Shown here piece after piece: positions 1-64,000 of a DNA stretch of 64,000 nt. The notes under the pieces were generated by a model that was not told the origin of the DNA, did not search any database, and saw only the letters and a list, made by a program, of their open reading frames with translations. The stretch is from Agreia sp. PsM10 (GTDB taxonomy: Bacteria; Actinomycetota; Actinomycetes; Actinomycetales; Microbacteriaceae), in contig NZ_JARUXC010000001.1 in the NCBI RefSeq assembly GCF_030433855.1, positions 124,001 through 188,000 of the forward strand. Direction: 5' to 3'. Position numbers and translations under genes: made by a program. How positions within the stretch are numbered: the first letter of the stretch is position 1; every line of letters starts with the position of its first letter.

Positions 1-33
1 CAACGTTCTCGAGCGCTGAACGCGCCTGTCTCC

Positions 34-1497
34 CTACGAGAGCGACGCCATCCACGCCTCGACGTCATCGGCCGTGCGGGGGATGCCCGCGGAGAGGTTC
101 TCGGCTCCATCGGCGGTCACGAGGATGTCGTCCTCGATGCGCACACCGATGCCCCTGAACGACTCGGGCACCGTCAGGTCATCCGGCTGGAAGTAGAGGC
201 CCGGCTCGATCGTGAAGACCATGCCGGCCTCGACGATTCCGTCGAGGTACATTTCGCGTCGCGCCTGGGCGCAGTCGTGCACGTCGATGCCGAGGTGATG
301 GCTCGTACCGTGCACCATGTAGCGGCGGTGCTGCTGGTTGTCGGCCTCAAGCGCCTCCTCCGCCGTGACCGGCAGGAGTCCCCACTCAGCCGTGCGACGG
401 GCGATCACGCCCATCGCAGTGGCATGGATCTCGCGGAACCGGATGCCGGGCCTGACGATCGCGAAGGCCGCATCGGCGGCCTCCCGAACGGCCTCGTAGA
501 TGTCGCGCTGCACGGGGGAGAAGGTTCCGGAGATGGGCAGGGTGCGGGTGATGTCGGCCGTGTAGAGGCTGTCGAGCTCGACGCCGGCGTCGAGCAGCAT
601 CAGGTCGCCCGGCAGCACGGGGCCGTCGTTCCTCGTCCAGTGCAGCACGCAGGCATGCGGTCCGGATGCCGCGATCGTGTCGTACCCCACCGCGTTGCCG
701 TCGGCCCGGGCGCGGGTGTTGAACACGCCCTCGACGAGGCGCTCGCCGCGCTCGTGCGACGAGATGCGCGGCAGATCGCGGATGACGTCGTCGAAGCCGC
801 GCGCGGTCGCGGCGACCGCCTGACGCATCTGGTCGATCTCGAACTCGTCCTTCACCAGGCGCAGCTCCGACAGGTCGCGGGCGAGGACCGCGTCGAGTTC
901 GTCGTCTGTTCCCTGCACCAGATCGCCGGCCGCCTCACGAACGACGCGGGTCGACGAACCCGCGGCCTCGCGCACGGCCTCGAAGTCGGCGATGCCCCTG
1001 GTGTCGATGCCGAGGTCTCCGGCCACCTGAGCCAGCGACGGGCGCGGACCGATCCAGAACTCGCCGATCTCGGAGTTCGCGTAGAACTCGTCGGAGTCGC
1101 GGCCGGCACGTTCGCGGAAGTACAGCGTGGCCGCGTGTCCGCCGTCCGAGGCGGGCTCGAGCACGAGCACGGCGCCGGGTTCGCTGTCGGAGCCCCAGGC
1201 GGTGAGCCACGAGAACGCCGAGTGCGCGCGGAACGGGTAGTCGGTGTCGTTGGAGCGCTGTTTGCGGTCACCCGCCGGGATGATGAGTGTCTCGCCGGGG
1301 TGGAGGGCGGAGATCGCCGCCCGGCGCGCGGCGGCGAAGGATGCCTCGGGTCGAGCCGGCGGGATGACGTCGGTGCGATCGGCCCAGCCGCTGGCGATGT
1401 AGTCCCGGAACGTCGTCGATCCAGGGGTCGTGCTCCTGTTGCTCGCTGCGGGGGTCTCGGGTGCGTCTGTCGTGTCAGTGTTCTGTGCGTCGGCCAT
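34..1497 (-). CDS. Xaa-Pro aminopeptidase (M24B family)
   Basis: This 487-residue protein is predicted to be a cytoplasmic metallopeptidase that removes an N-terminal residue preceding proline. The C-terminal half carries the pita-bread metal ligands in order: LLDAGVE followed by TADITRT, then GTSHHLGIDVHD, the Glu of FTIEPGLYF and the Glu of VRIEDD. The N-terminal half is the usual M24B substrate-gating domain, and the length is normal for the family. A Ser/Thr/Ala-rich stretch of about 30 residues precedes the first domain. The start has CAGAAT six bases upstream, which would fit a leaderless transcript. The gene is divergent from the membrane-protein trio starting at 1554. Family is certain; exact peptide specificity is inferred. 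Confidence 0.93.
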   Translation of the reverse strand: MADAQNTDTTDAPETPAASNRSTTPGSTTFRDYIASGWADRTDVIPPARPEASFAAARRAAISALHPGETLIIPAGDRKQRSNDTDYPFRAHSAFSWLTAWGSDSEPGAVLVLEPASDGGHAATLYFRERAGRDSDEFYANSEIGEFWIGPRPSLAQVAGDLGIDTRGIADFEAVREAAGSSTRVVREAAGDLVQGTDDELDAVLARDLSELRLVKDEFEIDQMRQAVAATARGFDDVIRDLPRISSHERGERLVEGVFNTRARADGNAVGYDTIAASGPHACVLHWTRNDGPVLPGDLMLLDAGVELDSLYTADITRTLPISGTFSPVQRDIYEAVREAADAAFAIVRPGIRFREIHATAMGVIARRTAEWGLLPVTAEEALEADNQQHRRYMVHGTSHHLGIDVHDCAQARREMYLDGIVEAGMVFTIEPGLYFQPDDLTVPESFRGIGVRIEDDILVTADGAENLSAGIPRTADDVEAWMASLS

Positions 1498-1541
1498 CCA
1501 TCCATTCTGCGCCCTTCTCCACCCCGAATTCGTGCGCCGAC

Positions 1542-1547
1542 TATGTT
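1542..1547 (+). promoter_or_regulatory. -10 box for leaderless trio operon
   Basis: TATGTT lies six bases before the ATG at 1554 and no Shine-Dalgarno sequence is present. This spacing puts the transcription start at or next to the start codon, so the trio mRNA is probably leaderless. Confidence 0.5.
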
Positions 1548-1553
1548 GGAGCC

Positions 1554-2192
1554 ATGCCCGAGGCCCGCGATCGCATTCCGTCGCGCCTCCTCGACCTCGC
1601 GGAGCGACTGACGCCGGCCGTCTACGTGGTCTCGGCGGCGGTCGTGGTGGTCGGCGCCGTGGCGGGATTCGGCGGGCTGGACACCGTCGCGGAGGCCCCC
1701 GTGGCCAGGGCGGACGCCGGTGAGGTCGTCGCGGGCAAGCAGCTCGACGTGTCGGTCGAGGACGCCTGGCTCGCCGACGGCTTCGACCCCTATTTCGAAC
1801 CCGAGCCGGGCAACCGCTTTCTCGCCGTGCGGGCGGTGGTCACCAACGTGTCGGACACTCCCGTGAGCACGGTCGACGACAACGTGCTGGTCGAGGGCCT
1901 CGAGGGGACGGCGGGCGAGCCGCAGGCCGACCAGGTGATCAGGCTCGGAGAGTCGTCGTCGAGCCCCGTGCTACAGCCGGCCGTCGAGCAGGAGGTCGTG
2001 CTGCTGTGGGAGGTACCGGCGTCGGAATGGGAGGAGGGCTCGCGCATCTCGGTGCGTGTTCTCGACAAGACGCTCAGGGAGGGATTCCTGTTCGACGCCT
2101 CGTGGTCCGATCCCGTGGTCACGGCGGAGGTTCCGCTGGTGCTCGATGATCGCGGGTTCCAGTACGTCGCACGCGACGAGGTCGCACCGTGA
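1554..2192 (+). CDS. Single-pass membrane protein, DUF4352-like ectodomain (trio gene 1)
   Basis: This is a 212-residue protein of unknown function. It has a short basic cytoplasmic N-terminus, one hydrophobic segment (about residues 20-43) and an extracytoplasmic domain whose pattern resembles DUF4352-type beta sandwiches, including the stretch NRFLAVRAVVTNVSDTPVS. The frame is open further upstream to 1461, but the ATG at 1554 follows a -10 box at leaderless spacing and puts the basic residues just before the membrane segment. Its stop overlaps the start of the next gene by four bases, so the three genes 1554-3522 form a coupled operon. The domain assignment is by eye and weak. Confidence 0.75.
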   Translation: MPEARDRIPSRLLDLAERLTPAVYVVSAAVVVVGAVAGFGGLDTVAEAPVARADAGEVVAGKQLDVSVEDAWLADGFDPYFEPEPGNRFLAVRAVVTNVSDTPVSTVDDNVLVEGLEGTAGEPQADQVIRLGESSSSPVLQPAVEQEVVLLWEVPASEWEEGSRISVRVLDKTLREGFLFDASWSDPVVTAEVPLVLDDRGFQYVARDEVAP

Positions 2193-2788
2193 GCCGCCGC
2201 ATCCGCGTGACGAGGCGGACACTTCTGTCGACCCTGACGGTCGTCGTCGCCCTGGCGGCGACGGTGGTGGTCTACGGCATCACACCGCACGGCGACGACA
2301 TCAACGCCCCTTTCAACGAACGGGGCACCCTCGGCGACGTCCTGACCGGGCGGACCCTCACCGGCTCCGTGACCGCGGTCAGCCTGGCGTCGAGCTTCGA
2401 CGCGACAGAGGCCGGCGAGGAGTGGACGGGAACGACGACCGGCACCTGGGTCGTCGTCGAGGCCGAGTTCGCGGCCACGGTCGAGCCGTCGTCGCTCTAC
2501 AGGCCGACCCTCACCATCGGCGACGCCACCTATTACGCCACCGAGCGTCTGTCACTCCTCACTCTCGACAACTCCCTGATGCGACCCGGCATCGCCTCGC
2601 GGGGCCTGATCCTCTTCGAGGTCGCCGACTCCGCGCTCGCGTCGGAGGCGGCCGGCCGAGCCGAGATCGGCATCAACGCCTCGTACGAATCCATCCTCGA
2701 TTCGCGGCTGGCCTTCGATGTCGACCTGCGCGGTCTCCCCGTCGAATCGGATGTCGTCGTGTCGCGTCCCGTGGACGTGGTGCTGTGA
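2189..2788 (+). CDS. Single-pass membrane protein (trio gene 2)
   Basis: This is a 199-residue protein of unknown function. Basic residues (MSRRIRVTRR) are followed by one hydrophobic segment (about 11-29) and a beta-rich extracytoplasmic domain with alternating hydrophobic strands such as TWVVVEAEFAATV. It has no cysteines in the ectodomain and no lipobox. The GTG start overlaps the previous stop (GTGA), and its own stop overlaps the next start in the same way, so the three proteins should be made in matched amounts. The arrangement resembles its two neighbours although sequence identity is low by eye; a distant paralogous origin is possible but not shown. Confidence 0.75.
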   Translation: MSRRIRVTRRTLLSTLTVVVALAATVVVYGITPHGDDINAPFNERGTLGDVLTGRTLTGSVTAVSLASSFDATEAGEEWTGTTTGTWVVVEAEFAATVEPSSLYRPTLTIGDATYYATERLSLLTLDNSLMRPGIASRGLILFEVADSALASEAAGRAEIGINASYESILDSRLAFDVDLRGLPVESDVVVSRPVDVVL

Positions 2789-3522
2789 GCGGCGTCGAGA
2801 CCGAACCCGTCGCATCCGATCGGTCGTGGTGGCGGCGCAACCGGTGGCCCGTGCTTGCCCTCGCCGTGCTCCTTCCGGGAACCGTGATCCTCACGACGTC
2901 GAGCGAATGGTTCGATTACCAGAACGGCCTCTATTCGCACGCGATATCGGTCGCCGAGGGGAAGAGCGCCGTGTACGGAGGAACAGACTTCCGGGTCGAC
3001 GACACCGTGATCGTTCGTGGCGGAACCGAGGGGGGAGACGAGCTCGAACTCGACCCGGACCTCGACCTCATCGTCGCGGTGCTCGACGTGACCCCCGGAG
3101 ACGAACCGGTCGACTCGTGCGATCTGCAGATCTCGGCGACGAGCCCCGAGCATCCGGAGCGTCGCAGATGGAACGCCAACGTCGATCTTCCGCGGCAGTT
3201 CCCGCCGACGGGCGACTCCCAGACGACCTGCTCCGACACGGAGGGCGAGCCGTACCGCCTCGTCGTCGCGGCCACGATTCCGAGCGGAGCCGCAGAGACG
3301 GGCTCGTGGGTCGTGATCGAGAAGCTCGGGCTGGCCCCTGACTATCTCGAACTGGAGCTGTCGCCGTCCGAGGTCTCCAGTGCGTCGACGTCGGTCGACA
3401 GCTCGTCGAGCGCGGCGTCGGCCGCGCGGGGCGACCTGCGCAGGCAGAAATCGAATGCCACCGCGAGCAGACTGATGCGAACGGGCTCGACGAGAAGGTC
3501 GATGAGAAAACCGATCGGCTGA
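2785..3522 (+). CDS. Single-pass membrane protein (trio gene 3)
   Basis: This 245-residue protein of unknown function has one N-terminal membrane segment (about residues 22-40, preceded by WWRRNRW) and an extracytoplasmic beta-rich domain with two cysteines (VDSCDLQIS and TTCSDTE) that may form a disulfide. The GTG start overlaps the preceding stop by four bases. The last 60 residues are Ser/Ala/Arg-rich and lie opposite the coding end of the convergent membrane-protein gene, giving an overlap of 181 bp. That tail looks like antisense reading of the neighbour, which suggests this gene lost an earlier stop codon near 3350. The domain up to about residue 190 is credible. Confidence 0.7.
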   Translation: MSGVETEPVASDRSWWRRNRWPVLALAVLLPGTVILTTSSEWFDYQNGLYSHAISVAEGKSAVYGGTDFRVDDTVIVRGGTEGGDELELDPDLDLIVAVLDVTPGDEPVDSCDLQISATSPEHPERRRWNANVDLPRQFPPTGDSQTTCSDTEGEPYRLVVAATIPSGAAETGSWVVIEKLGLAPDYLELELSPSEVSSASTSVDSSSSAASAARGDLRRQKSNATASRLMRTGSTRRSMRKPIG

Positions 3523-4622
3523 TCCGTGGCCATCCACCATCTGTAGGGATGGGGGCCGATCGCCGCGTAGATGCCGGCCAGAACCCAGTCTCCGACGCTG
3601 ACCCACAGGGCGTAGGCGAAAACGTAGACGGCCAGGAAGACGATGCCGCCGCGCCAGATGACCCGGGCGCTCAGAAGCAGGGGTTTCGCGATCTCGATGG
3701 CATCGTCGAACAGCGGCCGGGCCCGGCGGGCCAGGGCGACGGGTGCCGATGCCCACCGCGCGCCGAGCACCTGACTGCGAGGACGCTCGCGGCGGCGCAC
3801 CTCGACCAGCGAGGTCGCCAGCGAGCGCACGTAGACGACCCCGGCGACGAGCAGCCATGAGAGGGCCAGGAAGACGATCTCACTGCTCGAGTTCCAGACC
3901 CAGGATGCGCCGTCCCAGGCGAGCCTGAGGGTCAGGGAGTTCTCGACGAGCGTCTGCCTCAGCTCGTCGAGAGACCGGATGAACTGACGGCTGTCGATCC
4001 AGTCGGGCACCACGCTGAACAGGCTCGACAGCACGTTCACCGCGATGAAGACCCAGACCGCCTCGAGGTACACCGTGATGATCGAGGTCCAGGCCGGCAG
4101 CCGCGACCGCAGGCGTTTCAGTGCGAAGCGACCGACGAAGGCGATGATCGCCACCGCGATCGACGCGGGAGTGGCCGTGACGGCGAGCACCGTGTTTCCC
4201 GAATCGGCGTAGGTGAAGAAGTTGTCGGATTCGATGGCGAGACCGGCGTATTTCAGCAGGTCCTGTCGCATGAGGTCCATCGCCGAGTACAGGGCGAAGA
4301 AGACGAGCACGCTCGAGAGCAGGATGTCGCGGAAGCCGAGGGCGGTCTCCTCGACGGAGCCGTCGGCGACGTTGCCGCGCGCGAGCCGGGTGAAGGTGGG
4401 CATCGAGTCGCGGAGCACGAGGAACATGCCGATGTACGACACCAGCCTCGCGAGGACGGCGATCGGCAGAACGATGAGTCCGAGCGTCGCGTCGATCGCG
4501 CCGAGCTCTGCGGCGATGCGGATGACGACCCAGCGAACGATCCACCCGCCGAGGAACCAGAGGAGCAGCAGCGGCCACGAGCGCCCGGCGAGCCTGAGCA
4601 CCTCTCGCACCGTCGACCTCAT
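3342..4622 (-). CDS. Polytopic membrane protein, unknown function
   Basis: This is a 426-residue integral membrane protein of unknown function. Several hydrophobic segments are visible: near residues 15-35, 45-70, 100-118, 145-165, 190-210, 240-262 and two more between 300 and 385. A loop with many Arg residues (VEVRRRERPRSQ) precedes the second group. No transporter or enzyme motif was recognised. The C-terminal tail is acidic and Ser-rich. It starts at an ATG with TACGAT six bases upstream and is divergent from the PHP gene, which has its own TACGAT at equal spacing. It faces the membrane-anchored trio, so a shared envelope role is possible but only inferred from position. Confidence 0.8.
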   Translation of the reverse strand: MRSTVREVLRLAGRSWPLLLLWFLGGWIVRWVVIRIAAELGAIDATLGLIVLPIAVLARLVSYIGMFLVLRDSMPTFTRLARGNVADGSVEETALGFRDILLSSVLVFFALYSAMDLMRQDLLKYAGLAIESDNFFTYADSGNTVLAVTATPASIAVAIIAFVGRFALKRLRSRLPAWTSIITVYLEAVWVFIAVNVLSSLFSVVPDWIDSRQFIRSLDELRQTLVENSLTLRLAWDGASWVWNSSSEIVFLALSWLLVAGVVYVRSLATSLVEVRRRERPRSQVLGARWASAPVALARRARPLFDDAIEIAKPLLLSARVIWRGGIVFLAVYVFAYALWVSVGDWVLAGIYAAIGPHPYRWWMATDQPIGFLIDLLVEPVRISLLAVAFDFCLRRSPRAADAALDELSTDVDALETSDGDSSSSR

Positions 4623-4628
4623 GGGCTC

Positions 4629-4634
4629 ATCGTA
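4629..4634 (-). promoter_or_regulatory. -10 box of polytopic membrane protein gene
   Basis: On the minus strand TACGAT stands six bases before the ATG at 4622 with no ribosome binding site, as expected for a leaderless mRNA. The divergent PHP gene has the same hexamer 28 bp away, so the two promoters are nearly back to back. Confidence 0.5.
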
Positions 4635-4661
4635 GCGGCGGGACCGCTTCGCTCGAACTCG

Positions 4662-4667
4662 TACGAT
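4662..4667 (+). promoter_or_regulatory. -10 box of PHP gene
   Basis: TACGAT lies six bases before the ATG at 4674. There is no purine-rich ribosome binding site between them, so a leaderless transcript is predicted. Confidence 0.5.
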
Positions 4668-4673
4668 GGGCAG

Positions 4674-5543
4674 ATGGCTTCCGCATTCCCCTCAGGGCCG
4701 ATCGACCTGCACGCCCACTCCAGCGCATCGGACGGCACGGAGACGCCCGCGAATCTGGTTCGAGCCGCTGCGGCCGCGGGTCTCGGCACCGTGGCGCTCA
4801 CCGATCACGATTCGACTGCGGGCTGGGAGTCGGCCTCAGCCGAGGCCCGACGTTCTGGAATCGCCCTGATCCCCGGCATGGAGCTGTCGACCAGGCGGGG
4901 CTACGCGAGCATCCACATGCTCGCCTATCTGTTCGATCCCAACAGTGCCGGCCTCGTCGCCGAGACCGCACGCATCCGCTCTGCCCGGCTCACCCGGGCG
5001 GAGGACATGGTGCAGGCCATCGGCGCGGACTACGACCTCAGTTGGGACGACGTGCTCGCCCAGACGCAGGACGGCGCGACGGTGGGCAGGCCGCACATCG
5101 CGGATGCGCTCGTGGCCAAGGGCCACTCGCTGACTCGCAGCGACGCATTCGCCGGTATCCTGCACTGGCGAGCGGGCTACTACCTGCCGCACTACGCACC
5201 CGATCCGCTGACGGGGGTGGAGCTGATCGTCGCCGCGGGCGGCGTGCCGGTGATCGCGCATCCCGCGACCCGGGGACGCGACGGAGTGGTTACCGAGGGC
5301 GAACTCGCCCGGCTCGTCGACGCGGGGCTGTTCGGCCTCGAGATCGACCACCGGGAGAACACGCCCGACGGCAAAGAACGGTTACGCGAGCTCGCGGCGA
5401 AGTTCGACCTCGCGATCACCGGGTCGAGCGACTACCACGGAGCGGGCAAGCCGAACCTGCTGGGCGAGAATCACACTGCGCCCGAGGTGCTCGAGCGCCT
5501 CGTCGAGCGCAGCACCGGCTGGAAGCCGGTGCTGCCCGACTGA
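4674..5543 (+). CDS. PHP-domain phosphoesterase (TrpH/YciV-like)
   Basis: This 289-residue protein belongs to the polymerase-and-histidinol-phosphatase fold. Metal-binding motifs are visible: LHAHSSASDG near residue 11, TDHDS near residue 42, the Glu of GMELSTRRG, VIAHPATRG near residue 190, EIDHRENT and SSDYHG. The overall arrangement and length match the TrpH/YciV group, which in enterobacteria hydrolyses 3',5'-nucleotide bisphosphates and trims RNA 5' ends (RNase AM). A similar housekeeping role in RNA or nucleotide turnover is inferred. It lies next to an RNA helicase gene on the opposite strand, ending 9 bp from it. Family is certain, substrate is not. Confidence 0.9.
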   Translation: MASAFPSGPIDLHAHSSASDGTETPANLVRAAAAAGLGTVALTDHDSTAGWESASAEARRSGIALIPGMELSTRRGYASIHMLAYLFDPNSAGLVAETARIRSARLTRAEDMVQAIGADYDLSWDDVLAQTQDGATVGRPHIADALVAKGHSLTRSDAFAGILHWRAGYYLPHYAPDPLTGVELIVAAGGVPVIAHPATRGRDGVVTEGELARLVDAGLFGLEIDHRENTPDGKERLRELAAKFDLAITGSSDYHGAGKPNLLGENHTAPEVLERLVERSTGWKPVLPD

Positions 5544-5552
5544 CGATCGCGA

Positions 5553-6998
5553 CTACTCCGCCGCGCGGGGCGTGCGACGACGCGTGCGGCGACGAGGCGC
5601 GCTGTTGCCGTCGTGGTGCTCGGGGCCGGTTCCCGTGTGCGTGCCGGCTCCGTCGACAGACGAGGTGCGCGGCGCGTTCGCCGTTCCCGACTCGTGCCCG
5701 GCGGACCGCGGCGCGCGTGAACGGGTGCGAGGCGGACGCGAGTCGCCCGCGCCACGCGGCGACCGGTCTGCGGCGGGCGCATCCGTCTTGGGCGTCGCGG
5801 GGCGCAGACGGCCCTTCGTGCCGGCCGGGATGTTCAGGTCGGAGAAGAGGTGGGGGCTCGACGAGTAGGTCTCGGTCGGCTCGGGCTGGCCGAACTCGAG
5901 GGCGCGGTTGATGAGGGCCCACTTGTGCAGGTCGTCCCAGTCGACGAAGGTGACGGCGATGCCGGTCTTGCCGGCGCGGCCCGTGCGGCCGACGCGGTGG
6001 AGGTACGCCTTCTCGTCTTCGGGGATCGTGTGGTTGATGACGTGGGTGACGTCGAGCACGTCGATTCCGCGGGCGGCCACATCGGTTGCGATGAGGATGT
6101 CTTTCTTGCCCGCCTTGAACGCGGCCATGGCGCGCTCGCGCTGCTCCTGGTTGAGGTCGCCGTGCACGGCTGCCGCGTTGAATCCGCGGTCGTTCAGCTC
6201 TTCGACCAGCTTCGCGGCGGCACGCTTTGTGCGCGTGAAGATCACGGTCTTGCCGCGGCCCTCGGCCTGCAGGATACGGGCGATGACCTCGTCCTTGTCC
6301 ATGTTGTGGGCACGGTAGATGAGGTGGTTGATCTGGGCCTGCACCTGACCCTCGTCGGGGTCGGTGGCCCGGATGTGGATGGGCTTCGACATGAAACGAC
6401 GGGCGAGGGCCACGATCGGGCCCGGCATGGTCGCGGAGAAGAGCATCGTGTGCCGCGTCGCGGGGGTCTGGGCGAACAGCTTCTCGATGTCGGCGAGGAA
6501 GCCGAGGTCGAGCATCTTGTCGGCCTCGTCGAGAACCATCTCGCGCACGTTGGCGAGGTTCAGCAGACGCTGTCCGGCGAGGTCGAGGAGCCTGCCGGGC
6601 GTGCCGACGACGATCTGCGCGCCGGCCTTCAGCTGTTCGATCTGGCCCTCGTAGGCCTTTCCGCCGTAGATCGACACGATGGTCGTGGGGCGGTTCGACG
6701 TGGCGAGCACGAGGTCTTCGGTCACCTGCACGGCGAGCTCGCGGGTCGGAACGACCACGAGGGCCTGCACGCCCGCCTCCGGGGTGAGCCCGAGGCGCTG
6801 GATGAGCGGGAGCCCGAATCCGAAGGTCTTGCCCGTGCCGGTTTTGGCCTGGCCGATGATGTCCTGACCGTCAAGAGCCAGCGGAATCGTCTGGGTCTGA
6901 ATGGGGAAGGGCTCGAGGATGCCCTTGCTTGCGAGTGCGTCGGCCATGTCCTGGTCGACGCCTAGATCGGTGAAAGTCACTGTGTGATGCCCTGTCAT
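5553..6998 (-). CDS. DEAD-box ATP-dependent RNA helicase
   Basis: This 481-residue RNA helicase unwinds structured RNA and probably acts in ribosome assembly or mRNA decay. All core motifs are present: the Q motif (FPIQ, about 31-34), Walker A AKTGTGKT (51-58), PTREL (84-88), DEAD (157-160), SAT (188-190), and HRVGRTGRAG near residue 325. The last 100 residues form a basic Arg/Pro/Ser-rich tail typical of nonspecific RNA binding in actinobacterial DEAD-box proteins. A GTG at 6980 preceded by CAGGG is a possible alternative start, because the best -10 match (GATAAT, 7001-7006) sits only two bases from the ATG at 6998. The 216 bp gap to the divergent neighbour could hold a regulated leader. Confidence 0.93.
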   Translation of the reverse strand: MTGHHTVTFTDLGVDQDMADALASKGILEPFPIQTQTIPLALDGQDIIGQAKTGTGKTFGFGLPLIQRLGLTPEAGVQALVVVPTRELAVQVTEDLVLATSNRPTTIVSIYGGKAYEGQIEQLKAGAQIVVGTPGRLLDLAGQRLLNLANVREMVLDEADKMLDLGFLADIEKLFAQTPATRHTMLFSATMPGPIVALARRFMSKPIHIRATDPDEGQVQAQINHLIYRAHNMDKDEVIARILQAEGRGKTVIFTRTKRAAAKLVEELNDRGFNAAAVHGDLNQEQRERAMAAFKAGKKDILIATDVAARGIDVLDVTHVINHTIPEDEKAYLHRVGRTGRAGKTGIAVTFVDWDDLHKWALINRALEFGQPEPTETYSSSPHLFSDLNIPAGTKGRLRPATPKTDAPAADRSPRGAGDSRPPRTRSRAPRSAGHESGTANAPRTSSVDGAGTHTGTGPEHHDGNSAPRRRTRRRTPRAAE

Positions 6999-7201
6999 GA
7001 ATTATCGGGCTACGCCGCTTGGGGAGAATGGTCGCGGCAGGAGTTCGGACACCGAGGTGGTCTGTCCCCTGCGCGTCGGAGGCCGGCGATGGCGCCTGGC
7101 GGGCGGCGTAGACGCCCCGATTTGTGTCAGGGCTTCCCCGAGTTTACTGGATCCGCACCGATAAGGGTGCGTTGGGGCCATGGGCGGGTGCGGCGCGCCG
7201 C

Positions 7202-7207
7202 TAGGCT
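7202..7207 (+). promoter_or_regulatory. -10 box of ferritin-fold protein gene
   Basis: TAGGCT lies seven bases before the GTG at 7215, with no Shine-Dalgarno sequence. This selects the GTG as the start and indicates a leaderless transcript. Confidence 0.5.
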
Positions 7208-7214
7208 TACGAGG

Positions 7215-7928
7215 GTGTTCACGTTTCGCCGGCCCAAGGTGCGCCTCGAGGTGCCCCGCCTGAAGCCTCGAGGCGAGGCCGTTCAACTGCCGCGCGTGAA
7301 CCTGGCAGAGCTCACCCCGGCCCTCCTTCCCTACCTGGGCCAGGCCGCGTACATCCAGCTCTCGCTCTTCGAGTCCCTCTCCCGCATCGTCACTCAGGCG
7401 CCCACGGTGGCGCACAAGGAGTCGATCGGCCCGGCGGCAGGGCAGGCCCTCGACAAGCACGAGCGGCTCGTCGCGGAGATCCGTCGGCACGTCGACGATC
7501 CGGCCGTGATCATGCAGCCGTTCGCCGCGGCCATCGACGCCTACCGCGAGGTCGTGGCCGGCGGCACCTGGTCGGAGGCGCTGACGAGCCTCTACGTGAG
7601 CGCGGGCATCCTCGACGACTTCTTCATCCACCTCGCCGCAGGCCTCGAGAACGGGTCCGGCCCGCGCATGGTGCAGATCCTCGATGCCGAGACCGGTCGC
7701 CAGGCCATCGCCACGATCCTGGCCGACAACATCGCCGCCGACCCGAAGCTCGCCTCGCAGCTGGCCATGTGGGGTCGCCGCGTCGTCGGAGACACCCTCC
7801 TCGTCGCGCGATCGGCTATCCACCACACCGACAACCGCAACTCCGACGAGCAGCGCATCGAACCGGTCTTCACCGAGGTCATCGCCTCGCACACCCGCCG
7901 CATGGACGGGCTCGGGCTCACCGCCTGA
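7215..7928 (+). CDS. Ferritin-like fold protein (MiaE_2-like)
   Basis: This 237-residue, mostly helical protein resembles the actinobacterial family annotated as a ferritin-like domain related to tRNA-(ms2io6A)-hydroxylase. It has long amphipathic helices with Glu and His residues, for example SLFESLSRI, KHERLVAEI and DDFFIHLAAG, but I cannot assign a complete di-iron site by eye. The frame is open to 6984, yet the region before 7215 reads as noncoding, and a -10 box at leaderless spacing supports the GTG start. Its stop overlaps the convergent kynureninase gene by 11 bp. True hydroxylase activity is unproven for this family. Confidence 0.8.
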   Translation: MFTFRRPKVRLEVPRLKPRGEAVQLPRVNLAELTPALLPYLGQAAYIQLSLFESLSRIVTQAPTVAHKESIGPAAGQALDKHERLVAEIRRHVDDPAVIMQPFAAAIDAYREVVAGGTWSEALTSLYVSAGILDDFFIHLAAGLENGSGPRMVQILDAETGRQAIATILADNIAADPKLASQLAMWGRRVVGDTLLVARSAIHHTDNRNSDEQRIEPVFTEVIASHTRRMDGLGLTA

Positions 7929-9138
7929 CGAGCAGCTCGCGCACGGCCGCGAGGCCGTTCCACAGCTCGACGTGACTCGTCGACAGTGGCGACAGGCCCA
8001 GTCGCATGCCCTGCGGCGCGCGGAAATCGGGGATGACACCGCGACGCCAGAGCTCGGCGGTCATCTCTCTGAACGCCGGATGCTCGATGGTCACGTGACT
8101 GCCTCGGCTGCCCGGGAGGCGCGGGGTCGCGACCTCGACACCCCAGGATGCGGGCCAGTCGTCGACGACCTCGATGGCGAACCCGGTGAGCGTCTCGGAT
8201 TTGCGACGGATGGCGGGCATGCCCACCTGGTCGATGAGGTCGACCATGTCCCGGAGGGCCTGCATGCCGACGATCGAGGGCGTTCCGCTCAGGAACCTCC
8301 GCATGCCGGGCGCGGGGGAGTAGCCGGGACCCATGTCGAAGGGTGCGGCGTGGCCCATCCATCCCTGGATCGGTTGCTCGAGGCTCTCCTGCAGCTCGCG
8401 TCTCACGTAGACGAAGGCGGGAGATCCCGGGCCGCCGTTGAGGTACTTGTACGTACACCCCACCGCGATGTCGACGCCCCAGCCGTCGAGATCCATCGGC
8501 ACGCTGGCGACCGAGTGGCAGACATCCCACAGCACGAGCGCACCCGCCGCGTGCGCGAGGCGCGTCAGGGCCGGAACATCGGCGAGGAAGCCCGAACGAT
8601 AGGCGACATGCGAGAGCAGCACGAGAGCGGTGTCGTCACTGAGGACGGCCTCCAGCTCGGGTGCCGTGACTCCGCCGCGGGTGTCGGACTCGATCCAGCG
8701 CACGACGAGGTCGCGCTCTGCCGCTATCGACTCGACAAGGTAGCGGTCCGTCGGAAAGTTGTCGGTATCGACGACGATCTCGCGACGACCGGGCCGGGCG
8801 TCGACGGCTGCGCGGATGAGTTTGTAGAGAAGCACGGTCGTCGAGTCGCCGACAACCACCTGGCCGGGCGCCGCCCCGAGGGTGACGGCTCCGATGCGAT
8901 CGCCCAGCGTGAGCGGCAGGTCGAACCACTCCTCGTCCCAGCCTCTGATGAGGCGGGCGCCCCAGGCCTCGGGCACGAACTCGGCGAGTCGTGTCGCGCT
9001 GGCCCGGAGCGGGCGACCGAGCGAGTTGCCGTCGAGATAGGCGACGATGCCGGGGTCGTCCGAGCCGACGAAGAGATCGCGCCTCGACCGCAGGGGGTCG
9101 TGCGCGTCGAGCTCCTCGGCTCGGGCGAGGGATGCCAT
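7918..9138 (-). CDS. kynU: Kynureninase
   Basis: This 406-residue PLP enzyme cleaves kynurenine to anthranilate (or 3-hydroxykynurenine to 3-hydroxyanthranilate) in tryptophan degradation. The family hallmark YLDGNSLGRP is at residues 33-42, and the PLP-binding lysine is in CTYKYLNGGPGSPAF (Lys231). Further conserved blocks are DNFPTDRY and LWDVCHSVASVPMDL. Length is typical. No tryptophan dioxygenase or formamidase gene is adjacent, so the rest of the pathway, if present, is elsewhere. The small membrane-protein gene upstream on the same strand is 6 bp away and may be cotranscribed. Confidence 0.92.
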   Translation of the reverse strand: MASLARAEELDAHDPLRSRRDLFVGSDDPGIVAYLDGNSLGRPLRASATRLAEFVPEAWGARLIRGWDEEWFDLPLTLGDRIGAVTLGAAPGQVVVGDSTTVLLYKLIRAAVDARPGRREIVVDTDNFPTDRYLVESIAAERDLVVRWIESDTRGGVTAPELEAVLSDDTALVLLSHVAYRSGFLADVPALTRLAHAAGALVLWDVCHSVASVPMDLDGWGVDIAVGCTYKYLNGGPGSPAFVYVRRELQESLEQPIQGWMGHAAPFDMGPGYSPAPGMRRFLSGTPSIVGMQALRDMVDLIDQVGMPAIRRKSETLTGFAIEVVDDWPASWGVEVATPRLPGSRGSHVTIEHPAFREMTAELWRRGVIPDFRAPQGMRLGLSPLSTSHVELWNGLAAVRELLVRR

Positions 9139-9144
9139 CGAGAG

Positions 9145-9447
9145 CTAGTTCGTGGCGGTCGACGAGCGGAGAGCGACGAAACGCGCGATGTCGGCGCGTT
9201 CGCGGTAGATGCCGATCATCGGATCCGCGATGCCGACCGCTGCAGCGGTAACGACGAGGCTGATCACCCAGATCCAGCCGCCGTCCCACGGAAGGCCGGC
9301 CCAGGTGAGGCCCACCCAGACGACGGCGGCGACCGCGGCTCCGATGGCGGGAACAAGGGCGACGCCGTGGTTCTCACGGTGAGCGAGGCTGTACCTGGCG
9401 ATGAGGCCGAGGATCGCGCCGCCCAGCGTGATGAAGAGCAGTTCCAT
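9145..9447 (-). CDS. Small membrane protein, unknown function
   Basis: This is a 100-residue protein with three hydrophobic segments (about residues 3-18, 29-48 and 57-74) and a hydrophilic C-terminal tail containing RERADIARF. No family was recognised. The gene sits between DUF3107 (3 bp upstream) and kynureninase (6 bp downstream), all on the minus strand, so the three are probably one transcript. It has no signal peptide, lipobox or catalytic motif. Confidence 0.7.
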   Translation of the reverse strand: MELLFITLGGAILGLIARYSLAHRENHGVALVPAIGAAVAAVVWVGLTWAGLPWDGGWIWVISLVVTAAAVGIADPMIGIYRERADIARFVALRSSTATN

Positions 9448-9450
9448 GGG

Positions 9451-9675
9451 CTAGAGAACGAAGCCGACGCGACGTGCCTCTTCGGCGCCGATCTCGACGT
9501 AGCTCAGCGTCGCGGCCGGAACGAGGTACACGGTTCCCTTGCTGTCGGTGAGCGACAGGTGCCCCGATGCTCCGGAGAGGACGTCGGCGACGGCCTTCTC
9601 GATGTCGGCCGGCGACTGGCTCGACTCGAAGCTGATTTCGCGGGGGGAGTGTGCAATGCCGATTCGAATATCCAC
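9451..9675 (-). CDS. DUF3107 protein
   Basis: This 74-residue protein matches the DUF3107 family found across Actinobacteria; the M. tuberculosis homologue (TB9.4, Rv3208A) lies in the same chromosomal neighbourhood. It starts MDIRIGIAHSPREI and contains an alternating beta pattern (GHLSLTDSKGTVYLVPAATLSYVEIG) ending in the hydrophobic VGFVL. The biochemical function is unknown. It is divergent from adnA, with 168 bp between the starts. A purine-rich GAAAGGTAG precedes the ATG as ribosome binding site. Confidence 0.88.
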   Translation of the reverse strand: MDIRIGIAHSPREISFESSQSPADIEKAVADVLSGASGHLSLTDSKGTVYLVPAATLSYVEIGAEEARRVGFVL

Positions 9676-9830
9676 CAGGACTACCTTTCACAAATGCTGC
9701 GGCCCGCTCTGGGGCCATGCGTCCAGATTAGGACAGAATCCCGGGCGGGCTTGCCGTTCGGCCCGGCCGGCCACTCGCCGAGAGCGAACAGCGCGCACGA
9801 GGGATGCACGCGGGTGTCGGCGGCACACGT

Positions 9831-9836
9831 TAGCTT
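9831..9836 (+). promoter_or_regulatory. -10 box of adnA
   Basis: TAGCTT lies seven bases upstream of the GTG at 9844 and there is no ribosome binding site. This chooses the adnA start inside a frame that is open for more than 2 kb further upstream. Confidence 0.5.
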
Positions 9837-9843
9837 TGCTGTC

Positions 9844-12800
9844 GTGGAAATTGATCGGCCCGAGAGCCTCGACCCCGGCCAGTCGAGCGTGCTGGCTCTC
9901 GGCGATTCGGTCAGCTGCGCGGTCATCGGCGCGCCGGGCACGGGCAAGACCACCGCCCTGGTCGAGCTGCTGTGCGATCGCGTGCACAACCGCGGGTTCT
10001 CGCCCGACGAGGTCTTGGTGATCACACCGACGCGCGCGTCGGCGACCGCCCTTCGCGACCGGTTGGCGTTGCGCATGGGCGTTCCGTCGAACGGGCCTCT
10101 CGCCCGCACGGCGAACTCGATCGCGTTCCAGATCGTTCGAGGCGTGGCCGCCGTCCGCGGCCAGGAGCCGCCCGTTCTGCTCACCGGCGCCGAACAAGAC
10201 CAGATCATCTCCGAGTTGCTCGCAGGAGACATCGCCGACGCGACGGGCCCCGCGTGGCCCGACCACCTCTCAGAAGAGGTGCGGCGCCTCCGAGGTTTCC
10301 GCACCGAGTTGCGCGACCTCATGATGCGCGCGGTCGAGACGGGCACGGCGCCCGAGCGGCTGGCCGAGCTCGCTGTCGCGGCCGGGCGCCCGGAGTGGGC
10401 GGCGGCGGCGCGATTCATCGAGGGCTACGACCGCGTCAAGGGCAGCTATCGCGACCGCAGCTTCGACTCGGCCGAGCTTGCCCGCGAGGCCGCCGTGCTT
10501 CTTCGAGAGGGCGAATCGGCGCCCGACGAGCTCGAGGCCGCGGTCGGTTCGCTCGCCAGGCTCAGGCTCCTCGTGCTCGACGATGCGCAGGAGTCGACGC
10601 TGGCCACGCTCACCCTCGTCCGGGAGTTCGCGCGGCGCGGTGTCTCGGTGATCGCCTTCGGTGATCCTGACATCAGCACCGGCACGTTCCGTGGTGCCCA
10701 TCCCGACACTCTCGGCCGACTCGACGACTACCTCCGGGTTCCCACGCAGCCGCCCATCGTGCTCGATGTCGTGCATCGTCATGGCCCTGCCCTTCGTTCG
10801 CTGGTCGCCGACGTCACGGCGAGAATCGGCACGGCGCGGGCGGGCAGCCAGCGACGGGCCCTGGCCGCCGGCACTCCGGCCCACTCACGAGCAAGGCCGG
10901 GCGTGTCCACCGTGCTCGCCACGAGCCCCTCAAACGAGATCGGAGTCATCGCGCGCAGGCTCCGTGAGGCGCACGTGTTCGAGAACATCGCGTGGGACGA
11001 CATGGCCGTCATCGTTCGCAGTGGGGCGCAGATAGCGCCGCTCGAACGCGGCCTCGCCTCCTTCGACGTGCCGACCCGGGTCTCGCGTGCGCGCGTCGCG
11101 CTTCGCGACGAACCCGTCGTTCGGGCCTTCACGTCCATCCTCGAGGTCGCCCTCGGTCGTCGTGAGCTCATCGGCGACCTTGCGGAGACGCTGCTGCTGA
11201 GTCCTCTCGCCGGGGCCGACGCCGTGCTGCTCCGACGGCTGAAGCGGGCGCTGAGGCAGCTCGAGTTCTCCTCCGGCGGGCAGCGCACGGGCTCCGAGCT
11301 CCTCGTCGACGCCCTGCAGATGCCCCTTGTGCTCGCGCGCATCGAGCCGAGGGTCGCGCGCAAGGCACGCATCCTCGCGACGATGCTCGCAGAGACGCGC
11401 GAGGCGGTGGCGACAGAGGCGAGCGTCGAAGAGCTGCTGTGGCAGATCTGGCAGACAAGCGGTCTGGCCGAGCCCTGGCGTGCACAGTCGCTCGGCACGG
11501 GGCTCGTGGCCGACGAGGTCGGACACGACCTCGACGCCGTGGTCTCGCTGTTCTCCTCGGCGAAGAGATTCGTCGAGCGCTCGCCCGAGGCGCCCGCCAC
11601 CGTCTTCCTCGAGCAGCTTCTCGATGTCGATGTTCCCGAAGACACGCTGGCCAGGGGGGCGACAGGCCGTGCCGTCACCGTGACCTCTCCGGCCGGTGCG
11701 ATCGGCACGCAGTTCGTGCTCGTCGTCGTCGCCGGTGTGCAGGAGAACGTGTGGCCCAATCTGCGTATTCGAGGAACCCTGCTGGGTGCGGATGCCCTCG
11801 AGGGAGCCCGTCGCGGCGAGTCCTCTCCGGTGTCCGATCCGCGCACGGCTGTCCTCCACGACGAGTTGCGCATGTTCGCGCAGGCGGTCTCCCGGGCATC
11901 GACCGAGCTTCTCGTCACCGCGGTCGACGACGACGACCTGACCCCGTCGCCCCTGTTCCGGCTGCTGCCTGAGCCCGTTCCGGGAGCAGTGTCGCGAACC
12001 CCGCTGTCGTTGCGCGGACTCGTCGGCGTGCTCAGAAGAACAGTGTCGGCACGCGGCGATTCCCAGGCCGCGTCCGCCCTCGCGACGCTCGCACGCGAGG
12101 GTGTTCCCGGCGCGCACCCGGCCGAGTGGTACGGCCTGGCCGGAGCCAGTTCGTCGCAGCCCCTCGTCGATCTCACCGATGAGCTCGCTCGAGTGACGGT
12201 TTCTCCGTCGCGCATGGAGTCATTCGAGACGTGCCCGTTGAACTGGCTCATAGATCACCTCGGTGGCGGATCGTCGAACACGTCCTCCCAGGTCGGCACC
12301 CTGATCCACGAGGCCATGGAGACCACGACGACCTCGCCCGACCTCGACAGCAGCGAAGAATCGCTGATAGAGCTGGTCGAGTCACGCTGGAGCGAGTTGT
12401 ACTTCGAATCGTCCTGGCTCAGCGAGATCAAACGCAGGGAGGCGAGACAGCTCGTCGCCCGACTCTCGAGTTACCTCTCCGACTTCGACCGCAGCAGGGG
12501 CGCCCTCCTCGGCGCCGAGTCGGGCTTCGAGCTCGAGGTCGACCGTGCGCTTCTGCGGGGAACGATCGACCGCGTCGAGCTCTATCCCGACGGCTCGGTC
12601 GTCATCGTCGATCTGAAGACGGGCAAACGGGCGTACACGGCCGGCGAGATCGGTGAGAACGCGCAGTTGGGGGCCTATCAGCTCGCCTTCGATGCGGGGC
12701 TGATCGCAGGCGTTCCCGACGATTCGACTCCCGGGGGTGCCCGTCTGCTGATCGTCTCCAAGACGAGCAGGGGCAAGAACTACGTCGATCACACTCAGGC

Positions 12801-12963
12801 TCCGCGATCCGAGTCGGAGCTCGAGGCGTTCAGGCAGCGCGTCATCGCCGACGCTGCGGGCATGGCCGGTGCCCACGTCGATGCCAAGATCGGTTCGCAC
12901 TGCCTCGACCCGTGGTCCCACGGCGCGTGCCGCATCCACGTGATCCGGGCGGTGAGCGCATGA
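9844..12963 (+). CDS. adnA: AdnA-like helicase-nuclease subunit
   Basis: This 1039-residue protein is the A subunit of the AdnAB complex, which resects double-strand DNA ends for recombination. The N-terminal UvrD-type motor has Walker A GAPGTGKT (29-36) and a Walker B of the form LVLDDAQE near 245, where the usual DE is DD. The C-terminal RecB-type nuclease has VIVDLKTGK near 920 followed by GENAQLGAYQLA. One cysteine (FETCPLNW) and two C-terminal cysteines (CLDPWSHGAC) mark the iron-sulfur staple, but the middle cysteine of the expected C-x2-C-x5-C is replaced by Pro. The GTG start follows a leaderless -10 box. Its stop overlaps the adnB ATG. Confidence 0.92.
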   Translation: MEIDRPESLDPGQSSVLALGDSVSCAVIGAPGTGKTTALVELLCDRVHNRGFSPDEVLVITPTRASATALRDRLALRMGVPSNGPLARTANSIAFQIVRGVAAVRGQEPPVLLTGAEQDQIISELLAGDIADATGPAWPDHLSEEVRRLRGFRTELRDLMMRAVETGTAPERLAELAVAAGRPEWAAAARFIEGYDRVKGSYRDRSFDSAELAREAAVLLREGESAPDELEAAVGSLARLRLLVLDDAQESTLATLTLVREFARRGVSVIAFGDPDISTGTFRGAHPDTLGRLDDYLRVPTQPPIVLDVVHRHGPALRSLVADVTARIGTARAGSQRRALAAGTPAHSRARPGVSTVLATSPSNEIGVIARRLREAHVFENIAWDDMAVIVRSGAQIAPLERGLASFDVPTRVSRARVALRDEPVVRAFTSILEVALGRRELIGDLAETLLLSPLAGADAVLLRRLKRALRQLEFSSGGQRTGSELLVDALQMPLVLARIEPRVARKARILATMLAETREAVATEASVEELLWQIWQTSGLAEPWRAQSLGTGLVADEVGHDLDAVVSLFSSAKRFVERSPEAPATVFLEQLLDVDVPEDTLARGATGRAVTVTSPAGAIGTQFVLVVVAGVQENVWPNLRIRGTLLGADALEGARRGESSPVSDPRTAVLHDELRMFAQAVSRASTELLVTAVDDDDLTPSPLFRLLPEPVPGAVSRTPLSLRGLVGVLRRTVSARGDSQAASALATLAREGVPGAHPAEWYGLAGASSSQPLVDLTDELARVTVSPSRMESFETCPLNWLIDHLGGGSSNTSSQVGTLIHEAMETTTTSPDLDSSEESLIELVESRWSELYFESSWLSEIKRREARQLVARLSSYLSDFDRSRGALLGAESGFELEVDRALLRGTIDRVELYPDGSVVIVDLKTGKRAYTAGEIGENAQLGAYQLAFDAGLIAGVPDDSTPGGARLLIVSKTSRGKNYVDHTQAPRSESELEAFRQRVIADAAGMAGAHVDAKIGSHCLDPWSHGACRIHVIRAVSA

Positions 12964-15900
12964 TCGGCGCCTTCGAACTCGCCGATGCACTCGGCATGCC
13001 GCGGCCGACAGACGAGCAGCGCGCCGTCATCGAGGCCCCGCTCGTTCCGTCGCTCGTCATCGCAGGGGCCGGCAGCGGCAAGACGGCCACGATGGCGAAC
13101 AGGGTGGTCTGGCTTCTCGCGAACGGTCTGGTGCAGGTCAACGAGGTTCTCGGGCTCACCTTCACGCGCAAGGCGGCCGGTGAGCTGGATGCGCGCATCT
13201 CCGGCCACATCGATGCTCTTCGGCGCGCCGGGCTCCTTCCGGCCTCGGCCGCCCGCGAGACAGGGCTCGACGGTGCCGCCGACTCGCGCGACCTGTTCGA
13301 CCGACCGACTGTCTCCACCTACAACTCGTTCGGCAATTCGATCTTTCGCGACAACGCCCTCCTCGTGGGAAGGGAGCCCGAATCCGTGCTTCTCGGTGAG
13401 AACGCGGCCTGGGGCCTCGCCCGCCGTGTGCTGCTGGCCGAGGGCGATGACAGGCTGGTGCCGCTCGCAAAGGGCCTCGATCAGCTGGTCGACGCCGTGT
13501 TGAGTCTCAGCTCGGAACTCAGCGAGAACGTCGTCGATTCCGCCGGTGTGGCCGGGCTGGCCGAACAGTTCGGCTACCTCGTGGATCTGCCCTACACAGA
13601 GGGAAAGGCGAAGTCGTCGCCCTACGCGTCGGTGGCCTCCGCCGTCGAGCCCATCAGCGCGCTTCCCCTTCTGATCGATCTCGCGGGCGCCTACGCCCGT
13701 CAGAAGCAGGCCAAGGGGCTCGTCGAGTTCTCTGATCAGGTCGCCCTCGCCCTCGAGATCTGCATGCGCCATCCGCAGGTGATCGAGCAGTACCGCTCCC
13801 GCTTCGCGGTGGTGCTGCTCGACGAGTATCAAGACACGTCGGTCGTGCAGACGCGACTGCTCGCCAGCCTGTTCGCGGGCCATGGAGTCATGGCCGTGGG
13901 CGATCCCCATCAGTCCATCTACGGGTGGCGTGGCGCCAGCGCCAGCAACCTCGGCTGGTTCGGCAAGGATTTCGGCTCGGGCACCGTTCCGACCTATTCG
14001 CTGTCCACGAGCTGGCGCAACTCCCGGGCGGTGCTCGATGCGGCCAACACACTCGTCGAGCCTCTTCGGGCCGAGTCCCCGGTCGACGTGCACCGCCTCG
14101 AACCGAGACCCCAGGCCCCGGCAGGCTCGGTCGAGTACCGGTTCCTCGACACGCGCGACGAGGAGGCCGATGCGGTGGCCGACTGGCTGGCGCAACGGTT
14201 CGCCGATCATGCTGCAGCCCATCCCGATGGCACGGTCGAACCCCTGTCGGCGGCCATGCTGTTCCGCGTTCGAAGCCACATGGACTTCTTCGCGGCCGCC
14301 CTCGATCGACGGGGCATCCCGTTCCATATTCTCGGCGTCGGCGGACTGTTGAGCGCCCCCGAGGTCGTCGACGTCATCAGCGCACTCAGGGCCACGCATG
14401 ACCCGTCGGCCGGATCGTCGCTCATCAGGCTGCTGTCGGGTGCCCGCTGGAACATCGGAGTGCGCGACCTCAAGGCGCTCGCCGAGCTCGCCGGCTGGCT
14501 GGCGACGCGAGATTCGTTCACCAGGCCTGTGTCGCCCGACGTCACGCGAAGCATGCGCGAGTCGGTCGCGCCCGACGACTCCGCGTCGATCGTCGATGCG
14601 CTCGACTTCGTCGCCGAGCATCCTTCCTCGCATCCGCAGCTCGAGCGCTTCTCCGAGAACGGGCTCGAACGGCTGAGGCACGCCGGCAGCACGCTGGCCA
14701 CGTTCCGTTCACGCGGAAACCTGCCCCTGCTCGACTTCGTGCGTTTCGTCGAGCAGCAGCTCCTGCTCGATGTCGAACTCGCCGCCAACGAGCGGGTGAA
14801 TTCGCGGGGTGGCAGTTCGCGGGGAGCGCTCGACGCACTGCACGACGAGATCGCGTCGTTCCTCGCGGGCGACGACGACGGAACCCTCGGCAGCTTTCTC
14901 GCCTGGCTCGACCGGGCCGAGAAGCGCGACGACTTGAGTCCGCGCACCGACGAACCGGAGCCCGGAACAGTACAGCTGCTGACGATCCACGGCTCGAAAG
15001 GGCTGGAGTGGGACGTGGTGGCCGTGCCTCGCCTGGTCGCCGACGAGATCCCTGCCCAGAGCAAAGAAGGCAAGGGATGGCTCCGATTCGGAGTGCTGCC
15101 GTACGAGTTCCGGGGCGACGCCTCGTCTCTTCCTGTTCTCGACTGGCGCGGTCTCGGCTCGCAGCAGGTGTTCGACAGCGCTGTCAAGACGTTCCAGGCA
15201 GAGCTGGCGGCGAAGCATCTCGCCGAGGAGCGTCGTCTCATCTACGTGGCCGTCACCCGTGCCCGCACCTCGTTGCTGCTCACGGGCTCGTTCTGGGCGA
15301 CCCAGTCGAAGCCTCGCCGTGCCTCGACGTTCCTCGCCGAGCTCTCACGCGCCGACGTGATCGGCGATCTCCCCGAATACTCGGCTCATGAGACCAACCC
15401 CCTCGACACCGACGGCGTCACGGAGCGCTGGCCGCTCGACCCGTTGGGTGCTCGTCGGGGCCGCGTCGAACGGGCCGCCGACCTCGTGAGCGCGCGCATC
15501 CAGAGCCCCCAGCCACTCTCGGCTGGTCGCTGGCAGCGCGATCTCGATCTGCTGCTCGCGGAGCGTGATCGCGAGGCCGAGGCGGCCGGCGTCGCCCCGG
15601 TTCCCGACCGCATCGCGGCCTCCCGATTCAAGGACTACGTGACCGACCCCCAGGCGGTCGCCCGGGCGCTTCGTCGCCCGATGCCGGAACGGCCGTTCCG
15701 ACAGACCAGGCTGGGCACGCGTTTTCACGCGTGGGTCGAGCACCGCTACGGCATGGCGGGCGGCGCCGAGCTCATCGATGCCACGACCGACGAGAGCGAC
15801 TCCGCCACCGACGAGCTGCCCCTCGAGCAGTCCCAGCTCGAAGCCCTGCAGGCGACGTTCGAGGCGTCGGAATGGGCGAACAAGCGGCCGCTCGAGGTCG

Positions 15901-16199
15901 AACTCGAGATCCATCTCGTTCTCGGCAGGCAGGTGGTGGTCTGCAAGATCGACGCGATCTTCACCGACGGCGACCGGTACCAGGTCGTCGACTGGAAGAC
16001 CGGCAAGGCGCCGACCACTCCAGACGACCTCGAGGTCAAGCAGCTGCAGCTGGCTCTCTACCGTCTGGCCTACGCCCAGTGGAAGGGCATCGATCCGCAG
16101 TTGATCGACGCCGTCTTCTACTTCGTCGCCGACGATACGGTCATCGCACCGGAGCGGCTGTTCTCCGAGCAGGAGCTGCTCGAACTGTGGCCGTTCTAG
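12960..16199 (+). CDS. adnB: AdnB-like helicase-nuclease subunit
   Basis: This 1079-residue protein is the second, partner subunit of AdnAB and in mycobacteria supplies the main motor. Walker A GAGSGKT is at about 36-42, TFTRKAA near 65, Walker B LLDEYQDTS near 287, TIHGSKGLEWD near 677 and YVAVTRAR near 762. The C-terminal nuclease domain has GTRFHAWVEHR near 920 and QVVDWKTGK near 1008 followed by VKQLQLALYRLAY. No iron-sulfur cysteines are seen at its end, as expected for the B subunit. The ATG overlaps the adnA stop (ATGA), so translation is coupled. Its stop is 31 bp from the convergent pseudokinase gene. Confidence 0.93.
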   Translation: MIGAFELADALGMPRPTDEQRAVIEAPLVPSLVIAGAGSGKTATMANRVVWLLANGLVQVNEVLGLTFTRKAAGELDARISGHIDALRRAGLLPASAARETGLDGAADSRDLFDRPTVSTYNSFGNSIFRDNALLVGREPESVLLGENAAWGLARRVLLAEGDDRLVPLAKGLDQLVDAVLSLSSELSENVVDSAGVAGLAEQFGYLVDLPYTEGKAKSSPYASVASAVEPISALPLLIDLAGAYARQKQAKGLVEFSDQVALALEICMRHPQVIEQYRSRFAVVLLDEYQDTSVVQTRLLASLFAGHGVMAVGDPHQSIYGWRGASASNLGWFGKDFGSGTVPTYSLSTSWRNSRAVLDAANTLVEPLRAESPVDVHRLEPRPQAPAGSVEYRFLDTRDEEADAVADWLAQRFADHAAAHPDGTVEPLSAAMLFRVRSHMDFFAAALDRRGIPFHILGVGGLLSAPEVVDVISALRATHDPSAGSSLIRLLSGARWNIGVRDLKALAELAGWLATRDSFTRPVSPDVTRSMRESVAPDDSASIVDALDFVAEHPSSHPQLERFSENGLERLRHAGSTLATFRSRGNLPLLDFVRFVEQQLLLDVELAANERVNSRGGSSRGALDALHDEIASFLAGDDDGTLGSFLAWLDRAEKRDDLSPRTDEPEPGTVQLLTIHGSKGLEWDVVAVPRLVADEIPAQSKEGKGWLRFGVLPYEFRGDASSLPVLDWRGLGSQQVFDSAVKTFQAELAAKHLAEERRLIYVAVTRARTSLLLTGSFWATQSKPRRASTFLAELSRADVIGDLPEYSAHETNPLDTDGVTERWPLDPLGARRGRVERAADLVSARIQSPQPLSAGRWQRDLDLLLAERDREAEAAGVAPVPDRIAASRFKDYVTDPQAVARALRRPMPERPFRQTRLGTRFHAWVEHRYGMAGGAELIDATTDESDSATDELPLEQSQLEALQATFEASEWANKRPLEVELEIHLVLGRQVVVCKIDAIFTDGDRYQVVDWKTGKAPTTPDDLEVKQLQLALYRLAYAQWKGIDPQLIDAVFYFVADDTVIAPERLFSEQELLELWPF

Positions 16200-16235
16200 T
16201 GGACTGAGCCGGTTTAACGCACTGGCCGTTCTAGT
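16188..16235. repeat. 13-bp direct repeat across two convergent stops
   Basis: TGGCCGTTCTAGT occurs at 16188-16200 and again at 16223-16235. The first copy contains the adnB stop; the second contains, on the other strand, the stop of the convergent pseudokinase gene. It may be a small duplication. No hairpin with a T-run is visible in the 31 bp between the genes. Confidence 0.6.
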
Positions 16236-17280
16236 CTTCGGAGATACCGCTCACCCGTGCGCTGTCGCGCGACGACGACGGATCGGTCCGAGGGGTTCGG
16301 CGCAGCATCTCCTCGACCTCCTCGACGGCCATGATCTGCCCGGTGTCGGTCGACAGAGGGTTGAGCAGGTCGGACTCCACGCTGACCGACAGACCCGCAA
16401 GCATCGTCTTGGCGTCGGCGACGATCGTCTCGTCGTGCTTCTCGGTGCCGTGCAACAGCCACTTGGCGATCTCGAGTTCGGCGTACAGCCGGGCCCTCTT
16501 GCGCAGCTGGCGGTCGACGGGGGTGCTGCGGCCGAGGTTGTACGAGCCGAAGACCCGGGTCGCCAGCTGCTCGCTCGGCGCGGAGCTGAGCCAGAACAGG
16601 TCGGCCGCTGGGTCGCCGACCTGCAGCTGGGACCAGCCCAGAACACCCGTCACCCGGTCTCCTGCGATGAGGAACGATTCGGGGGAGAGCGAGCCGTGAA
16701 CGACTGTGGGCTGGAACTGCCAGAGCGCGCTGTCCTCCAGCGCTGTGGACCAGCGGGCCAGCAGGTCGGAGGGGACGGCGCCTGTCGCGGCCGCCCTGTC
16801 TTTCGTGATGCGGGCCACGCGTGCCGCATCGGCGGCGGTCTGCACGGTGAGGCCGGAGTCGGTGACCAGCGAGGTGGGCAGCGAATGAATGGATGCGATG
16901 GCGCGGCCGATCGATTCCGCCACGGGATCGGCGGCGTCGAGTTCCGCCAGTACGGCGGGGTCTCCGGGGATGTAGCCGTAGACGATGGCACGGGTGTTGG
17001 CCACCGGGGTCTGACCCTCGATCTCGGGCACGGCGAACGGCAGACGTCCTCGGAATCCTGCGGTGAGGGCGTTCAGCGCAACGAGGTCACGCGACTGCTC
17101 GGTCTCGGCGTCTTGGGAGGTGGGCACGCGCACGATGAGCTCGCTGCGGTCGCGCAGCGTGACGACGGCGGAGTCGTACCGGCCGCCCGTTCCTGTTCCG
17201 ATCGGCCTGGTCGACACGATGTCAGCCCCGGGAACGGCCGCGGTCGAGAGCGCGGCTAGAGTGAAGTGGGATCTGGCCAT
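16231..17280 (-). CDS. Aminoglycoside-phosphotransferase-fold pseudokinase
   Basis: This 349-residue protein has the APH/choline-kinase fold, but its active site looks inactive. The catalytic loop, normally HGD-x4-N, reads HGSLSPES, so both the catalytic Asp and the metal-binding Asn are Ser. The DFG-like Asp of the usual IDW is Gly in VLGWSQLQVGDPAADL. The surrounding framework is intact, so this is not a decaying gene. The ATG at 17280 is chosen because the family-like sequence MARSHFTLAAL starts there, although the frame is open to 17778. The gene lies between adnB and nudC. A regulatory or scaffolding role is inferred; resistance or phosphotransfer activity is unlikely. Confidence 0.82.
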   Translation of the reverse strand: MARSHFTLAALSTAAVPGADIVSTRPIGTGTGGRYDSAVVTLRDRSELIVRVPTSQDAETEQSRDLVALNALTAGFRGRLPFAVPEIEGQTPVANTRAIVYGYIPGDPAVLAELDAADPVAESIGRAIASIHSLPTSLVTDSGLTVQTAADAARVARITKDRAAATGAVPSDLLARWSTALEDSALWQFQPTVVHGSLSPESFLIAGDRVTGVLGWSQLQVGDPAADLFWLSSAPSEQLATRVFGSYNLGRSTPVDRQLRKRARLYAELEIAKWLLHGTEKHDETIVADAKTMLAGLSVSVESDLLNPLSTDTGQIMAVEEVEEMLRRTPRTDPSSSRDSARVSGISED

Positions 17281-17340
17281 ACCAACAGGGTAGGGCTGGC
17301 GTCTTCTTAGCGGGGTGTTCGCCACGCACGATTGGTTCAC

Positions 17341-18303
17341 ATGTCTTCGACCTTCCTCTCGCACCTGCCTCTGTCTCGGCAGGAGATCGACCGCGACCAC
17401 GAGGCGCGGGCGCGTCCGCAGCTCTTCGACGAGCTGTGGGCGGATCCCGCGACCCGTCTGCTGCCCCTGTGGAGGGGGCGAGCGCTCGCCTCGCACGACT
17501 TCAGTTCGCGACCCGGCCTGGCGCTCCTCTCCACAGATCAGGTGGCGGCCTTCGATCTCCGGGTCTACCTCGGCATCTCGCTGTCGACGTCGTCTCCCGA
17601 GCCGGCCGGAACACGCGTCGTGCTGGTCGTCGTCGACGACGACGAGGCCGAGCGGCTCGAGCCCGACGAGGCGCGCTGGCTCAACCTGCGCGACGTGGCG
17701 ACCGTTCTGAGCGACCGCGATGCGGGCGCGTTCGTCGAGGCACTGGCCATCGCCGGATGGCACGCCTCGCACAGTCATTCGCCTCGCAGCGGTGCCGAGA
17801 CCGTCGTAGAGAAGGGCGGCTGGGTCCGGCGCGATCCCGACCTCGGCGTCGAACTCTTTCCGCGCACGGACGCGGCGATCATCGTCGGCATCGTCGATGG
17901 CGAGGACAGGATCCTCCTCGGCTCGAACGCGATGTGGAAGCAGAACCGCTATTCGCTGCTCGCGGGCTTCGTCGAGCCGGGGGAGTCGTTCGAGGCGGCC
18001 GCCCAGCGCGAGGTCTTCGAGGAGTCGGGCGTGCGCATCCTCACGCCCGAGTATCTCGGCTCGCAGCCGTGGCCGTTCCCCGCGTCGCTGATGGTCGGGT
18101 TCTACGCCCGGGTCGACCCCGCATTCGCCGACGATGCGCTGCGGCCCGACGGCGAGGAGATCCTCGATCTGCGCTGGTTCACCCGTGCCGAGATCGCCGA
18201 TCCGGCGACGGGCGTGGCGCTCCCCGGCCCGTCATCGATCGCGCATGCCATCCTCGAGCACTGGTACGGGGGCCCGCTTCCTGCAGAGGCGCTCGCCTGG
18301 TGA
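17341..18303 (+). CDS. nudC: NADH pyrophosphatase NudC (zinc site lost)
   Basis: This 320-residue Nudix hydrolase is predicted to cleave NAD(H) or remove NAD caps from RNA 5' ends. The Nudix box GFVEPGESFEAAAQREVFEE begins near residue 208 and is complete, and the NudC signature SQPWPFPAS follows near 240. The zinc ribbon seen in most NudC proteins is degenerate: the two CxxC pairs read SPRS and DPDL, so all four cysteines are gone while the flanking sequence (GGWVRR, FPRTD) is kept. The ATG at 17341 is the first ATG; a TTG at 17332 is possible. The stop overlaps the uvrD2 start by four bases. Confidence 0.9.
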   Translation: MSSTFLSHLPLSRQEIDRDHEARARPQLFDELWADPATRLLPLWRGRALASHDFSSRPGLALLSTDQVAAFDLRVYLGISLSTSSPEPAGTRVVLVVVDDDEAERLEPDEARWLNLRDVATVLSDRDAGAFVEALAIAGWHASHSHSPRSGAETVVEKGGWVRRDPDLGVELFPRTDAAIIVGIVDGEDRILLGSNAMWKQNRYSLLAGFVEPGESFEAAAQREVFEESGVRILTPEYLGSQPWPFPASLMVGFYARVDPAFADDALRPDGEEILDLRWFTRAEIADPATGVALPGPSSIAHAILEHWYGGPLPAEALAW

Positions 18304-20027
18304 CCGCCGGTTCAGTCGCCGACGGAGTGCAGTCGGAGAGCATCCTCGCCGCGCTCGACGACGATCAGCAGATCGCGGCTCGCGCTCTGATCGGCCCGGT
18401 CTGCATCCTGGCAGGAGCCGGCACCGGAAAGACCCGGGCGATCACGCATCGCATCGCCTACGGTGTCGCGACAGGTGTCTATTCGCCCAATCGCGTGATG
18501 GCGCTCACCTTCACCGCCCGATCCGCCGCCGAGCTCCGCACACGTCTGCGCCCGCTCGGCGCCGGCGGAGTCTCGGCCCGCACCTTCCATGCCGCCGCCC
18601 TGTCGCAGCTGAACTACTTCTGGCCTACGGTCGTCGGGGGCGACATGCCGCGCGTGCTCGAGGGCAAGGCCCGCCTGCTCGGTCAGGCTGCCGAAACCCT
18701 TCGGCTCAAGGTCGACACCGCCACCCTGCGAGACCTCGCCGCTGAGATCGAGTGGCGCAAGGTGTCGAGCATGGGGCTGGATGCCTACGAGCTGGCCCTG
18801 CGCACGTCGCGTTCCCTTCCGGGCAGCCTGTCCGTCGACCAGGTGCTCTCCCTGCACCAGAAGTACGAGGACATCAAAGACGAACGTCGCCAGCTCGATT
18901 TCGAGGACGTGCTGCTCGCCACGGCCGGCATGATCGAGCAGGAACCCGCCGTGGCGATGCAGGTGCACGAGCAGTACAAGTTCTTCGTGGTCGACGAGTA
19001 TCAGGACGTGTCGCCGCTGCAGCATCATCTGCTGTCGCTCTGGGTCGGCGGGCGCAGCGACCTCTGCGTCGTCGGGGACGCCAGCCAGACGATCTACTCC
19101 TTCGCCGGGGCCCGGTCCGACTACCTGCTGTCGTTCGCCGGGGAGTACGACAACGCCACCACCGTGCGGCTGGAGCAGAACTATCGCAGCACGCCCGCGA
19201 TCGTCGATGTCGCCAATCGCCTGATGAAGGGGCGCGCGGGCGCCCTGTCACTGCACGCCCTCGGAGACGAGGGCGTCAGCCCCGAGATCACCGCGTACCC
19301 GTCCGACGTGGCAGAGGCCAGGGGCATCGCCGCGCGCATCTCCCGGCTCATCGAGGAGGGCACCAGGGCGGAGGACATCGCCGTGCTCTACCGGGTGAAT
19401 GTTCAGGCCGCCGCGCTCGAGACTGCGCTGGCCGACGCTGGCGTCAGCTACCAGATCCGCGGATCGAAGAGGTTCTTCGATCTTCCCGAGATCAAACAGG
19501 CCGTGATGTCGCTCCGCGCGGCCTCGGTGTCGATCACGGGGGAGCCGCTGTTCAAGTCGGTGAGCGACGTTCTGCGATCGCTCGGCTGGAGTCAGGACGC
19601 GCCGGAGGCGAGAGGTGCCGTGCGCGACAAGTGGGAGGCCCTCAACGCCCTGATGGCGCTCGCCGAGAGCCAGCCGCCATCGACGACCTTCCGCCAGTTC
19701 ACCGACGAGCTCATGGAGCGACAGGGATCGGGTCACGAACCGACCATCCAGGCGGTGACCCTGGCGACCCTGCACTCCGCCAAAGGACTCGAGTGGCCGG
19801 TCGTCTTTCTCGCCGGGCTGTCTGAGGGCCTCGTGCCCATCAGCTACGCGTCCACGTTCGACCAGATCGACGAGGAGAGACGTCTCCTCTACGTCGGCAT
19901 CACTCGCGCGCGCCGCCTGCTGCACCTGTCGTATTCGGAATCGGGAATGGGTCGGTCGCAGCAGCGGATGCCGTCTCGCTTTCTGCAGGAGGCACTCCCC
20001 GGCACGCGCAGTCGGGATGCGGGCTGA
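18300..20027 (+). CDS. uvrD2: UvrD2-like superfamily 1 DNA helicase
   Basis: This 575-residue 3'-5' DNA helicase has Walker A GAGTGKT (near 40), TFTARSAAELR (near 65), Walker B VVDEYQDVSPLQ (near 229), the motif QNYRSTPAIVDVANRL, TLHSAKGLEWPVVFL (near 491) and YVGITRARRLLHLSYSE near the end. The protein ends soon after motif VI, so the HRDC and tetracysteine modules of mycobacterial UvrD2 are absent. The GTG start overlaps the nudC stop (GTGA), indicating cotranscription. The last 128 bp are opposite the end of the convergent E1-like gene. A role in DNA repair or replication-fork upkeep follows from the family. Confidence 0.9.
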   Translation: MTAGSVADGVQSESILAALDDDQQIAARALIGPVCILAGAGTGKTRAITHRIAYGVATGVYSPNRVMALTFTARSAAELRTRLRPLGAGGVSARTFHAAALSQLNYFWPTVVGGDMPRVLEGKARLLGQAAETLRLKVDTATLRDLAAEIEWRKVSSMGLDAYELALRTSRSLPGSLSVDQVLSLHQKYEDIKDERRQLDFEDVLLATAGMIEQEPAVAMQVHEQYKFFVVDEYQDVSPLQHHLLSLWVGGRSDLCVVGDASQTIYSFAGARSDYLLSFAGEYDNATTVRLEQNYRSTPAIVDVANRLMKGRAGALSLHALGDEGVSPEITAYPSDVAEARGIAARISRLIEEGTRAEDIAVLYRVNVQAAALETALADAGVSYQIRGSKRFFDLPEIKQAVMSLRAASVSITGEPLFKSVSDVLRSLGWSQDAPEARGAVRDKWEALNALMALAESQPPSTTFRQFTDELMERQGSGHEPTIQAVTLATLHSAKGLEWPVVFLAGLSEGLVPISYASTFDQIDEERRLLYVGITRARRLLHLSYSESGMGRSQQRMPSRFLQEALPGTRSRDAG

Positions 20028-20784
20028 ACGTTCTCTCGGAGACGTCGCCCGTTGCGCCGTCGACGATGCGGGCACGGGCACTCAGCCGGTGCCGACGAGA
20101 CCGGGCCGCATCGGTCGCGAACCGGTCGAGCACGGCTCTGGCCACCAGAGGTGTGACCGTAGACACGGTGAGCGGGTCCTCTGTATGGGCTCCCCGAGCG
20201 AGCAGCTGACCGAGCAGGGCCGGCCAGTGCGGTTCGGCATCGATGCGAGCGCGGTCGAGGCAGTGCAGGCACGGGCCGGACCCGGGTTCGACGAGCGGGC
20301 CGACCCGCACCTCGGAGTCGCCGAAGACCACCGCGAGGTGCGGGATGTCGCGTCGGAGCCACGCGCCGGATGCCCGAGGATCGGTGCTGAACGTCGACAC
20401 GATGATCGCCAGCTCGGCCGGGTCGGACTCGTCGACCAGGCGGGCGCCGAGGCCGGCCAGAACGGTTCGGATGGCGCTCGATGCGACGACGGAACCCGTG
20501 ACCACCACGCCGAGGTTCTCGAGCCGTCGGCCCGGCACATGACTGCGCCTGAGCGCCGGAGCGACCCGCGCCAGCAGATCGGCGACGGCACCGGGCGTCG
20601 CTCCTACGGTCTCGCCGACCATGTCGAGCCCCGTCTTGCTGATTCCCTTGCGCAGGACCGCGATGAGATGCTCCTCGGCCAGTGTCACGTCGAACAGGGT
20701 GACGATCGGGCGATCCGCACCGATCTGCATACTCGTCGGCGTGCGCCAGAGAACGGGGTAGCGAGGATCGATCTGCAGTGCCAT
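19900..20784 (-). CDS. E1/ThiF-like cyclodehydratase-domain protein without YcaO
   Basis: This 294-residue protein resembles the E1-like leader-binding half of azoline cyclodehydratases (TOMM biosynthesis). It has an N-terminal winged-helix-like segment, a Rossmann-like core (NLGVVVTGSVVASSAI, near 90-105) lacking a clear GxGxxG, and two zinc-binding pairs: CLHC near 172 and CAC near 262. No YcaO, dehydrogenase or precursor peptide gene is nearby. In mycobacteria a protein of the same kind (Rv3196) also stands between uvrD2 and the DUF2342 gene, so it belongs to a conserved actinobacterial block rather than a natural-product cluster. Its last 40 residues are opposite the uvrD2 end. Function unknown. 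Confidence 0.75.
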   Translation of the reverse strand: MALQIDPRYPVLWRTPTSMQIGADRPIVTLFDVTLAEEHLIAVLRKGISKTGLDMVGETVGATPGAVADLLARVAPALRRSHVPGRRLENLGVVVTGSVVASSAIRTVLAGLGARLVDESDPAELAIIVSTFSTDPRASGAWLRRDIPHLAVVFGDSEVRVGPLVEPGSGPCLHCLDRARIDAEPHWPALLGQLLARGAHTEDPLTVSTVTPLVARAVLDRFATDAARSRRHRLSARARIVDGATGDVSERTFSPHPDCACRGVPPAESETASAAATDPFPIPNTTGAAGGARE

Positions 20785-20845
20785 GCAGAGATGATGCCGG
20801 ATCGCCCGCAGACGCCGTCTCAGTTATGCACAGGGCGAGGCAGGA

Positions 20846-22162
20846 CTACTCGCCTTCGCCCCGGAGCAGGTCCTCGAGAGCCTGGTCCATCTCATCGGGG
20901 GCGGGCGCACCGGCCTGAAGCCGCGCGACCAGTGCCGCGGGGTCGTCGATGTCCTCCGGGGTCGGCACGAGGTCGGGGTGAGACCAGAGCTCGTCGCGTA
21001 CATCGGATCCGACGGCGTCGGTGACGGCCTGCCACATGGCCGCGGCTTCGCGCAGACGACGGGGGCGCAGTTCGAGCCCGATGAGGGTGGAGAACGCACT
21101 CTCGGCGGGTCCTCCCGTGGCCCGTCGACGGCGCACCGTCTCGGCGACGGCGTCTCGCGACGGCAGCCGCGTCGTGGCCTGGGCGGTGACCACGTCGACC
21201 CAGCCCTCGATCAGGGCGAGCATCGTCTCGAGTCGGGTCAGAGCATGCTGCTGCGCCTCGGTCTTCGGCGGGATGAGGGCGCCCGACACGACCGCCTGAC
21301 GGAGTTCCTCCGGGTTCGATGGATCGAACCCCTCGGCCAGTTCTTCGAGGCGTTCGGTGTCGATGCGGATGCCGCGGGCGAACTCGGTGATCGACGTGAT
21401 GAGGTGCAGCCGCAGCCACTTCGCGTGGCGGAACAGCCTGGCGTGCGCGAGTTCACGCACGGCCAGATACAGCTGCACCTGGTCGAGCGGGATGTCGAGT
21501 CCGTCGCTGAACGACGCGATGTTCTGGGGGAGAAGTGCCGCCGTCTGGTCTTCGAAGAGCGGGATGCCGACATCGCCGCCCGAGACGACCTCGGTCGAGA
21601 GCTGGCCCACCACCTGGCCGAGCTGCACGGCGAAAAGGGCTCCGCCGAGATTGCGCATGAGCTTGGATGCGCCGGCCAGCATGCCGGCCATCTCTTCTGG
21701 CGCCTGGTCTTTGAGAACCGCCGTGAGGGCATCCGCGATGCTCAGGGCGACGGGTTCGGCCAGCTGGCTCCACACGGGCATCGTGGCCGTCGCCCACTGC
21801 TGGCGGGTGAGGTAGGCGGGAGTCGAGGCCAGCTCGGTGACGCTCGTGACCTCGTCGAGCCAGAGCGCGGCGATGCGCAGGGCCCCGTCGAGTTCGGTGC
21901 GCTGCGCGTCGGTGACGCTCAACGACGACTGCCCGGCGAATTCGTTCGCCTGCTTCGTGGCGACATTCCAGTCGATGCCATCGCCCGTGGTGCTCATCGC
22001 GTTCTGCAACTGCTGCATGAGCTGCTGCACCGCGGCCGGGTCGGACGGAAGCCCCGCCGCCGAGGCAAGCTTGGCCGGATCCATCTCGGAATTGCCCTCG
22101 AGGAAGCTCCGCAGCATGTCGCGGAAGTCGTCCTCCGGCTCCTTGGATGTGTCGTCGCTCAT
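20846..22162 (-). CDS. DUF2342 zincin-like protein
   Basis: This 438-residue protein matches the DUF2342 family, annotated as zinc-dependent metalloprotease. The candidate metal motif reads RELAHARLF, so the first His of a classical HExxH is Arg, and I would not assume proteolysis. The N-terminus is acidic and helical (DDFRDMLRSFLEGNSEMDPAKL) and the middle is rich in helices. The ATG at 22162 is preceded by AAAGAGG at good spacing; the in-frame ATG at 22213 lacks this. It is divergent from the PDZ-Lon protease gene and 61 bp upstream of the E1-like gene on the same strand. Mycobacterial Rv3195 is the positional equivalent. Confidence 0.85.
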   Translation of the reverse strand: MSDDTSKEPEDDFRDMLRSFLEGNSEMDPAKLASAAGLPSDPAAVQQLMQQLQNAMSTTGDGIDWNVATKQANEFAGQSSLSVTDAQRTELDGALRIAALWLDEVTSVTELASTPAYLTRQQWATATMPVWSQLAEPVALSIADALTAVLKDQAPEEMAGMLAGASKLMRNLGGALFAVQLGQVVGQLSTEVVSGGDVGIPLFEDQTAALLPQNIASFSDGLDIPLDQVQLYLAVRELAHARLFRHAKWLRLHLITSITEFARGIRIDTERLEELAEGFDPSNPEELRQAVVSGALIPPKTEAQQHALTRLETMLALIEGWVDVVTAQATTRLPSRDAVAETVRRRRATGGPAESAFSTLIGLELRPRRLREAAAMWQAVTDAVGSDVRDELWSHPDLVPTPEDIDDPAALVARLQAGAPAPDEMDQALEDLLRGEGE

Positions 22163-22361
22163 TTCGGGAAACCTCTTTCGCCCGGCAGTCGGCGAGGATC
22201 CGGTGTGCTCCATGCCCGCTGTCAGAATTGATCTCTACGCTAGCCCGTGGCCGATCGGCCTGGCTGGGATTTCCCATAGGCTGGGGCCTTCGGCCGTGCG
22301 CCCGTGGCGAACAGCGTCCACCCGCATCCGACCCCATTTTTCTCATCCCCCTAGGAGACAC

Positions 22362-23522
22362 GTGAGCCTGTTCGGTCCTGATGACGCGGATCGCGTCGGC
22401 TCGCCGTTCGTGCTGCGCTCTCCCGAAGAGATCGCCGCGGAGCGCCGCACGGCCCGCCGCCGCACGACAGGATGGACCGTGCTCGTCGTGGCGCTGGTCC
22501 TGGGCCTCGTCATGAGCTTCCTCCCCACTCCCTACGTCATCGAGCAGCCCGGGCCCGTGTTCGACACCCTCGGCTCGCAGGAGGTCGACGGCACCGAGAC
22601 CCCTCTCATCTCCATCGACGGCGAGACGACCTACCCCACCTCGGGAACCCTCGACATGCTGACCGTCTCGGTCGTCGGTTCGCCCGAGCAGACCCCCTCG
22701 TGGGCCGAGGTCGTGCAGGCCTACTTCGACAGCAGTAAAGCGGTCGTGCCGCTCGAGTCCATCTATCCGCCCGATGTCACGACCGAGGAACGCGACGAGC
22801 AGAACGCCGCCCTGATGGTCGACAGCCAGCAGGAGGCGATCGCGGCCGCCCTCAGCAGCCTCGGCTACGACTTCACCACCAGCGTCAGCGTCGGAAGCGT
22901 GTCGAAGGACTCTCCCGCCGAGGGCGAACTCGAGGCGGGCGATATCGTGACGAGCGTCAACGGGCAGGCCGTCGACTCGATCGACGAGCTCCGGGCGGCC
23001 GTCGCGGAGAACGGCACCGGCAAGCCCGCCGTCGTCGACGTGACGCGCGACGGAGCGCCGGTCGAGGCATCCATCACCCCGATCACCAGCGGCGACACGT
23101 CGGTACTGGGAATCGGCGTGCAGGCCAGCTTCGAGTTCCCCTTCGACGTGAAGATCCAGCTCGACAACGTGGGCGGGCCCAGCGCCGGCATGATGTTCGC
23201 GCTCGGCATCATCGACAAGCTCAGCGAGGGCGAGCTCAACGGTGGCGAGAAGGTGGCCGGCACGGGCACCATCTCGGCAGACGGCACGGTCGGGCCCATC
23301 GGCGGAATCCGCCAGAAGCTGTACGGCGCGCGCGACGCCGGTGCCGACTACTTCCTGGCGCCCGCGTCGAACTGCGACGAGGTCACGGGTCACGTGCCCG
23401 ACGGCATCCGGGTCTTCGCCGTGGCGACGCTCGACGACTCGCTGGCCGCGCTCTCGGCGATCTCGAGCGGCGACGGCATGGATGCCCTGCCGAGCTGCGA
23501 CACGACCACCGCAGCGGGGTAG
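22362..23522 (+). CDS. PDZ and Lon-like membrane protease
   Basis: This 386-residue protein has a cytoplasmic N-terminus, one membrane segment (about residues 37-55, WTVLVVALVLGLVMSFL), a PDZ domain (about 165-255, with SPAEGELEAGDIVTSVNG) and a Lon-type serine protease domain. The Ser-Lys dyad is supplied by GGPSAGMMFAL (Ser near 273) and the Lys of NGGEKVAGTGTI or the following GIRQKL; Lys assignment is by family pattern. The protease faces the cell exterior. The GTG start has the ribosome binding site TAGGAGACAC. It is followed by the UPF0182 gene, the same pairing as mycobacterial Rv3194c and Rv3193c. Confidence 0.9.
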   Translation: MSLFGPDDADRVGSPFVLRSPEEIAAERRTARRRTTGWTVLVVALVLGLVMSFLPTPYVIEQPGPVFDTLGSQEVDGTETPLISIDGETTYPTSGTLDMLTVSVVGSPEQTPSWAEVVQAYFDSSKAVVPLESIYPPDVTTEERDEQNAALMVDSQQEAIAAALSSLGYDFTTSVSVGSVSKDSPAEGELEAGDIVTSVNGQAVDSIDELRAAVAENGTGKPAVVDVTRDGAPVEASITPITSGDTSVLGIGVQASFEFPFDVKIQLDNVGGPSAGMMFALGIIDKLSEGELNGGEKVAGTGTISADGTVGPIGGIRQKLYGARDAGADYFLAPASNCDEVTGHVPDGIRVFAVATLDDSLAALSAISSGDGMDALPSCDTTTAAG

Positions 23523-23599
23523 TCGTACAGAGGCCGCGCGACCGGCCGTGTTCTCCCGAGGCGCAACGCCCGACGGGGGAGTTCTCAGCCTGCCTTGTC

Positions 23600-23605
23600 T
23601 AGGAT
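23600..23605 (+). promoter_or_regulatory. -10 box upstream of UPF0182 gene
   Basis: TAGGAT lies 37 bp before the GTG at 23643, and the ribosome binding site AAGAGG lies between, so the UPF0182 gene probably has its own leadered promoter as well as readthrough from the protease gene. Confidence 0.35.
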
Positions 23606-23642
23606 GGTCGGACACCGCACCGCTGTAAAGAGGCCCCCACAC

Positions 23643-26567
23643 GTGACTTCCCAAACCGCCGAGAAGCCCATCAGAAGATCCCGCGCACCCTTGGCGATCA
23701 CCATCGCCATCGTCGTTGCTCTCGCAATCGCGTTCTTCGCTTTCTCCAATCTCTACACCGAAATCCTCTGGTACGACCAGGTCGGCTTCGTCGACGTGCT
23801 CACCACCCAGTGGGCCGCGGGCGGGGTGATGTTCTTCGTCGGCTTCCTCGCCATGGCCATCCCTGTCTGGGCGTCCATCGAGATCGCCTTCCGCTGGCGA
23901 CCGGTCTACGCGAAGCTCAACTCGCAGCTCGACCGCTACCAGCAGATCGTCGAGCCGTTGCGTCGTCTCGCATCCATCGGTATCCCGGTCGTGCTGGGCA
24001 TCTTCGCCGGTGTCGCCACGGCGTCACGGTGGCAGCTCACCCTGATGTACCTGAACCGCACTCCCACGGGCGAGACCGACCCGCAGTTCGGGCTCGACAT
24101 CTCGTTCTTCCTCTACGACCTGCCGTTCTTCCGCGGCGTCGTCGGCTTCGCGTCTGCCGTCATCCTCGTAGCCGGCATCGCCGCGCTCGCCACCAGCTAC
24201 CTGTACGGCGCCATCCGCGTCGCGGGTCGCGAGGTGCGCATCTCGAAGACGGCACGCATCCAGATCGCCATTCTCGCCGCCCTCTATCTTGCGGTGCAGG
24301 CGGCCAGCATCTGGCTCGACCAGTACTCCACGGTCACCAACGGCACGGGCAAGCTCATCACCGGTGCCACCTATGCCGACGTCAATGGAACCATTCCCGG
24401 ACTGTCGATCCTCGCGGGCATCGCGGGCATCGTGGCGCTGCTCTTCATCGTCGCCGCCGTCATCGGCCGCTGGCGCCTGCCCATCATCGGCACGGTGCTG
24501 CTCATCGTGTCGAGCCTCATCCTCGGATCGCTGTATCCGTGGGTCGTGCAGCGCTTCCAGGTTGACCCGTCGGAGCGGTCGCTCGAATCCGAGTACATCC
24601 AGCGAAACATCGATTCGACGCGCGACGCCTACGGCGTGTCCGATGTCGAGGAGACCGAGTACGACGCCACGACCGACGCCACCGCGGGCGCACTGAGGCA
24701 GGATGCGGTCACGACCGCGAACATCCGCATCATCGACCCGGCTCTCATCTCCGACACGTACAAGCAGCTCGAGCAGTTCCGGCAGTACTACCAGTTCCCG
24801 CAGTACCTCGACGTCGACCGCTACAACATCGACGGCACCGTGCAAGACGCTGTCACGACCGTGCGCGACCTGAACCTCGACGGTCTGGGCACCTCGAACA
24901 CCTGGTACAACCAGCACATCGTCTACACCCACGGCTACGGTCTGGTCGCCGCGTTCGGCAACCAGCGCTCGGTCGACGGGCAGCCCGTGTTCCTCGAGTC
25001 CGGCATCCCCTCGACGGGTGATCTCGGCGACTACGAGCCGCGCGTCTACTTCGGAGAGTCGAGCCCCGACTACTCGATCGTGGGTGGCCCCGAGGGCGGG
25101 CCCAAGAACGAGCTCGACTACCCGTCGGGTGAAGAGGGCGAGCAGCAGACGTACACCACGTTCGCCGGCGACGGCGGGCCGAAGCTCGACAATGTCTTCA
25201 ACCGCCTCGTCTACGCGCTCAAGTTCCAGTCCGAGCAGATCTTCCTCTCAGACGGTGTCACCGATCAGTCGCAGATCCTCTACGACCGCGATCCCGCGCA
25301 GCGCGTGTCGAAGGTCGCTCCGTACCTCACCATCGACTCCGATCCCTACGCATCGGTCGTCGACGGCAAGGTCGTCTGGATCGTCGACGGCTACACGACG
25401 AGCGCGAACTACCCGTATTCGCGCACCGAGAGCCTCTCCGACGTGATCGCCGACACCTACACGCCGCGGCCCGCCTTCGCGGTCGACGACATCAACTACA
25501 TCCGCAACTCGGTGAAGGCCACTGTCGACGCCTACGACGGCAAGGTCACGCTCTACGCGTGGGACGACACGGACCCGCTGCTCAAGACCTGGCAGAAGAT
25601 CTTCCCGTCGACCCTCAAGCCCATGAGCGACATGAGCGGCGACCTGCTGAGCCACGTGCGCTACCCGGCCGATCTCTTCAAGGTGCAGCGAGCCATCCTC
25701 GGCGAGTACCACGTCACCGACGCGGGATCGTTCTACTCCAAGCAAGACGCCTGGACCACGCCGAACGACCCGACGGCGCCGTCCGCGAGCCCGACGCTTC
25801 AGCCGCCGTACTACCTGACCCTGCAGATGCCGGGCCAGGAGGCTCCGTCGTACTCGCTCTACTCGACCTTCATTCCGGTGAATACTGGCGAGGGCAGTCG
25901 AAACGTGCTGAACGGATACCTGGCGGTCGACTCGAACGCCGGATCCGAAGACGGCAAGGTCTCCGACGACTACGGCAAGCTGAGGCTGCTGACCCTGCCG
26001 AAGGACGACACGGTGCCGGGTCCCGGCCAGGTGCAGAACAACTTCACGACAGACCCGACCGTGTCGCAGGCGCTCAACCTGCTGCGGCAGGGCGAGACGG
26101 AGGTCAAGAGTGGAAACCTGCTGACCTTGCCGGTCGGTGGTGGACTTCTCTACGTGCAGCCCGTCTACGTGCAGTCGACGGGTGGCACGAGCTACCCGCT
26201 GCTGCAGAAGATCCTCGTTGCGTTCGGAGACAAGATCGCCTTCGAAGACACGCTCGACGCGGCTCTCGACGAGCTGTTCGGCGGCGACTCCGGCGCAGTC
26301 GCGGGCGACGAGTCCGTTCCCGTGACCGACAGCGGCAACACGGCGACACCCGACGACACGGCGGGCACGACACCGGATGCCGGCACGCCGTCCACCGATA
26401 CGCCGTCCACCGACACCGGGGGACTCACCCAGGCACTGCTCGACGCGAAGGCCGCCCTCGCAGACCGTGACGCCGCGATGAAGGCCGGCGACTGGACGGC
26501 CTACGGCGAGGCGGACGCCAAGCTGCAGGCCGCTCTCGACCGGGCTCTGGCGGCCCAGGGCCAGTAG
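23643..26567 (+). CDS. UPF0182 membrane protein
   Basis: This 974-residue protein matches UPF0182 (COG1615). Seven hydrophobic segments are visible in the first 300 residues (about 16-36, 55-80, 108-125, 155-180, 208-226, 255-275, 282-302), followed by a large, probably extracytoplasmic region with family blocks such as RPAFAVDDINYIRNSVKATV and HVRYPADLF. The end is a Thr/Asp/Gly-rich linker (about 895-935) and a helical tail. Function is unknown. The GTG start has AAGAGG upstream. It follows the PDZ-Lon protease gene in the same orientation as in mycobacteria, which hints at a joint envelope function. Confidence 0.92.
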   Translation: MTSQTAEKPIRRSRAPLAITIAIVVALAIAFFAFSNLYTEILWYDQVGFVDVLTTQWAAGGVMFFVGFLAMAIPVWASIEIAFRWRPVYAKLNSQLDRYQQIVEPLRRLASIGIPVVLGIFAGVATASRWQLTLMYLNRTPTGETDPQFGLDISFFLYDLPFFRGVVGFASAVILVAGIAALATSYLYGAIRVAGREVRISKTARIQIAILAALYLAVQAASIWLDQYSTVTNGTGKLITGATYADVNGTIPGLSILAGIAGIVALLFIVAAVIGRWRLPIIGTVLLIVSSLILGSLYPWVVQRFQVDPSERSLESEYIQRNIDSTRDAYGVSDVEETEYDATTDATAGALRQDAVTTANIRIIDPALISDTYKQLEQFRQYYQFPQYLDVDRYNIDGTVQDAVTTVRDLNLDGLGTSNTWYNQHIVYTHGYGLVAAFGNQRSVDGQPVFLESGIPSTGDLGDYEPRVYFGESSPDYSIVGGPEGGPKNELDYPSGEEGEQQTYTTFAGDGGPKLDNVFNRLVYALKFQSEQIFLSDGVTDQSQILYDRDPAQRVSKVAPYLTIDSDPYASVVDGKVVWIVDGYTTSANYPYSRTESLSDVIADTYTPRPAFAVDDINYIRNSVKATVDAYDGKVTLYAWDDTDPLLKTWQKIFPSTLKPMSDMSGDLLSHVRYPADLFKVQRAILGEYHVTDAGSFYSKQDAWTTPNDPTAPSASPTLQPPYYLTLQMPGQEAPSYSLYSTFIPVNTGEGSRNVLNGYLAVDSNAGSEDGKVSDDYGKLRLLTLPKDDTVPGPGQVQNNFTTDPTVSQALNLLRQGETEVKSGNLLTLPVGGGLLYVQPVYVQSTGGTSYPLLQKILVAFGDKIAFEDTLDAALDELFGGDSGAVAGDESVPVTDSGNTATPDDTAGTTPDAGTPSTDTPSTDTGGLTQALLDAKAALADRDAAMKAGDWTAYGEADAKLQAALDRALAAQGQ

Positions 26568-26620
26568 AGCCGGCACCGTGGTCTGAACCCCTCGAACCCT
26601 GTGTTAGTCTTAACAGGTAG

Positions 26621-26694
26621 CGCGGGGTGGAGCAGTTCGGTAGCTCGCTGGGCTCATAACCCAGAGGTCGCAGGTTCAAATCCTGTCCCCGCAA
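26621..26694 (+). tRNA. Initiator tRNA-fMet (CAT)
   Basis: The sequence folds as a tRNA with acceptor strands CGCGGGG and CCCCGCA, D-arm GAGC/GCTC, anticodon stem CTGGG/CCCAG around the loop CTCATAA, and T-arm GCAGG/CCTGT with TTCAAAT. The first pair is a C-A mismatch and three G-C pairs border the anticodon loop; both are hallmarks of initiator tRNA. The 3' CCA is not encoded. A strong hairpin with T-rich tail follows six bases later. A possible -10 region (TTAGTCT) lies about 10 bp upstream. Confidence in the tRNA and its initiator identity is high. Confidence 0.97.
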
Positions 26695-26700
26695 CAGAAG

Positions 26701-26740
26701 AAAGGCCCGGAATCACTGAGATTCCGGGCCTTTTGTTTTG
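26701..26740 (+). terminator. Rho-independent terminator after tRNA-fMet
   Basis: A perfect 14-bp stem, AAAGGCCCGGAATC with GATTCCGGGCCTTT around the loop ACTGA, is followed by TGTTTTG. This is the strongest intrinsic terminator in the window. Confidence 0.92.
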
Positions 26741-26742
26741 AT

Positions 26743-27086
26743 TGTCTACATCTGCTGACTCGACGTGACAGTCAGGAAGACAGTCTTCGGGCACTCGCAG
26801 GCGATCGGTTCCGGCTGGGCTGATGTTCAGTCGAGTAAACAACGCGGGCGCGGTTTCCTCTCCAGTGCGTGCGCCGCCGTGGCCGTGCAGCAGCTCTCAC
26901 CTCTCAGCTGGCGAGCATGTTGATGCCATGGACGAGCCGAGACGGAACCTCGCAGGCGCAATGTCCGGCGCCGCCCGCGTGACCGACTCGATGCTCGTGA
27001 CCTTTCGAGGCCACGCGTCATTGCAATACGGACTGTGCTGGATTGCGCTAGCATCGGGTCTGTTGGGGGCAACTCAGAAGGAAACC
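26743..27086. other. 344-bp region without a supported gene
   Basis: No coding region is supported here. The frame of the downstream surface protein is open from 26823, but codons before 27087 encode no signal peptide and look noncoding. A short direct repeat GACAGTC occurs twice near 26768 and 26779. The lower part near 27049 (TAGCAT) could hold the -10 box of the surface-protein gene. No integrase, attachment-site duplicate or insertion sequence was seen. Confidence 0.5.
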
Positions 27087-27791
27087 ATGTCTTCGTTCAG
27101 TACCGTCCGACGACTTCTCGTTGGAACAGCGCTCACAACAGCCGCCATCGTCGGCGTAACTGCCGCACCAGCTCTGGCACTTCACGCAACCGATCCCATC
27201 GACGGCGAAACGGTCACGCTAGCAACAACGAGCTACGACGCCGGCTCGTGGGGAGACGGCTTCGGTTTCACCGTCGAGGATGTCAACTTCGGGGAGAACG
27301 GGCTGCCGAATCACATCTTCGTTTACGAGATCGGCACCATGGACTTGGCCACCGGCGCGTACGGGCACGTCGAAGGAATGCCCGCCCATACGGTGCTGCG
27401 ACAGGACAATTCGACGTTTTCCGTTCCTCCCTACACGCCGGAGGTGATGAACCACGTCCTCCCCGAGGGCCAGACTTGGGCACTCATCTACGGGTATTTC
27501 CCATCGTTCAGTCCGTACGGTGCTTACTACTCGGCAGTACCGTTCGACGTTGTCGGAGATCTCGCTTCTCCGACCGACCCACCCACTGAGTCACCATCGA
27601 TCCCGGCCGCTGCGGACCACAGCGACGCTGTCGACGAGGTACCCGTACCTGCAGAGCCTGAATCCGCAGTGAAGCCGCAACTGGCGGAAACAGGCACCGA
27701 CCCGGTCGCCCCAGTGGTTCTAGGCGGCATGACCCTGGTGCTCGGTGTCATCGTGCTGACGGCTCGCCGTCGCGTCCGCTCGTCCCGGTAG
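27087..27791 (+). CDS. Sortase-anchored surface protein (LAETG)
   Basis: This 234-residue secreted protein has a signal peptide (about residues 1-32, ending APALALHA), an extracellular beta-rich domain of about 130 residues, a Pro/Ser/Glu linker, and a C-terminal sorting signal: LAETG near 198, a hydrophobic segment (VVLGGMTLVLGVIVLTA) and the basic tail RRRVRSSR. LAxTG is the motif used by class E sortases in high-GC Gram-positives; no sortase gene is in the window. The ATG has AGAAGGAAACC upstream. Base composition is less GC-rich than the housekeeping genes to the left. The domain YDAGSWGDGFGFTVEDVNFG was not assigned to a family. Confidence 0.85.
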   Translation: MSSFSTVRRLLVGTALTTAAIVGVTAAPALALHATDPIDGETVTLATTSYDAGSWGDGFGFTVEDVNFGENGLPNHIFVYEIGTMDLATGAYGHVEGMPAHTVLRQDNSTFSVPPYTPEVMNHVLPEGQTWALIYGYFPSFSPYGAYYSAVPFDVVGDLASPTDPPTESPSIPAAADHSDAVDEVPVPAEPESAVKPQLAETGTDPVAPVVLGGMTLVLGVIVLTARRRVRSSR

Positions 27792-27803
27792 CCCGCCTCC
27801 GCT

Positions 27804-27998
27804 GTGTCCTTGGGCTGGGAATTCACCGACGTCCAGGGGTGGCTATCCGATGTCCAACTCGCCTACGACTATCCCAACTCCGGAGCATATGCGGACGTCC
27901 TCGCCGGTTTGTACGTGGATGTCACCTGCTCATCGGGCGGAGACGCCCATGCAGCGTCCAGTGAGGTGCTGAAATCCACCGCGATCACGAGCACCTAG
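27804..27998 (+). CDS. Short ORF, possible remnant
   Basis: This 64-codon GTG-started frame follows the surface-protein gene in the same reading frame, five codons after its stop. It contains an aromatic-rich stretch (LAYDYPNSGAYADVLAGLYV) that looks protein-like, but there is no ribosome binding site and no recognisable domain. It may be a fragment of a lost gene. The remaining 90 bp up to the next gene hold only that gene's ribosome binding site. Confidence 0.25.
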   Translation: MSLGWEFTDVQGWLSDVQLAYDYPNSGAYADVLAGLYVDVTCSSGGDAHAASSEVLKSTAITST

Positions 27999-28087
27999 CG
28001 GACTACAACACAGGCTCGATTGAGCCCCAGCGGTGGAGTGAACGCCCGACAGGTTGGCGGTCGATCCCGACGAAGAAAGAGGAACCC

Positions 28088-28522
28088 ATGGATATGCAGG
28101 AGATGGAAGAGCGCATCGAATTGTACGACCTCATCTTCGAGGCGCTGACGTATGGCGGCCGAATCGTGACGGACGGTGGTGCGCCCGGTGTGTTCGTCTT
28201 CTCGGAGGACACGGAGAATAACCGCACCATGACACGGACAGCCGCAGGAAATCTGGAGGACGGACGAGAAGTTGCACGGGCGGCGCTTATGACGAGCGGC
28301 CCTGGGGTTCTTCGGGCCGTGCTCCTGGCTGACGGCTACATCACCGTCGGTGGTGTTCGCACGGACGCGTTGATCGCGGAGGGGTACGAGTCGGGCGACG
28401 CGCAGAGTGTGATCGTGGCGCAGGCGTATTCAAGAAAGCGTCGCTTTCTTCGGTTCGTTGCCAATCTGGATGGGAAGCCCGTCAAGATCGGGCGCGGCAA
28501 TCGCCTCCTACCTCAGGTCTGA
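28088..28522 (+). CDS. Unknown 144-residue protein
   Basis: No family was recognised. The protein has a charged helical N-terminus (MDMQEMEERIELYDLIFEAL), then a beta-rich middle (GGRIVTDGGAPGVFVFSED, VLLADGYITVGGVRTDALI) and a basic C-terminus (SRKRRFLRF, KIGRGNRLL). It has no signal peptide or membrane segment and no cysteine. The ATG has a clear ribosome binding site, AAAGAGGAACCC. The next gene starts 9 bp after its stop, so the two are one transcript. Composition is lower in GC than the chromosomal core. Confidence 0.75.
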   Translation: MDMQEMEERIELYDLIFEALTYGGRIVTDGGAPGVFVFSEDTENNRTMTRTAAGNLEDGREVARAALMTSGPGVLRAVLLADGYITVGGVRTDALIAEGYESGDAQSVIVAQAYSRKRRFLRFVANLDGKPVKIGRGNRLLPQV

Positions 28523-28531
28523 ATCCGCGCA

Positions 28532-29401
28532 ATGGACAACGTGACAAGACGTGCAGGCAACATTCGGGTTCTGATGGTTGTGGCCATTCTGCTGGCGGGA
28601 ATTCACGCTCTCGTCGCGTTCGGTGTCGGCGTGCCAGTTGTACCGGGCGTGGGACCACAGTTCCAAGCACCAGCCGAGATCCGCGTGACGCTCACGTCGG
28701 GCGAATCGTTGACACTCACTGCGCGCTACGAGGGCGCTGAGTCTCTGGCGAAGATCGGATGGTTCGACTCTTATGACGAACTGGCTGGCCCTTTCCGCTT
28801 CACCTCGACTCGAATCGACGAAACGAACTACGTGGGGCAAACCGTTCCTGTGACGCTGCGGTCCGACTCCCGCGCTCGGACGCGGATGATACTCAGTTAT
28901 TCGTCGGAACGTGACGGGGCCCGTCCACCGGTGATTGATGACGAGTTCAACGACAAATCAGTCCTGTACTTCAGTAATGAAGGTGGCCTTCCGAATGTAT
29001 CCGAAGACGACCGGGTCGATGAAGCCCTCGACCATTCGTCAGAGCGTTACCCAGCGTTGGCAGAGGTGACGACATCGGATCCCGCTGTGGTCGCGATCGA
29101 AGCGCGTGGTGGTCCGCGGCCTGGGGATCTGGAGTTGATTCCTGGCGGCAACGCCGACACCCGGCTCTGGGCCGTCGTGTTCGACTACGCGGCCCTTCAC
29201 CAAGCGGGGAGAACCAACTTGTCCTTCCCGCTGTCTTGGTACGGAAGTCCGCCACTCCAGTGGTGGACGCACAATGCTTGGTGGATTTGTGCGGCATTTC
29301 TCGGATTCACAGCTGTACTTTTGACAGCGGGCGGTGCTCCGGAGCGTCGACGCGAGCGTGCAAAAAAACGGGCGAGGCGCGAGCTGCCTCTAGCACCGTA
29401 G
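28532..29401 (+). CDS. Unknown two-TM envelope protein
   Basis: This 289-residue protein of unknown function has one membrane segment near the N-terminus (about 12-38), an extracytoplasmic domain of about 200 residues without cysteines, a second membrane segment (about 249-268, WWICAAFLGFTAVLLTA) and a highly basic cytoplasmic tail (RRRERAKKRARR). The topology therefore puts the central domain outside and both ends inside. It follows the 144-residue protein gene by 9 bp. The weak ribosome binding site suggests dependence on the upstream gene. Together they form a two-gene accessory unit next to the initiator tRNA. Confidence 0.72.
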   Translation: MDNVTRRAGNIRVLMVVAILLAGIHALVAFGVGVPVVPGVGPQFQAPAEIRVTLTSGESLTLTARYEGAESLAKIGWFDSYDELAGPFRFTSTRIDETNYVGQTVPVTLRSDSRARTRMILSYSSERDGARPPVIDDEFNDKSVLYFSNEGGLPNVSEDDRVDEALDHSSERYPALAEVTTSDPAVVAIEARGGPRPGDLELIPGGNADTRLWAVVFDYAALHQAGRTNLSFPLSWYGSPPLQWWTHNAWWICAAFLGFTAVLLTAGGAPERRRERAKKRARRELPLAP

Positions 29402-29840
29402 CCGAGATAGACAAGACCTGCCTCATGGGGGCCGTCAAGCTCTGCTGTGACGATCCAGCGCGAATCTTTCTCGCTGGTGTCGCACAGGCACGGAGCAACC
29501 TGTGAGCGCGTGGTTGGCTGACGTGAGTCGGCATGCGATCACGGCACGCGGAGGAGGATCGACGATGCTTCTCGAGCTGCGACGGGTCGAGGGCACGGTG
29601 CTCTTTCATGCGGCCACGGTGGCTGCTCGCACCGATGCTTCGGTAGGCACTCGGAATCGCATCTGATGCCGCGATCAGCGCCGTTGTACTGGGTGAGTTG
29701 ATAGACAACTCGGCGATCTTCACGGAGCGGAGGCTGAGCGCGGTGAAGCCGGATGCGATTGCGCTCCGGTCTATGGGGATTTTTGCCCTGGTCGTGTGTC
29801 GAGTCCGTAGAACCTGCGCATCGGGCCGCCCGTCGCCTCA
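29402..29840. other. 439-bp region without a recognisable gene
   Basis: No reading frame here is convincing on either strand. A minus-strand frame (29307-29723) gives a Ser/Ala-rich hydrophobic stretch that might be a remnant of a membrane protein, but it lacks start and domain signals. No duplicate of the tRNA-fMet 3' end was found, so the right border of an inserted element cannot be shown. Confidence 0.45.
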
Positions 29841-30128
29841 TCATTCCTGCGCGATGACCGTCCACCCCGTCGACCGGGCGATGAGCGGCTGAAGCTCCGA
29901 CACCGCGGTCCGGGCGTCCGCCTGGCTCTTCCAGTGCCAGATGGTGAGCACGAGCGGGTAGTGCGGGTCGACCTCGTCGACGTACACGTCAAGCGTGGTG
30001 TCGGATGTCGGCCGCAGGTACTCGGCGCCGTCGTCGTCGACCTCCAAAGGAAACCGGAGAATGGAGCCGAGCTCCAGGATCGCCTCGCGCCGCGTGATCC
30101 GCGCGTCGGCGCGCATGAATGCGGTCAT
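29841..30128 (-). CDS. Unknown 95-residue protein downstream of TetR gene
   Basis: This small soluble protein was not matched to a family. It contains EAILELGSILRFPLEVDDDG and TLDVYVDEVDPHYPLVLTIWHW, an alpha/beta pattern that could be a small ferredoxin-like fold, but no catalytic motif is visible. The ATG at 30128 is preceded by AGGCC rather than a strong ribosome binding site, and the gene begins 26 bp after the TetR stop on the same strand, so it is most likely cotranscribed with and possibly linked to the regulator. Confidence 0.65.
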   Translation of the reverse strand: MTAFMRADARITRREAILELGSILRFPLEVDDDGAEYLRPTSDTTLDVYVDEVDPHYPLVLTIWHWKSQADARTAVSELQPLIARSTGWTVIAQE

Positions 30129-30154
30129 GGCCTCCCCGTGGGCGCGATGGGGAG

Positions 30155-31021
30155 TCACGCGTCGGCAGGGGGCACGGAATCGGCCCCGGTCGCAGTCGCG
30201 AGTTCTTTCAGGTAGGCGTCGATCGTCCGAGGATCGAAGTCCGGGTCGACGACGAGAAAGGCGTCGTAGATGGCGAGGAAGCCGATCGCCGACGGAGCCC
30301 ACTCGGTGGGCTCATCGGTGAGGGTCGGCGGGCCGAGGTAGAAATTGTCTGTGACGGCGGGGTTCGAGAGGTGGCGCACGGCGAGCCCCTCGACGATCGC
30401 GGACCCGAGAACGGCATAGAGGGTGAAACCGCCCGCGAAGTCGTCGCGCAGCTTGAAGCCCAACAATCGTCCCATGGCCTCGTGAAACGAGGCCATGGCT
30501 TCGACGAAGCGGTCGCTTCCGCGGCGGAGGGTCTCGGCAACCCTGCGCAGGCTCTCGCTGCCGTCGTCGGCGAGAAGGGCTGCCGAGGTGGCGAGGAACG
30601 ACTGCCACGCTGCGGAGTCGATCGTGCTGTAGTAGTTCTGCTCGAGCACCACCCGGATGAGTTCGAGGATGAGCCTCCTTCGCCCGTCTGCCGTCGCGTG
30701 CAGATCAGGGCGGGAGGCGACGATCTCAATAGCCGTGCGCAGGGCGCGATCGTCGCTGAGCTGGTCGGCGAACGTGGCCGCCGCCTCGTTGAGGAGCTCT
30801 CCGATGAACGCGTCTCTCGACTTCCACAGCCGGTAGACCGAACTCTTCGACACGCCGGCCGCGGCGATCACGTCGTCCATCTGCAGGCCGGGGAACCCCA
30901 GGGTCATGCCGCGCGTGCCGGTCGTGGCCAGAGCGGCGTCGAACATGCGGCGCCGGATCTGCTCCGACGTCATCCGACCTTGCCGGGCTCGCTCGATCGA
31001 GGTGCCGTGATCGTCTGCCAT
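30155..31021 (-). CDS. TetR-family transcriptional regulator
   Basis: This 288-residue protein has an N-terminal TetR helix-turn-helix (MDDVIAAAGVSKSSVYRLWKSRDAFIGELL, described here as residues about 48-78) followed by a ligand-binding helical domain that is longer than average for TetR. The ATG at 31021 is chosen over the ATG at 31027 because GGGGAG lies seven bases before it. No transporter or oxidoreductase gene is divergent from it; it lies 90 bp from the end of the DUF2017 gene on the same strand. The cotranscribed 95-residue gene is the only obvious partner. Effector and targets are unknown. Confidence 0.88.
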   Translation of the reverse strand: MADDHGTSIERARQGRMTSEQIRRRMFDAALATTGTRGMTLGFPGLQMDDVIAAAGVSKSSVYRLWKSRDAFIGELLNEAAATFADQLSDDRALRTAIEIVASRPDLHATADGRRRLILELIRVVLEQNYYSTIDSAAWQSFLATSAALLADDGSESLRRVAETLRRGSDRFVEAMASFHEAMGRLLGFKLRDDFAGGFTLYAVLGSAIVEGLAVRHLSNPAVTDNFYLGPPTLTDEPTEWAPSAIGFLAIYDAFLVVDPDFDPRTIDAYLKELATATGADSVPPADA

Positions 31022-31111
31022 GCGCATACTCCCCGTGGATCGTCCATCCTCCAGTCTCGCGGTCGCGAGGTCACGCCCGAAATGCTGGATGGGACGCGGA
31101 GTCCCAACGGG

Positions 31112-31621
31112 TCAGGAGAAGTCGGGATCGAGGGCGCGCAGCAGCGACTCCTGCACGAAGCCGACCCAGCCGTACACCTCGAGCACGAAGCGATCATCGG
31201 TGTCGATGAGCAGCTCGTCTCCGTCGTGCTCGATGCCCAGACCGGCCGCGATGGTGAGCCGGATGTCGGTGAGACTGCGCAACCATGCACTCGCGGCCGC
31301 CGCATCCAGATTCACCCGCACGGCGCCCGCCCACTCGTCACGCTCACCGAAGGCCTCGACCAGGAGCTCGGCATTGTGCACCTTGCGCTCGACGAGCCCT
31401 TCAGAGGTGAATCGACGGAACTCGGCATCGTTCTCGGCCCCATCGCCGTAGGCGGCAGGCAGCAGCCTGTCGAGGGCGCGGGAGCTCTGCGAGTCGGGAT
31501 CGAGCGTGTCGGCGTCGGCGAGAAGCGAATGGACGTCGGTGGCGAGCGTCACGAGGATCTCGGCCTCAGCTCGCTCGAACGACGCACCGATGAGGTCGCC
31601 CTGACGAACGAACGGAGTCAT
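31112..31621 (-). CDS. DUF2017 protein
   Basis: This 169-residue protein matches DUF2017, an actinobacterial family usually encoded next to clpS. It has blocks typical of the family: ASFERAEAEILVTLATDVHSLL, RFTSEGLVERKVHNAELLVEAF and DIRLTIAAGLGIEHDGDELL. It is predicted soluble and mainly helical. Its ATG overlaps the clpS stop (ATGA), so the two are translationally coupled and a link to ClpS or ClpP-dependent proteolysis is inferred. Biochemical function is unknown. Confidence 0.87.
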   Translation of the reverse strand: MTPFVRQGDLIGASFERAEAEILVTLATDVHSLLADADTLDPDSQSSRALDRLLPAAYGDGAENDAEFRRFTSEGLVERKVHNAELLVEAFGERDEWAGAVRVNLDAAAASAWLRSLTDIRLTIAAGLGIEHDGDELLIDTDDRFVLEVYGWVGFVQESLLRALDPDFS

Positions 31622-31902
31622 GCGTCGACCTTCTGCAGCGTCGCCCACAGGCCGAATTCGTGCATGGCCTCGACGTGCCGCTCCATCTCCTCGCGAGTTC
31701 CCGTGGCCACGACCGCACGCCCCTCCGTGTGCACCTGCATCATCCGACGCTCGGCCTCGGGCTTCGAGAACCCGAAGTAGCTGCGGAACACGTACGACAC
31801 GTACGACATGAGGTTCACCGGGTCGTTCCACACCAGGGTGATCCACGGAGAGCCGAGCTGCAGCTGCTCATCGAGTTCGGCCTGGTCGAGGGTCTGTGCC
31901 AC
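31618..31902 (-). CDS. clpS: ClpS adaptor for ATP-dependent Clp protease
   Basis: This 94-residue adaptor delivers N-end-rule substrates to ClpC/ClpA-ClpP. The core motif WNDPVNLMSYVSYVF carries the conserved Asn-Asp and the binding-pocket face, followed by MMQVHTEGRAVVATGTREEMERHVEAMHEFGL. The GTG at 31902 starts two bases after the stop of the coiled-coil gene and has no ribosome binding site, so it depends on coupling to that gene. Its stop overlaps the DUF2017 start. Family assignment is firm. Confidence 0.93.
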   Translation of the reverse strand: MAQTLDQAELDEQLQLGSPWITLVWNDPVNLMSYVSYVFRSYFGFSKPEAERRMMQVHTEGRAVVATGTREEMERHVEAMHEFGLWATLQKVDA

Positions 31903-31904
31903 GA

Positions 31905-33632
31905 CTACGACGCGTCGACGGTCTCGTCCGACTCGATGTCGTCGAGGGCGTTGAGCACGCGTACGGCAGCGTCGTTCGCACCGATCGCGTATTCGTTGGT
32001 CTCGGTCTCGTCGACCAGTTCTTCGGTCGCGATCTGCTCGATGCGGCTGATCTTCTGCTCGAGGGCCGAGGTGGTCGACTGCACGAACTGAACCAGCCGC
32101 TGCTCGGGAGCGTTGTCCTCTGTCCAGTCGCCGACGACGTCGGCGTCGGCGAGAGCGGCCACGGTGAGCCGGAGCCGGTTCTCCCACTCGCCGCGCTGGG
32201 CGGTGACGCCGTCGAGTTCCTCGATGGCGGCGTCGCGCTGGGCGTCGCTGCGGTCGCGTTCTTCGCGCAGCGCCGCGATCTGCGCCCGGCTGGCCTCGAG
32301 TTCGGATGCCGCCTGCTCGGCTCGAGCGATGGCCGCGGCCAGATCGTCGTGAACGTCGGGCAGACCGCTGTCGGCGTGTGCCGAGCCCGCCTGCAGCTGA
32401 GCAGCCAGCGCCTCCTTCTCGGAGATCAGCTCGGTGGTCTGGCGCTCGTGACTGGCCGCGAGTTCGGCCACCTGTGCGTCGTGCGCCGCCTTCAGCTCGT
32501 CGATCTGCTGCTGGTGGGCCTCGTCGATCGCGCGGAGCTGCGTGTCGTGCTCCGCGGCCAGCGCGGTGACATCGGTCGTGCGGGTTCCCTCGAGCTCGGC
32601 CACCTGGGATTCGAGTCGCGCGGTGAGTTCGGCGACCTGCGCGTCGCGCTGGGCGCGGAGCTCGGCGAGTTCTGCGGTGAGCGAAGCGACCTCGGTCTCG
32701 CGCTGGGCGTGCAGGCCGGCGATCGTCGCGTCTCGCTCGCTGCGCAGGGCAGCGACCTCGTTCTCGCGCTGGCTCGTGAGAGCGGCGACCTCGGCGGCGA
32801 GTCGAGAGTTCAGCTCGGCGACCTCGGAGTCGCGCTGCTGCTGCAACGCGGCGAGATCGGCGTCGCGCTGAGTCGACAGCGAGACGAGCTCGTTCTCGCG
32901 CTGCTGGTGCAGGGCCGCGACGTGCGCGTCGCGCTCGTTCGAAAGGGCGGCCAGCTCGGCCTCGCGCTGCTGGTGGGCGGCGCTGACGTCTGCCTCGCGC
33001 TGGGCGGTGAGTGCGGCGACCTCGGCAGCCAGTCGAGTCGACAGCTCGCCGACCTCGAACTCGCGCTGCTGGTGCAGCCCCGCGACCTCGGCCTCGCGTT
33101 GCGCCGTGAGAGACGCCACCTGGTTCTGGAGCTCGGCACGCAGTCTGTCGACCTCGGCCTCGGCGGCCTCGGCCCGTGCGGTCTGGTCGATGAGCTGCTG
33201 CTGCAGATCGGCTGCGTGCGCCTGCGACTCGGCCAGCTGCGCCGACACGTCTGTCAGGTGGGCTTCGGCGTTGATCCTCGCCTCGTCGCGGGCCTGCCGG
33301 TCTTCGATGACGCTGTCGAGGTGCAGACGGATGATCTCGAGAGGGTCTTCGGTGGTCTCGAGGTTGACGATCGGTTCGAGCTCGGGCTGCACATAGGCCG
33401 GCTTGGCCGTGGGGTCGATGAGGTGGTGGCTGAAGAGCTCGTCGGTGACAGGACGGTAGCGCGCCTGGAAGTCCTCGGATCCCACCTTGACTGCAGCATC
33501 GATGAGCCTGATGGCGAAGCGGTCACGCCCCGAGAGCACCAGGGGCGAGTCGGTCTGCGCCGGCGCGGGCGCGCGGTTCGACTCGTTCTGGGGCGGGTTC
33601 TCGGGTTCGGGGGAGAGGGCGTCGAAAGTCAT
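31905..33632 (-). CDS. Hendecad-repeat coiled-coil protein
   Basis: This 575-residue protein has a short Pro-rich N-terminus, a conserved-looking globular part (about 35-110, GRDRFAIRLIDAAVKVGSED), and a long rod. From about residue 178 to 415 the rod is a nearly unbroken series of 11-residue units of the form QREAEVAxLxx, interrupted by one 7-residue unit at 321-327. A 77-residue super-repeat is visible: RLAAEVAALT begins at both 200 and 277. The C-terminus (about 430-575) is helical and acidic. No membrane segment is present. The ATG has AAGGAG upstream. It is coupled to clpS. A cytoskeletal or scaffold role like that of other actinobacterial coiled-coil proteins is inferred. Confidence 0.85.
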   Translation of the reverse strand: MTFDALSPEPENPPQNESNRAPAPAQTDSPLVLSGRDRFAIRLIDAAVKVGSEDFQARYRPVTDELFSHHLIDPTAKPAYVQPELEPIVNLETTEDPLEIIRLHLDSVIEDRQARDEARINAEAHLTDVSAQLAESQAHAADLQQQLIDQTARAEAAEAEVDRLRAELQNQVASLTAQREAEVAGLHQQREFEVGELSTRLAAEVAALTAQREADVSAAHQQREAELAALSNERDAHVAALHQQRENELVSLSTQRDADLAALQQQRDSEVAELNSRLAAEVAALTSQRENEVAALRSERDATIAGLHAQRETEVASLTAELAELRAQRDAQVAELTARLESQVAELEGTRTTDVTALAAEHDTQLRAIDEAHQQQIDELKAAHDAQVAELAASHERQTTELISEKEALAAQLQAGSAHADSGLPDVHDDLAAAIARAEQAASELEASRAQIAALREERDRSDAQRDAAIEELDGVTAQRGEWENRLRLTVAALADADVVGDWTEDNAPEQRLVQFVQSTTSALEQKISRIEQIATEELVDETETNEYAIGANDAAVRVLNALDDIESDETVDAS

Positions 33633-33699
33633 TGAACTCCTTCGGTGTCCGGGTCGAGCGGAAACCGTCGCGGGGTCGGGCAGGCCGTTTTTCAGGATA

Positions 33700-33715
33700 C
33701 CGGGCCTCAGCCCGG
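33700..33715 (-). terminator. GC hairpin after FAD oxidoreductase gene
   Basis: On the minus strand CCGGGC and GCCCGG form a six-base stem around a TGAG loop just after the oxidoreductase stop. It lacks a T-run, so termination may be partial. Confidence 0.35.
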
Positions 33716-33722
33716 CATGGGG

Positions 33723-35150
33723 TCAGGAATCGAAACCCAGCCCCACGGCATCCAGAGCCTTGAGGATGCCGTTTCGGCGCCCACCATGGTGATCGGCCCG
33801 GTCGAGCGACCATCTCGTCGTCTGGATTCCCAGGGAGGCCACCGGCTCCGGCGGAAACGGGAGTGGACGGCGGCGGACCATCTCGAGACTCGTGCGCTCC
33901 GTGACCTCGCCGTCGAGCAGATCGAGCATCACGTTCGCCGCGAAGTGCGTGGCCGCGACGCCGAGGCCGGTATAGCCCGCCGCATACGCCACGCGACCCT
34001 GCCGTGCCGCGCCGTAGAACGCGCAGAACCGGGTGCAGGTGTCGATCGCGCCAGCCCACCGATGCGAGAAGCGCAGGCCCTCGAGCTGGGGAAAGGTCGT
34101 GAAGAAGTGCTCCGCAAGTCGGCGGAAGGTCTCGGGACGGTCCTCGTAGGAGGGGCGGACCCGAGCTCCGTAGTGATAGATCGCGTCGTAGCCGCCGAAC
34201 AGGATGCGGTTGTCGTGGGAGAGCCGGTAGTAGTGGAACTGGTTGGCGCCATCACCCAACCCCTGCCGGTTCGCCCAGCCGATCGAGCGGAGCTGCTCGT
34301 CGCTCAGCGGCTCGGTCATGAGCACGTAGTCGTAGACGGGCACCGTCGCGAGCCGGTTGCGACGGAGAAGCGATGGGAACACGTTCGTTCCGAGGGCGAC
34401 CCGACGGGCGGTGACCCGGGCGTTGTCGGTGACGACGGTCACGGGCGCGGTGGGGGAGCCGCTGCTCGAGGAGATGGACCGCACGGGAGTGTTCTCGAAG
34501 ATCTCCACGCCGAGCTCCTCGGCCACCCGCGCGAGTTCGGCGGCCAGTCGGGCGGGGTGCACCAGGGCGGAGGTGCGCTTCTCCCACAGGGCGGCGAGGT
34601 AGGTGGGGGAGTCGACCTGACGCCGCACGGCATCGGTGTCGAGAAACACCGTGTGCTCGTCGGTGGTCGCCGCGCGAAGGGCATCGACCTGGTAGGGCTC
34701 GACGGCGAGCGAGAGGGCCCCGTTGCGCTCGAAGTCGCACTCGAGTGCATACTCGTCGACCGCGCGTTCGATCTCGTCGAGATTCTCGAGGCCGAGCTCG
34801 ATCAGGCGATCGATCTCGGAGGGAAAGCGACTGCGTCCGTTGTCGTCGCCGTGCGTGAGGCTCGCCTCGACGAAGCCTCCGTTGCGCCCGGATGCCGCCC
34901 AGCCGACCGTCTTGGCCTCGAGAAGCACCACCCGCGCATCCGGATGGCGGCGCTTGGCGAGGACGGCGGTCCACAGGCCGCTGTAGCCTCCTCCGACGAT
35001 AGCGAGGTCGGCGCTGACAGGCGCGTCGAGGCGGTGCCTGCGCGGCTGGGTGATGTCGTCGATCCAGAACGGACGCTGCACGGCTGCGCTCAGTGCGTGC
35101 TCCACGATGCGTGCCGACGGTCGGGAGCGTTCGAATACGGTCTGCGCCAT
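33723..35150 (-). CDS. FAD-dependent amine oxidoreductase (DAO family)
   Basis: This 475-residue flavoenzyme of the D-amino-acid-oxidase superfamily has a Rossmann FAD site ADLAIVGGGYSGLWTAVLA (near 48-66) and a following LLEAKTVGWAASGRNGGF. The C-terminal FAD region has YAAGYTGLGVAATHFA. The arrangement, including an N-terminal extension of about 45 residues before the dinucleotide fold, is that of gamma-glutamylputrescine oxidase-like proteins. Substrate is uncertain; no puu genes are nearby. The gene lies 35 bp from the end of the SorC-type regulator gene on the same strand. A hairpin follows its stop. Confidence 0.87.
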   Translation of the reverse strand: MAQTVFERSRPSARIVEHALSAAVQRPFWIDDITQPRRHRLDAPVSADLAIVGGGYSGLWTAVLAKRRHPDARVVLLEAKTVGWAASGRNGGFVEASLTHGDDNGRSRFPSEIDRLIELGLENLDEIERAVDEYALECDFERNGALSLAVEPYQVDALRAATTDEHTVFLDTDAVRRQVDSPTYLAALWEKRTSALVHPARLAAELARVAEELGVEIFENTPVRSISSSSGSPTAPVTVVTDNARVTARRVALGTNVFPSLLRRNRLATVPVYDYVLMTEPLSDEQLRSIGWANRQGLGDGANQFHYYRLSHDNRILFGGYDAIYHYGARVRPSYEDRPETFRRLAEHFFTTFPQLEGLRFSHRWAGAIDTCTRFCAFYGAARQGRVAYAAGYTGLGVAATHFAANVMLDLLDGEVTERTSLEMVRRRPLPFPPEPVASLGIQTTRWSLDRADHHGGRRNGILKALDAVGLGFDS

Positions 35151-35185
35151 ACCCCAGTATGACGCGGCGACGCCGGTTCGCGCGG

Positions 35186-36163
35186 TCAGGCCACGTCGTC
35201 GGTGAGAAGGTGCGCGGTGGGCTCGTCGATGATCAGATCGGTGATGAGACCTGCGGCCAGGGCCCCTCGCAGGGCCGGAAGCTTCGACTTTCCGCTCACG
35301 ACACAGATGCGGCGGGCGACACGCGACACCAGTTCGAGGCTGGGTCCGCTGGTGCGGGAGTTCATGGGGATGTCGGTCGACGACCCGTCAGCGCGATAGA
35401 AGACTGTTGCGACGTCTCCCACGACGTCGGAGCCGGTCAGGGATGCGTAGTCGGACTCGTCGAGATAGCCGCCGATGTAGACGTGGCTGGGCACGTCGGC
35501 GAAGGGCGAGCCGAGGCCGAACAGCGCGATGTCCATGCGCTTCTGAATGTCGAGGACGCGCCGGATGGCGCGCTCGCGCCACATGGCCTGCTTCGTCTCG
35601 GCGTCATCGAAGAAGGCGGGAACGGGGAACTGCTGCACCGCAGCCCCGAAGGCCACGCCGAAACGCGTCATGATCTCGCTCGCGTAGACGATGCCGGTCG
35701 TCTGGTAGTTGGCTGCTCCGTTGAGCTGCACCAGTGTCGTGTTGTGGGTCACCTTCTCGGGAATGTGGCGGCTCACCGCGCTGATGGTCGACCCCCAGGC
35801 GATGCCCACGGTCATGTTCGAGTCGACGAAGGGGGTGAGAATGCGTGCAGCCGAGACGGCGACGCGTTCGAGCCGGTCGACCTCGTTCGTCGAGGCGGGC
35901 ACGGGCACGATGTGCGCGGTCACGCCGTAGCGCTCGCGGATGCGCTGCTGCGATGTCGAGACGCGTTCGGCCGGCGACTTCACCTGGATCTCGACGAGCC
36001 CGGTTTCACGCGCGAAACTCAGCAGTCGGGAGATCGACGAGCGCGATGTGTGCAGCTCGTGGGCGATCGCCTCCATGGTGATGTCCTGCAGATAGTAGAG
36101 CTGGGCGGCGCGCAGGGCGTCGCGCGATTTCTCAGCGTGCTGGTCGGCCGAAGCGATGGTCAT
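35186..36163 (-). CDS. SorC/DeoR-type sugar-binding transcriptional regulator
   Basis: This 325-residue regulator has an N-terminal helix-turn-helix (ITMEAIAHELHTSRSSISRLLSFARE, here described as about residues 28-53) and a C-terminal sugar-phosphate-binding domain of the SorC family (GIAWGSTISAVSRHIP and IGGYLDESDY are recognisable blocks). The ATG at 36163 is preferred over the codon at 36211, which would overlap the promoter region. The gene is divergent from glpD, and a motif related to TGAACA-N-GTGCAGG occurs upstream of both glpD and glpF, so it probably controls glycerol use with a phosphorylated glycerol metabolite as effector. This target is inferred. Confidence 0.88.
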   Translation of the reverse strand: MTIASADQHAEKSRDALRAAQLYYLQDITMEAIAHELHTSRSSISRLLSFARETGLVEIQVKSPAERVSTSQQRIRERYGVTAHIVPVPASTNEVDRLERVAVSAARILTPFVDSNMTVGIAWGSTISAVSRHIPEKVTHNTTLVQLNGAANYQTTGIVYASEIMTRFGVAFGAAVQQFPVPAFFDDAETKQAMWRERAIRRVLDIQKRMDIALFGLGSPFADVPSHVYIGGYLDESDYASLTGSDVVGDVATVFYRADGSSTDIPMNSRTSGPSLELVSRVARRICVVSGKSKLPALRGALAAGLITDLIIDEPTAHLLTDDVA

Positions 36164-36204
36164 GCCGACATTCTTCCACGCCGTGCACGTCTGTGCATAA
36201 CGCT

Positions 36205-36222
36205 TGAACAATTGTGTGCAGG
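36205..36222. promoter_or_regulatory. Candidate operator between regulator and glpD
   Basis: TGAACAATTGTGTGCAGG lies in the divergent promoter region and contains the perfect palindrome ACAATTGT (36208-36215). A related sequence occurs upstream of glpF. Binding by the SorC-type regulator is inferred. Confidence 0.4.
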
Positions 36223-36275
36223 TGTCAGACTCAAGGGGTAATCAAGGAACTTACTTACACGAAGGCGAGTACACA

Positions 36276-38039
36276 GTGAGTGCACCAGTCGTTTCCCCCT
36301 CAAGCCAGCCGGAACTCCGGCCCGATGTCGTCGGGCTCGTCGAGAACCCCCGAGCACAGGTGCTCGTGATCGGCGGTGGCATCAATGGAATCGCGACGTT
36401 CCGCGACCTCGCCCTGCAGGGTGTGGATGTCGTGCTCGTCGAGCGCAGTGACTACTGCTCGGGCGCATCCGCGGCCTCGAGCCACATGATCCACGGCGGC
36501 GTGCGCTACCTCGAGAACGGCGAGTTCCGTCTCGTGCGCGAATCGGTGCAGGAGCGCAACCGTCTGCTCCGCCTGGCTCCGCACTACGTGAAGCCCCTGC
36601 CCACGACGATCCCCATCTTCTCGACGTTCTCGGGCATCGTCTCGGCCCCGCTGCGCTTCCTCACCCACAAGCAGGGAAAGCCGAAGGAGCGCGGCGCGCT
36701 GCTGATCAAGCTCGGCCTGCTCGGCTACGACTCGTTCTCGCGCGACGGCGGATCCGTTCCGCGCCACCAGTTCGCCGGCCGCAAGAAGTCCCTCGCCAAG
36801 CTGCCCCAGTTGCGCCCCGACGTGAAGTACACGGCCACGTACTTCGACGCCGCCGTCGAGAACCCCGAGCGCCTCGCGCTCGATCTCGTCGAGGATGCCC
36901 GCGCAACCGGCACGCACGCCCGCAGTGCGAACTACGTCGAGGCGATCGGCGTGAGGGGCGACCAGGTCGTTCTTCGAGACACCGTTTCGGGTCGGGAGTT
37001 CAGCATCGCCGCCGACGCCGTCGTGAACACGACGGGGCCATGGACCGACCTCACCAACGACGCACTCGGCATGCCGAGCACGTTCATGGGCGGTACGAAG
37101 GGCTCCCACATCGTGCTCGACAACCCGGCCCTCTACAAGGCCTGCGCGGGCGGCGAGGTCTTCTTCGAGAACAACGACGGCCGCATCGTGCTGATCTACC
37201 CGCTCAACGGCCGTGTCCTCGTCGGAACGACCGACCTCGAGGCCGACATCACGAAGCCCGCCGTGTGCACGGAGGAGGAGGTCGACTACTTCTTCAAACT
37301 CGTGTCGCACGTTTTCCCACGCATCCCCGTCGACCGTTCGCAGATCGTCTACCGCTATTCCGGCATCCGTCCGCTGCCGAAGCACGACGACACCGCACCC
37401 GGATTCGTCTCCCGCGACTACCGCATCGAGCCGTCGCGCCTCGGTGGCGGTTCGAAGGTTCCCATGCTGAGCCTCGTGGGCGGAAAGTGGACCACGTTCC
37501 GTGCGCTCTCCGAGCACCTCACCAACGAGACGCTCGAGCTGATCGGTCGCACCCGCAGCGTCAGCACCGAGAAGCTTCCCATCGGTGGCGGAGTCGGGTT
37601 CCCGACCACCCCTCAGGCGAGCGATTCCTGGGTCGCGGCACACGCATCCGATCTGGGTGCCGACCGCGCCCGTGCCCTGCTGGCACGCTACGGAACCAAG
37701 GCCGACCGGGTCATCGGAGCACTGGCCGACTCCTCCAACGATGAGGCGCTCGCTCACGTCGCAGGATTCTCTGCCGCGGAGATCGCCTTCCTCGTCGAGA
37801 ACGAGTTCGTCGTGCACCTCACCGACCTGGTGCTCCGCCGCACCATTCTGGCCTTCGTGGGAGATCTCGACCAGGCCGCGTTCGATGAGCTGAGTTCGGT
37901 CGTCGCAGAGGCGCTCGGGTGGTCGGCCGAGCAGCTCGCAGAGGAGCGCGCCGTCGCGGTGAAGGACCTCGCGCTGTTCCACGGACTCGAGCTCGACGCG
38001 TCGGCGACCGCTTCTGCGGCCGTCGTCGCGGCGGAGTGA
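36276..38039 (+). CDS. glpD: Aerobic glycerol-3-phosphate dehydrogenase
   Basis: This 587-residue membrane-associated flavoenzyme oxidises glycerol-3-phosphate to dihydroxyacetone phosphate and passes electrons to quinone. The FAD site VLVIGGGINGIATFRDLAL is near residue 30, followed by the family block SSHMIHGGVRYLENGEF. The later block GIRPLP and the C-terminal helical domain are also typical. The GTG at 36276 is chosen because GAAGGCGAG lies just upstream and the protein then begins SAPVVSP; the frame is open to 36204, inside the promoter. It is the first gene of the glycerol cluster and is divergent from its likely regulator. Confidence 0.93.
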   Translation: MSAPVVSPSSQPELRPDVVGLVENPRAQVLVIGGGINGIATFRDLALQGVDVVLVERSDYCSGASAASSHMIHGGVRYLENGEFRLVRESVQERNRLLRLAPHYVKPLPTTIPIFSTFSGIVSAPLRFLTHKQGKPKERGALLIKLGLLGYDSFSRDGGSVPRHQFAGRKKSLAKLPQLRPDVKYTATYFDAAVENPERLALDLVEDARATGTHARSANYVEAIGVRGDQVVLRDTVSGREFSIAADAVVNTTGPWTDLTNDALGMPSTFMGGTKGSHIVLDNPALYKACAGGEVFFENNDGRIVLIYPLNGRVLVGTTDLEADITKPAVCTEEEVDYFFKLVSHVFPRIPVDRSQIVYRYSGIRPLPKHDDTAPGFVSRDYRIEPSRLGGGSKVPMLSLVGGKWTTFRALSEHLTNETLELIGRTRSVSTEKLPIGGGVGFPTTPQASDSWVAAHASDLGADRARALLARYGTKADRVIGALADSSNDEALAHVAGFSAAEIAFLVENEFVVHLTDLVLRRTILAFVGDLDQAAFDELSSVVAEALGWSAEQLAEERAVAVKDLALFHGLELDASATASAAVVAAE

Positions 38040-38049
38040 GCGCGCGCAG

Positions 38050-38065
38050 TCTGAACAGACGTGCA
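38050..38065. promoter_or_regulatory. Candidate operator upstream of glpF
   Basis: TGAACAGACGTGCAGG resembles the site before glpD but with a spacer two bases shorter, and GTCTGAACAGAC forms an inverted repeat at 38048-38059. It is a second possible regulator site. Confidence 0.35.
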
Positions 38066-38109
38066 GGCGAATCTGTTGTTGGACTCGACGACTGATCGCT
38101 AGCGTCATG

Positions 38110-38140
38110 GAGGGGCCGACGTCGGTCGGCCCCTCATTCT
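38110..38140 (+). terminator. Hairpin between glpD and glpF
   Basis: GAGGGGCCGAC (38110-38120) pairs perfectly with GTCGGCCCCTC (38125-38135), followed by ATTCT. It would end glpD transcripts. If a promoter near 38085-38108 is used for glpF, the same hairpin lies in the glpF leader. Confidence 0.7.
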
Positions 38141-38178
38141 CATCAAGGTGACGTGGACGTCACACAAGGAAGGTCAAC

Positions 38179-38940
38179 GTGGACAATCTCGGAGTTGTAT
38201 TTCTCGCTGAACTGGTAGGCACGGCCCTGCTCGTTCTTCTCGGTTGCGGCGTCGTCGCCAACGTCGCTCTCGTGAAGAACAAGGGTTTCAATGGCGGGTT
38301 CCTGATGGTGAACATCGGGTGGGGCTTCGCCGTGTTCTCGGGTGTGATCGTGTCGTACAACAGTGGTGCGCACCTGAACCCCGCCGTGACCCTCGGCCTC
38401 GTCGCGAACGGCGCCACCGAGTTCGGTTCCGGCGTTCCCGTGAACATCGTGTCGATCCTCACCTACATCGCCGCCCAGCTGCTGGGTGCGATCATCGGCG
38501 CCGTGTTCGTCTGGCTCGCCTACAAGCAGCACTTCGACGAAGAGCCCGACGCGGCCAACAAGCTCGGCGTGTTCTCGACGGGACCGGCGATCCGCTCCTA
38601 CGGGTGGAACTTCCTGACCGAGGTCATCGGCACGTTCGTGCTGGTGTTCGTGGTCATCGGCTTCGGTGGCGGCAGGCAGGGTGAGGGCGGCCTCGCGGCC
38701 CTGGGTGCTCTTCCCGTGGCGATCCTCGTGATCGCGATCGGCGCATCCCTCGGTGGCCCGACCGGGTACGCCATCAACCCGGCCCGTGACCTCGGCCCGC
38801 GCATTGCGCACTTCCTCCTCCCGATCAAGGGCAAGGGCTCCTCCGACTGGTCCTACTCCTGGGTCCCGGTCCTCGGCCCCATCGTCGGAGGCGTGCTGGC
38901 CGGCTTCGCCGCCGTACCGCTTCTCCCCATCCTCACGTAA
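38179..38940 (+). CDS. glpF: Glycerol uptake facilitator (aquaglyceroporin)
   Basis: This 253-residue six-helix channel of the MIP family lets glycerol diffuse across the membrane. The two pore signatures are LNPAVTLGL (near 68) and YAINPARDLGPR (near 196); the Arg after the second NPA belongs to the selectivity filter. The Asp following it (NPARD) is typical of glycerol-conducting members. The GTG start has a strong ribosome binding site, AAGGAAGGTCAAC. glpK follows after 45 bp in the same direction, so uptake and trapping by phosphorylation are coexpressed. Confidence 0.94.
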   Translation: MDNLGVVFLAELVGTALLVLLGCGVVANVALVKNKGFNGGFLMVNIGWGFAVFSGVIVSYNSGAHLNPAVTLGLVANGATEFGSGVPVNIVSILTYIAAQLLGAIIGAVFVWLAYKQHFDEEPDAANKLGVFSTGPAIRSYGWNFLTEVIGTFVLVFVVIGFGGGRQGEGGLAALGALPVAILVIAIGASLGGPTGYAINPARDLGPRIAHFLLPIKGKGSSDWSYSWVPVLGPIVGGVLAGFAAVPLLPILT

Positions 38941-38985
38941 CTCACCATCCCGGCTCAGCAGAACCACATAACGAAGGAGTTAGTC

Positions 38986-40503
38986 ATGAGCAAGTACGTC
39001 ATTGCGATCGACCAGGGAACCACGAGTTCCCGCGCGATCATCTTCAACCACGAGGGCGGAATCGTCTCGACGGGTCAGAAGGAGCACGAGCAGATCTTCC
39101 CGAAGGCGGGCTGGGTCGAGCACAACCCGAAGGAGATCTGGGACAACGTCCGCGAGGTCATCGGCCAGGCGCTCTCCAAGGCCAACCTCACGCGCCACGA
39201 CATCGTCGCGGTCGGCATCACGAACCAGCGCGAGACCGCCGTTGTGTGGGACAAGAACACCGGCGAGCCGGTCTACAACGCCATCGTCTGGCAGGACACC
39301 CGCACCCAGTCCATCGTCGACCGCCTCTCGGCCGACGGCGGCGGAGACCGCTTCAAGGACACGGTCGGCCTTCCTCTCTCGACGTACTTCGCGGGCACCA
39401 AGATCGTCTGGATCCTCGAGAACGTCGAAGGCGCCCGCGAGCGCGCCGAGGCCGGCGACCTCATCTTCGGAACGACCGACACGTGGGTTCTCTGGAACCT
39501 GACCGGCGGCGTCAACGGCGGTGTGCACGCGACCGACGTGACCAACGCGAGCCGCACTCTCTTCCTCGACCTCAAGACCCTCGAGTGGGACGACGAGATC
39601 CTGAAGGCGTTCGATGTTCCCAAGTCGATGCTCCCCGAGGTGCGCTCGTCCTCCGAGGTCTACGGCACCGTGTCCGACTCGAGCCTGCTGCGCGAGGTGC
39701 CCGTCGCCGGAATCCTGGGCGACCAGCAGGCCGCCACGTTCGGCCAGGCCGCCTTCGACAAGGGCGAGGCGAAGAACACCTACGGCACGGGAAACTTCCT
39801 GATCTTCAACACCGGCACCGACATCGTCAAGAGCGAGAACGGCCTGCTCACCACCATCGGCTACAAGCTCGGCGACGGCGAGACCCACTACGCCCTCGAA
39901 GGCTCCATCGCCGTCACCGGCTCGCTGGTGCAGTGGCTGCGCGACAATCTGGGCATCATCCAGAGCGCTCCCGACATCGAGGTGCTCGCGAAGACGGTCG
40001 ACGACAACGGCGGTGCCTACTTCGTGCCGGCCTTCTCGGGCCTCTTCGCGCCGCACTGGCGATCGGATGCCCGGGGCGCGCTGGTCGGGTTGACCCGGTT
40101 CGTGAACAAGGGCCACATCGCCCGCGCCGCGCTGGAGTCCATCGCATTCCAGACGCGCGAGGTTCTGGATGCGGTCAACGCCGACTCGGGTGTGCCGCTC
40201 ACCGAGCTCAAGGTCGACGGCGGAGCCACGGCCAACGACACCCTGCTGCAGTTCCAGGCCGACATCCTGAACGTGCCGGTCGTGCGTCCGGTGGTCGCCG
40301 AGACCACGGCCCTCGGCGCCGCCTACGCCGCCGGCCTCGCGGTGGGCTACTGGGACAACCTCGACGACCTGCGCAAGAACTGGCAGGAAGATCAGCGGTG
40401 GACGCCCAACATGGACGACGCCGAGCGCGAGCGCCTCTATCGCAACTGGAAGAAGGCCGTCACGAAGACCCTCGACTGGGTCGACGAGGACGTCGTCGAG
40501 TAA
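38986..40503 (+). CDS. glpK: Glycerol kinase
   Basis: This 505-residue FGGY kinase phosphorylates glycerol to glycerol-3-phosphate. The phosphate-binding segment [12 protein letters not shown] starts near residue 6, the substrate block GITNQRET near 79, and the C-terminal FGGY region includes [20 protein letters not shown] near 408. The length is exactly typical. The ATG has AACGAAGGAGTTAGTC upstream. It is the last gene of the glycerol cluster and converges on galM; an inverted repeat lies between them. Confidence 0.96.
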
Positions 40504-40524
40504 CCGCGGCTCGACTGCACAGGC

Positions 40525-40574
40525 CGTTCCCTGAGCCTTGCCTGCGTGCATCCCTTCGACAGGCTCAGGGAACG
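40525..40574. repeat. 13-bp inverted repeat between glpK and galM
   Basis: CGTTCCCTGAGCC (40525-40537) is matched by GGCTCAGGGAACG (40562-40574) with 24 bases between. The right arm continues the sequence CCCTTCGACAGGCTCAGGGAA, a repeat unit I recall as common in intergenic DNA of high-GC actinobacteria. Its place between convergent genes suits a bidirectional terminator, though no T-run follows. Confidence 0.75.
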
Positions 40575-40580
40575 AGTCCG

Positions 40581-41528
40581 TTAAAGGGCGAAGATCGTCC
40601 AACCGGCGGTGTGCTCCTCGCCCGGGTCGAGCACGACGAGGTCGGTGCCCGTGTTGAAGGCGTCGGGCGGGCAGGTCATGGGTTCGACCGCGAGCCCGAG
40701 CCTGTTGATCGCCGGCTCGGGCTGGTCTGCCGTGTGGATCTGGACCCACTGGCACTCCGTTCCCCAGCTGATGCCGACGCCTGACGAGCCGTCGTGGGTG
40801 GTGACCCGCACGGTGGCGAGTCCCGAGGCATCCCGCTCGAGCTCGGTGAATGCGTGGTCGATGAACGTCGAGTCGATGGGGCGGGATGCGACGAAGTCGA
40901 ACGCTCCGTCGTCTTCGAGCTCGACGTCGGCGAGGTCGATGGGGATCAGCCGGTCGGGCGTGACGGTGAGCACGGCTCGTGCGGGCAATTGGAGCGACCA
41001 GTCGTCCACGCGGCCCGGCCCCGCGACGAGATACGGATGCGGGCCGGTTCCGTACGGTGCGGCATCCGGGCCCGTGTTCGCGGCCCGGATGGTGGTCGAC
41101 AAGCCGTCGGCCGAGAGCTCGTAGCGAGCGATCAGGTCGATGCGGAACGGGTAACCCGTCTGGGCCTCGACGCGGAAGGCCAGTTCGACGAAGGCTTCGC
41201 CCGCCGCCACGAGCGACCACTCCTGCCAGGCAGCCAGGCCGTGCAGCGCGTGGCCGCGCTTCGGCTCGGTGAGCGCCAGCTCGTACTCGGTGCCACGGAA
41301 GGTGTAGCGGCCGTCGACCACGCGGTTCGGCCAGGGGGCGAGTACGGCGCCCCGAAAGGCCGGACGCACCTCGTCGGCGTCGAAGGGAACCACGAGGTCT
41401 CGGCCTCGATGGCGCAGTGTGCGCAGGCTGGCACCCACCCCCGCGATGTGCGCGGTGTAGTCGCCGAAGGTCAGTGCGTATTCGGTTCCTGACAGCGGGA
41501 TGTCGGACCGGGTGGAGGCAGTGTTCAT
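40581..41528 (-). CDS. galM: Aldose 1-epimerase
   Basis: This 315-residue protein interconverts alpha and beta sugar anomers. Characteristic blocks are LAPWPNRVVDGRYTFRG near 63, HALHGLAAWQEW near 93 (catalytic His region), GTGPHPYLV near 162 (second His) and VEPMTCPPDAFN near 285 (catalytic Glu). Length fits the galactose mutarotase-like family. The ATG at 41528 has GGAGG upstream. It lies between the glycerol cluster and an MFS exporter and is not obviously part of either; the alpha-galactoside operon is 5 kb away. Confidence 0.9.
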   Translation of the reverse strand: MNTASTRSDIPLSGTEYALTFGDYTAHIAGVGASLRTLRHRGRDLVVPFDADEVRPAFRGAVLAPWPNRVVDGRYTFRGTEYELALTEPKRGHALHGLAAWQEWSLVAAGEAFVELAFRVEAQTGYPFRIDLIARYELSADGLSTTIRAANTGPDAAPYGTGPHPYLVAGPGRVDDWSLQLPARAVLTVTPDRLIPIDLADVELEDDGAFDFVASRPIDSTFIDHAFTELERDASGLATVRVTTHDGSSGVGISWGTECQWVQIHTADQPEPAINRLGLAVEPMTCPPDAFNTGTDLVVLDPGEEHTAGWTIFAL

Positions 41529-41554
41529 AGTGCCTCCACCGTAGTGGCTCGGGC

Positions 41555-43036
41555 TCAGCCCAGGTGAACCGCGTCGGGCACGTTCATCAGCTCGTCTTTC
41601 GACGGACGCACGAGGAAGAACGAGATCGGCGCGGCCAGCAGGATGAGCCCGGCAGCCCAGAGGAAGGCGGTGGAGTAACCGCTCACGAAGGCCTCGAGCT
41701 GCGCCGTCTCGGAGGGGGGATTCGCGGCCAGGTAAGCGGAGATCGCCGCGGTGTAGAGCGCGGTGAACAGGGCCGTTCCGATCGATCCGCCGATCTGCTG
41801 GGTCGCAGACACGGCCGCGCTGGCGACTCCGGCGTCGTGTTCGTCGATGCCGGAGAGCGCCACGTTCTGCAGGGGAACGAAGATGCAGGCGAGTCCGATG
41901 CCGAGCAGGATGACGCCGGGCAGAACCTGGACGACGTAGTCGCCCTCCACGGTGATGAACGACAACCAGCCGAGGCCGGCCGCGGCCACGATCGGGCCGA
42001 CGGTCATCGGAATGCGCACGCCGATCACGGGCAGGAACCTCGAGAGAACCGTGGCGCCGATCATGATGGTGAACGTCATGGGCAGCGAGGCGAGGCCGGA
42101 CTGCAAGGGCGAGAAGCGCAGGACGATCTGGAAGTAGAACGTGAGGAAGAGCAGGCCGCCGAGAAGCGCCGCACCGGTGAGGAGCGAGACGAGGAATGCC
42201 CCGCCGCGAACGCGGTTGAGGATGACCCGCAGAGGCAGGAGCGGGTTGGACGCCCGCGACTCGACCCAGACGAAGGCGGCGAGCAGAACGACGCCGAGGG
42301 CGAGGAAGCCGATCGTCTCCCAACGGCCCCATCCGTTCTCGGCCTGCGAGAAGCCGTAGACGAGCGAAGCGAGACCGCCGACGACGAGCACTGTTCCGGG
42401 GAGGTCGTAGCGCGTGTTGCCGTGTGCGCGGCTCTCGCGGATCAGGGGGAAACCAGCAACGATCGCGACGATGGCGATGGGCACGTTGACCAGCAGGCAC
42501 CAGCCCCAGCTCGCGTACTCGGTGAGCACGCCTCCGAGCAGCAGGCCCACGGCCGCGCCGCCTCCACCGATCGCTCCGTAGACCGCGAAGGCCTTGATGC
42601 GGTCTTTGCCGTTGGGGAAGGTGATCGTCAGGATGGCGAGGGAGGCGGGGGCGAGAAGTGCCGCGAATGCGCCCTGCAGGCCGCGGGCGATGAGCAGCTG
42701 CTCGGTCGTCGCGGCGAATCCACCGATTCCGGAGGCGATGGCGAAGCCGATCATGCCGAGCATGAACGACCGCTTGCGACCCCAGTAGTCCGCGATGCGT
42801 CCGCCGAGCAGGAGAAGCGATCCGAAGGCGAGGGCGTAGATCGTGACGACCCATGTCCTGTCACCGTCGCTCATGCCCAGCTCGATCTGCGCGTCGGGAA
42901 GGGCGATGTTCACGATCGTGCCGTCGAGTACGACCATGAGCTGCGCGAGTGCGAGGACGGCGAGCAGCCACCACCTGCGGGGGTGTGCGGCGTGATCGTG
43001 GACGGCCTCGGTCGAGGCGGTGGAGGGGGACGTCAT
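41555..43036 (-). CDS. MFS drug exporter, DHA2 (EmrB/QacA) family
   Basis: This 493-residue protein is predicted to be a proton-driven exporter with 14 membrane segments. The DHA2 motif LDGTIVNIALP is in the first segment (near 42), and motif A GGRIADYWGRKR is in the loop after the second. The ATG at 43036 lies 58 bp from the divergent TetR gene; the palindrome TTCGTACGAA between them is a likely operator. Substrate is unknown, as is normal for this family. It is 26 bp downstream-facing to galM but with no evident functional link. Confidence 0.92.
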   Translation of the reverse strand: MTSPSTASTEAVHDHAAHPRRWWLLAVLALAQLMVVLDGTIVNIALPDAQIELGMSDGDRTWVVTIYALAFGSLLLLGGRIADYWGRKRSFMLGMIGFAIASGIGGFAATTEQLLIARGLQGAFAALLAPASLAILTITFPNGKDRIKAFAVYGAIGGGGAAVGLLLGGVLTEYASWGWCLLVNVPIAIVAIVAGFPLIRESRAHGNTRYDLPGTVLVVGGLASLVYGFSQAENGWGRWETIGFLALGVVLLAAFVWVESRASNPLLPLRVILNRVRGGAFLVSLLTGAALLGGLLFLTFYFQIVLRFSPLQSGLASLPMTFTIMIGATVLSRFLPVIGVRIPMTVGPIVAAAGLGWLSFITVEGDYVVQVLPGVILLGIGLACIFVPLQNVALSGIDEHDAGVASAAVSATQQIGGSIGTALFTALYTAAISAYLAANPPSETAQLEAFVSGYSTAFLWAAGLILLAAPISFFLVRPSKDELMNVPDAVHLG

Positions 43037-43053
43037 GAAGAAGCGGGATCCTA

Positions 43054-43063
43054 TTCGTACGAA
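43054..43063. promoter_or_regulatory. Palindromic operator between exporter and TetR genes
   Basis: TTCGTACGAA is a perfect 10-bp palindrome between the two divergent start codons, where a TetR repressor would block both promoters. TAGACTATC near 43083 may hold the TetR-gene -10 box. Confidence 0.5.
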
Positions 43064-43094
43064 CTGGTTGGTTGGCTTAGCTAGACTATCAGCC

Positions 43095-43703
43095 ATGAGA
43101 AGCGATGGTGAAGCGACCAGAAGACGAATTCTCGATGCCGCACGCACGGAGTTCGCCGACTTCGGGCTCGCGGGAGCGCGAGTCGACCGGATCGCCGCGG
43201 CGGCCAGCGCCAGCAAGGAGCGGCTCTACGCCTACTTCGGCGACAAGGTCTCGCTCTTCCAACAGGTTCTCGAGCTCAACCAGCACGATGTCGCCGATGC
43301 CATACCGATCGACGTCGACAACCTGCCCGAGTTCGTGGGGCGGGTCTTCGACCACACGATCACGCATCCCGAGCATCTGAGGATGCTGCACTGGGCCCGG
43401 CTCGAAGGGATCTCGGCTCTGCTCGTCGACGAGGACCGCTCGCGACTCTTCTCCGAAGGAGAGCTGCTTCGCCGGGCACAGATCGACGGCCGCATCGACG
43501 ACGAGTGGGAGCCGGAGGATCTCGTGGCGATGCTGTTCGGCCTGGCCTCCACCTGGGCGAGCGCCCCGGGGATCTTCGCCGACTCCGGGCTCGTCGTGAC
43601 GCCGGAGGTCGTGGCACGGCGGCGCGCGTCGGCGGTTCGGGCCGCCGCGAGGCTGGTGCAGCCCGCTACGACGCCCCGAAATGCCGATCGAGCGAGAAGT
43701 TGA
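43095..43703 (+). CDS. TetR-family repressor of adjacent exporter
   Basis: This 202-residue regulator has a TetR helix-turn-helix in the first 50 residues (VDRIAAAASASKERLYAYFG) and a helical ligand domain with LRMLHWARLEG. The ATG at 43095 is the natural start, because the frame upstream runs back through the exporter promoter. It is divergent from the DHA2 exporter and probably represses it until the exported compound binds. Its end overlaps the convergent prpB gene by 38 bp; the last dozen residues are probably dispensable. Confidence 0.9.
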   Translation: MRSDGEATRRRILDAARTEFADFGLAGARVDRIAAAASASKERLYAYFGDKVSLFQQVLELNQHDVADAIPIDVDNLPEFVGRVFDHTITHPEHLRMLHWARLEGISALLVDEDRSRLFSEGELLRRAQIDGRIDDEWEPEDLVAMLFGLASTWASAPGIFADSGLVVTPEVVARRRASAVRAAARLVQPATTPRNADRARS

Positions 43704-44580
43704 AGACGCCAGAGTCGAATGAGTTGTACGCCTCGTAGTCGAGAACCTCGTAGAGCCTCGCGCGGGTCTGCATCTCGGGCAGCATCGAGGTCAGCGACCC
43801 CTCCCGCGTGATCGTGTCGAGCCCCCTCTCGGCGGCGCCCATGGCGAGCCGGAGCAGGGACACGGGGAAGATCACCAGGTTGAGGCCGACGTCGGCGAGC
43901 TGCTGGGTGGTGAAGAGCTCGCTCTTGCCGAACTCGGTCATGTTCGCGAGGATCGGCACGTCGACGGCGGCACGAACGGCCGCGAACTCCTCGAGAGAGG
44001 CCATGGCCTCCGGGAAGATCGCATCCGCTCCCGCATCGACGAGAGCCTTGGCGCGGTCGACCGCGGCCTGTAGGCCGTCTACCCCACGCGCATCCGTTCT
44101 GGCCATGATGAGGAAGTTCGGGTCGCGGCGCGCCTCGACGGCGGCCTTGATGCGCTTGAGTGCGGTGTCGAGGTCGACGACCTGCTTGCCGTCGAGATGA
44201 CCGCAGCGCTTCGGGTTGACCTGGTCCTCGAGGTGGAGCCCTGCGACGCCGGCGTCTTCGAGCGTCTGGACGGTGCGGGCCACGTTCATCGGCTCGCCGA
44301 ATCCCGTGTCGGCGTCGACGAGCGACGGGAGATCGGTCATGCGGGCGATCTGCTGGGAGCGGCCGGCGACCTCGGTGAGGGTGGTGAGTCCGATATCGGG
44401 GAGGCCGAGGTCGGCGGAGAGCACGGCACCCGAGATGTAGACCCCGTCCATACCCTTCTCCTGGATCAGCTTCGCCGACAGGGGATTGAACGCGCCCGGG
44501 AAGAGTTGCAGTCTGCCGCTCGAGAGTCCCGCGCGGAGAGCGACGCGCTTGTCTGCCGCGGTGGTGGGGGCGTAGAGCAT
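43666..44580 (-). CDS. prpB: Methylisocitrate lyase
   Basis: This 304-residue enzyme splits 2-methylisocitrate into pyruvate and succinate in propionate degradation. The active-site signature KRCGHLDGK is near residue 123, and metal-binding segments DADTGFGEP and LEDQ precede it. Length is typical. The ATG shares a base with the prpD stop, so the two are coupled. The gene usually followed or preceded by prpC is not; downstream lies a convergent TetR gene. Confidence 0.93.
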   Translation of the reverse strand: MLYAPTTAADKRVALRAGLSSGRLQLFPGAFNPLSAKLIQEKGMDGVYISGAVLSADLGLPDIGLTTLTEVAGRSQQIARMTDLPSLVDADTGFGEPMNVARTVQTLEDAGVAGLHLEDQVNPKRCGHLDGKQVVDLDTALKRIKAAVEARRDPNFLIMARTDARGVDGLQAAVDRAKALVDAGADAIFPEAMASLEEFAAVRAAVDVPILANMTEFGKSELFTTQQLADVGLNLVIFPVSLLRLAMGAAERGLDTITREGSLTSMLPEMQTRARLYEVLDYEAYNSFDSGVFNFSLDRHFGAS

Positions 44581-46097
44581 CAGAAGAGTCCCTTCGGGGT
44601 CGGGATGCCGCCGAACAGGCCGGGCCTCGCCGTGATCGTGAGGCCCGCGAGTTCGTCGGCGCGGAGCTCGGGCAGTCGAGCCGCGACCGAGAGGAAGCGC
44701 TCGATCTCGGCCTGTTCGAGCACGCCCTCGGCCAGCGTGCGGAACTTCGAGACGTACTGTTCGCGGGCGAATGGGCGAGCGCCGAGCGGGTGCGCATCGG
44801 CGACGGCGATCTGATCGGTGATGACCGTGCCGTCAGTGAGCAGGATCTCGACCCGGCCTCCGAACGCCTTCTCCTGGGGGTCGATCGAGTGGTACCGCCT
44901 CGTCCACTCGGAGTCCTCGACGGTGCGCACGGTCTTCCAGAGGCGCACGGTGTCATCCCGATTCGCGCGCTGCGGGGTGTAGGAGTCGACGTGGTGCCAG
45001 GCGCCGTCCTGCAGCGCGACCGTGAAGATGTAGGGGATCGAGTGGTCGAGCGTCTCCCTCGACGCGGTCGGGTCGTACTTCTGCGGGTCGCCGGCCCCCG
45101 AGCCGATCACGACGTGCGTGTGGTGGCTGGTGTGGATCGTGATGCTGCCGATTCGCTCGGGGTGCTCGACGAGAACCGGATGCTCGTGGTGCAGCTTGCG
45201 TGCCAGGTCGATCCAGGCCTGTGCCTGGTATTCGGCCGAGTGCTCCTTCGTGTAGGTGTCGAGGATTCCGCGCTTCGATTCGCCGGCGACGGGCAGCGGC
45301 ACCTCGTAGGCGGCGTCGGGGCCGTCGAGCAGCCAGGCGATGACCCCGTCTTCGCCCTCGTAGATGGGTGTCGGGCTCGTCTCGCCGCGCATGGCCCGAT
45401 CGACGGCCTCGACGGCCATCTTGCCGGCGAACGCCGGAGCGTGGGCCTTCCACGACGAGATCTCGCCCTTGCGGGACTGCCGCGTCGCGGTGGTGGTGTG
45501 CAGGGCCTGGCCCACGGCCTGGAAGATCGTCTCGACGTCGAGACCCAGGAGGGTGCCGATGCCGGCCGTCGCCGACGGGCCGAGGTGCGCCACGTGGTCG
45601 ATCTTGTGGGCGTGCAGGCTGATGGCGCGAACGAGATCGACCTGGATCTCATAGCCCGTCGCGATGCCTCGCACCAGTTCGGCCCCCGTGCGACCGGCGT
45701 GCTGGGCCACGGCCAGAATCGGCGGGATGTTGTCGCCCGGGTGGGAGTACTCCGCCGCGAGGAACGTGTCGTGGAAGTCGAGCTCTCGCACGGCGACGCC
45801 GTTGGCCCAGGCCGCCCACTCGGGCGAGAATCGCGCATCCGATGCCAGGCCGAACACGGTCGAGCCGGGGGAGTAGGGGTGGCGTTCGGCCTGCGAGCGC
45901 GCCGACACGACCGGCCTGCGCGTGAGCGAGGCCGCGGCGACCGCGGCGTTGTCGATCACCCGGTTGATGATCATCTCGGTGACATCGGCGTCGACCGCAA
46001 CCGGGTCGGCGGCGACCTCGGCGATGGCGTGCGCGAGCTGGTCGGCGCGCTCCAGGGAATCGGAACTGGGGTGGACGCGAACGGAGTGGAGCTTCAC
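44580..46097 (-). CDS. prpD: 2-Methylcitrate dehydratase
   Basis: This 505-residue MmgE/PrpD-family enzyme dehydrates 2-methylcitrate. Recognisable blocks are [37 protein letters not shown] and [14 protein letters not shown]. It starts with GTG, with AAAGGA about 12 bases upstream. It forms a coupled pair with prpB. The 85 bp upstream separates it from the alpha-glucosidase gene on the same strand and must contain its promoter, since the functions are unrelated. Confidence 0.93.
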
Positions 46098-46182
46098 GGG
46101 ATGCGATGTCCTTTCGAGAAAACGGCGCGGCCGTGCGGCGGCTACAAACAGGCTAGGCCACCCTCCCCGCCGTCGAGTCTCC

Positions 46183-47841
46183 TCAGCGGCGGTAGACGCG
46201 CACCTCCCACGGCTGGAGGGTCGTGTCGTTCCATTCCGCGTAGTTGCCGATCAGGCGCTCGCCGGCATCGGAGGTCAGCCCCGCAGGCAGGTCGAGCGGT
46301 TCGCCCGACCAGTTGCCGACCACGAGAAGCCGGTCGTCGCCGCGGGTGCGCGTGAACGCATAGAGCGTCGGATGCTCGGGCTCGAGCAGGGCGAATTCGC
46401 CCAGTGCCACGACCGGCAGCTCGTGCCGCAGCGCGATGAGGCGCCGGTAGTAGTCGAAGATCGACCTGTCGCCGGCCGCACGATCCATCTCGACGTTGAT
46501 CGCGTCGGCGTTGCCGGTGACCTCGATCCAGGGGCGTCCCGAGGTGAATCCGGCCTCGGCCCCCGGAGTCCACTGCACGGGGGTGCGGGCGTTGTCGCGG
46601 CTGCGGAACGCCAGCTGCTCGAGCACCGACGCCGGGTCGGCCCCGGCAGCGACGACCTCGGCGTAGTGGTTCACGCTCTCGATGTCCTCGTACTGCTCGA
46701 TGGCCGTGAATCCGGCGTTCGTCATGCCGATCTCGTCGCCCTGGTAGATGTAGGGCGTTCCGCGATGCAGGTGCAGGATCGTCGCGAGCAGCGTCGCAGC
46801 CTCGTATCGGTACTCCCCGTCGTCTCCGAATCGGGAGACGGAACGCGGCTGGTCGTGGTTGCCGAAGTAGAGGCTGTTCCAGCCCGTCGACGCGAGGCCC
46901 GTCTGCCACCGGGCGAGAGACCGCTTGAGCGCGAGGAGATCGAACGGGAGGTTGTCGAACTTGCTCGTCTCGCTGTGGTCGAGCCCGACGTGCTCGAACT
47001 GGAACACCATGTCGAGCTCCTTCCTGTCGGCTCCCGTGAAGAGGGCGGCGTCGTCGACGGTGACGCCGGGCATCTCTCCCACGGTGATCAGCTCGGCCTC
47101 GCGGCCGGCGAAGACCCGGCGGTGCATCTCCTGCAGATAGTCGTGGATCTGCGGCCCCATCGTCGGCCGCACACTGGTGCCGATCAGCTCCGACTCCGTC
47201 TTGGCGATGAAGTTGATCACGTCCATGCGGAAGCCGTCTACGCCGCGGTCGAGCCAGCGGTTCATCATGGCGAACACGGCGTCGCGCACCTCGGGGTTCT
47301 GCCAGTTGAGGTCGGGCTGCTTCGCGGCGAACAGGTGGAGGTAGTACTGGCCGGTCTGCGGGTCGAGATCCCAGGCCGGGCCACTGAAGGCGCTCGTCCA
47401 GCCGTTGGGCTCCGCTCCGTCGTGCCCGTCGCGCCAGATATACCAGTCGCGCTTCGGGTTGTCGCGCGACGAGCGCGACTCGACGAACCAGGGATGCTCG
47501 TCGCTGGTGTGGTTGACCACGAGATCCATCACCAGCTTCATGCCGCGCTCGTGCACCTCGGCCAGCAGCAGGTCGAACTCCGCCAGGGTGCCGAAGAGCG
47601 GGTCGATGTCTTCGTAGTCGCTGATGTCGTAGCCGTTGTCGGCCTGGGGAGAGCGGTAGATCGGCGACAGCCAGATCACGTCCACACCCAGCTGGGCGAG
47701 GTGGTCGAGCTTCGAGCGGATCCCGCCCAGGTCGCCGACGCCGTCGCCGTTCGAGTCGGCGAAGCTGCGCGGATAGATCTGGTACACCACGGCTCGGGTC
47801 CACCAGGCGGTCGTTGCCGGGATGGTCTCTGTACTGGTCAC
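46183..47841 (-). CDS. GH13 alpha-glucosidase (oligo-1,6-glucosidase type)
   Basis: This 552-residue cytoplasmic glycoside hydrolase cleaves alpha-glucosidic bonds of imported oligosaccharides. GH13 motifs are complete: [13 protein letters not shown], the nucleophile Asp in [11 protein letters not shown], the acid Glu in LITVGEMPG, and [14 protein letters not shown]. The start [19 protein letters not shown] is typical of the oligo-1,6-glucosidase/sucrose isomerase group. Linkage preference cannot be read with certainty. The GTG start overlaps the upstream permease stop by four bases, so it is the last gene of the galactoside operon. Confidence 0.92.
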
Positions 47842-48737
47842 TTGACCGATCCTCTCATCACACCGGAGACGACCCACTTCTGCGCGATCACGTAGACCAC
47901 CAGAAGGGGCGCCAGCGCCATCAGGTACGACGCGAAGGCGACGGTGTAGTTGGTGTTGAACTGGCCCTGGAAGACGAACTGGGCCAGCGGAAGGGTTCGC
48001 GCCGACGGGTCCGACAGGATCACGAGCGGCAGCAGGAAGTCGTTCCACGCCCAGACGCAGGTGAGGATGCCGACGGTCGCGTTCATCGGGGTCAGCAGCG
48101 GGAAGACGACCTTCCAGAAGACACCCCAGGTGCTCGCGCCGTCCATGCGTGCGGCCTCCTCCAGCTCGATCGGAATCGACTGGATGTAGGCCACGAAGAT
48201 GAAGATGTTGAACGACAGTCCGTAGACCGTGTACAGCAGGATCAGGCCGACGGGGGTGTCGAGGCCGAGCAGCGCGGTCTCCTTCACCACGGGGAGCATG
48301 ATGATCGGGAACGGCACGAAGATCGCCGCGAGGAAGTAGAAGTACAGCCCCTTGAAGAACTTCTTGTGCATGTTGCGGGCGATGGCATACGCCACCAGCG
48401 AGTTCGTCAGCAGCGTCAGAACGACCGCGCCCACCGTGATGAGCGCCGTGTTCATCAGGGCCTGGGGGAAGTTCGTCAGCTGGTAGGCGTCGGCGAAGTT
48501 CTCCCAGCGCACGCTGGTGGGCCACTCGAACCCCGTTCCGCCGAGCTGGTCGGGCGACTTCAGCGCCGTGATGATCGTGAAGTAGAGAGGAATCAGCACG
48601 GTCAACGAGCAGACCGCGATGAGGGCCGTCACCCACCAGTTGGTTCCGCCGTTCACGCTGCTTCGGCGGCGGCGCCGACGCGGGCGCGGGGTGGGTACGG
48701 TTCGAAGGGCTTCGGTGCCCTGGATTGCTGCAGTCAT
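47838..48737 (-). CDS. Sugar ABC transporter permease (MalG type)
   Basis: This 299-residue protein has six predicted membrane segments and the cytoplasmic EAA loop EEAARMDGASTWGVFWKVVF that contacts the ATPase. A basic N-terminus ([10 protein letters not shown]) precedes the first segment. It is the second of two permeases; its start touches the stop of the first permease by one base, and its stop overlaps the glucosidase start. It belongs to the CUT1 class that imports di- and oligosaccharides. Confidence 0.93.
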   Translation of the reverse strand: MTAAIQGTEALRTVPTPRPRRRRRRSSVNGGTNWWVTALIAVCSLTVLIPLYFTIITALKSPDQLGGTGFEWPTSVRWENFADAYQLTNFPQALMNTALITVGAVVLTLLTNSLVAYAIARNMHKKFFKGLYFYFLAAIFVPFPIIMLPVVKETALLGLDTPVGLILLYTVYGLSFNIFIFVAYIQSIPIELEEAARMDGASTWGVFWKVVFPLLTPMNATVGILTCVWAWNDFLLPLVILSDPSARTLPLAQFVFQGQFNTNYTVAFASYLMALAPLLVVYVIAQKWVVSGVMRGSVK

Positions 48738-49651
48738 CAGTAGCTCGCCTCCCTACGCTGGAGGAAGCGCAGTTGAATGAATGACACGACGATGATGACG
48801 AACAGGTACACGACCGCGTTCGCCATCTGGTAGCCGTATTCGCCACCCTGGAAGCCGCCGCGGTAGATCACCATGGCGATGGATTCGGTGCTTGTTCCCG
48901 GTCCGCCGTTGGTGAGGGCGATGATCTGGTCGAAGACCTGCAGGAACGACTTGAACGACAGCACCATGTTGATGGTGAAGTACGCGCCGATGAGAGGGAA
49001 CGTCAGCGAGCGGAACCGACGCCACGCCGAGGCGCCATCGATGCCGGCCGCCTCGTAGATCTCGCCGGGGATCGTCTGGAGCCCCGCGAGGTAGAGGATC
49101 ACGTTGAACGCGGCCGCCTGCCAGACGGTCGTGATCACGATGCCGATCCAGGCGTAGTTCGGGTCGGCGAGGATGTTCCCCGACAGTCCGGAGAGCCCCA
49201 GGCTCTCGAAGACGGCCGGGAACGAGTTCGCGAACAGGTAGTTGAAGACGTAGCCGATGATCAGGATGGCGAGCACGTACGGAATGAAGAACACGCCGCG
49301 GAAGGCCGTCTTGAACTTGATCCGGGCGTTCAGCCCGAGCGCGATCGCCAGGGCGATCACGTTCACGAGAACGGTCGAGACGATGGCGAACCCGAAGGTG
49401 AACCCGTAGGAGTTCAGCACTCGGCTGTCCTGGAACAGGTTGATGTAGTTCGACAGGCCCACGAGGTCCCACGTGCCGTAGCCCGCGTAGTTAGTGAGGC
49501 TGAAGAACATGCCGGTGAGCACGGGGATGGTGTGCAGGCCGAAGAAGATCACGACGGCGGGGACGACCATCCAGAAGAAGGCCCTGGGGGTGCGTTCGAT
49601 CCGGCACCTGGCCGGTGTGCGGGTGGTGCCGGATGCCGTGGGCGCGCTCAT
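48737..49651 (-). CDS. Sugar ABC transporter permease (MalF type)
   Basis: This 304-residue permease has six membrane segments and the EAA loop YEAAGIDGASAWRRFRSLTF. It pairs with the MalG-type permease downstream. The ATG at 49651 follows GAAAGGGAAAG, and its first bases overlap the stop of the binding-protein gene by four bases. No ATPase gene is in the operon; many actinobacterial CUT1 importers share a common MsiK-type ATPase encoded elsewhere. Confidence 0.93.
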   Translation of the reverse strand: MSAPTASGTTRTPARCRIERTPRAFFWMVVPAVVIFFGLHTIPVLTGMFFSLTNYAGYGTWDLVGLSNYINLFQDSRVLNSYGFTFGFAIVSTVLVNVIALAIALGLNARIKFKTAFRGVFFIPYVLAILIIGYVFNYLFANSFPAVFESLGLSGLSGNILADPNYAWIGIVITTVWQAAAFNVILYLAGLQTIPGEIYEAAGIDGASAWRRFRSLTFPLIGAYFTINMVLSFKSFLQVFDQIIALTNGGPGTSTESIAMVIYRGGFQGGEYGYQMANAVVYLFVIIVVSFIQLRFLQRREASY

Positions 49652-50973
49652 GACTTTCCCTTTCGCGACGTTGCGGTGCGGGCCGCGACCTTGCTCCACT
49701 CGGAGTCGAGGTCGGATAGGAAGCGCTCGGTGTTGCCGGTGAGCACGAGGGTCTGGAGCAGGTTCACGAGCGGGATCGACGCGGGGATCTGGTGATCGAT
49801 GAAGCCGATGATGCGACCGTCGGTGAAGTACGGTTCGAGGCCGGCGAGGGCCGGATCCGAGTTCGGCACGGCATTCTCGAGAGGGGAGAACGTGCTCTGC
49901 GATTCGGAATAGGCCTGCACGACCTCGGGCGACATGAGGTAGTCCACGAATCTCTGTGCCTCGGCGCGGTGCGGTGTGTCCCGCCCGATCGAGATGCCGA
50001 CGTCGACGCCCGAGACGACGACGCGAGAGTCCGCGTCGTCGGTGACCGGGTACGGGAACGTGGCGATCTGCGCATCCGGGTTCGTCGCGCGGATCGCGGG
50101 GATCGCGTACGACCCCTGCAGGTACATCGCCGATTCCCCGGCTGCGAACGCGGCGTTGCCCGCGTTGTAGTCGCGACTGGCGAAGTCGTCCTGGCAGTAG
50201 CTGTAGAGCTCGACCTCCTTCTCGACGGCGTCGCCGAAGTCCTTCGAGAACGAGGTCGTGTCGAGGTCTGAGCCCTCGGCGCGGAGATCGTCGAAGAAGC
50301 CCTCCGGCATGAGCACGCCGCCCAGGTTGACGAATGCGGGGCCTGCGGTCCAGGCATCCTTCATCGTGCAGTAGAACGGCGTCACGCCGTTCTGCTGGAA
50401 CGTCTGCGCTGCAGCGATCAGCTCGTCCCAGGTGGTGGGAACCTCGACGCCGTTCTCCGCGAAGATCGCCGGGTTGTAGATGATGCCGGAGGCGTTGCTG
50501 GCGAACGGAAGAGCGTTGACCTCCGCACCGTCCCCCTGGTCGCAGCTGCCGAGATCCTGAACGATCTTCTGCACCGCCGGGTTCACCGTGTCGGCCGATG
50601 CCTCGCCGCTGAGGTCGGCGAAGACGCAGGCGCGGGCGAGCTCGGCGAAGTTGCCGCTCACATTGAGGGTGAGCACGTCGGGCACCTTGTTCTTCACAAG
50701 CAGGGTTCTGATCGCGGTGTCGGGATCGGGAACCGCGTTCTGCACGACGCGGATGTCGGGGTTCTCGGCCTCGAAGTCGTCGATGATGGCGGCGAAGTCC
50801 TTCACCGCCTCGGGCTTGAACTGGAAGAAGTCGAGGGTGACGACGCCGTCGTCGGAGCTCGAGCAGCCGACGAGCGCAGAGCCCGCGAGCACGAGCCCTA
50901 TTCCCGCGGCCAGGACGCGCCTGATCGGGCGGCCGTTCCTCGTCGAGGAACGAGCGGGTGGTGGATGAAACAC
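49648..50973 (-). CDS. Sugar-binding lipoprotein of ABC transporter
   Basis: This 441-residue extracellular solute-binding protein has a lipoprotein signal: a basic N-region, a hydrophobic segment and the lipobox LVGC near residue 36. The mature part shows the family 1 binding-protein pattern (DFFQFKPEAVKDFAAIIDDFE, then KVPDVLTLNVSGNF). It captures the sugar and delivers it to the two permeases encoded downstream. The GTG start has an excellent ribosome binding site, AAGGAGGCGTTCTC, stronger than those of its neighbours, as expected for the component needed in excess. Confidence 0.93.
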   Translation of the reverse strand: MFHPPPARSSTRNGRPIRRVLAAGIGLVLAGSALVGCSSSDDGVVTLDFFQFKPEAVKDFAAIIDDFEAENPDIRVVQNAVPDPDTAIRTLLVKNKVPDVLTLNVSGNFAELARACVFADLSGEASADTVNPAVQKIVQDLGSCDQGDGAEVNALPFASNASGIIYNPAIFAENGVEVPTTWDELIAAAQTFQQNGVTPFYCTMKDAWTAGPAFVNLGGVLMPEGFFDDLRAEGSDLDTTSFSKDFGDAVEKEVELYSYCQDDFASRDYNAGNAAFAAGESAMYLQGSYAIPAIRATNPDAQIATFPYPVTDDADSRVVVSGVDVGISIGRDTPHRAEAQRFVDYLMSPEVVQAYSESQSTFSPLENAVPNSDPALAGLEPYFTDGRIIGFIDHQIPASIPLVNLLQTLVLTGNTERFLSDLDSEWSKVAARTATSRKGKS

Positions 50974-51012
50974 GAGAACGCCTCCTTGCGTCGTGCGTGA
51001 CGCGATCCGGGG

Positions 51013-53145
51013 TCAGATCGCGGTGAAGTCGATCAGCCGAAGCTGCTCGGGAAAGAGAACGGGCGCCTGGATGCCGGTGGTCCGCAGGGCGAGGCCGGTC
51101 AGGGCGACGGGATGCTCGGCCCACGCGAGCGTGGACTGCCCGGACCCGCCGAGGCGAGTCGTCGGCGAGGCCAGCGAGACCCGGTAGACGCGGGAGTCGT
51201 CGAGGCCCGGGAACGTCATGGGTCCTGGCGGGTAGCTCGTGCTGGTGGTGACCTGCGTGTAGGTGTAGAGGGCGTGCGCGCCGTCGGGGGAGACGACGCC
51301 GCGCAGGTCCGCGGATGCGTCGGGCAGGTCGGCGTGCACCGCACGACCGGTGTGCACTAGTTCGCGCACGCGCTTGTGGGCGGTGACCCACTCGGCGAGT
51401 TCGTCGAGCTCGGCGTCGTCGAGCTCGGAGATGTCCCACTCGATGCCGAAGTGTGCGGGAAGGGCGACGCCCGCGCGCAGGGCCAGGTCGTGGCGGCGCC
51501 CTGTCGAGTGCGAGTGTGGCCCGCTGACATGGGCTCCCATGAGCTCGTAGGGCACGACGATGTTCGTGTACTTCTGGATGGTCAGGCGTTCGAGGGGGTC
51601 GATGCAGTCGCTCGTCCAGATGCGATCGGTGTGCTCCAGGATGCCCAGGTCGACCCGGGCGCCGCCCGATGCGCAGCTCTCGATCTCCAGGCCGGGGTGC
51701 CGAGCCTTGAGCTCGTCGAGCAGTCGGTAGAGCGCCAGAACACCGGCGTGCACCGCCGCTCTGCCCGTGGCCGTGCTGCCGGCGTCGAGCAGATCGCGGT
51801 TGTGATCCCACTTGAGATAGGCGATGTCGTATTCGGTGAGCAGGGAGTCGAGGCGCTCGAGCAGGTACTCGCAGACGGCGGGGTTCGACAGGTCGAGAAC
51901 CTGCTGCTGTCGGCCCTCGACGGGCAGGGTGCCGCCCGCCTGGAGCATCCAGTCGGGGTGCGCGCGAGCGAGGTCGGAGTCGGGATTCACCATCTCCGGC
52001 TCGACCCACAGACCGAATTGCATGCCCAGCGAGGTGACGTGCTCGACGATGGGGCCGAGGCCGTCGGGCCAGACCGAGTCGTCGACGAACCAGTCGCCGA
52101 GGCCCGCCGTGTCGTCGCGCCGGCCGCGGAACCAGCCGTCGTCGAGAACGAAACGTTCGGCGCCGACCCGGGCACCGGCATCCGCAAGCCGTGTCAGCCG
52201 GTCGAGGTCATGGTCGAAGTAGACGGCCTCCCACGTGTTGAGGGTCACGGGCCTGGATGCGACGGGATGGTTCGGTCGGGCACGGAGCGATTCGTGGAAC
52301 CGAGCCGACAGCGCGGTGAGGCCGTCGCCCCACGATCCGATCGCATCGGGAGTCGTGTAGCTCTCGCCCGACGCGAGGATGACCTCGCCGCTCGAGAGAA
52401 GTTCGCCGGCCTGCACGAGGGCGTGCGCGGCCACCGTGCGCTCCGCGGCGATGCGCTGGTTGCCGCTCCACGCGAGGTGGACGGCGTGCACCGTGCCGCG
52501 TTCGAAACCGAAGCCGGGCGTGCCCGCGGCGAGGAAGAGGGTGGAGTCGGCGCCGGGGCGGCCGCGGCGGCTGTCGCGCACGTGTCGTCCGGTCGTGAAG
52601 TCGTGCCGCTGGGGCGAGCGTTCGCGCAGGTGACGGCCCGTGGTGTCGAGGAGCTGCCTGGCCGTGTGCGGAACCGGGAAGGTGGCCACGAGCTGCTCGA
52701 GCCCATAGTCGTCGGATCCCAGGTTCGTGATCGTGTGGCGCTGGTGCAGCAATCCCGCCTCGTCGACGGAGAGCGTCGCGGTGAGGCGCAGCTGCGCGAG
52801 GTCGTCGTGGGCGACGAAGATCACCGTCGTCGCGCTCTGGTCGTGAACGTCGACGGAGCCGAGTCTCGGCGAGAAGTCGCGACCTCGGCGGGAGCCGATG
52901 AGGCCGGGCTCGTTCTGCCAGCCGGCCGACTCGAGCGGCACGATGGTGAGGCGCGGCGGTGTGTCGAGTGCACCGGATACGCGTTGCGGGCGGGCGGCGA
53001 CGGCCAGGTCTGCGAGTCGCGGCCCGGCGAGGAGGCCCAGGTCGTGGCCCCAGTGGATGATCGCGGGGAATCCCGGGGTGGTGAGATCGATGACCACACT
53101 CGTGCCCCCGGCGCGGAGGTGGATGACGTCGCTGCGGCTCTGCAT
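51013..53145 (-). CDS. GH36 alpha-galactosidase
   Basis: This 710-residue cytoplasmic enzyme releases galactose from melibiose, raffinose-type sugars and other alpha-galactosides. The catalytic nucleophile is the Asp of YLKWDHN (near 449) and the acid-base is the Asp in the block TSDCIDPLERLTIQ (near 520). Also present are ERFVLDDGWFRGRRDD and EIESCASGGARVDLGIL, both typical of GH36. It is the first gene of the operon, ahead of the binding protein by 39 bp. An imperfect inverted repeat just upstream of the ATG is a likely repressor site. Confidence 0.94.
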   Translation of the reverse strand: MQSRSDVIHLRAGGTSVVIDLTTPGFPAIIHWGHDLGLLAGPRLADLAVAARPQRVSGALDTPPRLTIVPLESAGWQNEPGLIGSRRGRDFSPRLGSVDVHDQSATTVIFVAHDDLAQLRLTATLSVDEAGLLHQRHTITNLGSDDYGLEQLVATFPVPHTARQLLDTTGRHLRERSPQRHDFTTGRHVRDSRRGRPGADSTLFLAAGTPGFGFERGTVHAVHLAWSGNQRIAAERTVAAHALVQAGELLSSGEVILASGESYTTPDAIGSWGDGLTALSARFHESLRARPNHPVASRPVTLNTWEAVYFDHDLDRLTRLADAGARVGAERFVLDDGWFRGRRDDTAGLGDWFVDDSVWPDGLGPIVEHVTSLGMQFGLWVEPEMVNPDSDLARAHPDWMLQAGGTLPVEGRQQQVLDLSNPAVCEYLLERLDSLLTEYDIAYLKWDHNRDLLDAGSTATGRAAVHAGVLALYRLLDELKARHPGLEIESCASGGARVDLGILEHTDRIWTSDCIDPLERLTIQKYTNIVVPYELMGAHVSGPHSHSTGRRHDLALRAGVALPAHFGIEWDISELDDAELDELAEWVTAHKRVRELVHTGRAVHADLPDASADLRGVVSPDGAHALYTYTQVTTSTSYPPGPMTFPGLDDSRVYRVSLASPTTRLGGSGQSTLAWAEHPVALTGLALRTTGIQAPVLFPEQLRLIDFTAI

Positions 53146-53146
53146 G

Positions 53147-53171
53147 AATAATTTCTACCGCGAAACTAATT
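53147..53171. promoter_or_regulatory. Operator candidate before alpha-galactosidase gene
   Basis: AATAATTTC (53147-53155) and GAAACTAATT (53162-53171) form an imperfect inverted repeat in an AT-rich stretch directly upstream of the start. It shares the TTTC/GAAA core with the site beside the ROK gene, so the same repressor may bind both. Confidence 0.45.
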
Positions 53172-53231
53172 ACCGTGTCAACCGTGAGTTGTTTGGCGTT
53201 CCTGCTGTGTTCTTCTCGCGCGACGAGCCGA

Positions 53232-53249
53232 TTTCGTTGATAATCGAAA
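53232..53249. promoter_or_regulatory. Operator and -10 box at ROK gene start
   Basis: TTTCG (53232-53236) and CGAAA (53245-53249) form an inverted repeat that encloses GATAAT (53239-53244), a -10 box eight bases before the ATG at 53253. The position suggests a leaderless, autorepressed ROK transcript. Confidence 0.5.
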
Positions 53250-53252
53250 CAA

Positions 53253-54407
53253 ATGAATGAGACGACCCGAGAATCCGCGACAAGAGATCCTGCACGCGAA
53301 CTCGCTCGCGAGGTGCTGATCCACGGTCCGATCGCCCGCGGCGAGCTCGGCCGCAGGCTCGGGCTGTCGCCCGCGAGCCTCACCCGTCTCAGCCGTCCCT
53401 TTCTCGACCACGGAATCCTCGTCGAGGGGCAGGAGCGCCAGGACGGAGCCGTCGGCAGGCCCGTGAAACCCCTCGACGTGAGGGTCGACGCGCAGCGCAT
53501 GCTCGGGGTCAAGATCACGGGGGAGCACGTCTTCGGCGTCGTCACCGACCTCCGTGCGACCGTCGGGGCGTCGGCGACCACACGGCTGGCCGGACACGGC
53601 GTCGACGACGTGCTCGACGGCATCCAGAAGCTGATCGACGACCTCGACGCGCACGACGTGGCCGCGATCGGCGCCAGTATCGGCGGCAAGGTGACCGGAT
53701 CGTCGCTCGTCGTGCGCGCGCCGTTCCTCGACTGGCACGACGTCGACCTCGGAACCGCGATCGAGGAGCGCTTCGGTCGGCCCGCCACCGTGGAGAACGA
53801 CGTGGTGGCGCTCACGACGGCCGAGCAGTGGTTCGGGCACGCCCGCGGAGTCGACAACTTCTCGGTGGTCACCATCGGAGCGGGCGTCGGATACGGGCTC
53901 GTCGTGCACGGACGCCAGGTGATCACCTCGGACACGGGACTCGGGCTCGGTGGGCACTTTCCCCTCGACAACACCGGCCCGCTCTGCATCGACGGACATC
54001 GCGGCTGCTCGTCGGCCATGCTCTCGATCGGCAGCATGTGCTCGTCGGCCGGCGTCGGCCTCGGACGATCCGTGGACTACGACGAGCTGCTCGCGCTCGC
54101 GGCCGAGGGCAATGCCGTCGCACGCCAGGTCGTCGAGACCTCGGCCCGGGCTCTCGGAAGACTGATCGCCGCCAGTGCGAACCTCGCCATGGTCGACATC
54201 GTCGTGCTCTCGGGGGAGGGCATCGGGCTGGTGGAGGTCGCCGAGGACGTCGTTCGCGCGGCCATCGAGTCGGATCGCGACCCCGATGCGCTTCCCGTGC
54301 AGATCAGGCGTACCGATGCGGACTTCACGTCGTGGGCCCGGGGCGCCGCGGCCGTCGCGATCGAGTCGGGGTTCGGTCTCATTCCGAGTGCGGCCACGCT
54401 TCGCTAG
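53253..54407 (+). CDS. ROK-family transcriptional repressor
   Basis: This 384-residue regulator has an N-terminal winged helix (RGELGRRLGLSPASLTRLSR, near 30-50) and a C-terminal ROK sugar-kinase-like domain. The ROK zinc motif, usually CxCGxxGC, reads CIDGHRGC, so the second cysteine is Asp; the upstream GGHFPLDNTGP is kept. It is divergent from the alpha-galactosidase operon and probably represses it until an alpha-galactoside or its product binds. No Shine-Dalgarno sequence precedes the ATG. Confidence 0.92.
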   Translation: MNETTRESATRDPARELAREVLIHGPIARGELGRRLGLSPASLTRLSRPFLDHGILVEGQERQDGAVGRPVKPLDVRVDAQRMLGVKITGEHVFGVVTDLRATVGASATTRLAGHGVDDVLDGIQKLIDDLDAHDVAAIGASIGGKVTGSSLVVRAPFLDWHDVDLGTAIEERFGRPATVENDVVALTTAEQWFGHARGVDNFSVVTIGAGVGYGLVVHGRQVITSDTGLGLGGHFPLDNTGPLCIDGHRGCSSAMLSIGSMCSSAGVGLGRSVDYDELLALAAEGNAVARQVVETSARALGRLIAASANLAMVDIVVLSGEGIGLVEVAEDVVRAAIESDRDPDALPVQIRRTDADFTSWARGAAAVAIESGFGLIPSAATLR

Positions 54408-54410
54408 GGT
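54405..54410 (+). promoter_or_regulatory. -10 box of amidase gene
   Basis: TAGGGT begins at the ROK stop codon and lies six bases before the ATG at 54417, fitting a leaderless transcript. GAGGGG between them could instead act as a weak ribosome binding site. Confidence 0.4.
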
Positions 54411-54416
54411 GAGGGG

Positions 54417-55259
54417 ATGACCCTCACCTCCGGCCCGGTGCACGAGATAGACCAGGCCGCCGGTCTCGGTGTCGCCATCGCCCAGTTCGCCCCCGGCGCC
54501 GACAAGGCCGCGAATCTGGCCGCCATCACGCGACTGGCCGAGCGCGCGGCGTCGCGCGGCGCATCCATCGTCGTCTTCCCCGAATACTCGTCGTACTTCT
54601 CCGATCCCTTCGGCCACGGCTTCCTCGAGAACGCCGAACCCCTCGACGGCGCGTTCGTCACGGCGCTGGGGTCCCTCGCCGCCCGCCTGGGCATCCACGT
54701 CGTCGCCGGCATGATCGAGACGACAGAGGCGGGCGAGCGATTCTCGAACGCCGTCGTCGCCGTCTCGCCGACGGGCGAGCTCGTGGCCTCGTATCGCAAG
54801 CTCCACCTCTACGACGCGTTCGGGTCGCGCGAGAGCGACTTCGTCGAACCGGGTGCCATCGAGGCTCCCGAGATCTTCACCGTCGGGCCCTTCACAGTCG
54901 GACTCCAGACCTGTTACGACATCCGCTTTCCCGAGGTGTCGAGGCGCCTCGTCGACGCCGGAGCCGACCTGGTGCTCGTGCCCGCCGAGTGGGTCAGGGG
55001 AGTGCTGAAGGAGCACCACTGGCGCACGCTCGTCACCGCGCGGGCCCTCGAGAACACGATCTATGTCGCCGCGGCCGACCACACCCCGCCGATCGGGGTC
55101 GGGGCCAGCCTCGTCGTCGATCCGATGGGAGTGACCATCGCATCCCTCGCCGAGAACGAAGACGTCGCCGTCGCCTCGATCGACCGAAACCGCATCGACG
55201 AGGTGCGGCGCGTGAATCCCGCGCTGGCCCTGCGCCGCTTCGGAACGCGAGAGCTGTAG
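54417..55259 (+). CDS. Nitrilase-superfamily amidase (Nit-like)
   Basis: This 280-residue carbon-nitrogen hydrolase has the Glu-Lys-Cys triad: Glu in VFPEYSSYF (near 60), Lys in YRKLHLYDAF (near 124) and Cys in LQTCYDIRFPE (near 164). The YDIRFPE block is that of Nit1/Nit2 proteins, which hydrolyse omega-amides of alpha-keto acids or deaminated peptides formed by transaminases. An aminotransferase gene two loci downstream fits such a metabolite-repair role, but that link is inferred. The ATG has a -10 box at leaderless spacing. Confidence 0.9.
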   Translation: MTLTSGPVHEIDQAAGLGVAIAQFAPGADKAANLAAITRLAERAASRGASIVVFPEYSSYFSDPFGHGFLENAEPLDGAFVTALGSLAARLGIHVVAGMIETTEAGERFSNAVVAVSPTGELVASYRKLHLYDAFGSRESDFVEPGAIEAPEIFTVGPFTVGLQTCYDIRFPEVSRRLVDAGADLVLVPAEWVRGVLKEHHWRTLVTARALENTIYVAAADHTPPIGVGASLVVDPMGVTIASLAENEDVAVASIDRNRIDEVRRVNPALALRRFGTREL

Positions 55260-55271
55260 CAGGCGATCGAC

Positions 55272-55847
55272 GTGGCGGCGGAGCGGGAGAGCCTGCAGTT
55301 CTCGTCGCGTGACGAGTTCCGCGACTGGATGCTGGTGAATCAAGACCTCGAGGTCGGCATCTGGCTGATCGTGGCGAAGAAAGGTGCGCCCTTCACGACG
55401 GTCACCTATGCGGAGGCGCTCGACGTGGCCCTCGAATTCGGATGGATCGACGGGCAGTCGCGTTCACGCGACGAGCACACGTCGTTCCGCGGATTCACTC
55501 CGCGCAGGGCTGCCAGCCCGTGGTCGATGCGCAACCGCCTGGCTGCAGAGGCGATGATCGCAGACGGCCGGATGTCGTCCCGCGGCCTGGCCGAGATCGA
55601 GCGGGCGAAGGCGGATGGCCGCTGGGACAGGGCGTATGCGGCCTCGACCGATGCGCAGCCGCATCCGGATCTTCTCAGCGCTCTCGAACGGAACCCTGCC
55701 GCGAAGGCCTTCTACGCGACCCTCAATGCGCAGAACCGGTTCGCGGTGTACTACCGCATTCAGGCTCTGAAGACGGAACAGGGCCGGGCCCGCGCCATCG
55801 AGCGCATGGTCGAGAAGCTCGCGCGCGAAGAGAAGCCCGCGGGCTGA
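55272..55847 (+). CDS. YdeI-family protein
   Basis: This 191-residue protein matches the YdeI/OmdA family. The N-terminal block YAEALDVALEFGWIDGQSR is diagnostic, followed by FTPRRAASPWSMRNRLAAEAMIADGRM and a C-terminal helical part with NRFAVYYRIQALKT. In other bacteria members are linked to bacteriocin or cationic peptide tolerance, but a molecular mechanism is not established. The GTG start is 12 bp after the amidase stop, so cotranscription is likely. It converges with the aminotransferase gene, 12 bp away. Confidence 0.85.
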   Translation: MAAERESLQFSSRDEFRDWMLVNQDLEVGIWLIVAKKGAPFTTVTYAEALDVALEFGWIDGQSRSRDEHTSFRGFTPRRAASPWSMRNRLAAEAMIADGRMSSRGLAEIERAKADGRWDRAYAASTDAQPHPDLLSALERNPAAKAFYATLNAQNRFAVYYRIQALKTEQGRARAIERMVEKLAREEKPAG

Positions 55848-55859
55848 CGTCAGCGGCTC

Positions 55860-57056
55860 TTAGCGCCCCGCGCGGGCGAGCTGGGCGGCAGCCCGCTCGA
55901 GCACGTCGACCTTCTTGCAGTAGGCGAATCGCACGAGCGACGAGTACTCGCCCGCGAGCTGCTCGCCGCAGAAGGCGCTGATCGGAATGCCGACGACGCC
56001 GGCGAGCTCGGGCAGGTCTCGGCACAGTGCCGCCGCGTCCGTGTAGCCGAGCGGCGCGGCGTCGGCCACCACGAAGTAGCCGGCCTGCGGGGTGAACACC
56101 TCGAAGCCCGCCTTGGCGAGACCGGTCGAGAGAAGGTCGCGCTTGGCCTGAAGAGTGCGGGCGATGCCGTCGAAGAAGTCGTCGCCCAGGCCGAGGCCCA
56201 GTGCGATCGCCGGCTGGAACGGAGCGCCGTTCACGAAGGTCAGGAACTGCTTGACCGCGAGGATCGCCGTGACCAGCTCGTGCGGTGCGGTCAGCCATCC
56301 GATCTTCCAACCGGTGGTGTTGAACGTCTTGCCACCCGACGAGATCGTGACGGTGCGCTCCCGTGCGCCGGCGAGGGTCGCCACCGGAATGTGCGGAACG
56401 CCGAAGGTGAGGTGCTCGTAGACCTCGTCGGTGACGATGATCGCGTCATGCTCGTGGGCGAGCTCGACGATGAGCTCGAGGGTCTCGCGCGGCAGCACCG
56501 TGCCGGTGGGGTTGTTCGGGTTGTTGATCAGGATGACGCGGGTGCGGTCGGTCACGGCCGCGCGCAGGTCGTCGTGGTCGGGCAGGAACGCCGGCAGCCG
56601 CAGGGGAACCGTGCGGTGGATGCCTCGGGCGAGGGCGATCACCGCGCCGTACGCATCGTAGAAGGGCTCGAGGGTCACCACCTCGTCTCCGTCGTCGACG
56701 AGCGCGAGGAGCGTCGCGGCGAGTGCCTCGGTCGCGCCGGCCGTGACGAGCACCTCGCGTTCGGCGTCGACCTCGAGACCGTAGAACCGCTTCTGATGGG
56801 CGGCGATCGCCTCGCGCAGAACCGGCATGCCGAGCCCCGGCGGGTACTGGTTCAGTCCGTCGCTGATCGCGCGGCGTGCAGCTTCGAGGATCTCGGCCGG
56901 GCCGTCCTCATCGGGAAAGCCCTGTCCGAGGTTGATCGCGCCCGTCGACGTGGCGAGGGCGCTCATCTCGGCGAAGATCGTCGACCGAATCGAGCCGTCG
57001 GGCGAAAGCAGGCCCGCTCCGCGCGCCGTGCGCTGCCAGGAACCAGAGATAGTCAC
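55860..57056 (-). CDS. PLP-dependent aminotransferase, class I (KAT/MtnE-like)
   Basis: This 398-residue fold-type I aminotransferase has the PLP Lys in SSGGKTFNTTGWKIGW (near 238) and the conserved ILINNPNNPTGTVLPRETL and DEVYEHLTFG. It starts with the block GAINLGQGFPDEDGP, typical of glutamine transaminase K, kynurenine aminotransferase and methionine aminotransferase. The GTG at 57056 is chosen because TAGGTT lies eight bases upstream at leaderless spacing; a TTG at 57065 would place the start inside that region. The nearby Nit-like amidase would hydrolyse the ketoacid amide such a transaminase makes from glutamine. Confidence 0.9.
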   Translation of the reverse strand: MTISGSWQRTARGAGLLSPDGSIRSTIFAEMSALATSTGAINLGQGFPDEDGPAEILEAARRAISDGLNQYPPGLGMPVLREAIAAHQKRFYGLEVDAEREVLVTAGATEALAATLLALVDDGDEVVTLEPFYDAYGAVIALARGIHRTVPLRLPAFLPDHDDLRAAVTDRTRVILINNPNNPTGTVLPRETLELIVELAHEHDAIIVTDEVYEHLTFGVPHIPVATLAGARERTVTISSGGKTFNTTGWKIGWLTAPHELVTAILAVKQFLTFVNGAPFQPAIALGLGLGDDFFDGIARTLQAKRDLLSTGLAKAGFEVFTPQAGYFVVADAAPLGYTDAAALCRDLPELAGVVGIPISAFCGEQLAGEYSSLVRFAYCKKVDVLERAAAQLARAGR

Positions 57057-57064
57057 GAAGATCA

Positions 57065-57070
57065 AACCTA
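57065..57070 (-). promoter_or_regulatory. -10 box of aminotransferase gene
   Basis: On the minus strand TAGGTT stands eight bases before the GTG at 57056, which supports that start and a leaderless transcript. Confidence 0.45.
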
Positions 57071-57119
57071 CCGCCAGCCACCATGTGGATAACTTCCCGC
57101 GTCACGCGCCGACATCCTC

Positions 57120-57125
57120 TACGGT
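57120..57125 (+). promoter_or_regulatory. -10 box of lipoprotein gene
   Basis: TACGGT lies six bases before the ATG at 57132, without a ribosome binding site, as in other leaderless genes of the window. Confidence 0.45.
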
Positions 57126-57131
57126 GTTCCC

Positions 57132-57692
57132 ATGTTCTGTCGGAAACACACTGACTCCATCCGCTGCGGACTTATGGGCGTGCTTGCGGTCAGTGTGGCT
57201 GCAGTTGCAGGCTGCTCACCGATCGTGGAGCCCGCTGAACCGACGATCGATACTCAGGTCACAACACCAACTACATCTCGTGAGAGTGCGGAGGCTCTCG
57301 CCACTGACGCGTACAAGAGCTATCTCGCGTTGAACGATGAAATCGCTTCCCAAGGTGGAACCGAACCAGACCGGATGACCGACGTGGCTCAGGGAGCGGC
57401 ACTCGACGTGATCTACGAAAACATGCGCGAGATTCGTGAGGCTGGACTCAGAATTACGGGCTCTACGCGTCTTCAATCTCTCGAACTTTCTGACTGGACC
57501 GATAACCGAATTTCGGCCTATGTCTGCGAAGACGTGACATTCGTCGATCTGCTGGACCAGGACGGAAACTCTCTAGTTTCAGCGGACCGGGTCAACGTAA
57601 CTCCTTTCGAGGTTGAACTAGAGCGCGACGAAACGATCCATTTCCTACTCTCCGAGAGGAAGGTATGGACAGGCACAAATTTCTGCGAATAG
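57132..57692 (+). CDS. Lipoprotein of unknown function
   Basis: This 186-residue protein has a lipoprotein signal with the lipobox VAGC (Cys near residue 28), a Thr/Pro-rich linker and a helical-then-beta domain. ALATDAYKSYLALNDEIASQGG and two cysteines (YVCEDVTFVD and TNFCE at the very end) suggest a small NTF2-like or cystatin-like fold with a disulfide, by pattern only. Codon use is less GC-rich than neighbours. Its end overlaps the next gene by 28 bp, so they are cotranscribed and probably act together at the cell surface. Confidence 0.8.
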   Translation: MFCRKHTDSIRCGLMGVLAVSVAAVAGCSPIVEPAEPTIDTQVTTPTTSRESAEALATDAYKSYLALNDEIASQGGTEPDRMTDVAQGAALDVIYENMREIREAGLRITGSTRLQSLELSDWTDNRISAYVCEDVTFVDLLDQDGNSLVSADRVNVTPFEVELERDETIHFLLSERKVWTGTNFCE

Positions 57693-58507
57693 TGGCCGCG
57701 TGGACAATGGTCTGTTTCCTTCTTGCGCTTCCAGCTCACGTGGCAGCGGCAGCTGGTGGCGGATGCTCTCAAATTGATCAGTGGTCGACAGGGTGCGGGG
57801 CGGTTTCCGGGGGTGGGGTCGATGTGGAGGTCGGGAGCAGCCAGGGTGGCGGCGGCGGATCCGGCGAGGAGTCGAGCGGCGGCGGCGGCGGTGACTCCGG
57901 AGGCGGAGCCGACGGCTCCGGCGGGGACGGTGCGGAGGTGCCGTGCACCTCGACGAACGTCGAACTGTGCACCGAGCAGCGACGCGTCATTCCGAACCCC
58001 GGGGACGCTCAGACAGCGACGCCGGTCGTGACGACTCGGGAGGTCGCCCATCTGGTTCCCGGAGTGGCCGGGCAGGGGATGGAGCCGAACGGCTGGATGG
58101 TCGTCGGGCTCCCGACGAACTTCTATGCCGACGCGGCCCCGCGGGTCGTGTCGACGACCCTGCTCGGCAGTCCGGCCGAGGTTCGATTCACGCCGGTCTC
58201 GTTCACCTGGGACCACGGAGACGGGGCGTCGACGACGAGCGTGACGGGCGGAGCCACGTGGGCGTCGCTCGGTGTCGCCGAGTTCTCCGAGACGGCGACC
58301 AGCCATGTCTACGACCATCCGGGCGACTACACGATCAACCTCACGATCCTGTATGCGGCGGAGTACCGGATAGGCGGCGGTGAGTGGCGAGCACTGGCAG
58401 GAACCGTACCGTCGACGGCGCCGCCGATCAACGCGTCGGCGAAAGCGGCGAAGACGGTACTCGTCGCCGATGACTGCGGCCGACGTCGCGTGTCACCCGG
58501 GTGTTGA
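57665..58507 (+). CDS. Secreted PKD-like protein with Gly/Ser linker
   Basis: This 280-residue protein has a signal peptide (about 1-29), a Gly/Ser/Glu-rich linker (about 48-90) and a C-terminal domain with PKD-like features: FTWDHGDGAS followed by SHVYDHPGDYTINLTILYAAEYR. No anchor or catalytic motif is visible. The ATG has AGAGGAAGGT upstream. The 5' 100 bases share the lower GC of the lipoprotein gene, while the rest is strongly GC-rich, so the composition changes inside the gene near 57790. The lipoprotein encoded upstream is the likely partner. Confidence 0.8.
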   Translation: MDRHKFLRIVAAWTMVCFLLALPAHVAAAAGGGCSQIDQWSTGCGAVSGGGVDVEVGSSQGGGGGSGEESSGGGGGDSGGGADGSGGDGAEVPCTSTNVELCTEQRRVIPNPGDAQTATPVVTTREVAHLVPGVAGQGMEPNGWMVVGLPTNFYADAAPRVVSTTLLGSPAEVRFTPVSFTWDHGDGASTTSVTGGATWASLGVAEFSETATSHVYDHPGDYTINLTILYAAEYRIGGGEWRALAGTVPSTAPPINASAKAAKTVLVADDCGRRRVSPGC

Positions 58508-58646
58508 CGACGCGGAATACGGTTCCCGAGTCGGCGGTTCCCAACTCCAAGCTTCGCCCGAGTGATACGGCAGTTCGTTTCCAGCCCACGCATAGACAAC
58601 GTCCAGCTTCGATGGCGATGCTTACTGAGCTTGGAAGGAGCACCCA

Positions 58647-60443
58647 TTGTCTGAGAACACCGACAACCCGATCAACCCGGCGGCAGCCGAGGGCATTGAC
58701 CGCGACGACACCACGAACACCGGTTCGAGCCCCGCCGCCAGCCAGAACGCCCCCGCCTTCCCCCACTACGCACCCGGCGTCTCCGCAGAGACCCCGCCCA
58801 CGACATCCGCGCCCGAGGCCACGAACGAACCGCGCACCCCGCAGGTTCCTGAGCGTCAGCAGACCACCCCGCAGGCAGAGCAGCCGGCCGCGCCTCAGCC
58901 GGCCGCGCCTCAGCCGACAACGCCTCAGCCGACGGCCGTCCAGCCCAGCGTCGCGCAATCGGCCGCCGCGCAGCAGCCGACCGCACCTCAGCCGTACAGC
59001 CCCGCGTACTCACAGGCCCCGGCACCACACCACTCGGCCGCCCCGAGCCAGCCGCAACCCCACCAGCCCCACCAGACGCAGCCGACGCAGCCCTATGCAG
59101 CGGCCCCGGGCAACTACGGCAACGGCGCCTTCGGTCAGCCGCCGCAGCAGCCGCCCGTCGCCGGCGGAGACACCGCAGGTTCGCGCGCCCCGAAGCGCCG
59201 AGGGGGCCCGGTTCTCATCGCCGCCCTGGCCATCGCCGCTCTCGTGGGCGGTGGATCCGGCGCAGGAATCAGCGCGTGGGTGATCAGCCAGAACCAGCAG
59301 TCCACCAACACCACGGCCACGGGTCCGCAGACGATCACGGTCAACAACGCCGACGACGCCTCGCTCGCAACCGCCGTGGCCGCCAAGGCCTCGCCGTCGG
59401 TCGTGACGATCTCGGTCAACGACGGGTCGTCGGGCGGCACCGGTTCGGGCGTCATCCTCTCTGACGACGGCTACATCCTCACCAACACCCACGTCGTCAC
59501 CCTCGATGGCGCGACCGCCAACCCCACCATCCAGGTCACGACCAACGACGGACGGCTCTTCACCGGCACGCTCGTCGGCACCGATCCTGTCGCCGACCTC
59601 GCGGTCATCAAGCTCGAGAAGGCCAGCGACCTCACCCCGATCACCTGGGGCGACTCGACCAAGCTGAACGTCGGCGACTCCGTTGTGGCCATCGGCGCCC
59701 CGCTCGGCCTGTCCGGCACGGTCACCACCGGAATCGTCAGCGCCCTCAACCGCGCGATCACCGTCGCGTCGTCGGCCGCACCGAAGGGTGACGACACCGA
59801 CTCGACGGCCCCCGATGGCAACGGCGACTCCGGAGACGGCTCGCAGGACAACCCGTACGACTTCTGGAACTTCGACATCCCGGGCCAGGACGGTTCGCAG
59901 TCGCAGACTCAGACGCAGGCCACGTCGAGCATCTCCCTCGCGGTCATCCAGACCGACGCCGCGATAAACCCGGGAAACTCGGGTGGAGCGCTGCTGAACG
60001 ACAAGGGCGAGCTCATCGGAATCAACGTGGCCATCGCGAGCGCGGGCTCCACGAGCTCCGACAGCCAGTCGGGCTCGATCGGCGTGGGCTTCTCCATTCC
60101 CGCCTCGCTCGCGCAGCGCATCGCCGAGGAGATCATCAAGGATGGCTCAGGAAGCCACGGTCTGCTCGGGGCCTCGGTCGGCGACGCCAGTTCGGACCAG
60201 GCTCTCGCGAGCGTCACCGCCGGAGCCCTCGTGAAAGAGGTCTCGTCGGGCGGCGCGGCGGAAAAGGCCGGCATCAAGGCCGGTGACGTCATCACCGCGT
60301 TCAACGGCATCGCCGTGGCCAGCGCCACCGATCTCACGGCGCAGGTGCGCAGCCTCGCGGCCGGATCCGATGCCAAGCTCACCGTCTACAGCGACGGCAA
60401 GACCCAGGACATCGACGTGACTCTGGGAGAGCTCACCGAGTAG
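58647..60443 (+). CDS. HtrA/DegP-like serine protease with PDZ domain
   Basis: This 598-residue envelope protease has a Pro/Gln/Ala-rich cytoplasmic N-terminus (about 1-180), one membrane segment (about 190-213), a trypsin-like domain and one PDZ domain (about 510-590). The triad is His in ILTNTHVVTLDG, Asp in DPVADLAVIKL and Ser in NPGNSGGALLN. A Gly/Asp/Ser-rich loop interrupts the protease domain around residues 385-420. The TTG start is set by the ribosome binding site TGGAAGGAGCACCCA. It probably degrades misfolded exported proteins. A terminator follows. Confidence 0.93.
   Translation: MSENTDNPINPAAAEGIDRDDTTNTGSSPAASQNAPAFPHYAPGVSAETPPTTSAPEATNEPRTPQVPERQQTTPQAEQPAAPQPAAPQPTTPQPTAVQPSVAQSAAAQQPTAPQPYSPAYSQAPAPHHSAAPSQPQPHQPHQTQPTQPYAAAPGNYGNGAFGQPPQQPPVAGGDTAGSRAPKRRGGPVLIAALAIAALVGGGSGAGISAWVISQNQQSTNTTATGPQTITVNNADDASLATAVAAKASPSVVTISVNDGSSGGTGSGVILSDDGYILTNTHVVTLDGATANPTIQVTTNDGRLFTGTLVGTDPVADLAVIKLEKASDLTPITWGDSTKLNVGDSVVAIGAPLGLSGTVTTGIVSALNRAITVASSAAPKGDDTDSTAPDGNGDSGDGSQDNPYDFWNFDIPGQDGSQSQTQTQATSSISLAVIQTDAAINPGNSGGALLNDKGELIGINVAIASAGSTSSDSQSGSIGVGFSIPASLAQRIAEEIIKDGSGSHGLLGASVGDASSDQALASVTAGALVKEVSSGGAAEKAGIKAGDVITAFNGIAVASATDLTAQVRSLAAGSDAKLTVYSDGKTQDIDVTLGELTE
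58881..58940 (+). repeat. Four 15-bp tandem repeats in protease gene
   Basis: Units of 15 bp beginning CAGCCG encode QPAAP, QPAAP, QPTTP and QPTAV in the flexible cytoplasmic N-terminus. The first two units are identical, so copy number could vary by slippage. Confidence 0.8.
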
Positions 60444-60459
60444 TCCGTAGAACGGCACA

Positions 60460-60493
60460 CGATCCCCGGACGGCCTCGGCCGTCCGGGGATCG
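60460..60493 (+). terminator. Hairpin terminator after HtrA-like gene
   Basis: CGATCCCCGGACGGC pairs with GCCGTCCGGGGATCG around a CTCG loop, 17 bp after the stop. The stem is perfect, but no T-run follows. Confidence 0.7.
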
Positions 60494-60622
60494 CTGCGTG
60501 CGGCACGTGGCGCCCGATCGATGCCTGGAGACGGCCCTGCGATAGGCTCTATCGGCCAGCGTCGGCGCAGCAACATCGAATCCCGCGTGCGACACGGCAC
60601 CCGAACACAACGAGTGGATGCC

Positions 60623-61690
60623 ATGACCCCGAACACCCCCGCGAGCTCCCTGCCCGGCGTCTCCTACGTCATGCCGGTGCTCAACGAGGTGACCCATGTC
60701 GAGGCCGCTATCGACAGCCTGCTCGCGCAGGACTACCGCGGTCCTTTCGACGTGATCGTCGCTCTCGGACCGAGCATCGACGGCACCACGGAACTGGTGG
60801 AGCGGCTCTCCCGGGTCGACCCGCGCATCCAGGTCATCGACAACCCCACCGGCTCGACGCCCAGCGGACTGAACGTGGCGATCAACGCCTCTCAGAACCC
60901 CATCGTGGTGCGGGTCGACGCCCACTCCGTCCTCCCCACGGACTACACGCGCATCGCGGTCGAGACCATGGCGAGAACGAACGCGGCGAATGTCGGCGGA
61001 ATCATGCAGGCCGAGGGCACGACGCCGTTCGAGAACGCGGTCGCCACGGCCTACGGCTCCGCGATCGGTCTCGGCGGAGGTCAGCATCACGTCGGAGGTG
61101 CCGAAGGCCCGGCGGAGACCGTGTACCTCGGGGTGTTCCGCCGTGAATGGATACAGCGCGTGGGCCTGTTCAACGAGGAGATCCGCCGCGGCCAGGACTG
61201 GGAACTGAACCGACGCCTGCGCGAGGCCGGGGGAGTCGTCTGGTTCACTCCCAGACTCACCGTCATCTACCGTCCGCGTCCCACGCCCGAGAAGCTCGCG
61301 CGGCAGTTCTTCTCGACCGGGCTCTGGCGTGGTGACCTCGCGCGACGCTTCTTCAGCTCGAACGCACTCAAGTACTTCGTTCCGCCCGTCGCCGTGCTGT
61401 CGGTCGTGCTCGGCCTGCTGCTCGGATGCTTCGGCTACTTCGGGCTCGTCGGCAACGCCCAGGGGGCGGCGCTGGTGATCTCGTGGATCTTCACCGCCCT
61501 GTTCGTCTTTCCGATCCTCTACGTGCTCCTCGTGATCGTGGCCTCGATCGGCGTCGCCGCCCGCCGCGGTTTTCGCACGGGTGCGTGGTTTCTCGTAGTC
61601 TTGCCGTGCATCCACTTCAGTTGGGGAACGGGCTTCATCCTGGGGTTCCTGAGGCTCACGAGCAACATCACCGCGCACACCGGAAGGTAA
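60623..61690 (+). CDS. GT2 glycosyltransferase with C-terminal membrane segments
   Basis: This 355-residue protein has an N-terminal GT-A domain (VSYVMPVLNEVTHVEAAID), a DxD-type metal site in VVRVDAHS, and QDWELNRRLREAGG as the acceptor/catalytic block. The last 110 residues contain two or three membrane segments (near 258-282, 292-318). The layout resembles ExoA-type transferases that act on lipid-linked precursors at the inner membrane face. The ATG at 60623 is taken; a GTG at 60614 is in frame. The next gene begins two bases after its stop. Confidence 0.88.
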   Translation: MTPNTPASSLPGVSYVMPVLNEVTHVEAAIDSLLAQDYRGPFDVIVALGPSIDGTTELVERLSRVDPRIQVIDNPTGSTPSGLNVAINASQNPIVVRVDAHSVLPTDYTRIAVETMARTNAANVGGIMQAEGTTPFENAVATAYGSAIGLGGGQHHVGGAEGPAETVYLGVFRREWIQRVGLFNEEIRRGQDWELNRRLREAGGVVWFTPRLTVIYRPRPTPEKLARQFFSTGLWRGDLARRFFSSNALKYFVPPVAVLSVVLGLLLGCFGYFGLVGNAQGAALVISWIFTALFVFPILYVLLVIVASIGVAARRGFRTGAWFLVVLPCIHFSWGTGFILGFLRLTSNITAHTGR

Positions 61691-61692
61691 CC

Positions 61693-62502
61693 GTGTCACC
61701 GACGTCTTCGCGAGGACGACCGTCCTCGATCGCCGAGCTGCGTGCTGTCGCCCAGCCACCCGAGGTTCGGGGACGCCGCAACGCCGAGCACTGGACCGCG
61801 TCGCTCTATCTCCGCAACATCTCTCCGTACCTCACCTGGCTGCTGCTCAAGACGTCGATCTCCGCCAACGGCGTGACCGGCCTGATGATCCTCGTCGGCT
61901 GGTCGACCGCGGCTGCCCTGCTGATTCCCGGCATCGGCGGCGCCTCGCTCGCCCTCGTGCTCGGCCAACTGCAGATGCTCGTCGACTGCTGCGACGGCGA
62001 GGTCGCCCGGTGGCGCGGAACCTCGTCGCCCGCCGGCGTCTTCCTCGACAAGGTCGGTCACTACACGACCGAATCCCTGATCCCGATCGCCCTCGGCATC
62101 CGTGCGGCCGGGTTCCCCTTCGATGCTCCGGCCGACTATCTCTGGACGACCCTCGGATTCGCCCTCGCTCTCGTGATCGTGCTGAACAAGGCCCTGAACG
62201 ACATGGTCCACGTGGCGCGAGCGAATGCGGGGCTCAGCAAGCTCGCCGACAAGCAGGGCGAGTCCGAGCCCTCGCAGCGCCTCGTCGCCCGCCTTCGCAG
62301 GCTTGCGCGATTCGTGCCGTTCCACCGGCTCTATCACTCGGTCGAACTCACGATGCTCGCTTTCGCGTTCGCTGTTCTCGGCCTCTTCATCGGCGGGCCG
62401 CTCGCCGACCGCATTCTGCTCGGGGCCCTTCTGCCGCTCGCCGTTCTGGCCCTCATCGGCCATTTCGTGGCGATCATGGCGTCGAAGCGGGTGCGCTCAT
62501 AG
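61693..62502 (+). CDS. CDP-alcohol phosphatidyltransferase family protein
   Basis: This 269-residue integral membrane enzyme has the family motif as CDGEVARWRGTSSPAGVFLD followed by KVGH. The first three acidic positions are kept, but the fourth Asp, the general base in characterised members, is His. Four to six membrane segments flank the motif. It would join an alcohol phosphate from a CDP-activated donor to an acceptor, here probably in making a cell-wall glycopolymer, since glycosyltransferase genes flank it. The GTG start lies two bases after the preceding stop. Substrate is unknown. Confidence 0.87.
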   Translation: MSPTSSRGRPSSIAELRAVAQPPEVRGRRNAEHWTASLYLRNISPYLTWLLLKTSISANGVTGLMILVGWSTAAALLIPGIGGASLALVLGQLQMLVDCCDGEVARWRGTSSPAGVFLDKVGHYTTESLIPIALGIRAAGFPFDAPADYLWTTLGFALALVIVLNKALNDMVHVARANAGLSKLADKQGESEPSQRLVARLRRLARFVPFHRLYHSVELTMLAFAFAVLGLFIGGPLADRILLGALLPLAVLALIGHFVAIMASKRVRS

Positions 62503-62531
62503 CCGACGATGCTCTCGCCACGGTCGGAGTC

Positions 62532-63377
62532 GTGGTGCTCACCCAGGGCACCCGGCCAGACGACCTGCGCCGCGGACTCGAGTCGATCCTGGCCCAGACG
62601 GGCGTGACCCTCGATGTCGTCTGCGTCGGCAACGGATGGGTTCCCGCAGGGCTGCCCGAGGGCATAGCGACGCTCGCCCTGCCCGAGAACCTCGGCATCC
62701 CGGCAGGTCGGAACGCCGGCGTCGCGCAGGTCTCCGGCGAGTTCATCTTCTTCCTCGACGACGACGCGAGCATCCCGTCGCCCACCTTCCTGATCGACGC
62801 GATCGAGTTGATCCGCACCGATCCGCGTATCGGACTGGTGCAGCCCCGGGTCGTCGACCCCACGGGCGTCACCAATCCTCGACGCTGGACCCCGCGCATC
62901 CGCAAGGGCGACCCGACGGCGTCGTCGCCCGTCTTCTCCGTCTGGGAGGGGGCGGTGCTGCTGCCCCGAGCGGTGTTCGACGCCACCGGGGGATGGGCGG
63001 CCCCGTTCTTCTACGCCCACGAGGGCATCGAGCTTGCCTGGCGCGTCTGGAACGAGGGACTGGTGACCTGGTATGCGGGCGACCTGGTGGCGAACCACCC
63101 CGCGATCGAGCCCACCAGACACTCCTACTATTTCCGGCTCAATGCGCGCAATCGCGTGTGGCTCGCCAGGCGCAACCTGCCCGCGGTTCTCGTGCCGATC
63201 TATGTGGGCTCGTGGACCGGCATCCAGATTCTGCGCTGGGCACGGCGACCAGACCACCTGCGCGCCTGGTTCGGCGGCTGGATGGCCGGGTGGCGTGAAG
63301 ACGCCGGCGAACGTCGGCCCATGCGGTGGCGCACGGTGCTCCGGATGACCATGGCCGGCAGGCCGCCGATCGTCTAG
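62532..63377 (+). CDS. GT2 glycosyltransferase
   Basis: This protein of about 281 residues has a GT-A domain with LTQGTRPDDLRRGLESIL, NLGIPAGRNAGVAQ, the DxD motif in FFLDDDAS and FFYAHEGIELAWRVW. The first usable start in frame is GTG at 62532 (or the next codon), which removes part of the first beta strand: the preceding codons encode ALATVGV and fit the family. A noncanonical start upstream or coupling to the preceding gene, which ends at 62502, is therefore possible. The C-terminus is a basic amphipathic stretch (WFGGWMAGWRED) likely to touch the membrane. Confidence 0.82.
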   Translation: MVLTQGTRPDDLRRGLESILAQTGVTLDVVCVGNGWVPAGLPEGIATLALPENLGIPAGRNAGVAQVSGEFIFFLDDDASIPSPTFLIDAIELIRTDPRIGLVQPRVVDPTGVTNPRRWTPRIRKGDPTASSPVFSVWEGAVLLPRAVFDATGGWAAPFFYAHEGIELAWRVWNEGLVTWYAGDLVANHPAIEPTRHSYYFRLNARNRVWLARRNLPAVLVPIYVGSWTGIQILRWARRPDHLRAWFGGWMAGWREDAGERRPMRWRTVLRMTMAGRPPIV

Positions 63378-63432
63378 TTGCCGACGTGCCGGGGTGCGAC
63401 GTGGCGCCTTCATCACGATTGGCTACCGGAAC

Positions 63433-63451
63433 GGCCCCCCGGTCGGGGGCC
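63433..63451. terminator. GC hairpin between GT2 and glycerophosphotransferase genes
   Basis: GGCCCCC and GGGGGCC form a seven-base stem with a five-base loop in the 101-bp gap. It lacks a T-run, so it is a weak terminator candidate; the downstream gene has its own -10 box. Confidence 0.45.
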
Positions 63452-63466
63452 CTCACAGACGCTGAG

Positions 63467-63472
63467 TACCCT
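63467..63472 (+). promoter_or_regulatory. -10 box of glycerophosphotransferase gene
   Basis: TACCCT lies six bases before the GTG at 63479 with no ribosome binding site, again at leaderless spacing. Confidence 0.4.
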
Positions 63473-63478
63473 TGAATC

Positions 63479-64000
63479 GTGGGAATTCTTCGTGACGCCA
63501 GACTCGGACTCAAGGTCGGACTCGACCTGCTGAAGTCGCGCCGCACGCGGGGCGAACTCGCCCACAAGCTCGCCGGACGACCGCCTTTCGCCCCGGGGAC
63601 CTTCGAGATCGCGGTGTACTTCGCCGACGGTGACGTGAACCTCTACCAGCTCCGCCAGTGGTACGAACCGCTGGCCGAGCTGGCGAAGACGTGGCCCGTC
63701 GTCATCCTCAGTCGCAACCCGTCGGCCATGAACGCGCTTCTCGACGAGTCGCCCGTTCCCGTGGCGTACGTGCGCAAGGTCATCGACCTCGAGAAGATGA
63801 TCGAGGAGCAGCCGCTCAAGATCGTCTTCTATGTGAATCAGAACGCTCGCAATTTTCAGATGATGCGCTACGGGCGCCGTTGGCACGTTTTCATCAACCA
63901 CGGTGAGAGCGACAAGATGTACATGACCACCAACCAGTTCAAGGCCTATGACTACAGCCTTGTCGCGGGCGAGGCGGCGGTCGCTCGACTGAACCGCGTT
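63479..64000 (+). CDS. CDP-glycerol glycerophosphotransferase family protein (partial)
   Basis: The first 174 codons of this gene are present; it runs off the right edge. The protein starts MGILRDARLGLKVGLDLLKS and contains LKIVFYVNQNARNFQMMRYG and WHVFINHGESDKMYMTTNQFKAYDY, blocks of the TagF/TagB-type glycerophosphotransferase family, including the conserved His-Gly-Glu-Ser region. It would polymerise or attach glycerol-phosphate units of a teichoic-acid-like polymer, which fits the adjacent glycosyltransferases and CDP-alcohol transferase. The GTG start follows a -10 box. Confidence 0.85.
   Translation, partial: MGILRDARLGLKVGLDLLKSRRTRGELAHKLAGRPPFAPGTFEIAVYFADGDVNLYQLRQWYEPLAELAKTWPVVILSRNPSAMNALLDESPVPVAYVRKVIDLEKMIEEQPLKIVFYVNQNARNFQMMRYGRRWHVFINHGESDKMYMTTNQFKAYDYSLVAGEAAVARLNRV

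Follow-up and report, generated by a model that had tools for sequence, protein, structure and literature searches.

A hendecad coiled-coil protein family with an axial Arg/His position and two conserved end modules in Agreia and three further genera

A small orphan protein family that belongs to a known structural type and is unusual in its axial residue was identified from one gene of Agreia sp. PsM10, and it has been found so far in four genera of one bacterial family, the Microbacteriaceae. The gene was located at 31905..33632 on the reverse strand of the analysed stretch of 64,000 nucleotides (the window) and encoded, from an ATG start, a long hendecad coiled-coil protein of 575 amino acids plus stop. 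As read from the sequences, a hendecad register conserved among relatives, a conserved module at either end, and a Val/Leu seam with a central Arg/His and an alanine face opposite to it were shown. The new feature was the axial position, which was Arg, His or Lys in 51-79% of units, depending on the genus.

The rod gene was single-copy in the window's genome, and the sequence GAAGGAG at 33637-33643 lay directly 5' of its ATG and was present in all six regions compared (the window and five relatives). When six Agreia relatives were compared with the window, dN/dS of the hendecad part was 0.10-0.14 in five comparisons and 0.34 in the sixth (locus L040), and across all segments of the gene it was 0.03-0.19 for five relatives and 0.16-0.34 for L040. 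These values supported the coding status of the gene, and the hendecad rod evolves under purifying selection. A 579-aa ORF on the forward strand (31896-33635) ran antisense across the entire rod gene; it was open in the window and in L028, and the other five of the seven Agreia sequences carried 2-5 stops in this frame.

Hendecad periodicity and conservation of register

The preliminary description had proposed 21 eleven-residue units and one seven-residue unit in residues 178-415, and a segmentation in which any gap was allowed returned exactly this layout, namely 13 hendecads (residues 178-320, 32673..33101, reverse strand as for all segments below, consensus QREAEVAALxx), one heptad (residues 321-327, 32652..32672) and 8 hendecads (residues 328-415, 32388..32651). 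In this segmentation the first hendecad run started at residue 156, and a lone unit was found at 465-475. The periodicity of ILMVFWY over 178-415 peaked at 3.66 with a power of 34.4, compared with 31.3 at 11/3 and 0.0 at 3.5, and the top power of 2000 composition shuffles over periods 3.3-4.0 was 10.7. Identity at lag 11 was 0.352 in the rod, and the maximum among 10000 shuffles was 0.220. The 11/3 periodicity expected earlier was thereby confirmed, the rod not being built mainly of heptads. Since 3.63 is given as the period of an undistorted helix in PMC9858780, the value of 3.66 suggested a nearly straight or slightly right-handed coil. With Ala left out of the hydrophobic set, on which the hendecad assignment of the rod depends, the hydrophobic period near 11/3 and the a/d/h core of a hendecad coiled coil were found, but position h was Arg/His. 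When Ala was counted as hydrophobic, the 11/3 power over 178-415 fell to 0.5, because Ala occupies the opposite helix face.

A 77-residue super-repeat had also been described, and its signal was weak. Within the unbroken run of residues 178-320, lag 77 gave the best identity (35/66, 0.53) and lag 22 was a close second (59/121, 0.49). Over 178-415 it was unremarkable, the identity at lag 77 (0.342) being similar to the values for lags 33-66 (0.33-0.34) and lower than that at lag 22 (0.398). The arrays detected in the rod gene at the DNA level had periods of 33 and 66 bp.

The rod was preceded by a lead-in of heptad period (residues 127-177, 33102..33254), which became hendecads at about residue 156, and was followed by a second predicted helix, also of heptad period (residues 428-496, 32145..32351), with a peak of 3.49 over 420-500. 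The plan of heptad lead-in and hendecad rod was found in 27 of the 28 proteins scanned; the first 55-residue coil window of these 27 had a period of 3.49-3.55, rising afterwards to 3.6-3.7, and the 28th protein, L041, had no clear period peak in that window.

The register was kept through changes in length. Among seven of the eight Agreia rods (21 pairs, L041 left out), 36 of 42 gap events were multiples of 11; L040 took part in each of the remaining six (21 or 10 residues), which were C-terminal to the main hendecad runs. A parse of 28 proteins that ignored positions 2 and 5 gave 47 short gaps between hendecad runs, 35 of them exactly 7 residues long, and the gap between the two main runs was 7 residues in all eight Agreia proteins. 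These gap counts are non-independent, as the proteins share ancestry. Rod length ranged from 201 to 576 residues among the relatives, with boundaries set by script. Lengths in multiples of 11 could also arise where 33-bp repeats slip, even if register is not selected.

Axial Arg/His ladder and alanine face

With the contact direction set by hydrophobic phase alone, the residue lying within 5 degrees of it was Arg in 11 of 13 units of residues 178-320, and the same position in residues 328-415 was His, Arg or Lys in 7 of 8 units (His 4, Arg 2, Lys 1, Leu 1). In a parse blind to the axial position, the axial proportion of R/H/K was 79% in Agreia (g1, 191 units), 65% in genus g8 (122 units), 51% in g12 (236 units) and 61% in g27 (18 units), and 6-9% at non-axial positions. 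The corresponding axial proportion was 0-9% in four comparison coils, which carried mostly Ala or aliphatic/aromatic residues there; these were four of eight coils scanned from the DivIVA-family search, chosen for hendecad-like windows, and one of them (L119) scores under the DivIVA cut-off. With Ala left out of the phase, axial R/H/K was 0.31-0.79 and axial Ala 0.00-0.04 in eight rod-family members; with Ala at half weight, only three of the eight retained any hendecad window, one or two each. The ladder was less pure in g12: the longest run of L085 had axial Leu in 6/10 and Arg in 4/10, and in L035 axial Leu (38) exceeded His (24) among 80 axial residues.

The alanines of the first run were on the other side of the helix, 28 of the 31 in residues 178-320 being found on the opposite face. 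As counting Ala as hydrophobic nearly abolished the 11/3 signal, both the Val/Leu face and the alanine face were regarded as candidate pairing faces. PMC9858780 explains why a hendecad dimer is expected to have a small residue, often Ala, at one of its core positions, and the rod family has Arg/His at that place. Burying Arg in a coil core is described as costly in PMC8749076, so pairing by the Val/Leu seam may be weak; the same paper holds that polar core residues favour two strands. It also describes FtsLB of E. coli, which resembles the rod family in having core arginines in a coiled coil, regarded there as a detuned element. FtsLB differs in that its heptad coil is short, anchored in the membrane and part of the divisome, and no sequence relation is claimed. 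A four-unit structure would reveal how an 11/3 coil accommodates axial Arg/His, which bears on the design rules of coiled coils.

There was a hint of coupling between positions 2 and 5, Arg occurring with Glu/Asp and His with Gln. The coupling was strong in the pooled distinct units (72/8 versus 67/63) and in Agreia (52/6 versus 6/23), and neither g8 (p 0.53) nor g12 (p 0.07) reached significance by itself. It is kept at the level of a hint because the units are copies of one another.

These features might be combined in a new kind of two-seam bacterial filament protein, an arrangement that we consider unlikely. Its helix would have a Val/Leu seam with axial Arg/His every 11 residues (about 1.6 nm) and an opposite alanine seam, one of them serving for pairing of the chains and the other for stacking. 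The ladder would make assembly dependent on counter-ions, on pH (in the His forms) or on a bound polyanion.

End modules, predicted structure and distribution

The conserved N-terminal module (residues 33-126, 33255..33536) consisted of two short helices, a DPTAKPAY stretch and the helix start DPLEIIR...DRxxRDxAR, and followed a variable Pro/Glu/Ser-rich tail (residues 1-32, 33537..33632) that was poorly alignable across genera and modelled with pLDDT <50. A second conserved module was found at the C-terminus (residues 509-568, 31929..32108), with a helix predicted over 509-568 and the motif ATEELVDETETNEYAIGANDAAVRVLNAL; this module, the Arg/His ladder and the alanine face are additional to the preliminary description. 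In alignments of 15 sequences, 26 of 103 columns of the N module and 13 of 56 columns of the C module were invariant. Some of these columns vary among 28 members; RDR (R36, D37, R38) and DRxxRDxAR (111-119) of the N module do not, being present in 28/28 parsed members, as was the C-module motif. Both end modules were present in all 29 carriers, 28 of them parsed and one, L078 (G347), read separately and left out of the 28-protein counts of rods, motifs and axial residues. Ten g8 relatives (L032-L034, L074-L080) had an extra tail beyond the C module, eight ending in RAS and two in SRS.

The full-length single-chain model, built with five sequences (mean pLDDT 72.8, pTM 0.23), predicted a single helix over residues 99-410, followed by helices 428-496 and 509-568, with block-mean pLDDT of 93-96 over residues 201-340. 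In the model of the N module, helices were placed at 35-50 and 53-68, with another from 97-99 onward, at low to moderate confidence. The N-terminal part had been called globular; it was only weakly predicted as such, with two short helices and an extended stretch of pLDDT <50. The fold search with this poor model (mean pLDDT 68.4) gave three matches at E up to 10, the best at 6.2, an outcome of little weight. No membrane-like segment was found in the rod protein, in which the highest Kyte-Doolittle mean over 19 residues was 0.74.

The suggestion that the N-terminal part is conserved in other Microbacteriaceae held, as the N-module profile matched in 29 of the 398 family genomes, spread over 4 of 85 genera, with one match per genome (8 genomes of Agreia, all eight examined, 10 of g8, 10 of g12 and 1 of g27). 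The number of first-look candidates scored per genome was capped at 12 or 16 when the family, class and phylum were searched. In the class and phylum samples (296 genomes each), the N module matched the window and gave one short weak match each, and the C module matched only the window's genome in the 296-genome class sample; these samples evidently contained no further carrier genome. Two partial matches, in G482 (34 positions, E 0.006) and G738 (37 positions, E 0.0095), were attributed to chance. A single-sequence match in G111 (genus g32, E 9.8e-4) was also rejected, since no g32 genome was among the 29 profile matches and its frame was unlike the family.

No named family had been recognised in the protein, and searches of Pfam, NCBIfam, PHROGs, PADLOC and PDB sequences likewise revealed none, the last giving no match to the rod protein at E up to 0.1. 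Full-protein Pfam matches were on the coil and were set aside (best Sds3, E 0.0003, 21.3 bits versus a cut-off of 25.4), as were NCBIfam matches far below their cut-offs. The Pfam matches of the C module were weak (15.1 and 13.3 bits for member 1 versus cut-offs of 25; best member E-value 0.03), and the PHROGs/PADLOC search gave one weak match to it (E 0.073). A phage, plasmid or defence origin was rejected, because viral contigs, plasmids and phages yielded no rod-family relative, and the full-protein PHROGs/PADLOC matches were weak and on the coil (E 0.0085-0.03). In the literature, the search found no paper on Agreia coiled-coil proteins, nor one on the rod family among titles and abstract openings on hendecads and 11-residue repeats, a scope outside which a 2023 hendecad survey fell. 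That survey, by Martinez-Goikoetxea and Lupas, reportedly covers hendecad families.

Relation to known coiled coils and possible role

In PMC9858780, hendecads are called largely unexplored, and the actinobacterial hendecad rods treated there, FilP and Scy of Streptomyces, belong to the DivIVA group. Like FilP/Scy, the rod family is actinobacterial, and in both a small N-terminal part and a short heptad coil precede long hendecad rods (same source). Such likeness would suit a DivIVA/FilP/Scy-type protein that is specific to this lineage and in which divergence has made the N-terminal motif unrecognisable. This derivation appears improbable: the DivIVA-type motif GY[DN]xx[QE]V[DN] occurred in 0/28 rod-family members, and the rod-family profile aligned with an hhalign probability of 0.2% to 12 DivIVA-type N-domains (12 of 22 search loci, those with the motif in the frame read). 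PF05103 was not among the Pfam matches of the rod protein at E up to 1, and axial R/H/K was 0.31-0.79 in eight members versus 0.00-0.09 in the four comparison coils. Membership of DivIVA/FilP was rejected by the absence of the motif and the profile mismatch, and by the tests made the family stands outside the DivIVA group. It further differs in its own C-terminal module and in its axial Arg/His, the cores of FilP/Scy being reported with alanine in PMC9858780. The alanine-rich hendecad core of FilP/Scy was not found, Ala being on the opposite face, which holds only if that face is not the core. The window's genome contained one DivIVA above the Pfam cut-off (L089, contig C42), with the motif GYDQDEVDDF, and three weaker matches below it.

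NadA3 of Neisseria also mixes 11-residue coiled-coil units with heptads, and one of its undecads has a polar layer (Asn, Lys) turned to the surface, as described in PMC6191539; it is a surface trimer with two isolated undecads, compared with 21 units in residues 178-415 of the rod protein. The rod protein did not qualify as an SMC protein, its match to the SMC family lying on the coil with 13.4 bits versus a cut-off of 567.35.

Repeats of 11 residues rich in Ala, Glu and Gln would be consistent with a protein that acts in desiccation or stress in the manner of LEA group 3, where such repeats stay unfolded until drying. LEA proteins are disordered protectants, and the regular Val/Leu seam, the exact 7-residue interruptions and the two conserved end modules are unlike such a protein. 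In addition, no LEA Pfam match, including the LEA_4-type 11-mer profile, was obtained with the rod protein at E up to 1, and we regard this explanation as highly improbable.

A nucleic-acid-associated coil like plasmid KfrA, of which the charged N module would bind DNA or RNA and the rod multimerise along it, is unlikely. The invariant charged residues of the N module (R36, D37, R38 and DRxxRDxAR) would agree with it, as would a gene of S4-like, RNA-binding type (by eye) that adjoins the rod gene in six loci of g8 and one of g12. However, this gene was downstream in g8, upstream in g12 and not near the five Agreia loci compared, the net charge was negative in every segment counted of the rod protein, and there was no plasmid match. 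No Pfam match to the KfrA N-terminal DNA-binding domain was found at E up to 1 with the whole protein or 15 N modules, nor one to another DNA-binding family.

By analogy with FilP, the most likely reading, held tentatively, is that of a cytoplasmic rod self-associating into a FilP-like scaffold or filament, with its end modules docking partners. The plan of FilP is comparable: its coiled-coil rod has a head and a tail, the molecules measure 37 nm and filaments are formed (PMC6599971), and dimers are reported for FilP/Scy (PMC9858780 and PMC6599971). The 3.66 period, the plan shared by 27 of 28 proteins, both end modules in all carriers, the kept register, the low dN/dS of the rod, the predicted continuous helix, the axial Arg/His with its opposite alanine face and the lack of a membrane-like segment also speak for this reading. 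The rod protein would form a helix of about 310 residues with one conserved module per end. At a helix rise of 0.1485 nm per residue, its length would be about 46 nm. Two or more chains would pair along one seam, where the axial Arg/His probably escapes burial by bending out towards flanking Glu/Gln. Lateral packing by the other face would then bundle the dimers or build them into filaments. With end modules that would bind partners or link successive rods, the protein might serve as a scaffold or spacer of intermediate-filament type, comparable to FilP in Streptomyces. Rod length may be free to drift, since register alone would matter. The absence of the gene from most genera of its family argues that it is not a general cytoskeletal part, and its neighbours, which differ between genera, gave no pointer to division or cytoskeleton.

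A discrete molecular tether is nearly as likely, though it too falls well short of an even chance. A dimer or trimer, forming no filament, would hold two partners about 50 nm apart via the N and C modules. The end modules were far better conserved than rod length, which was variable with register kept, and one match per genome was found in 29/29 carriers, all in agreement with a tether. It would be unusual for a strict ruler to span 201 to 576 residues from one relative to another, and no neighbour gene was common to all four genera in the 25 loci compared.

The gene neighbourhoods showed no common theme across the loci compared. In Agreia, glycerol genes and a SorC-like regulator were recognised by eye on one side of the rod gene and ClpS on the other, and the neighbours in g8 and g12 were different. 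Between the SorC-like regulator and the rod gene, the window contained a FAD-dependent oxidoreductase-like gene (by eye; 33723-35150, reverse strand), which was also present in L028 and was found by tblastn in 0/6 other Agreia loci. In L029, an opposite-strand 421-aa ORF and an 88-aa ORF (9820-11375) were located between the rod gene and ClpS, which are adjacent in the window. Additionally, the window encoded at 26823-27791 on the forward strand a protein ending in LAETG, a hydrophobic stretch and arginines, which by eye looks like a sortase-anchored surface protein.
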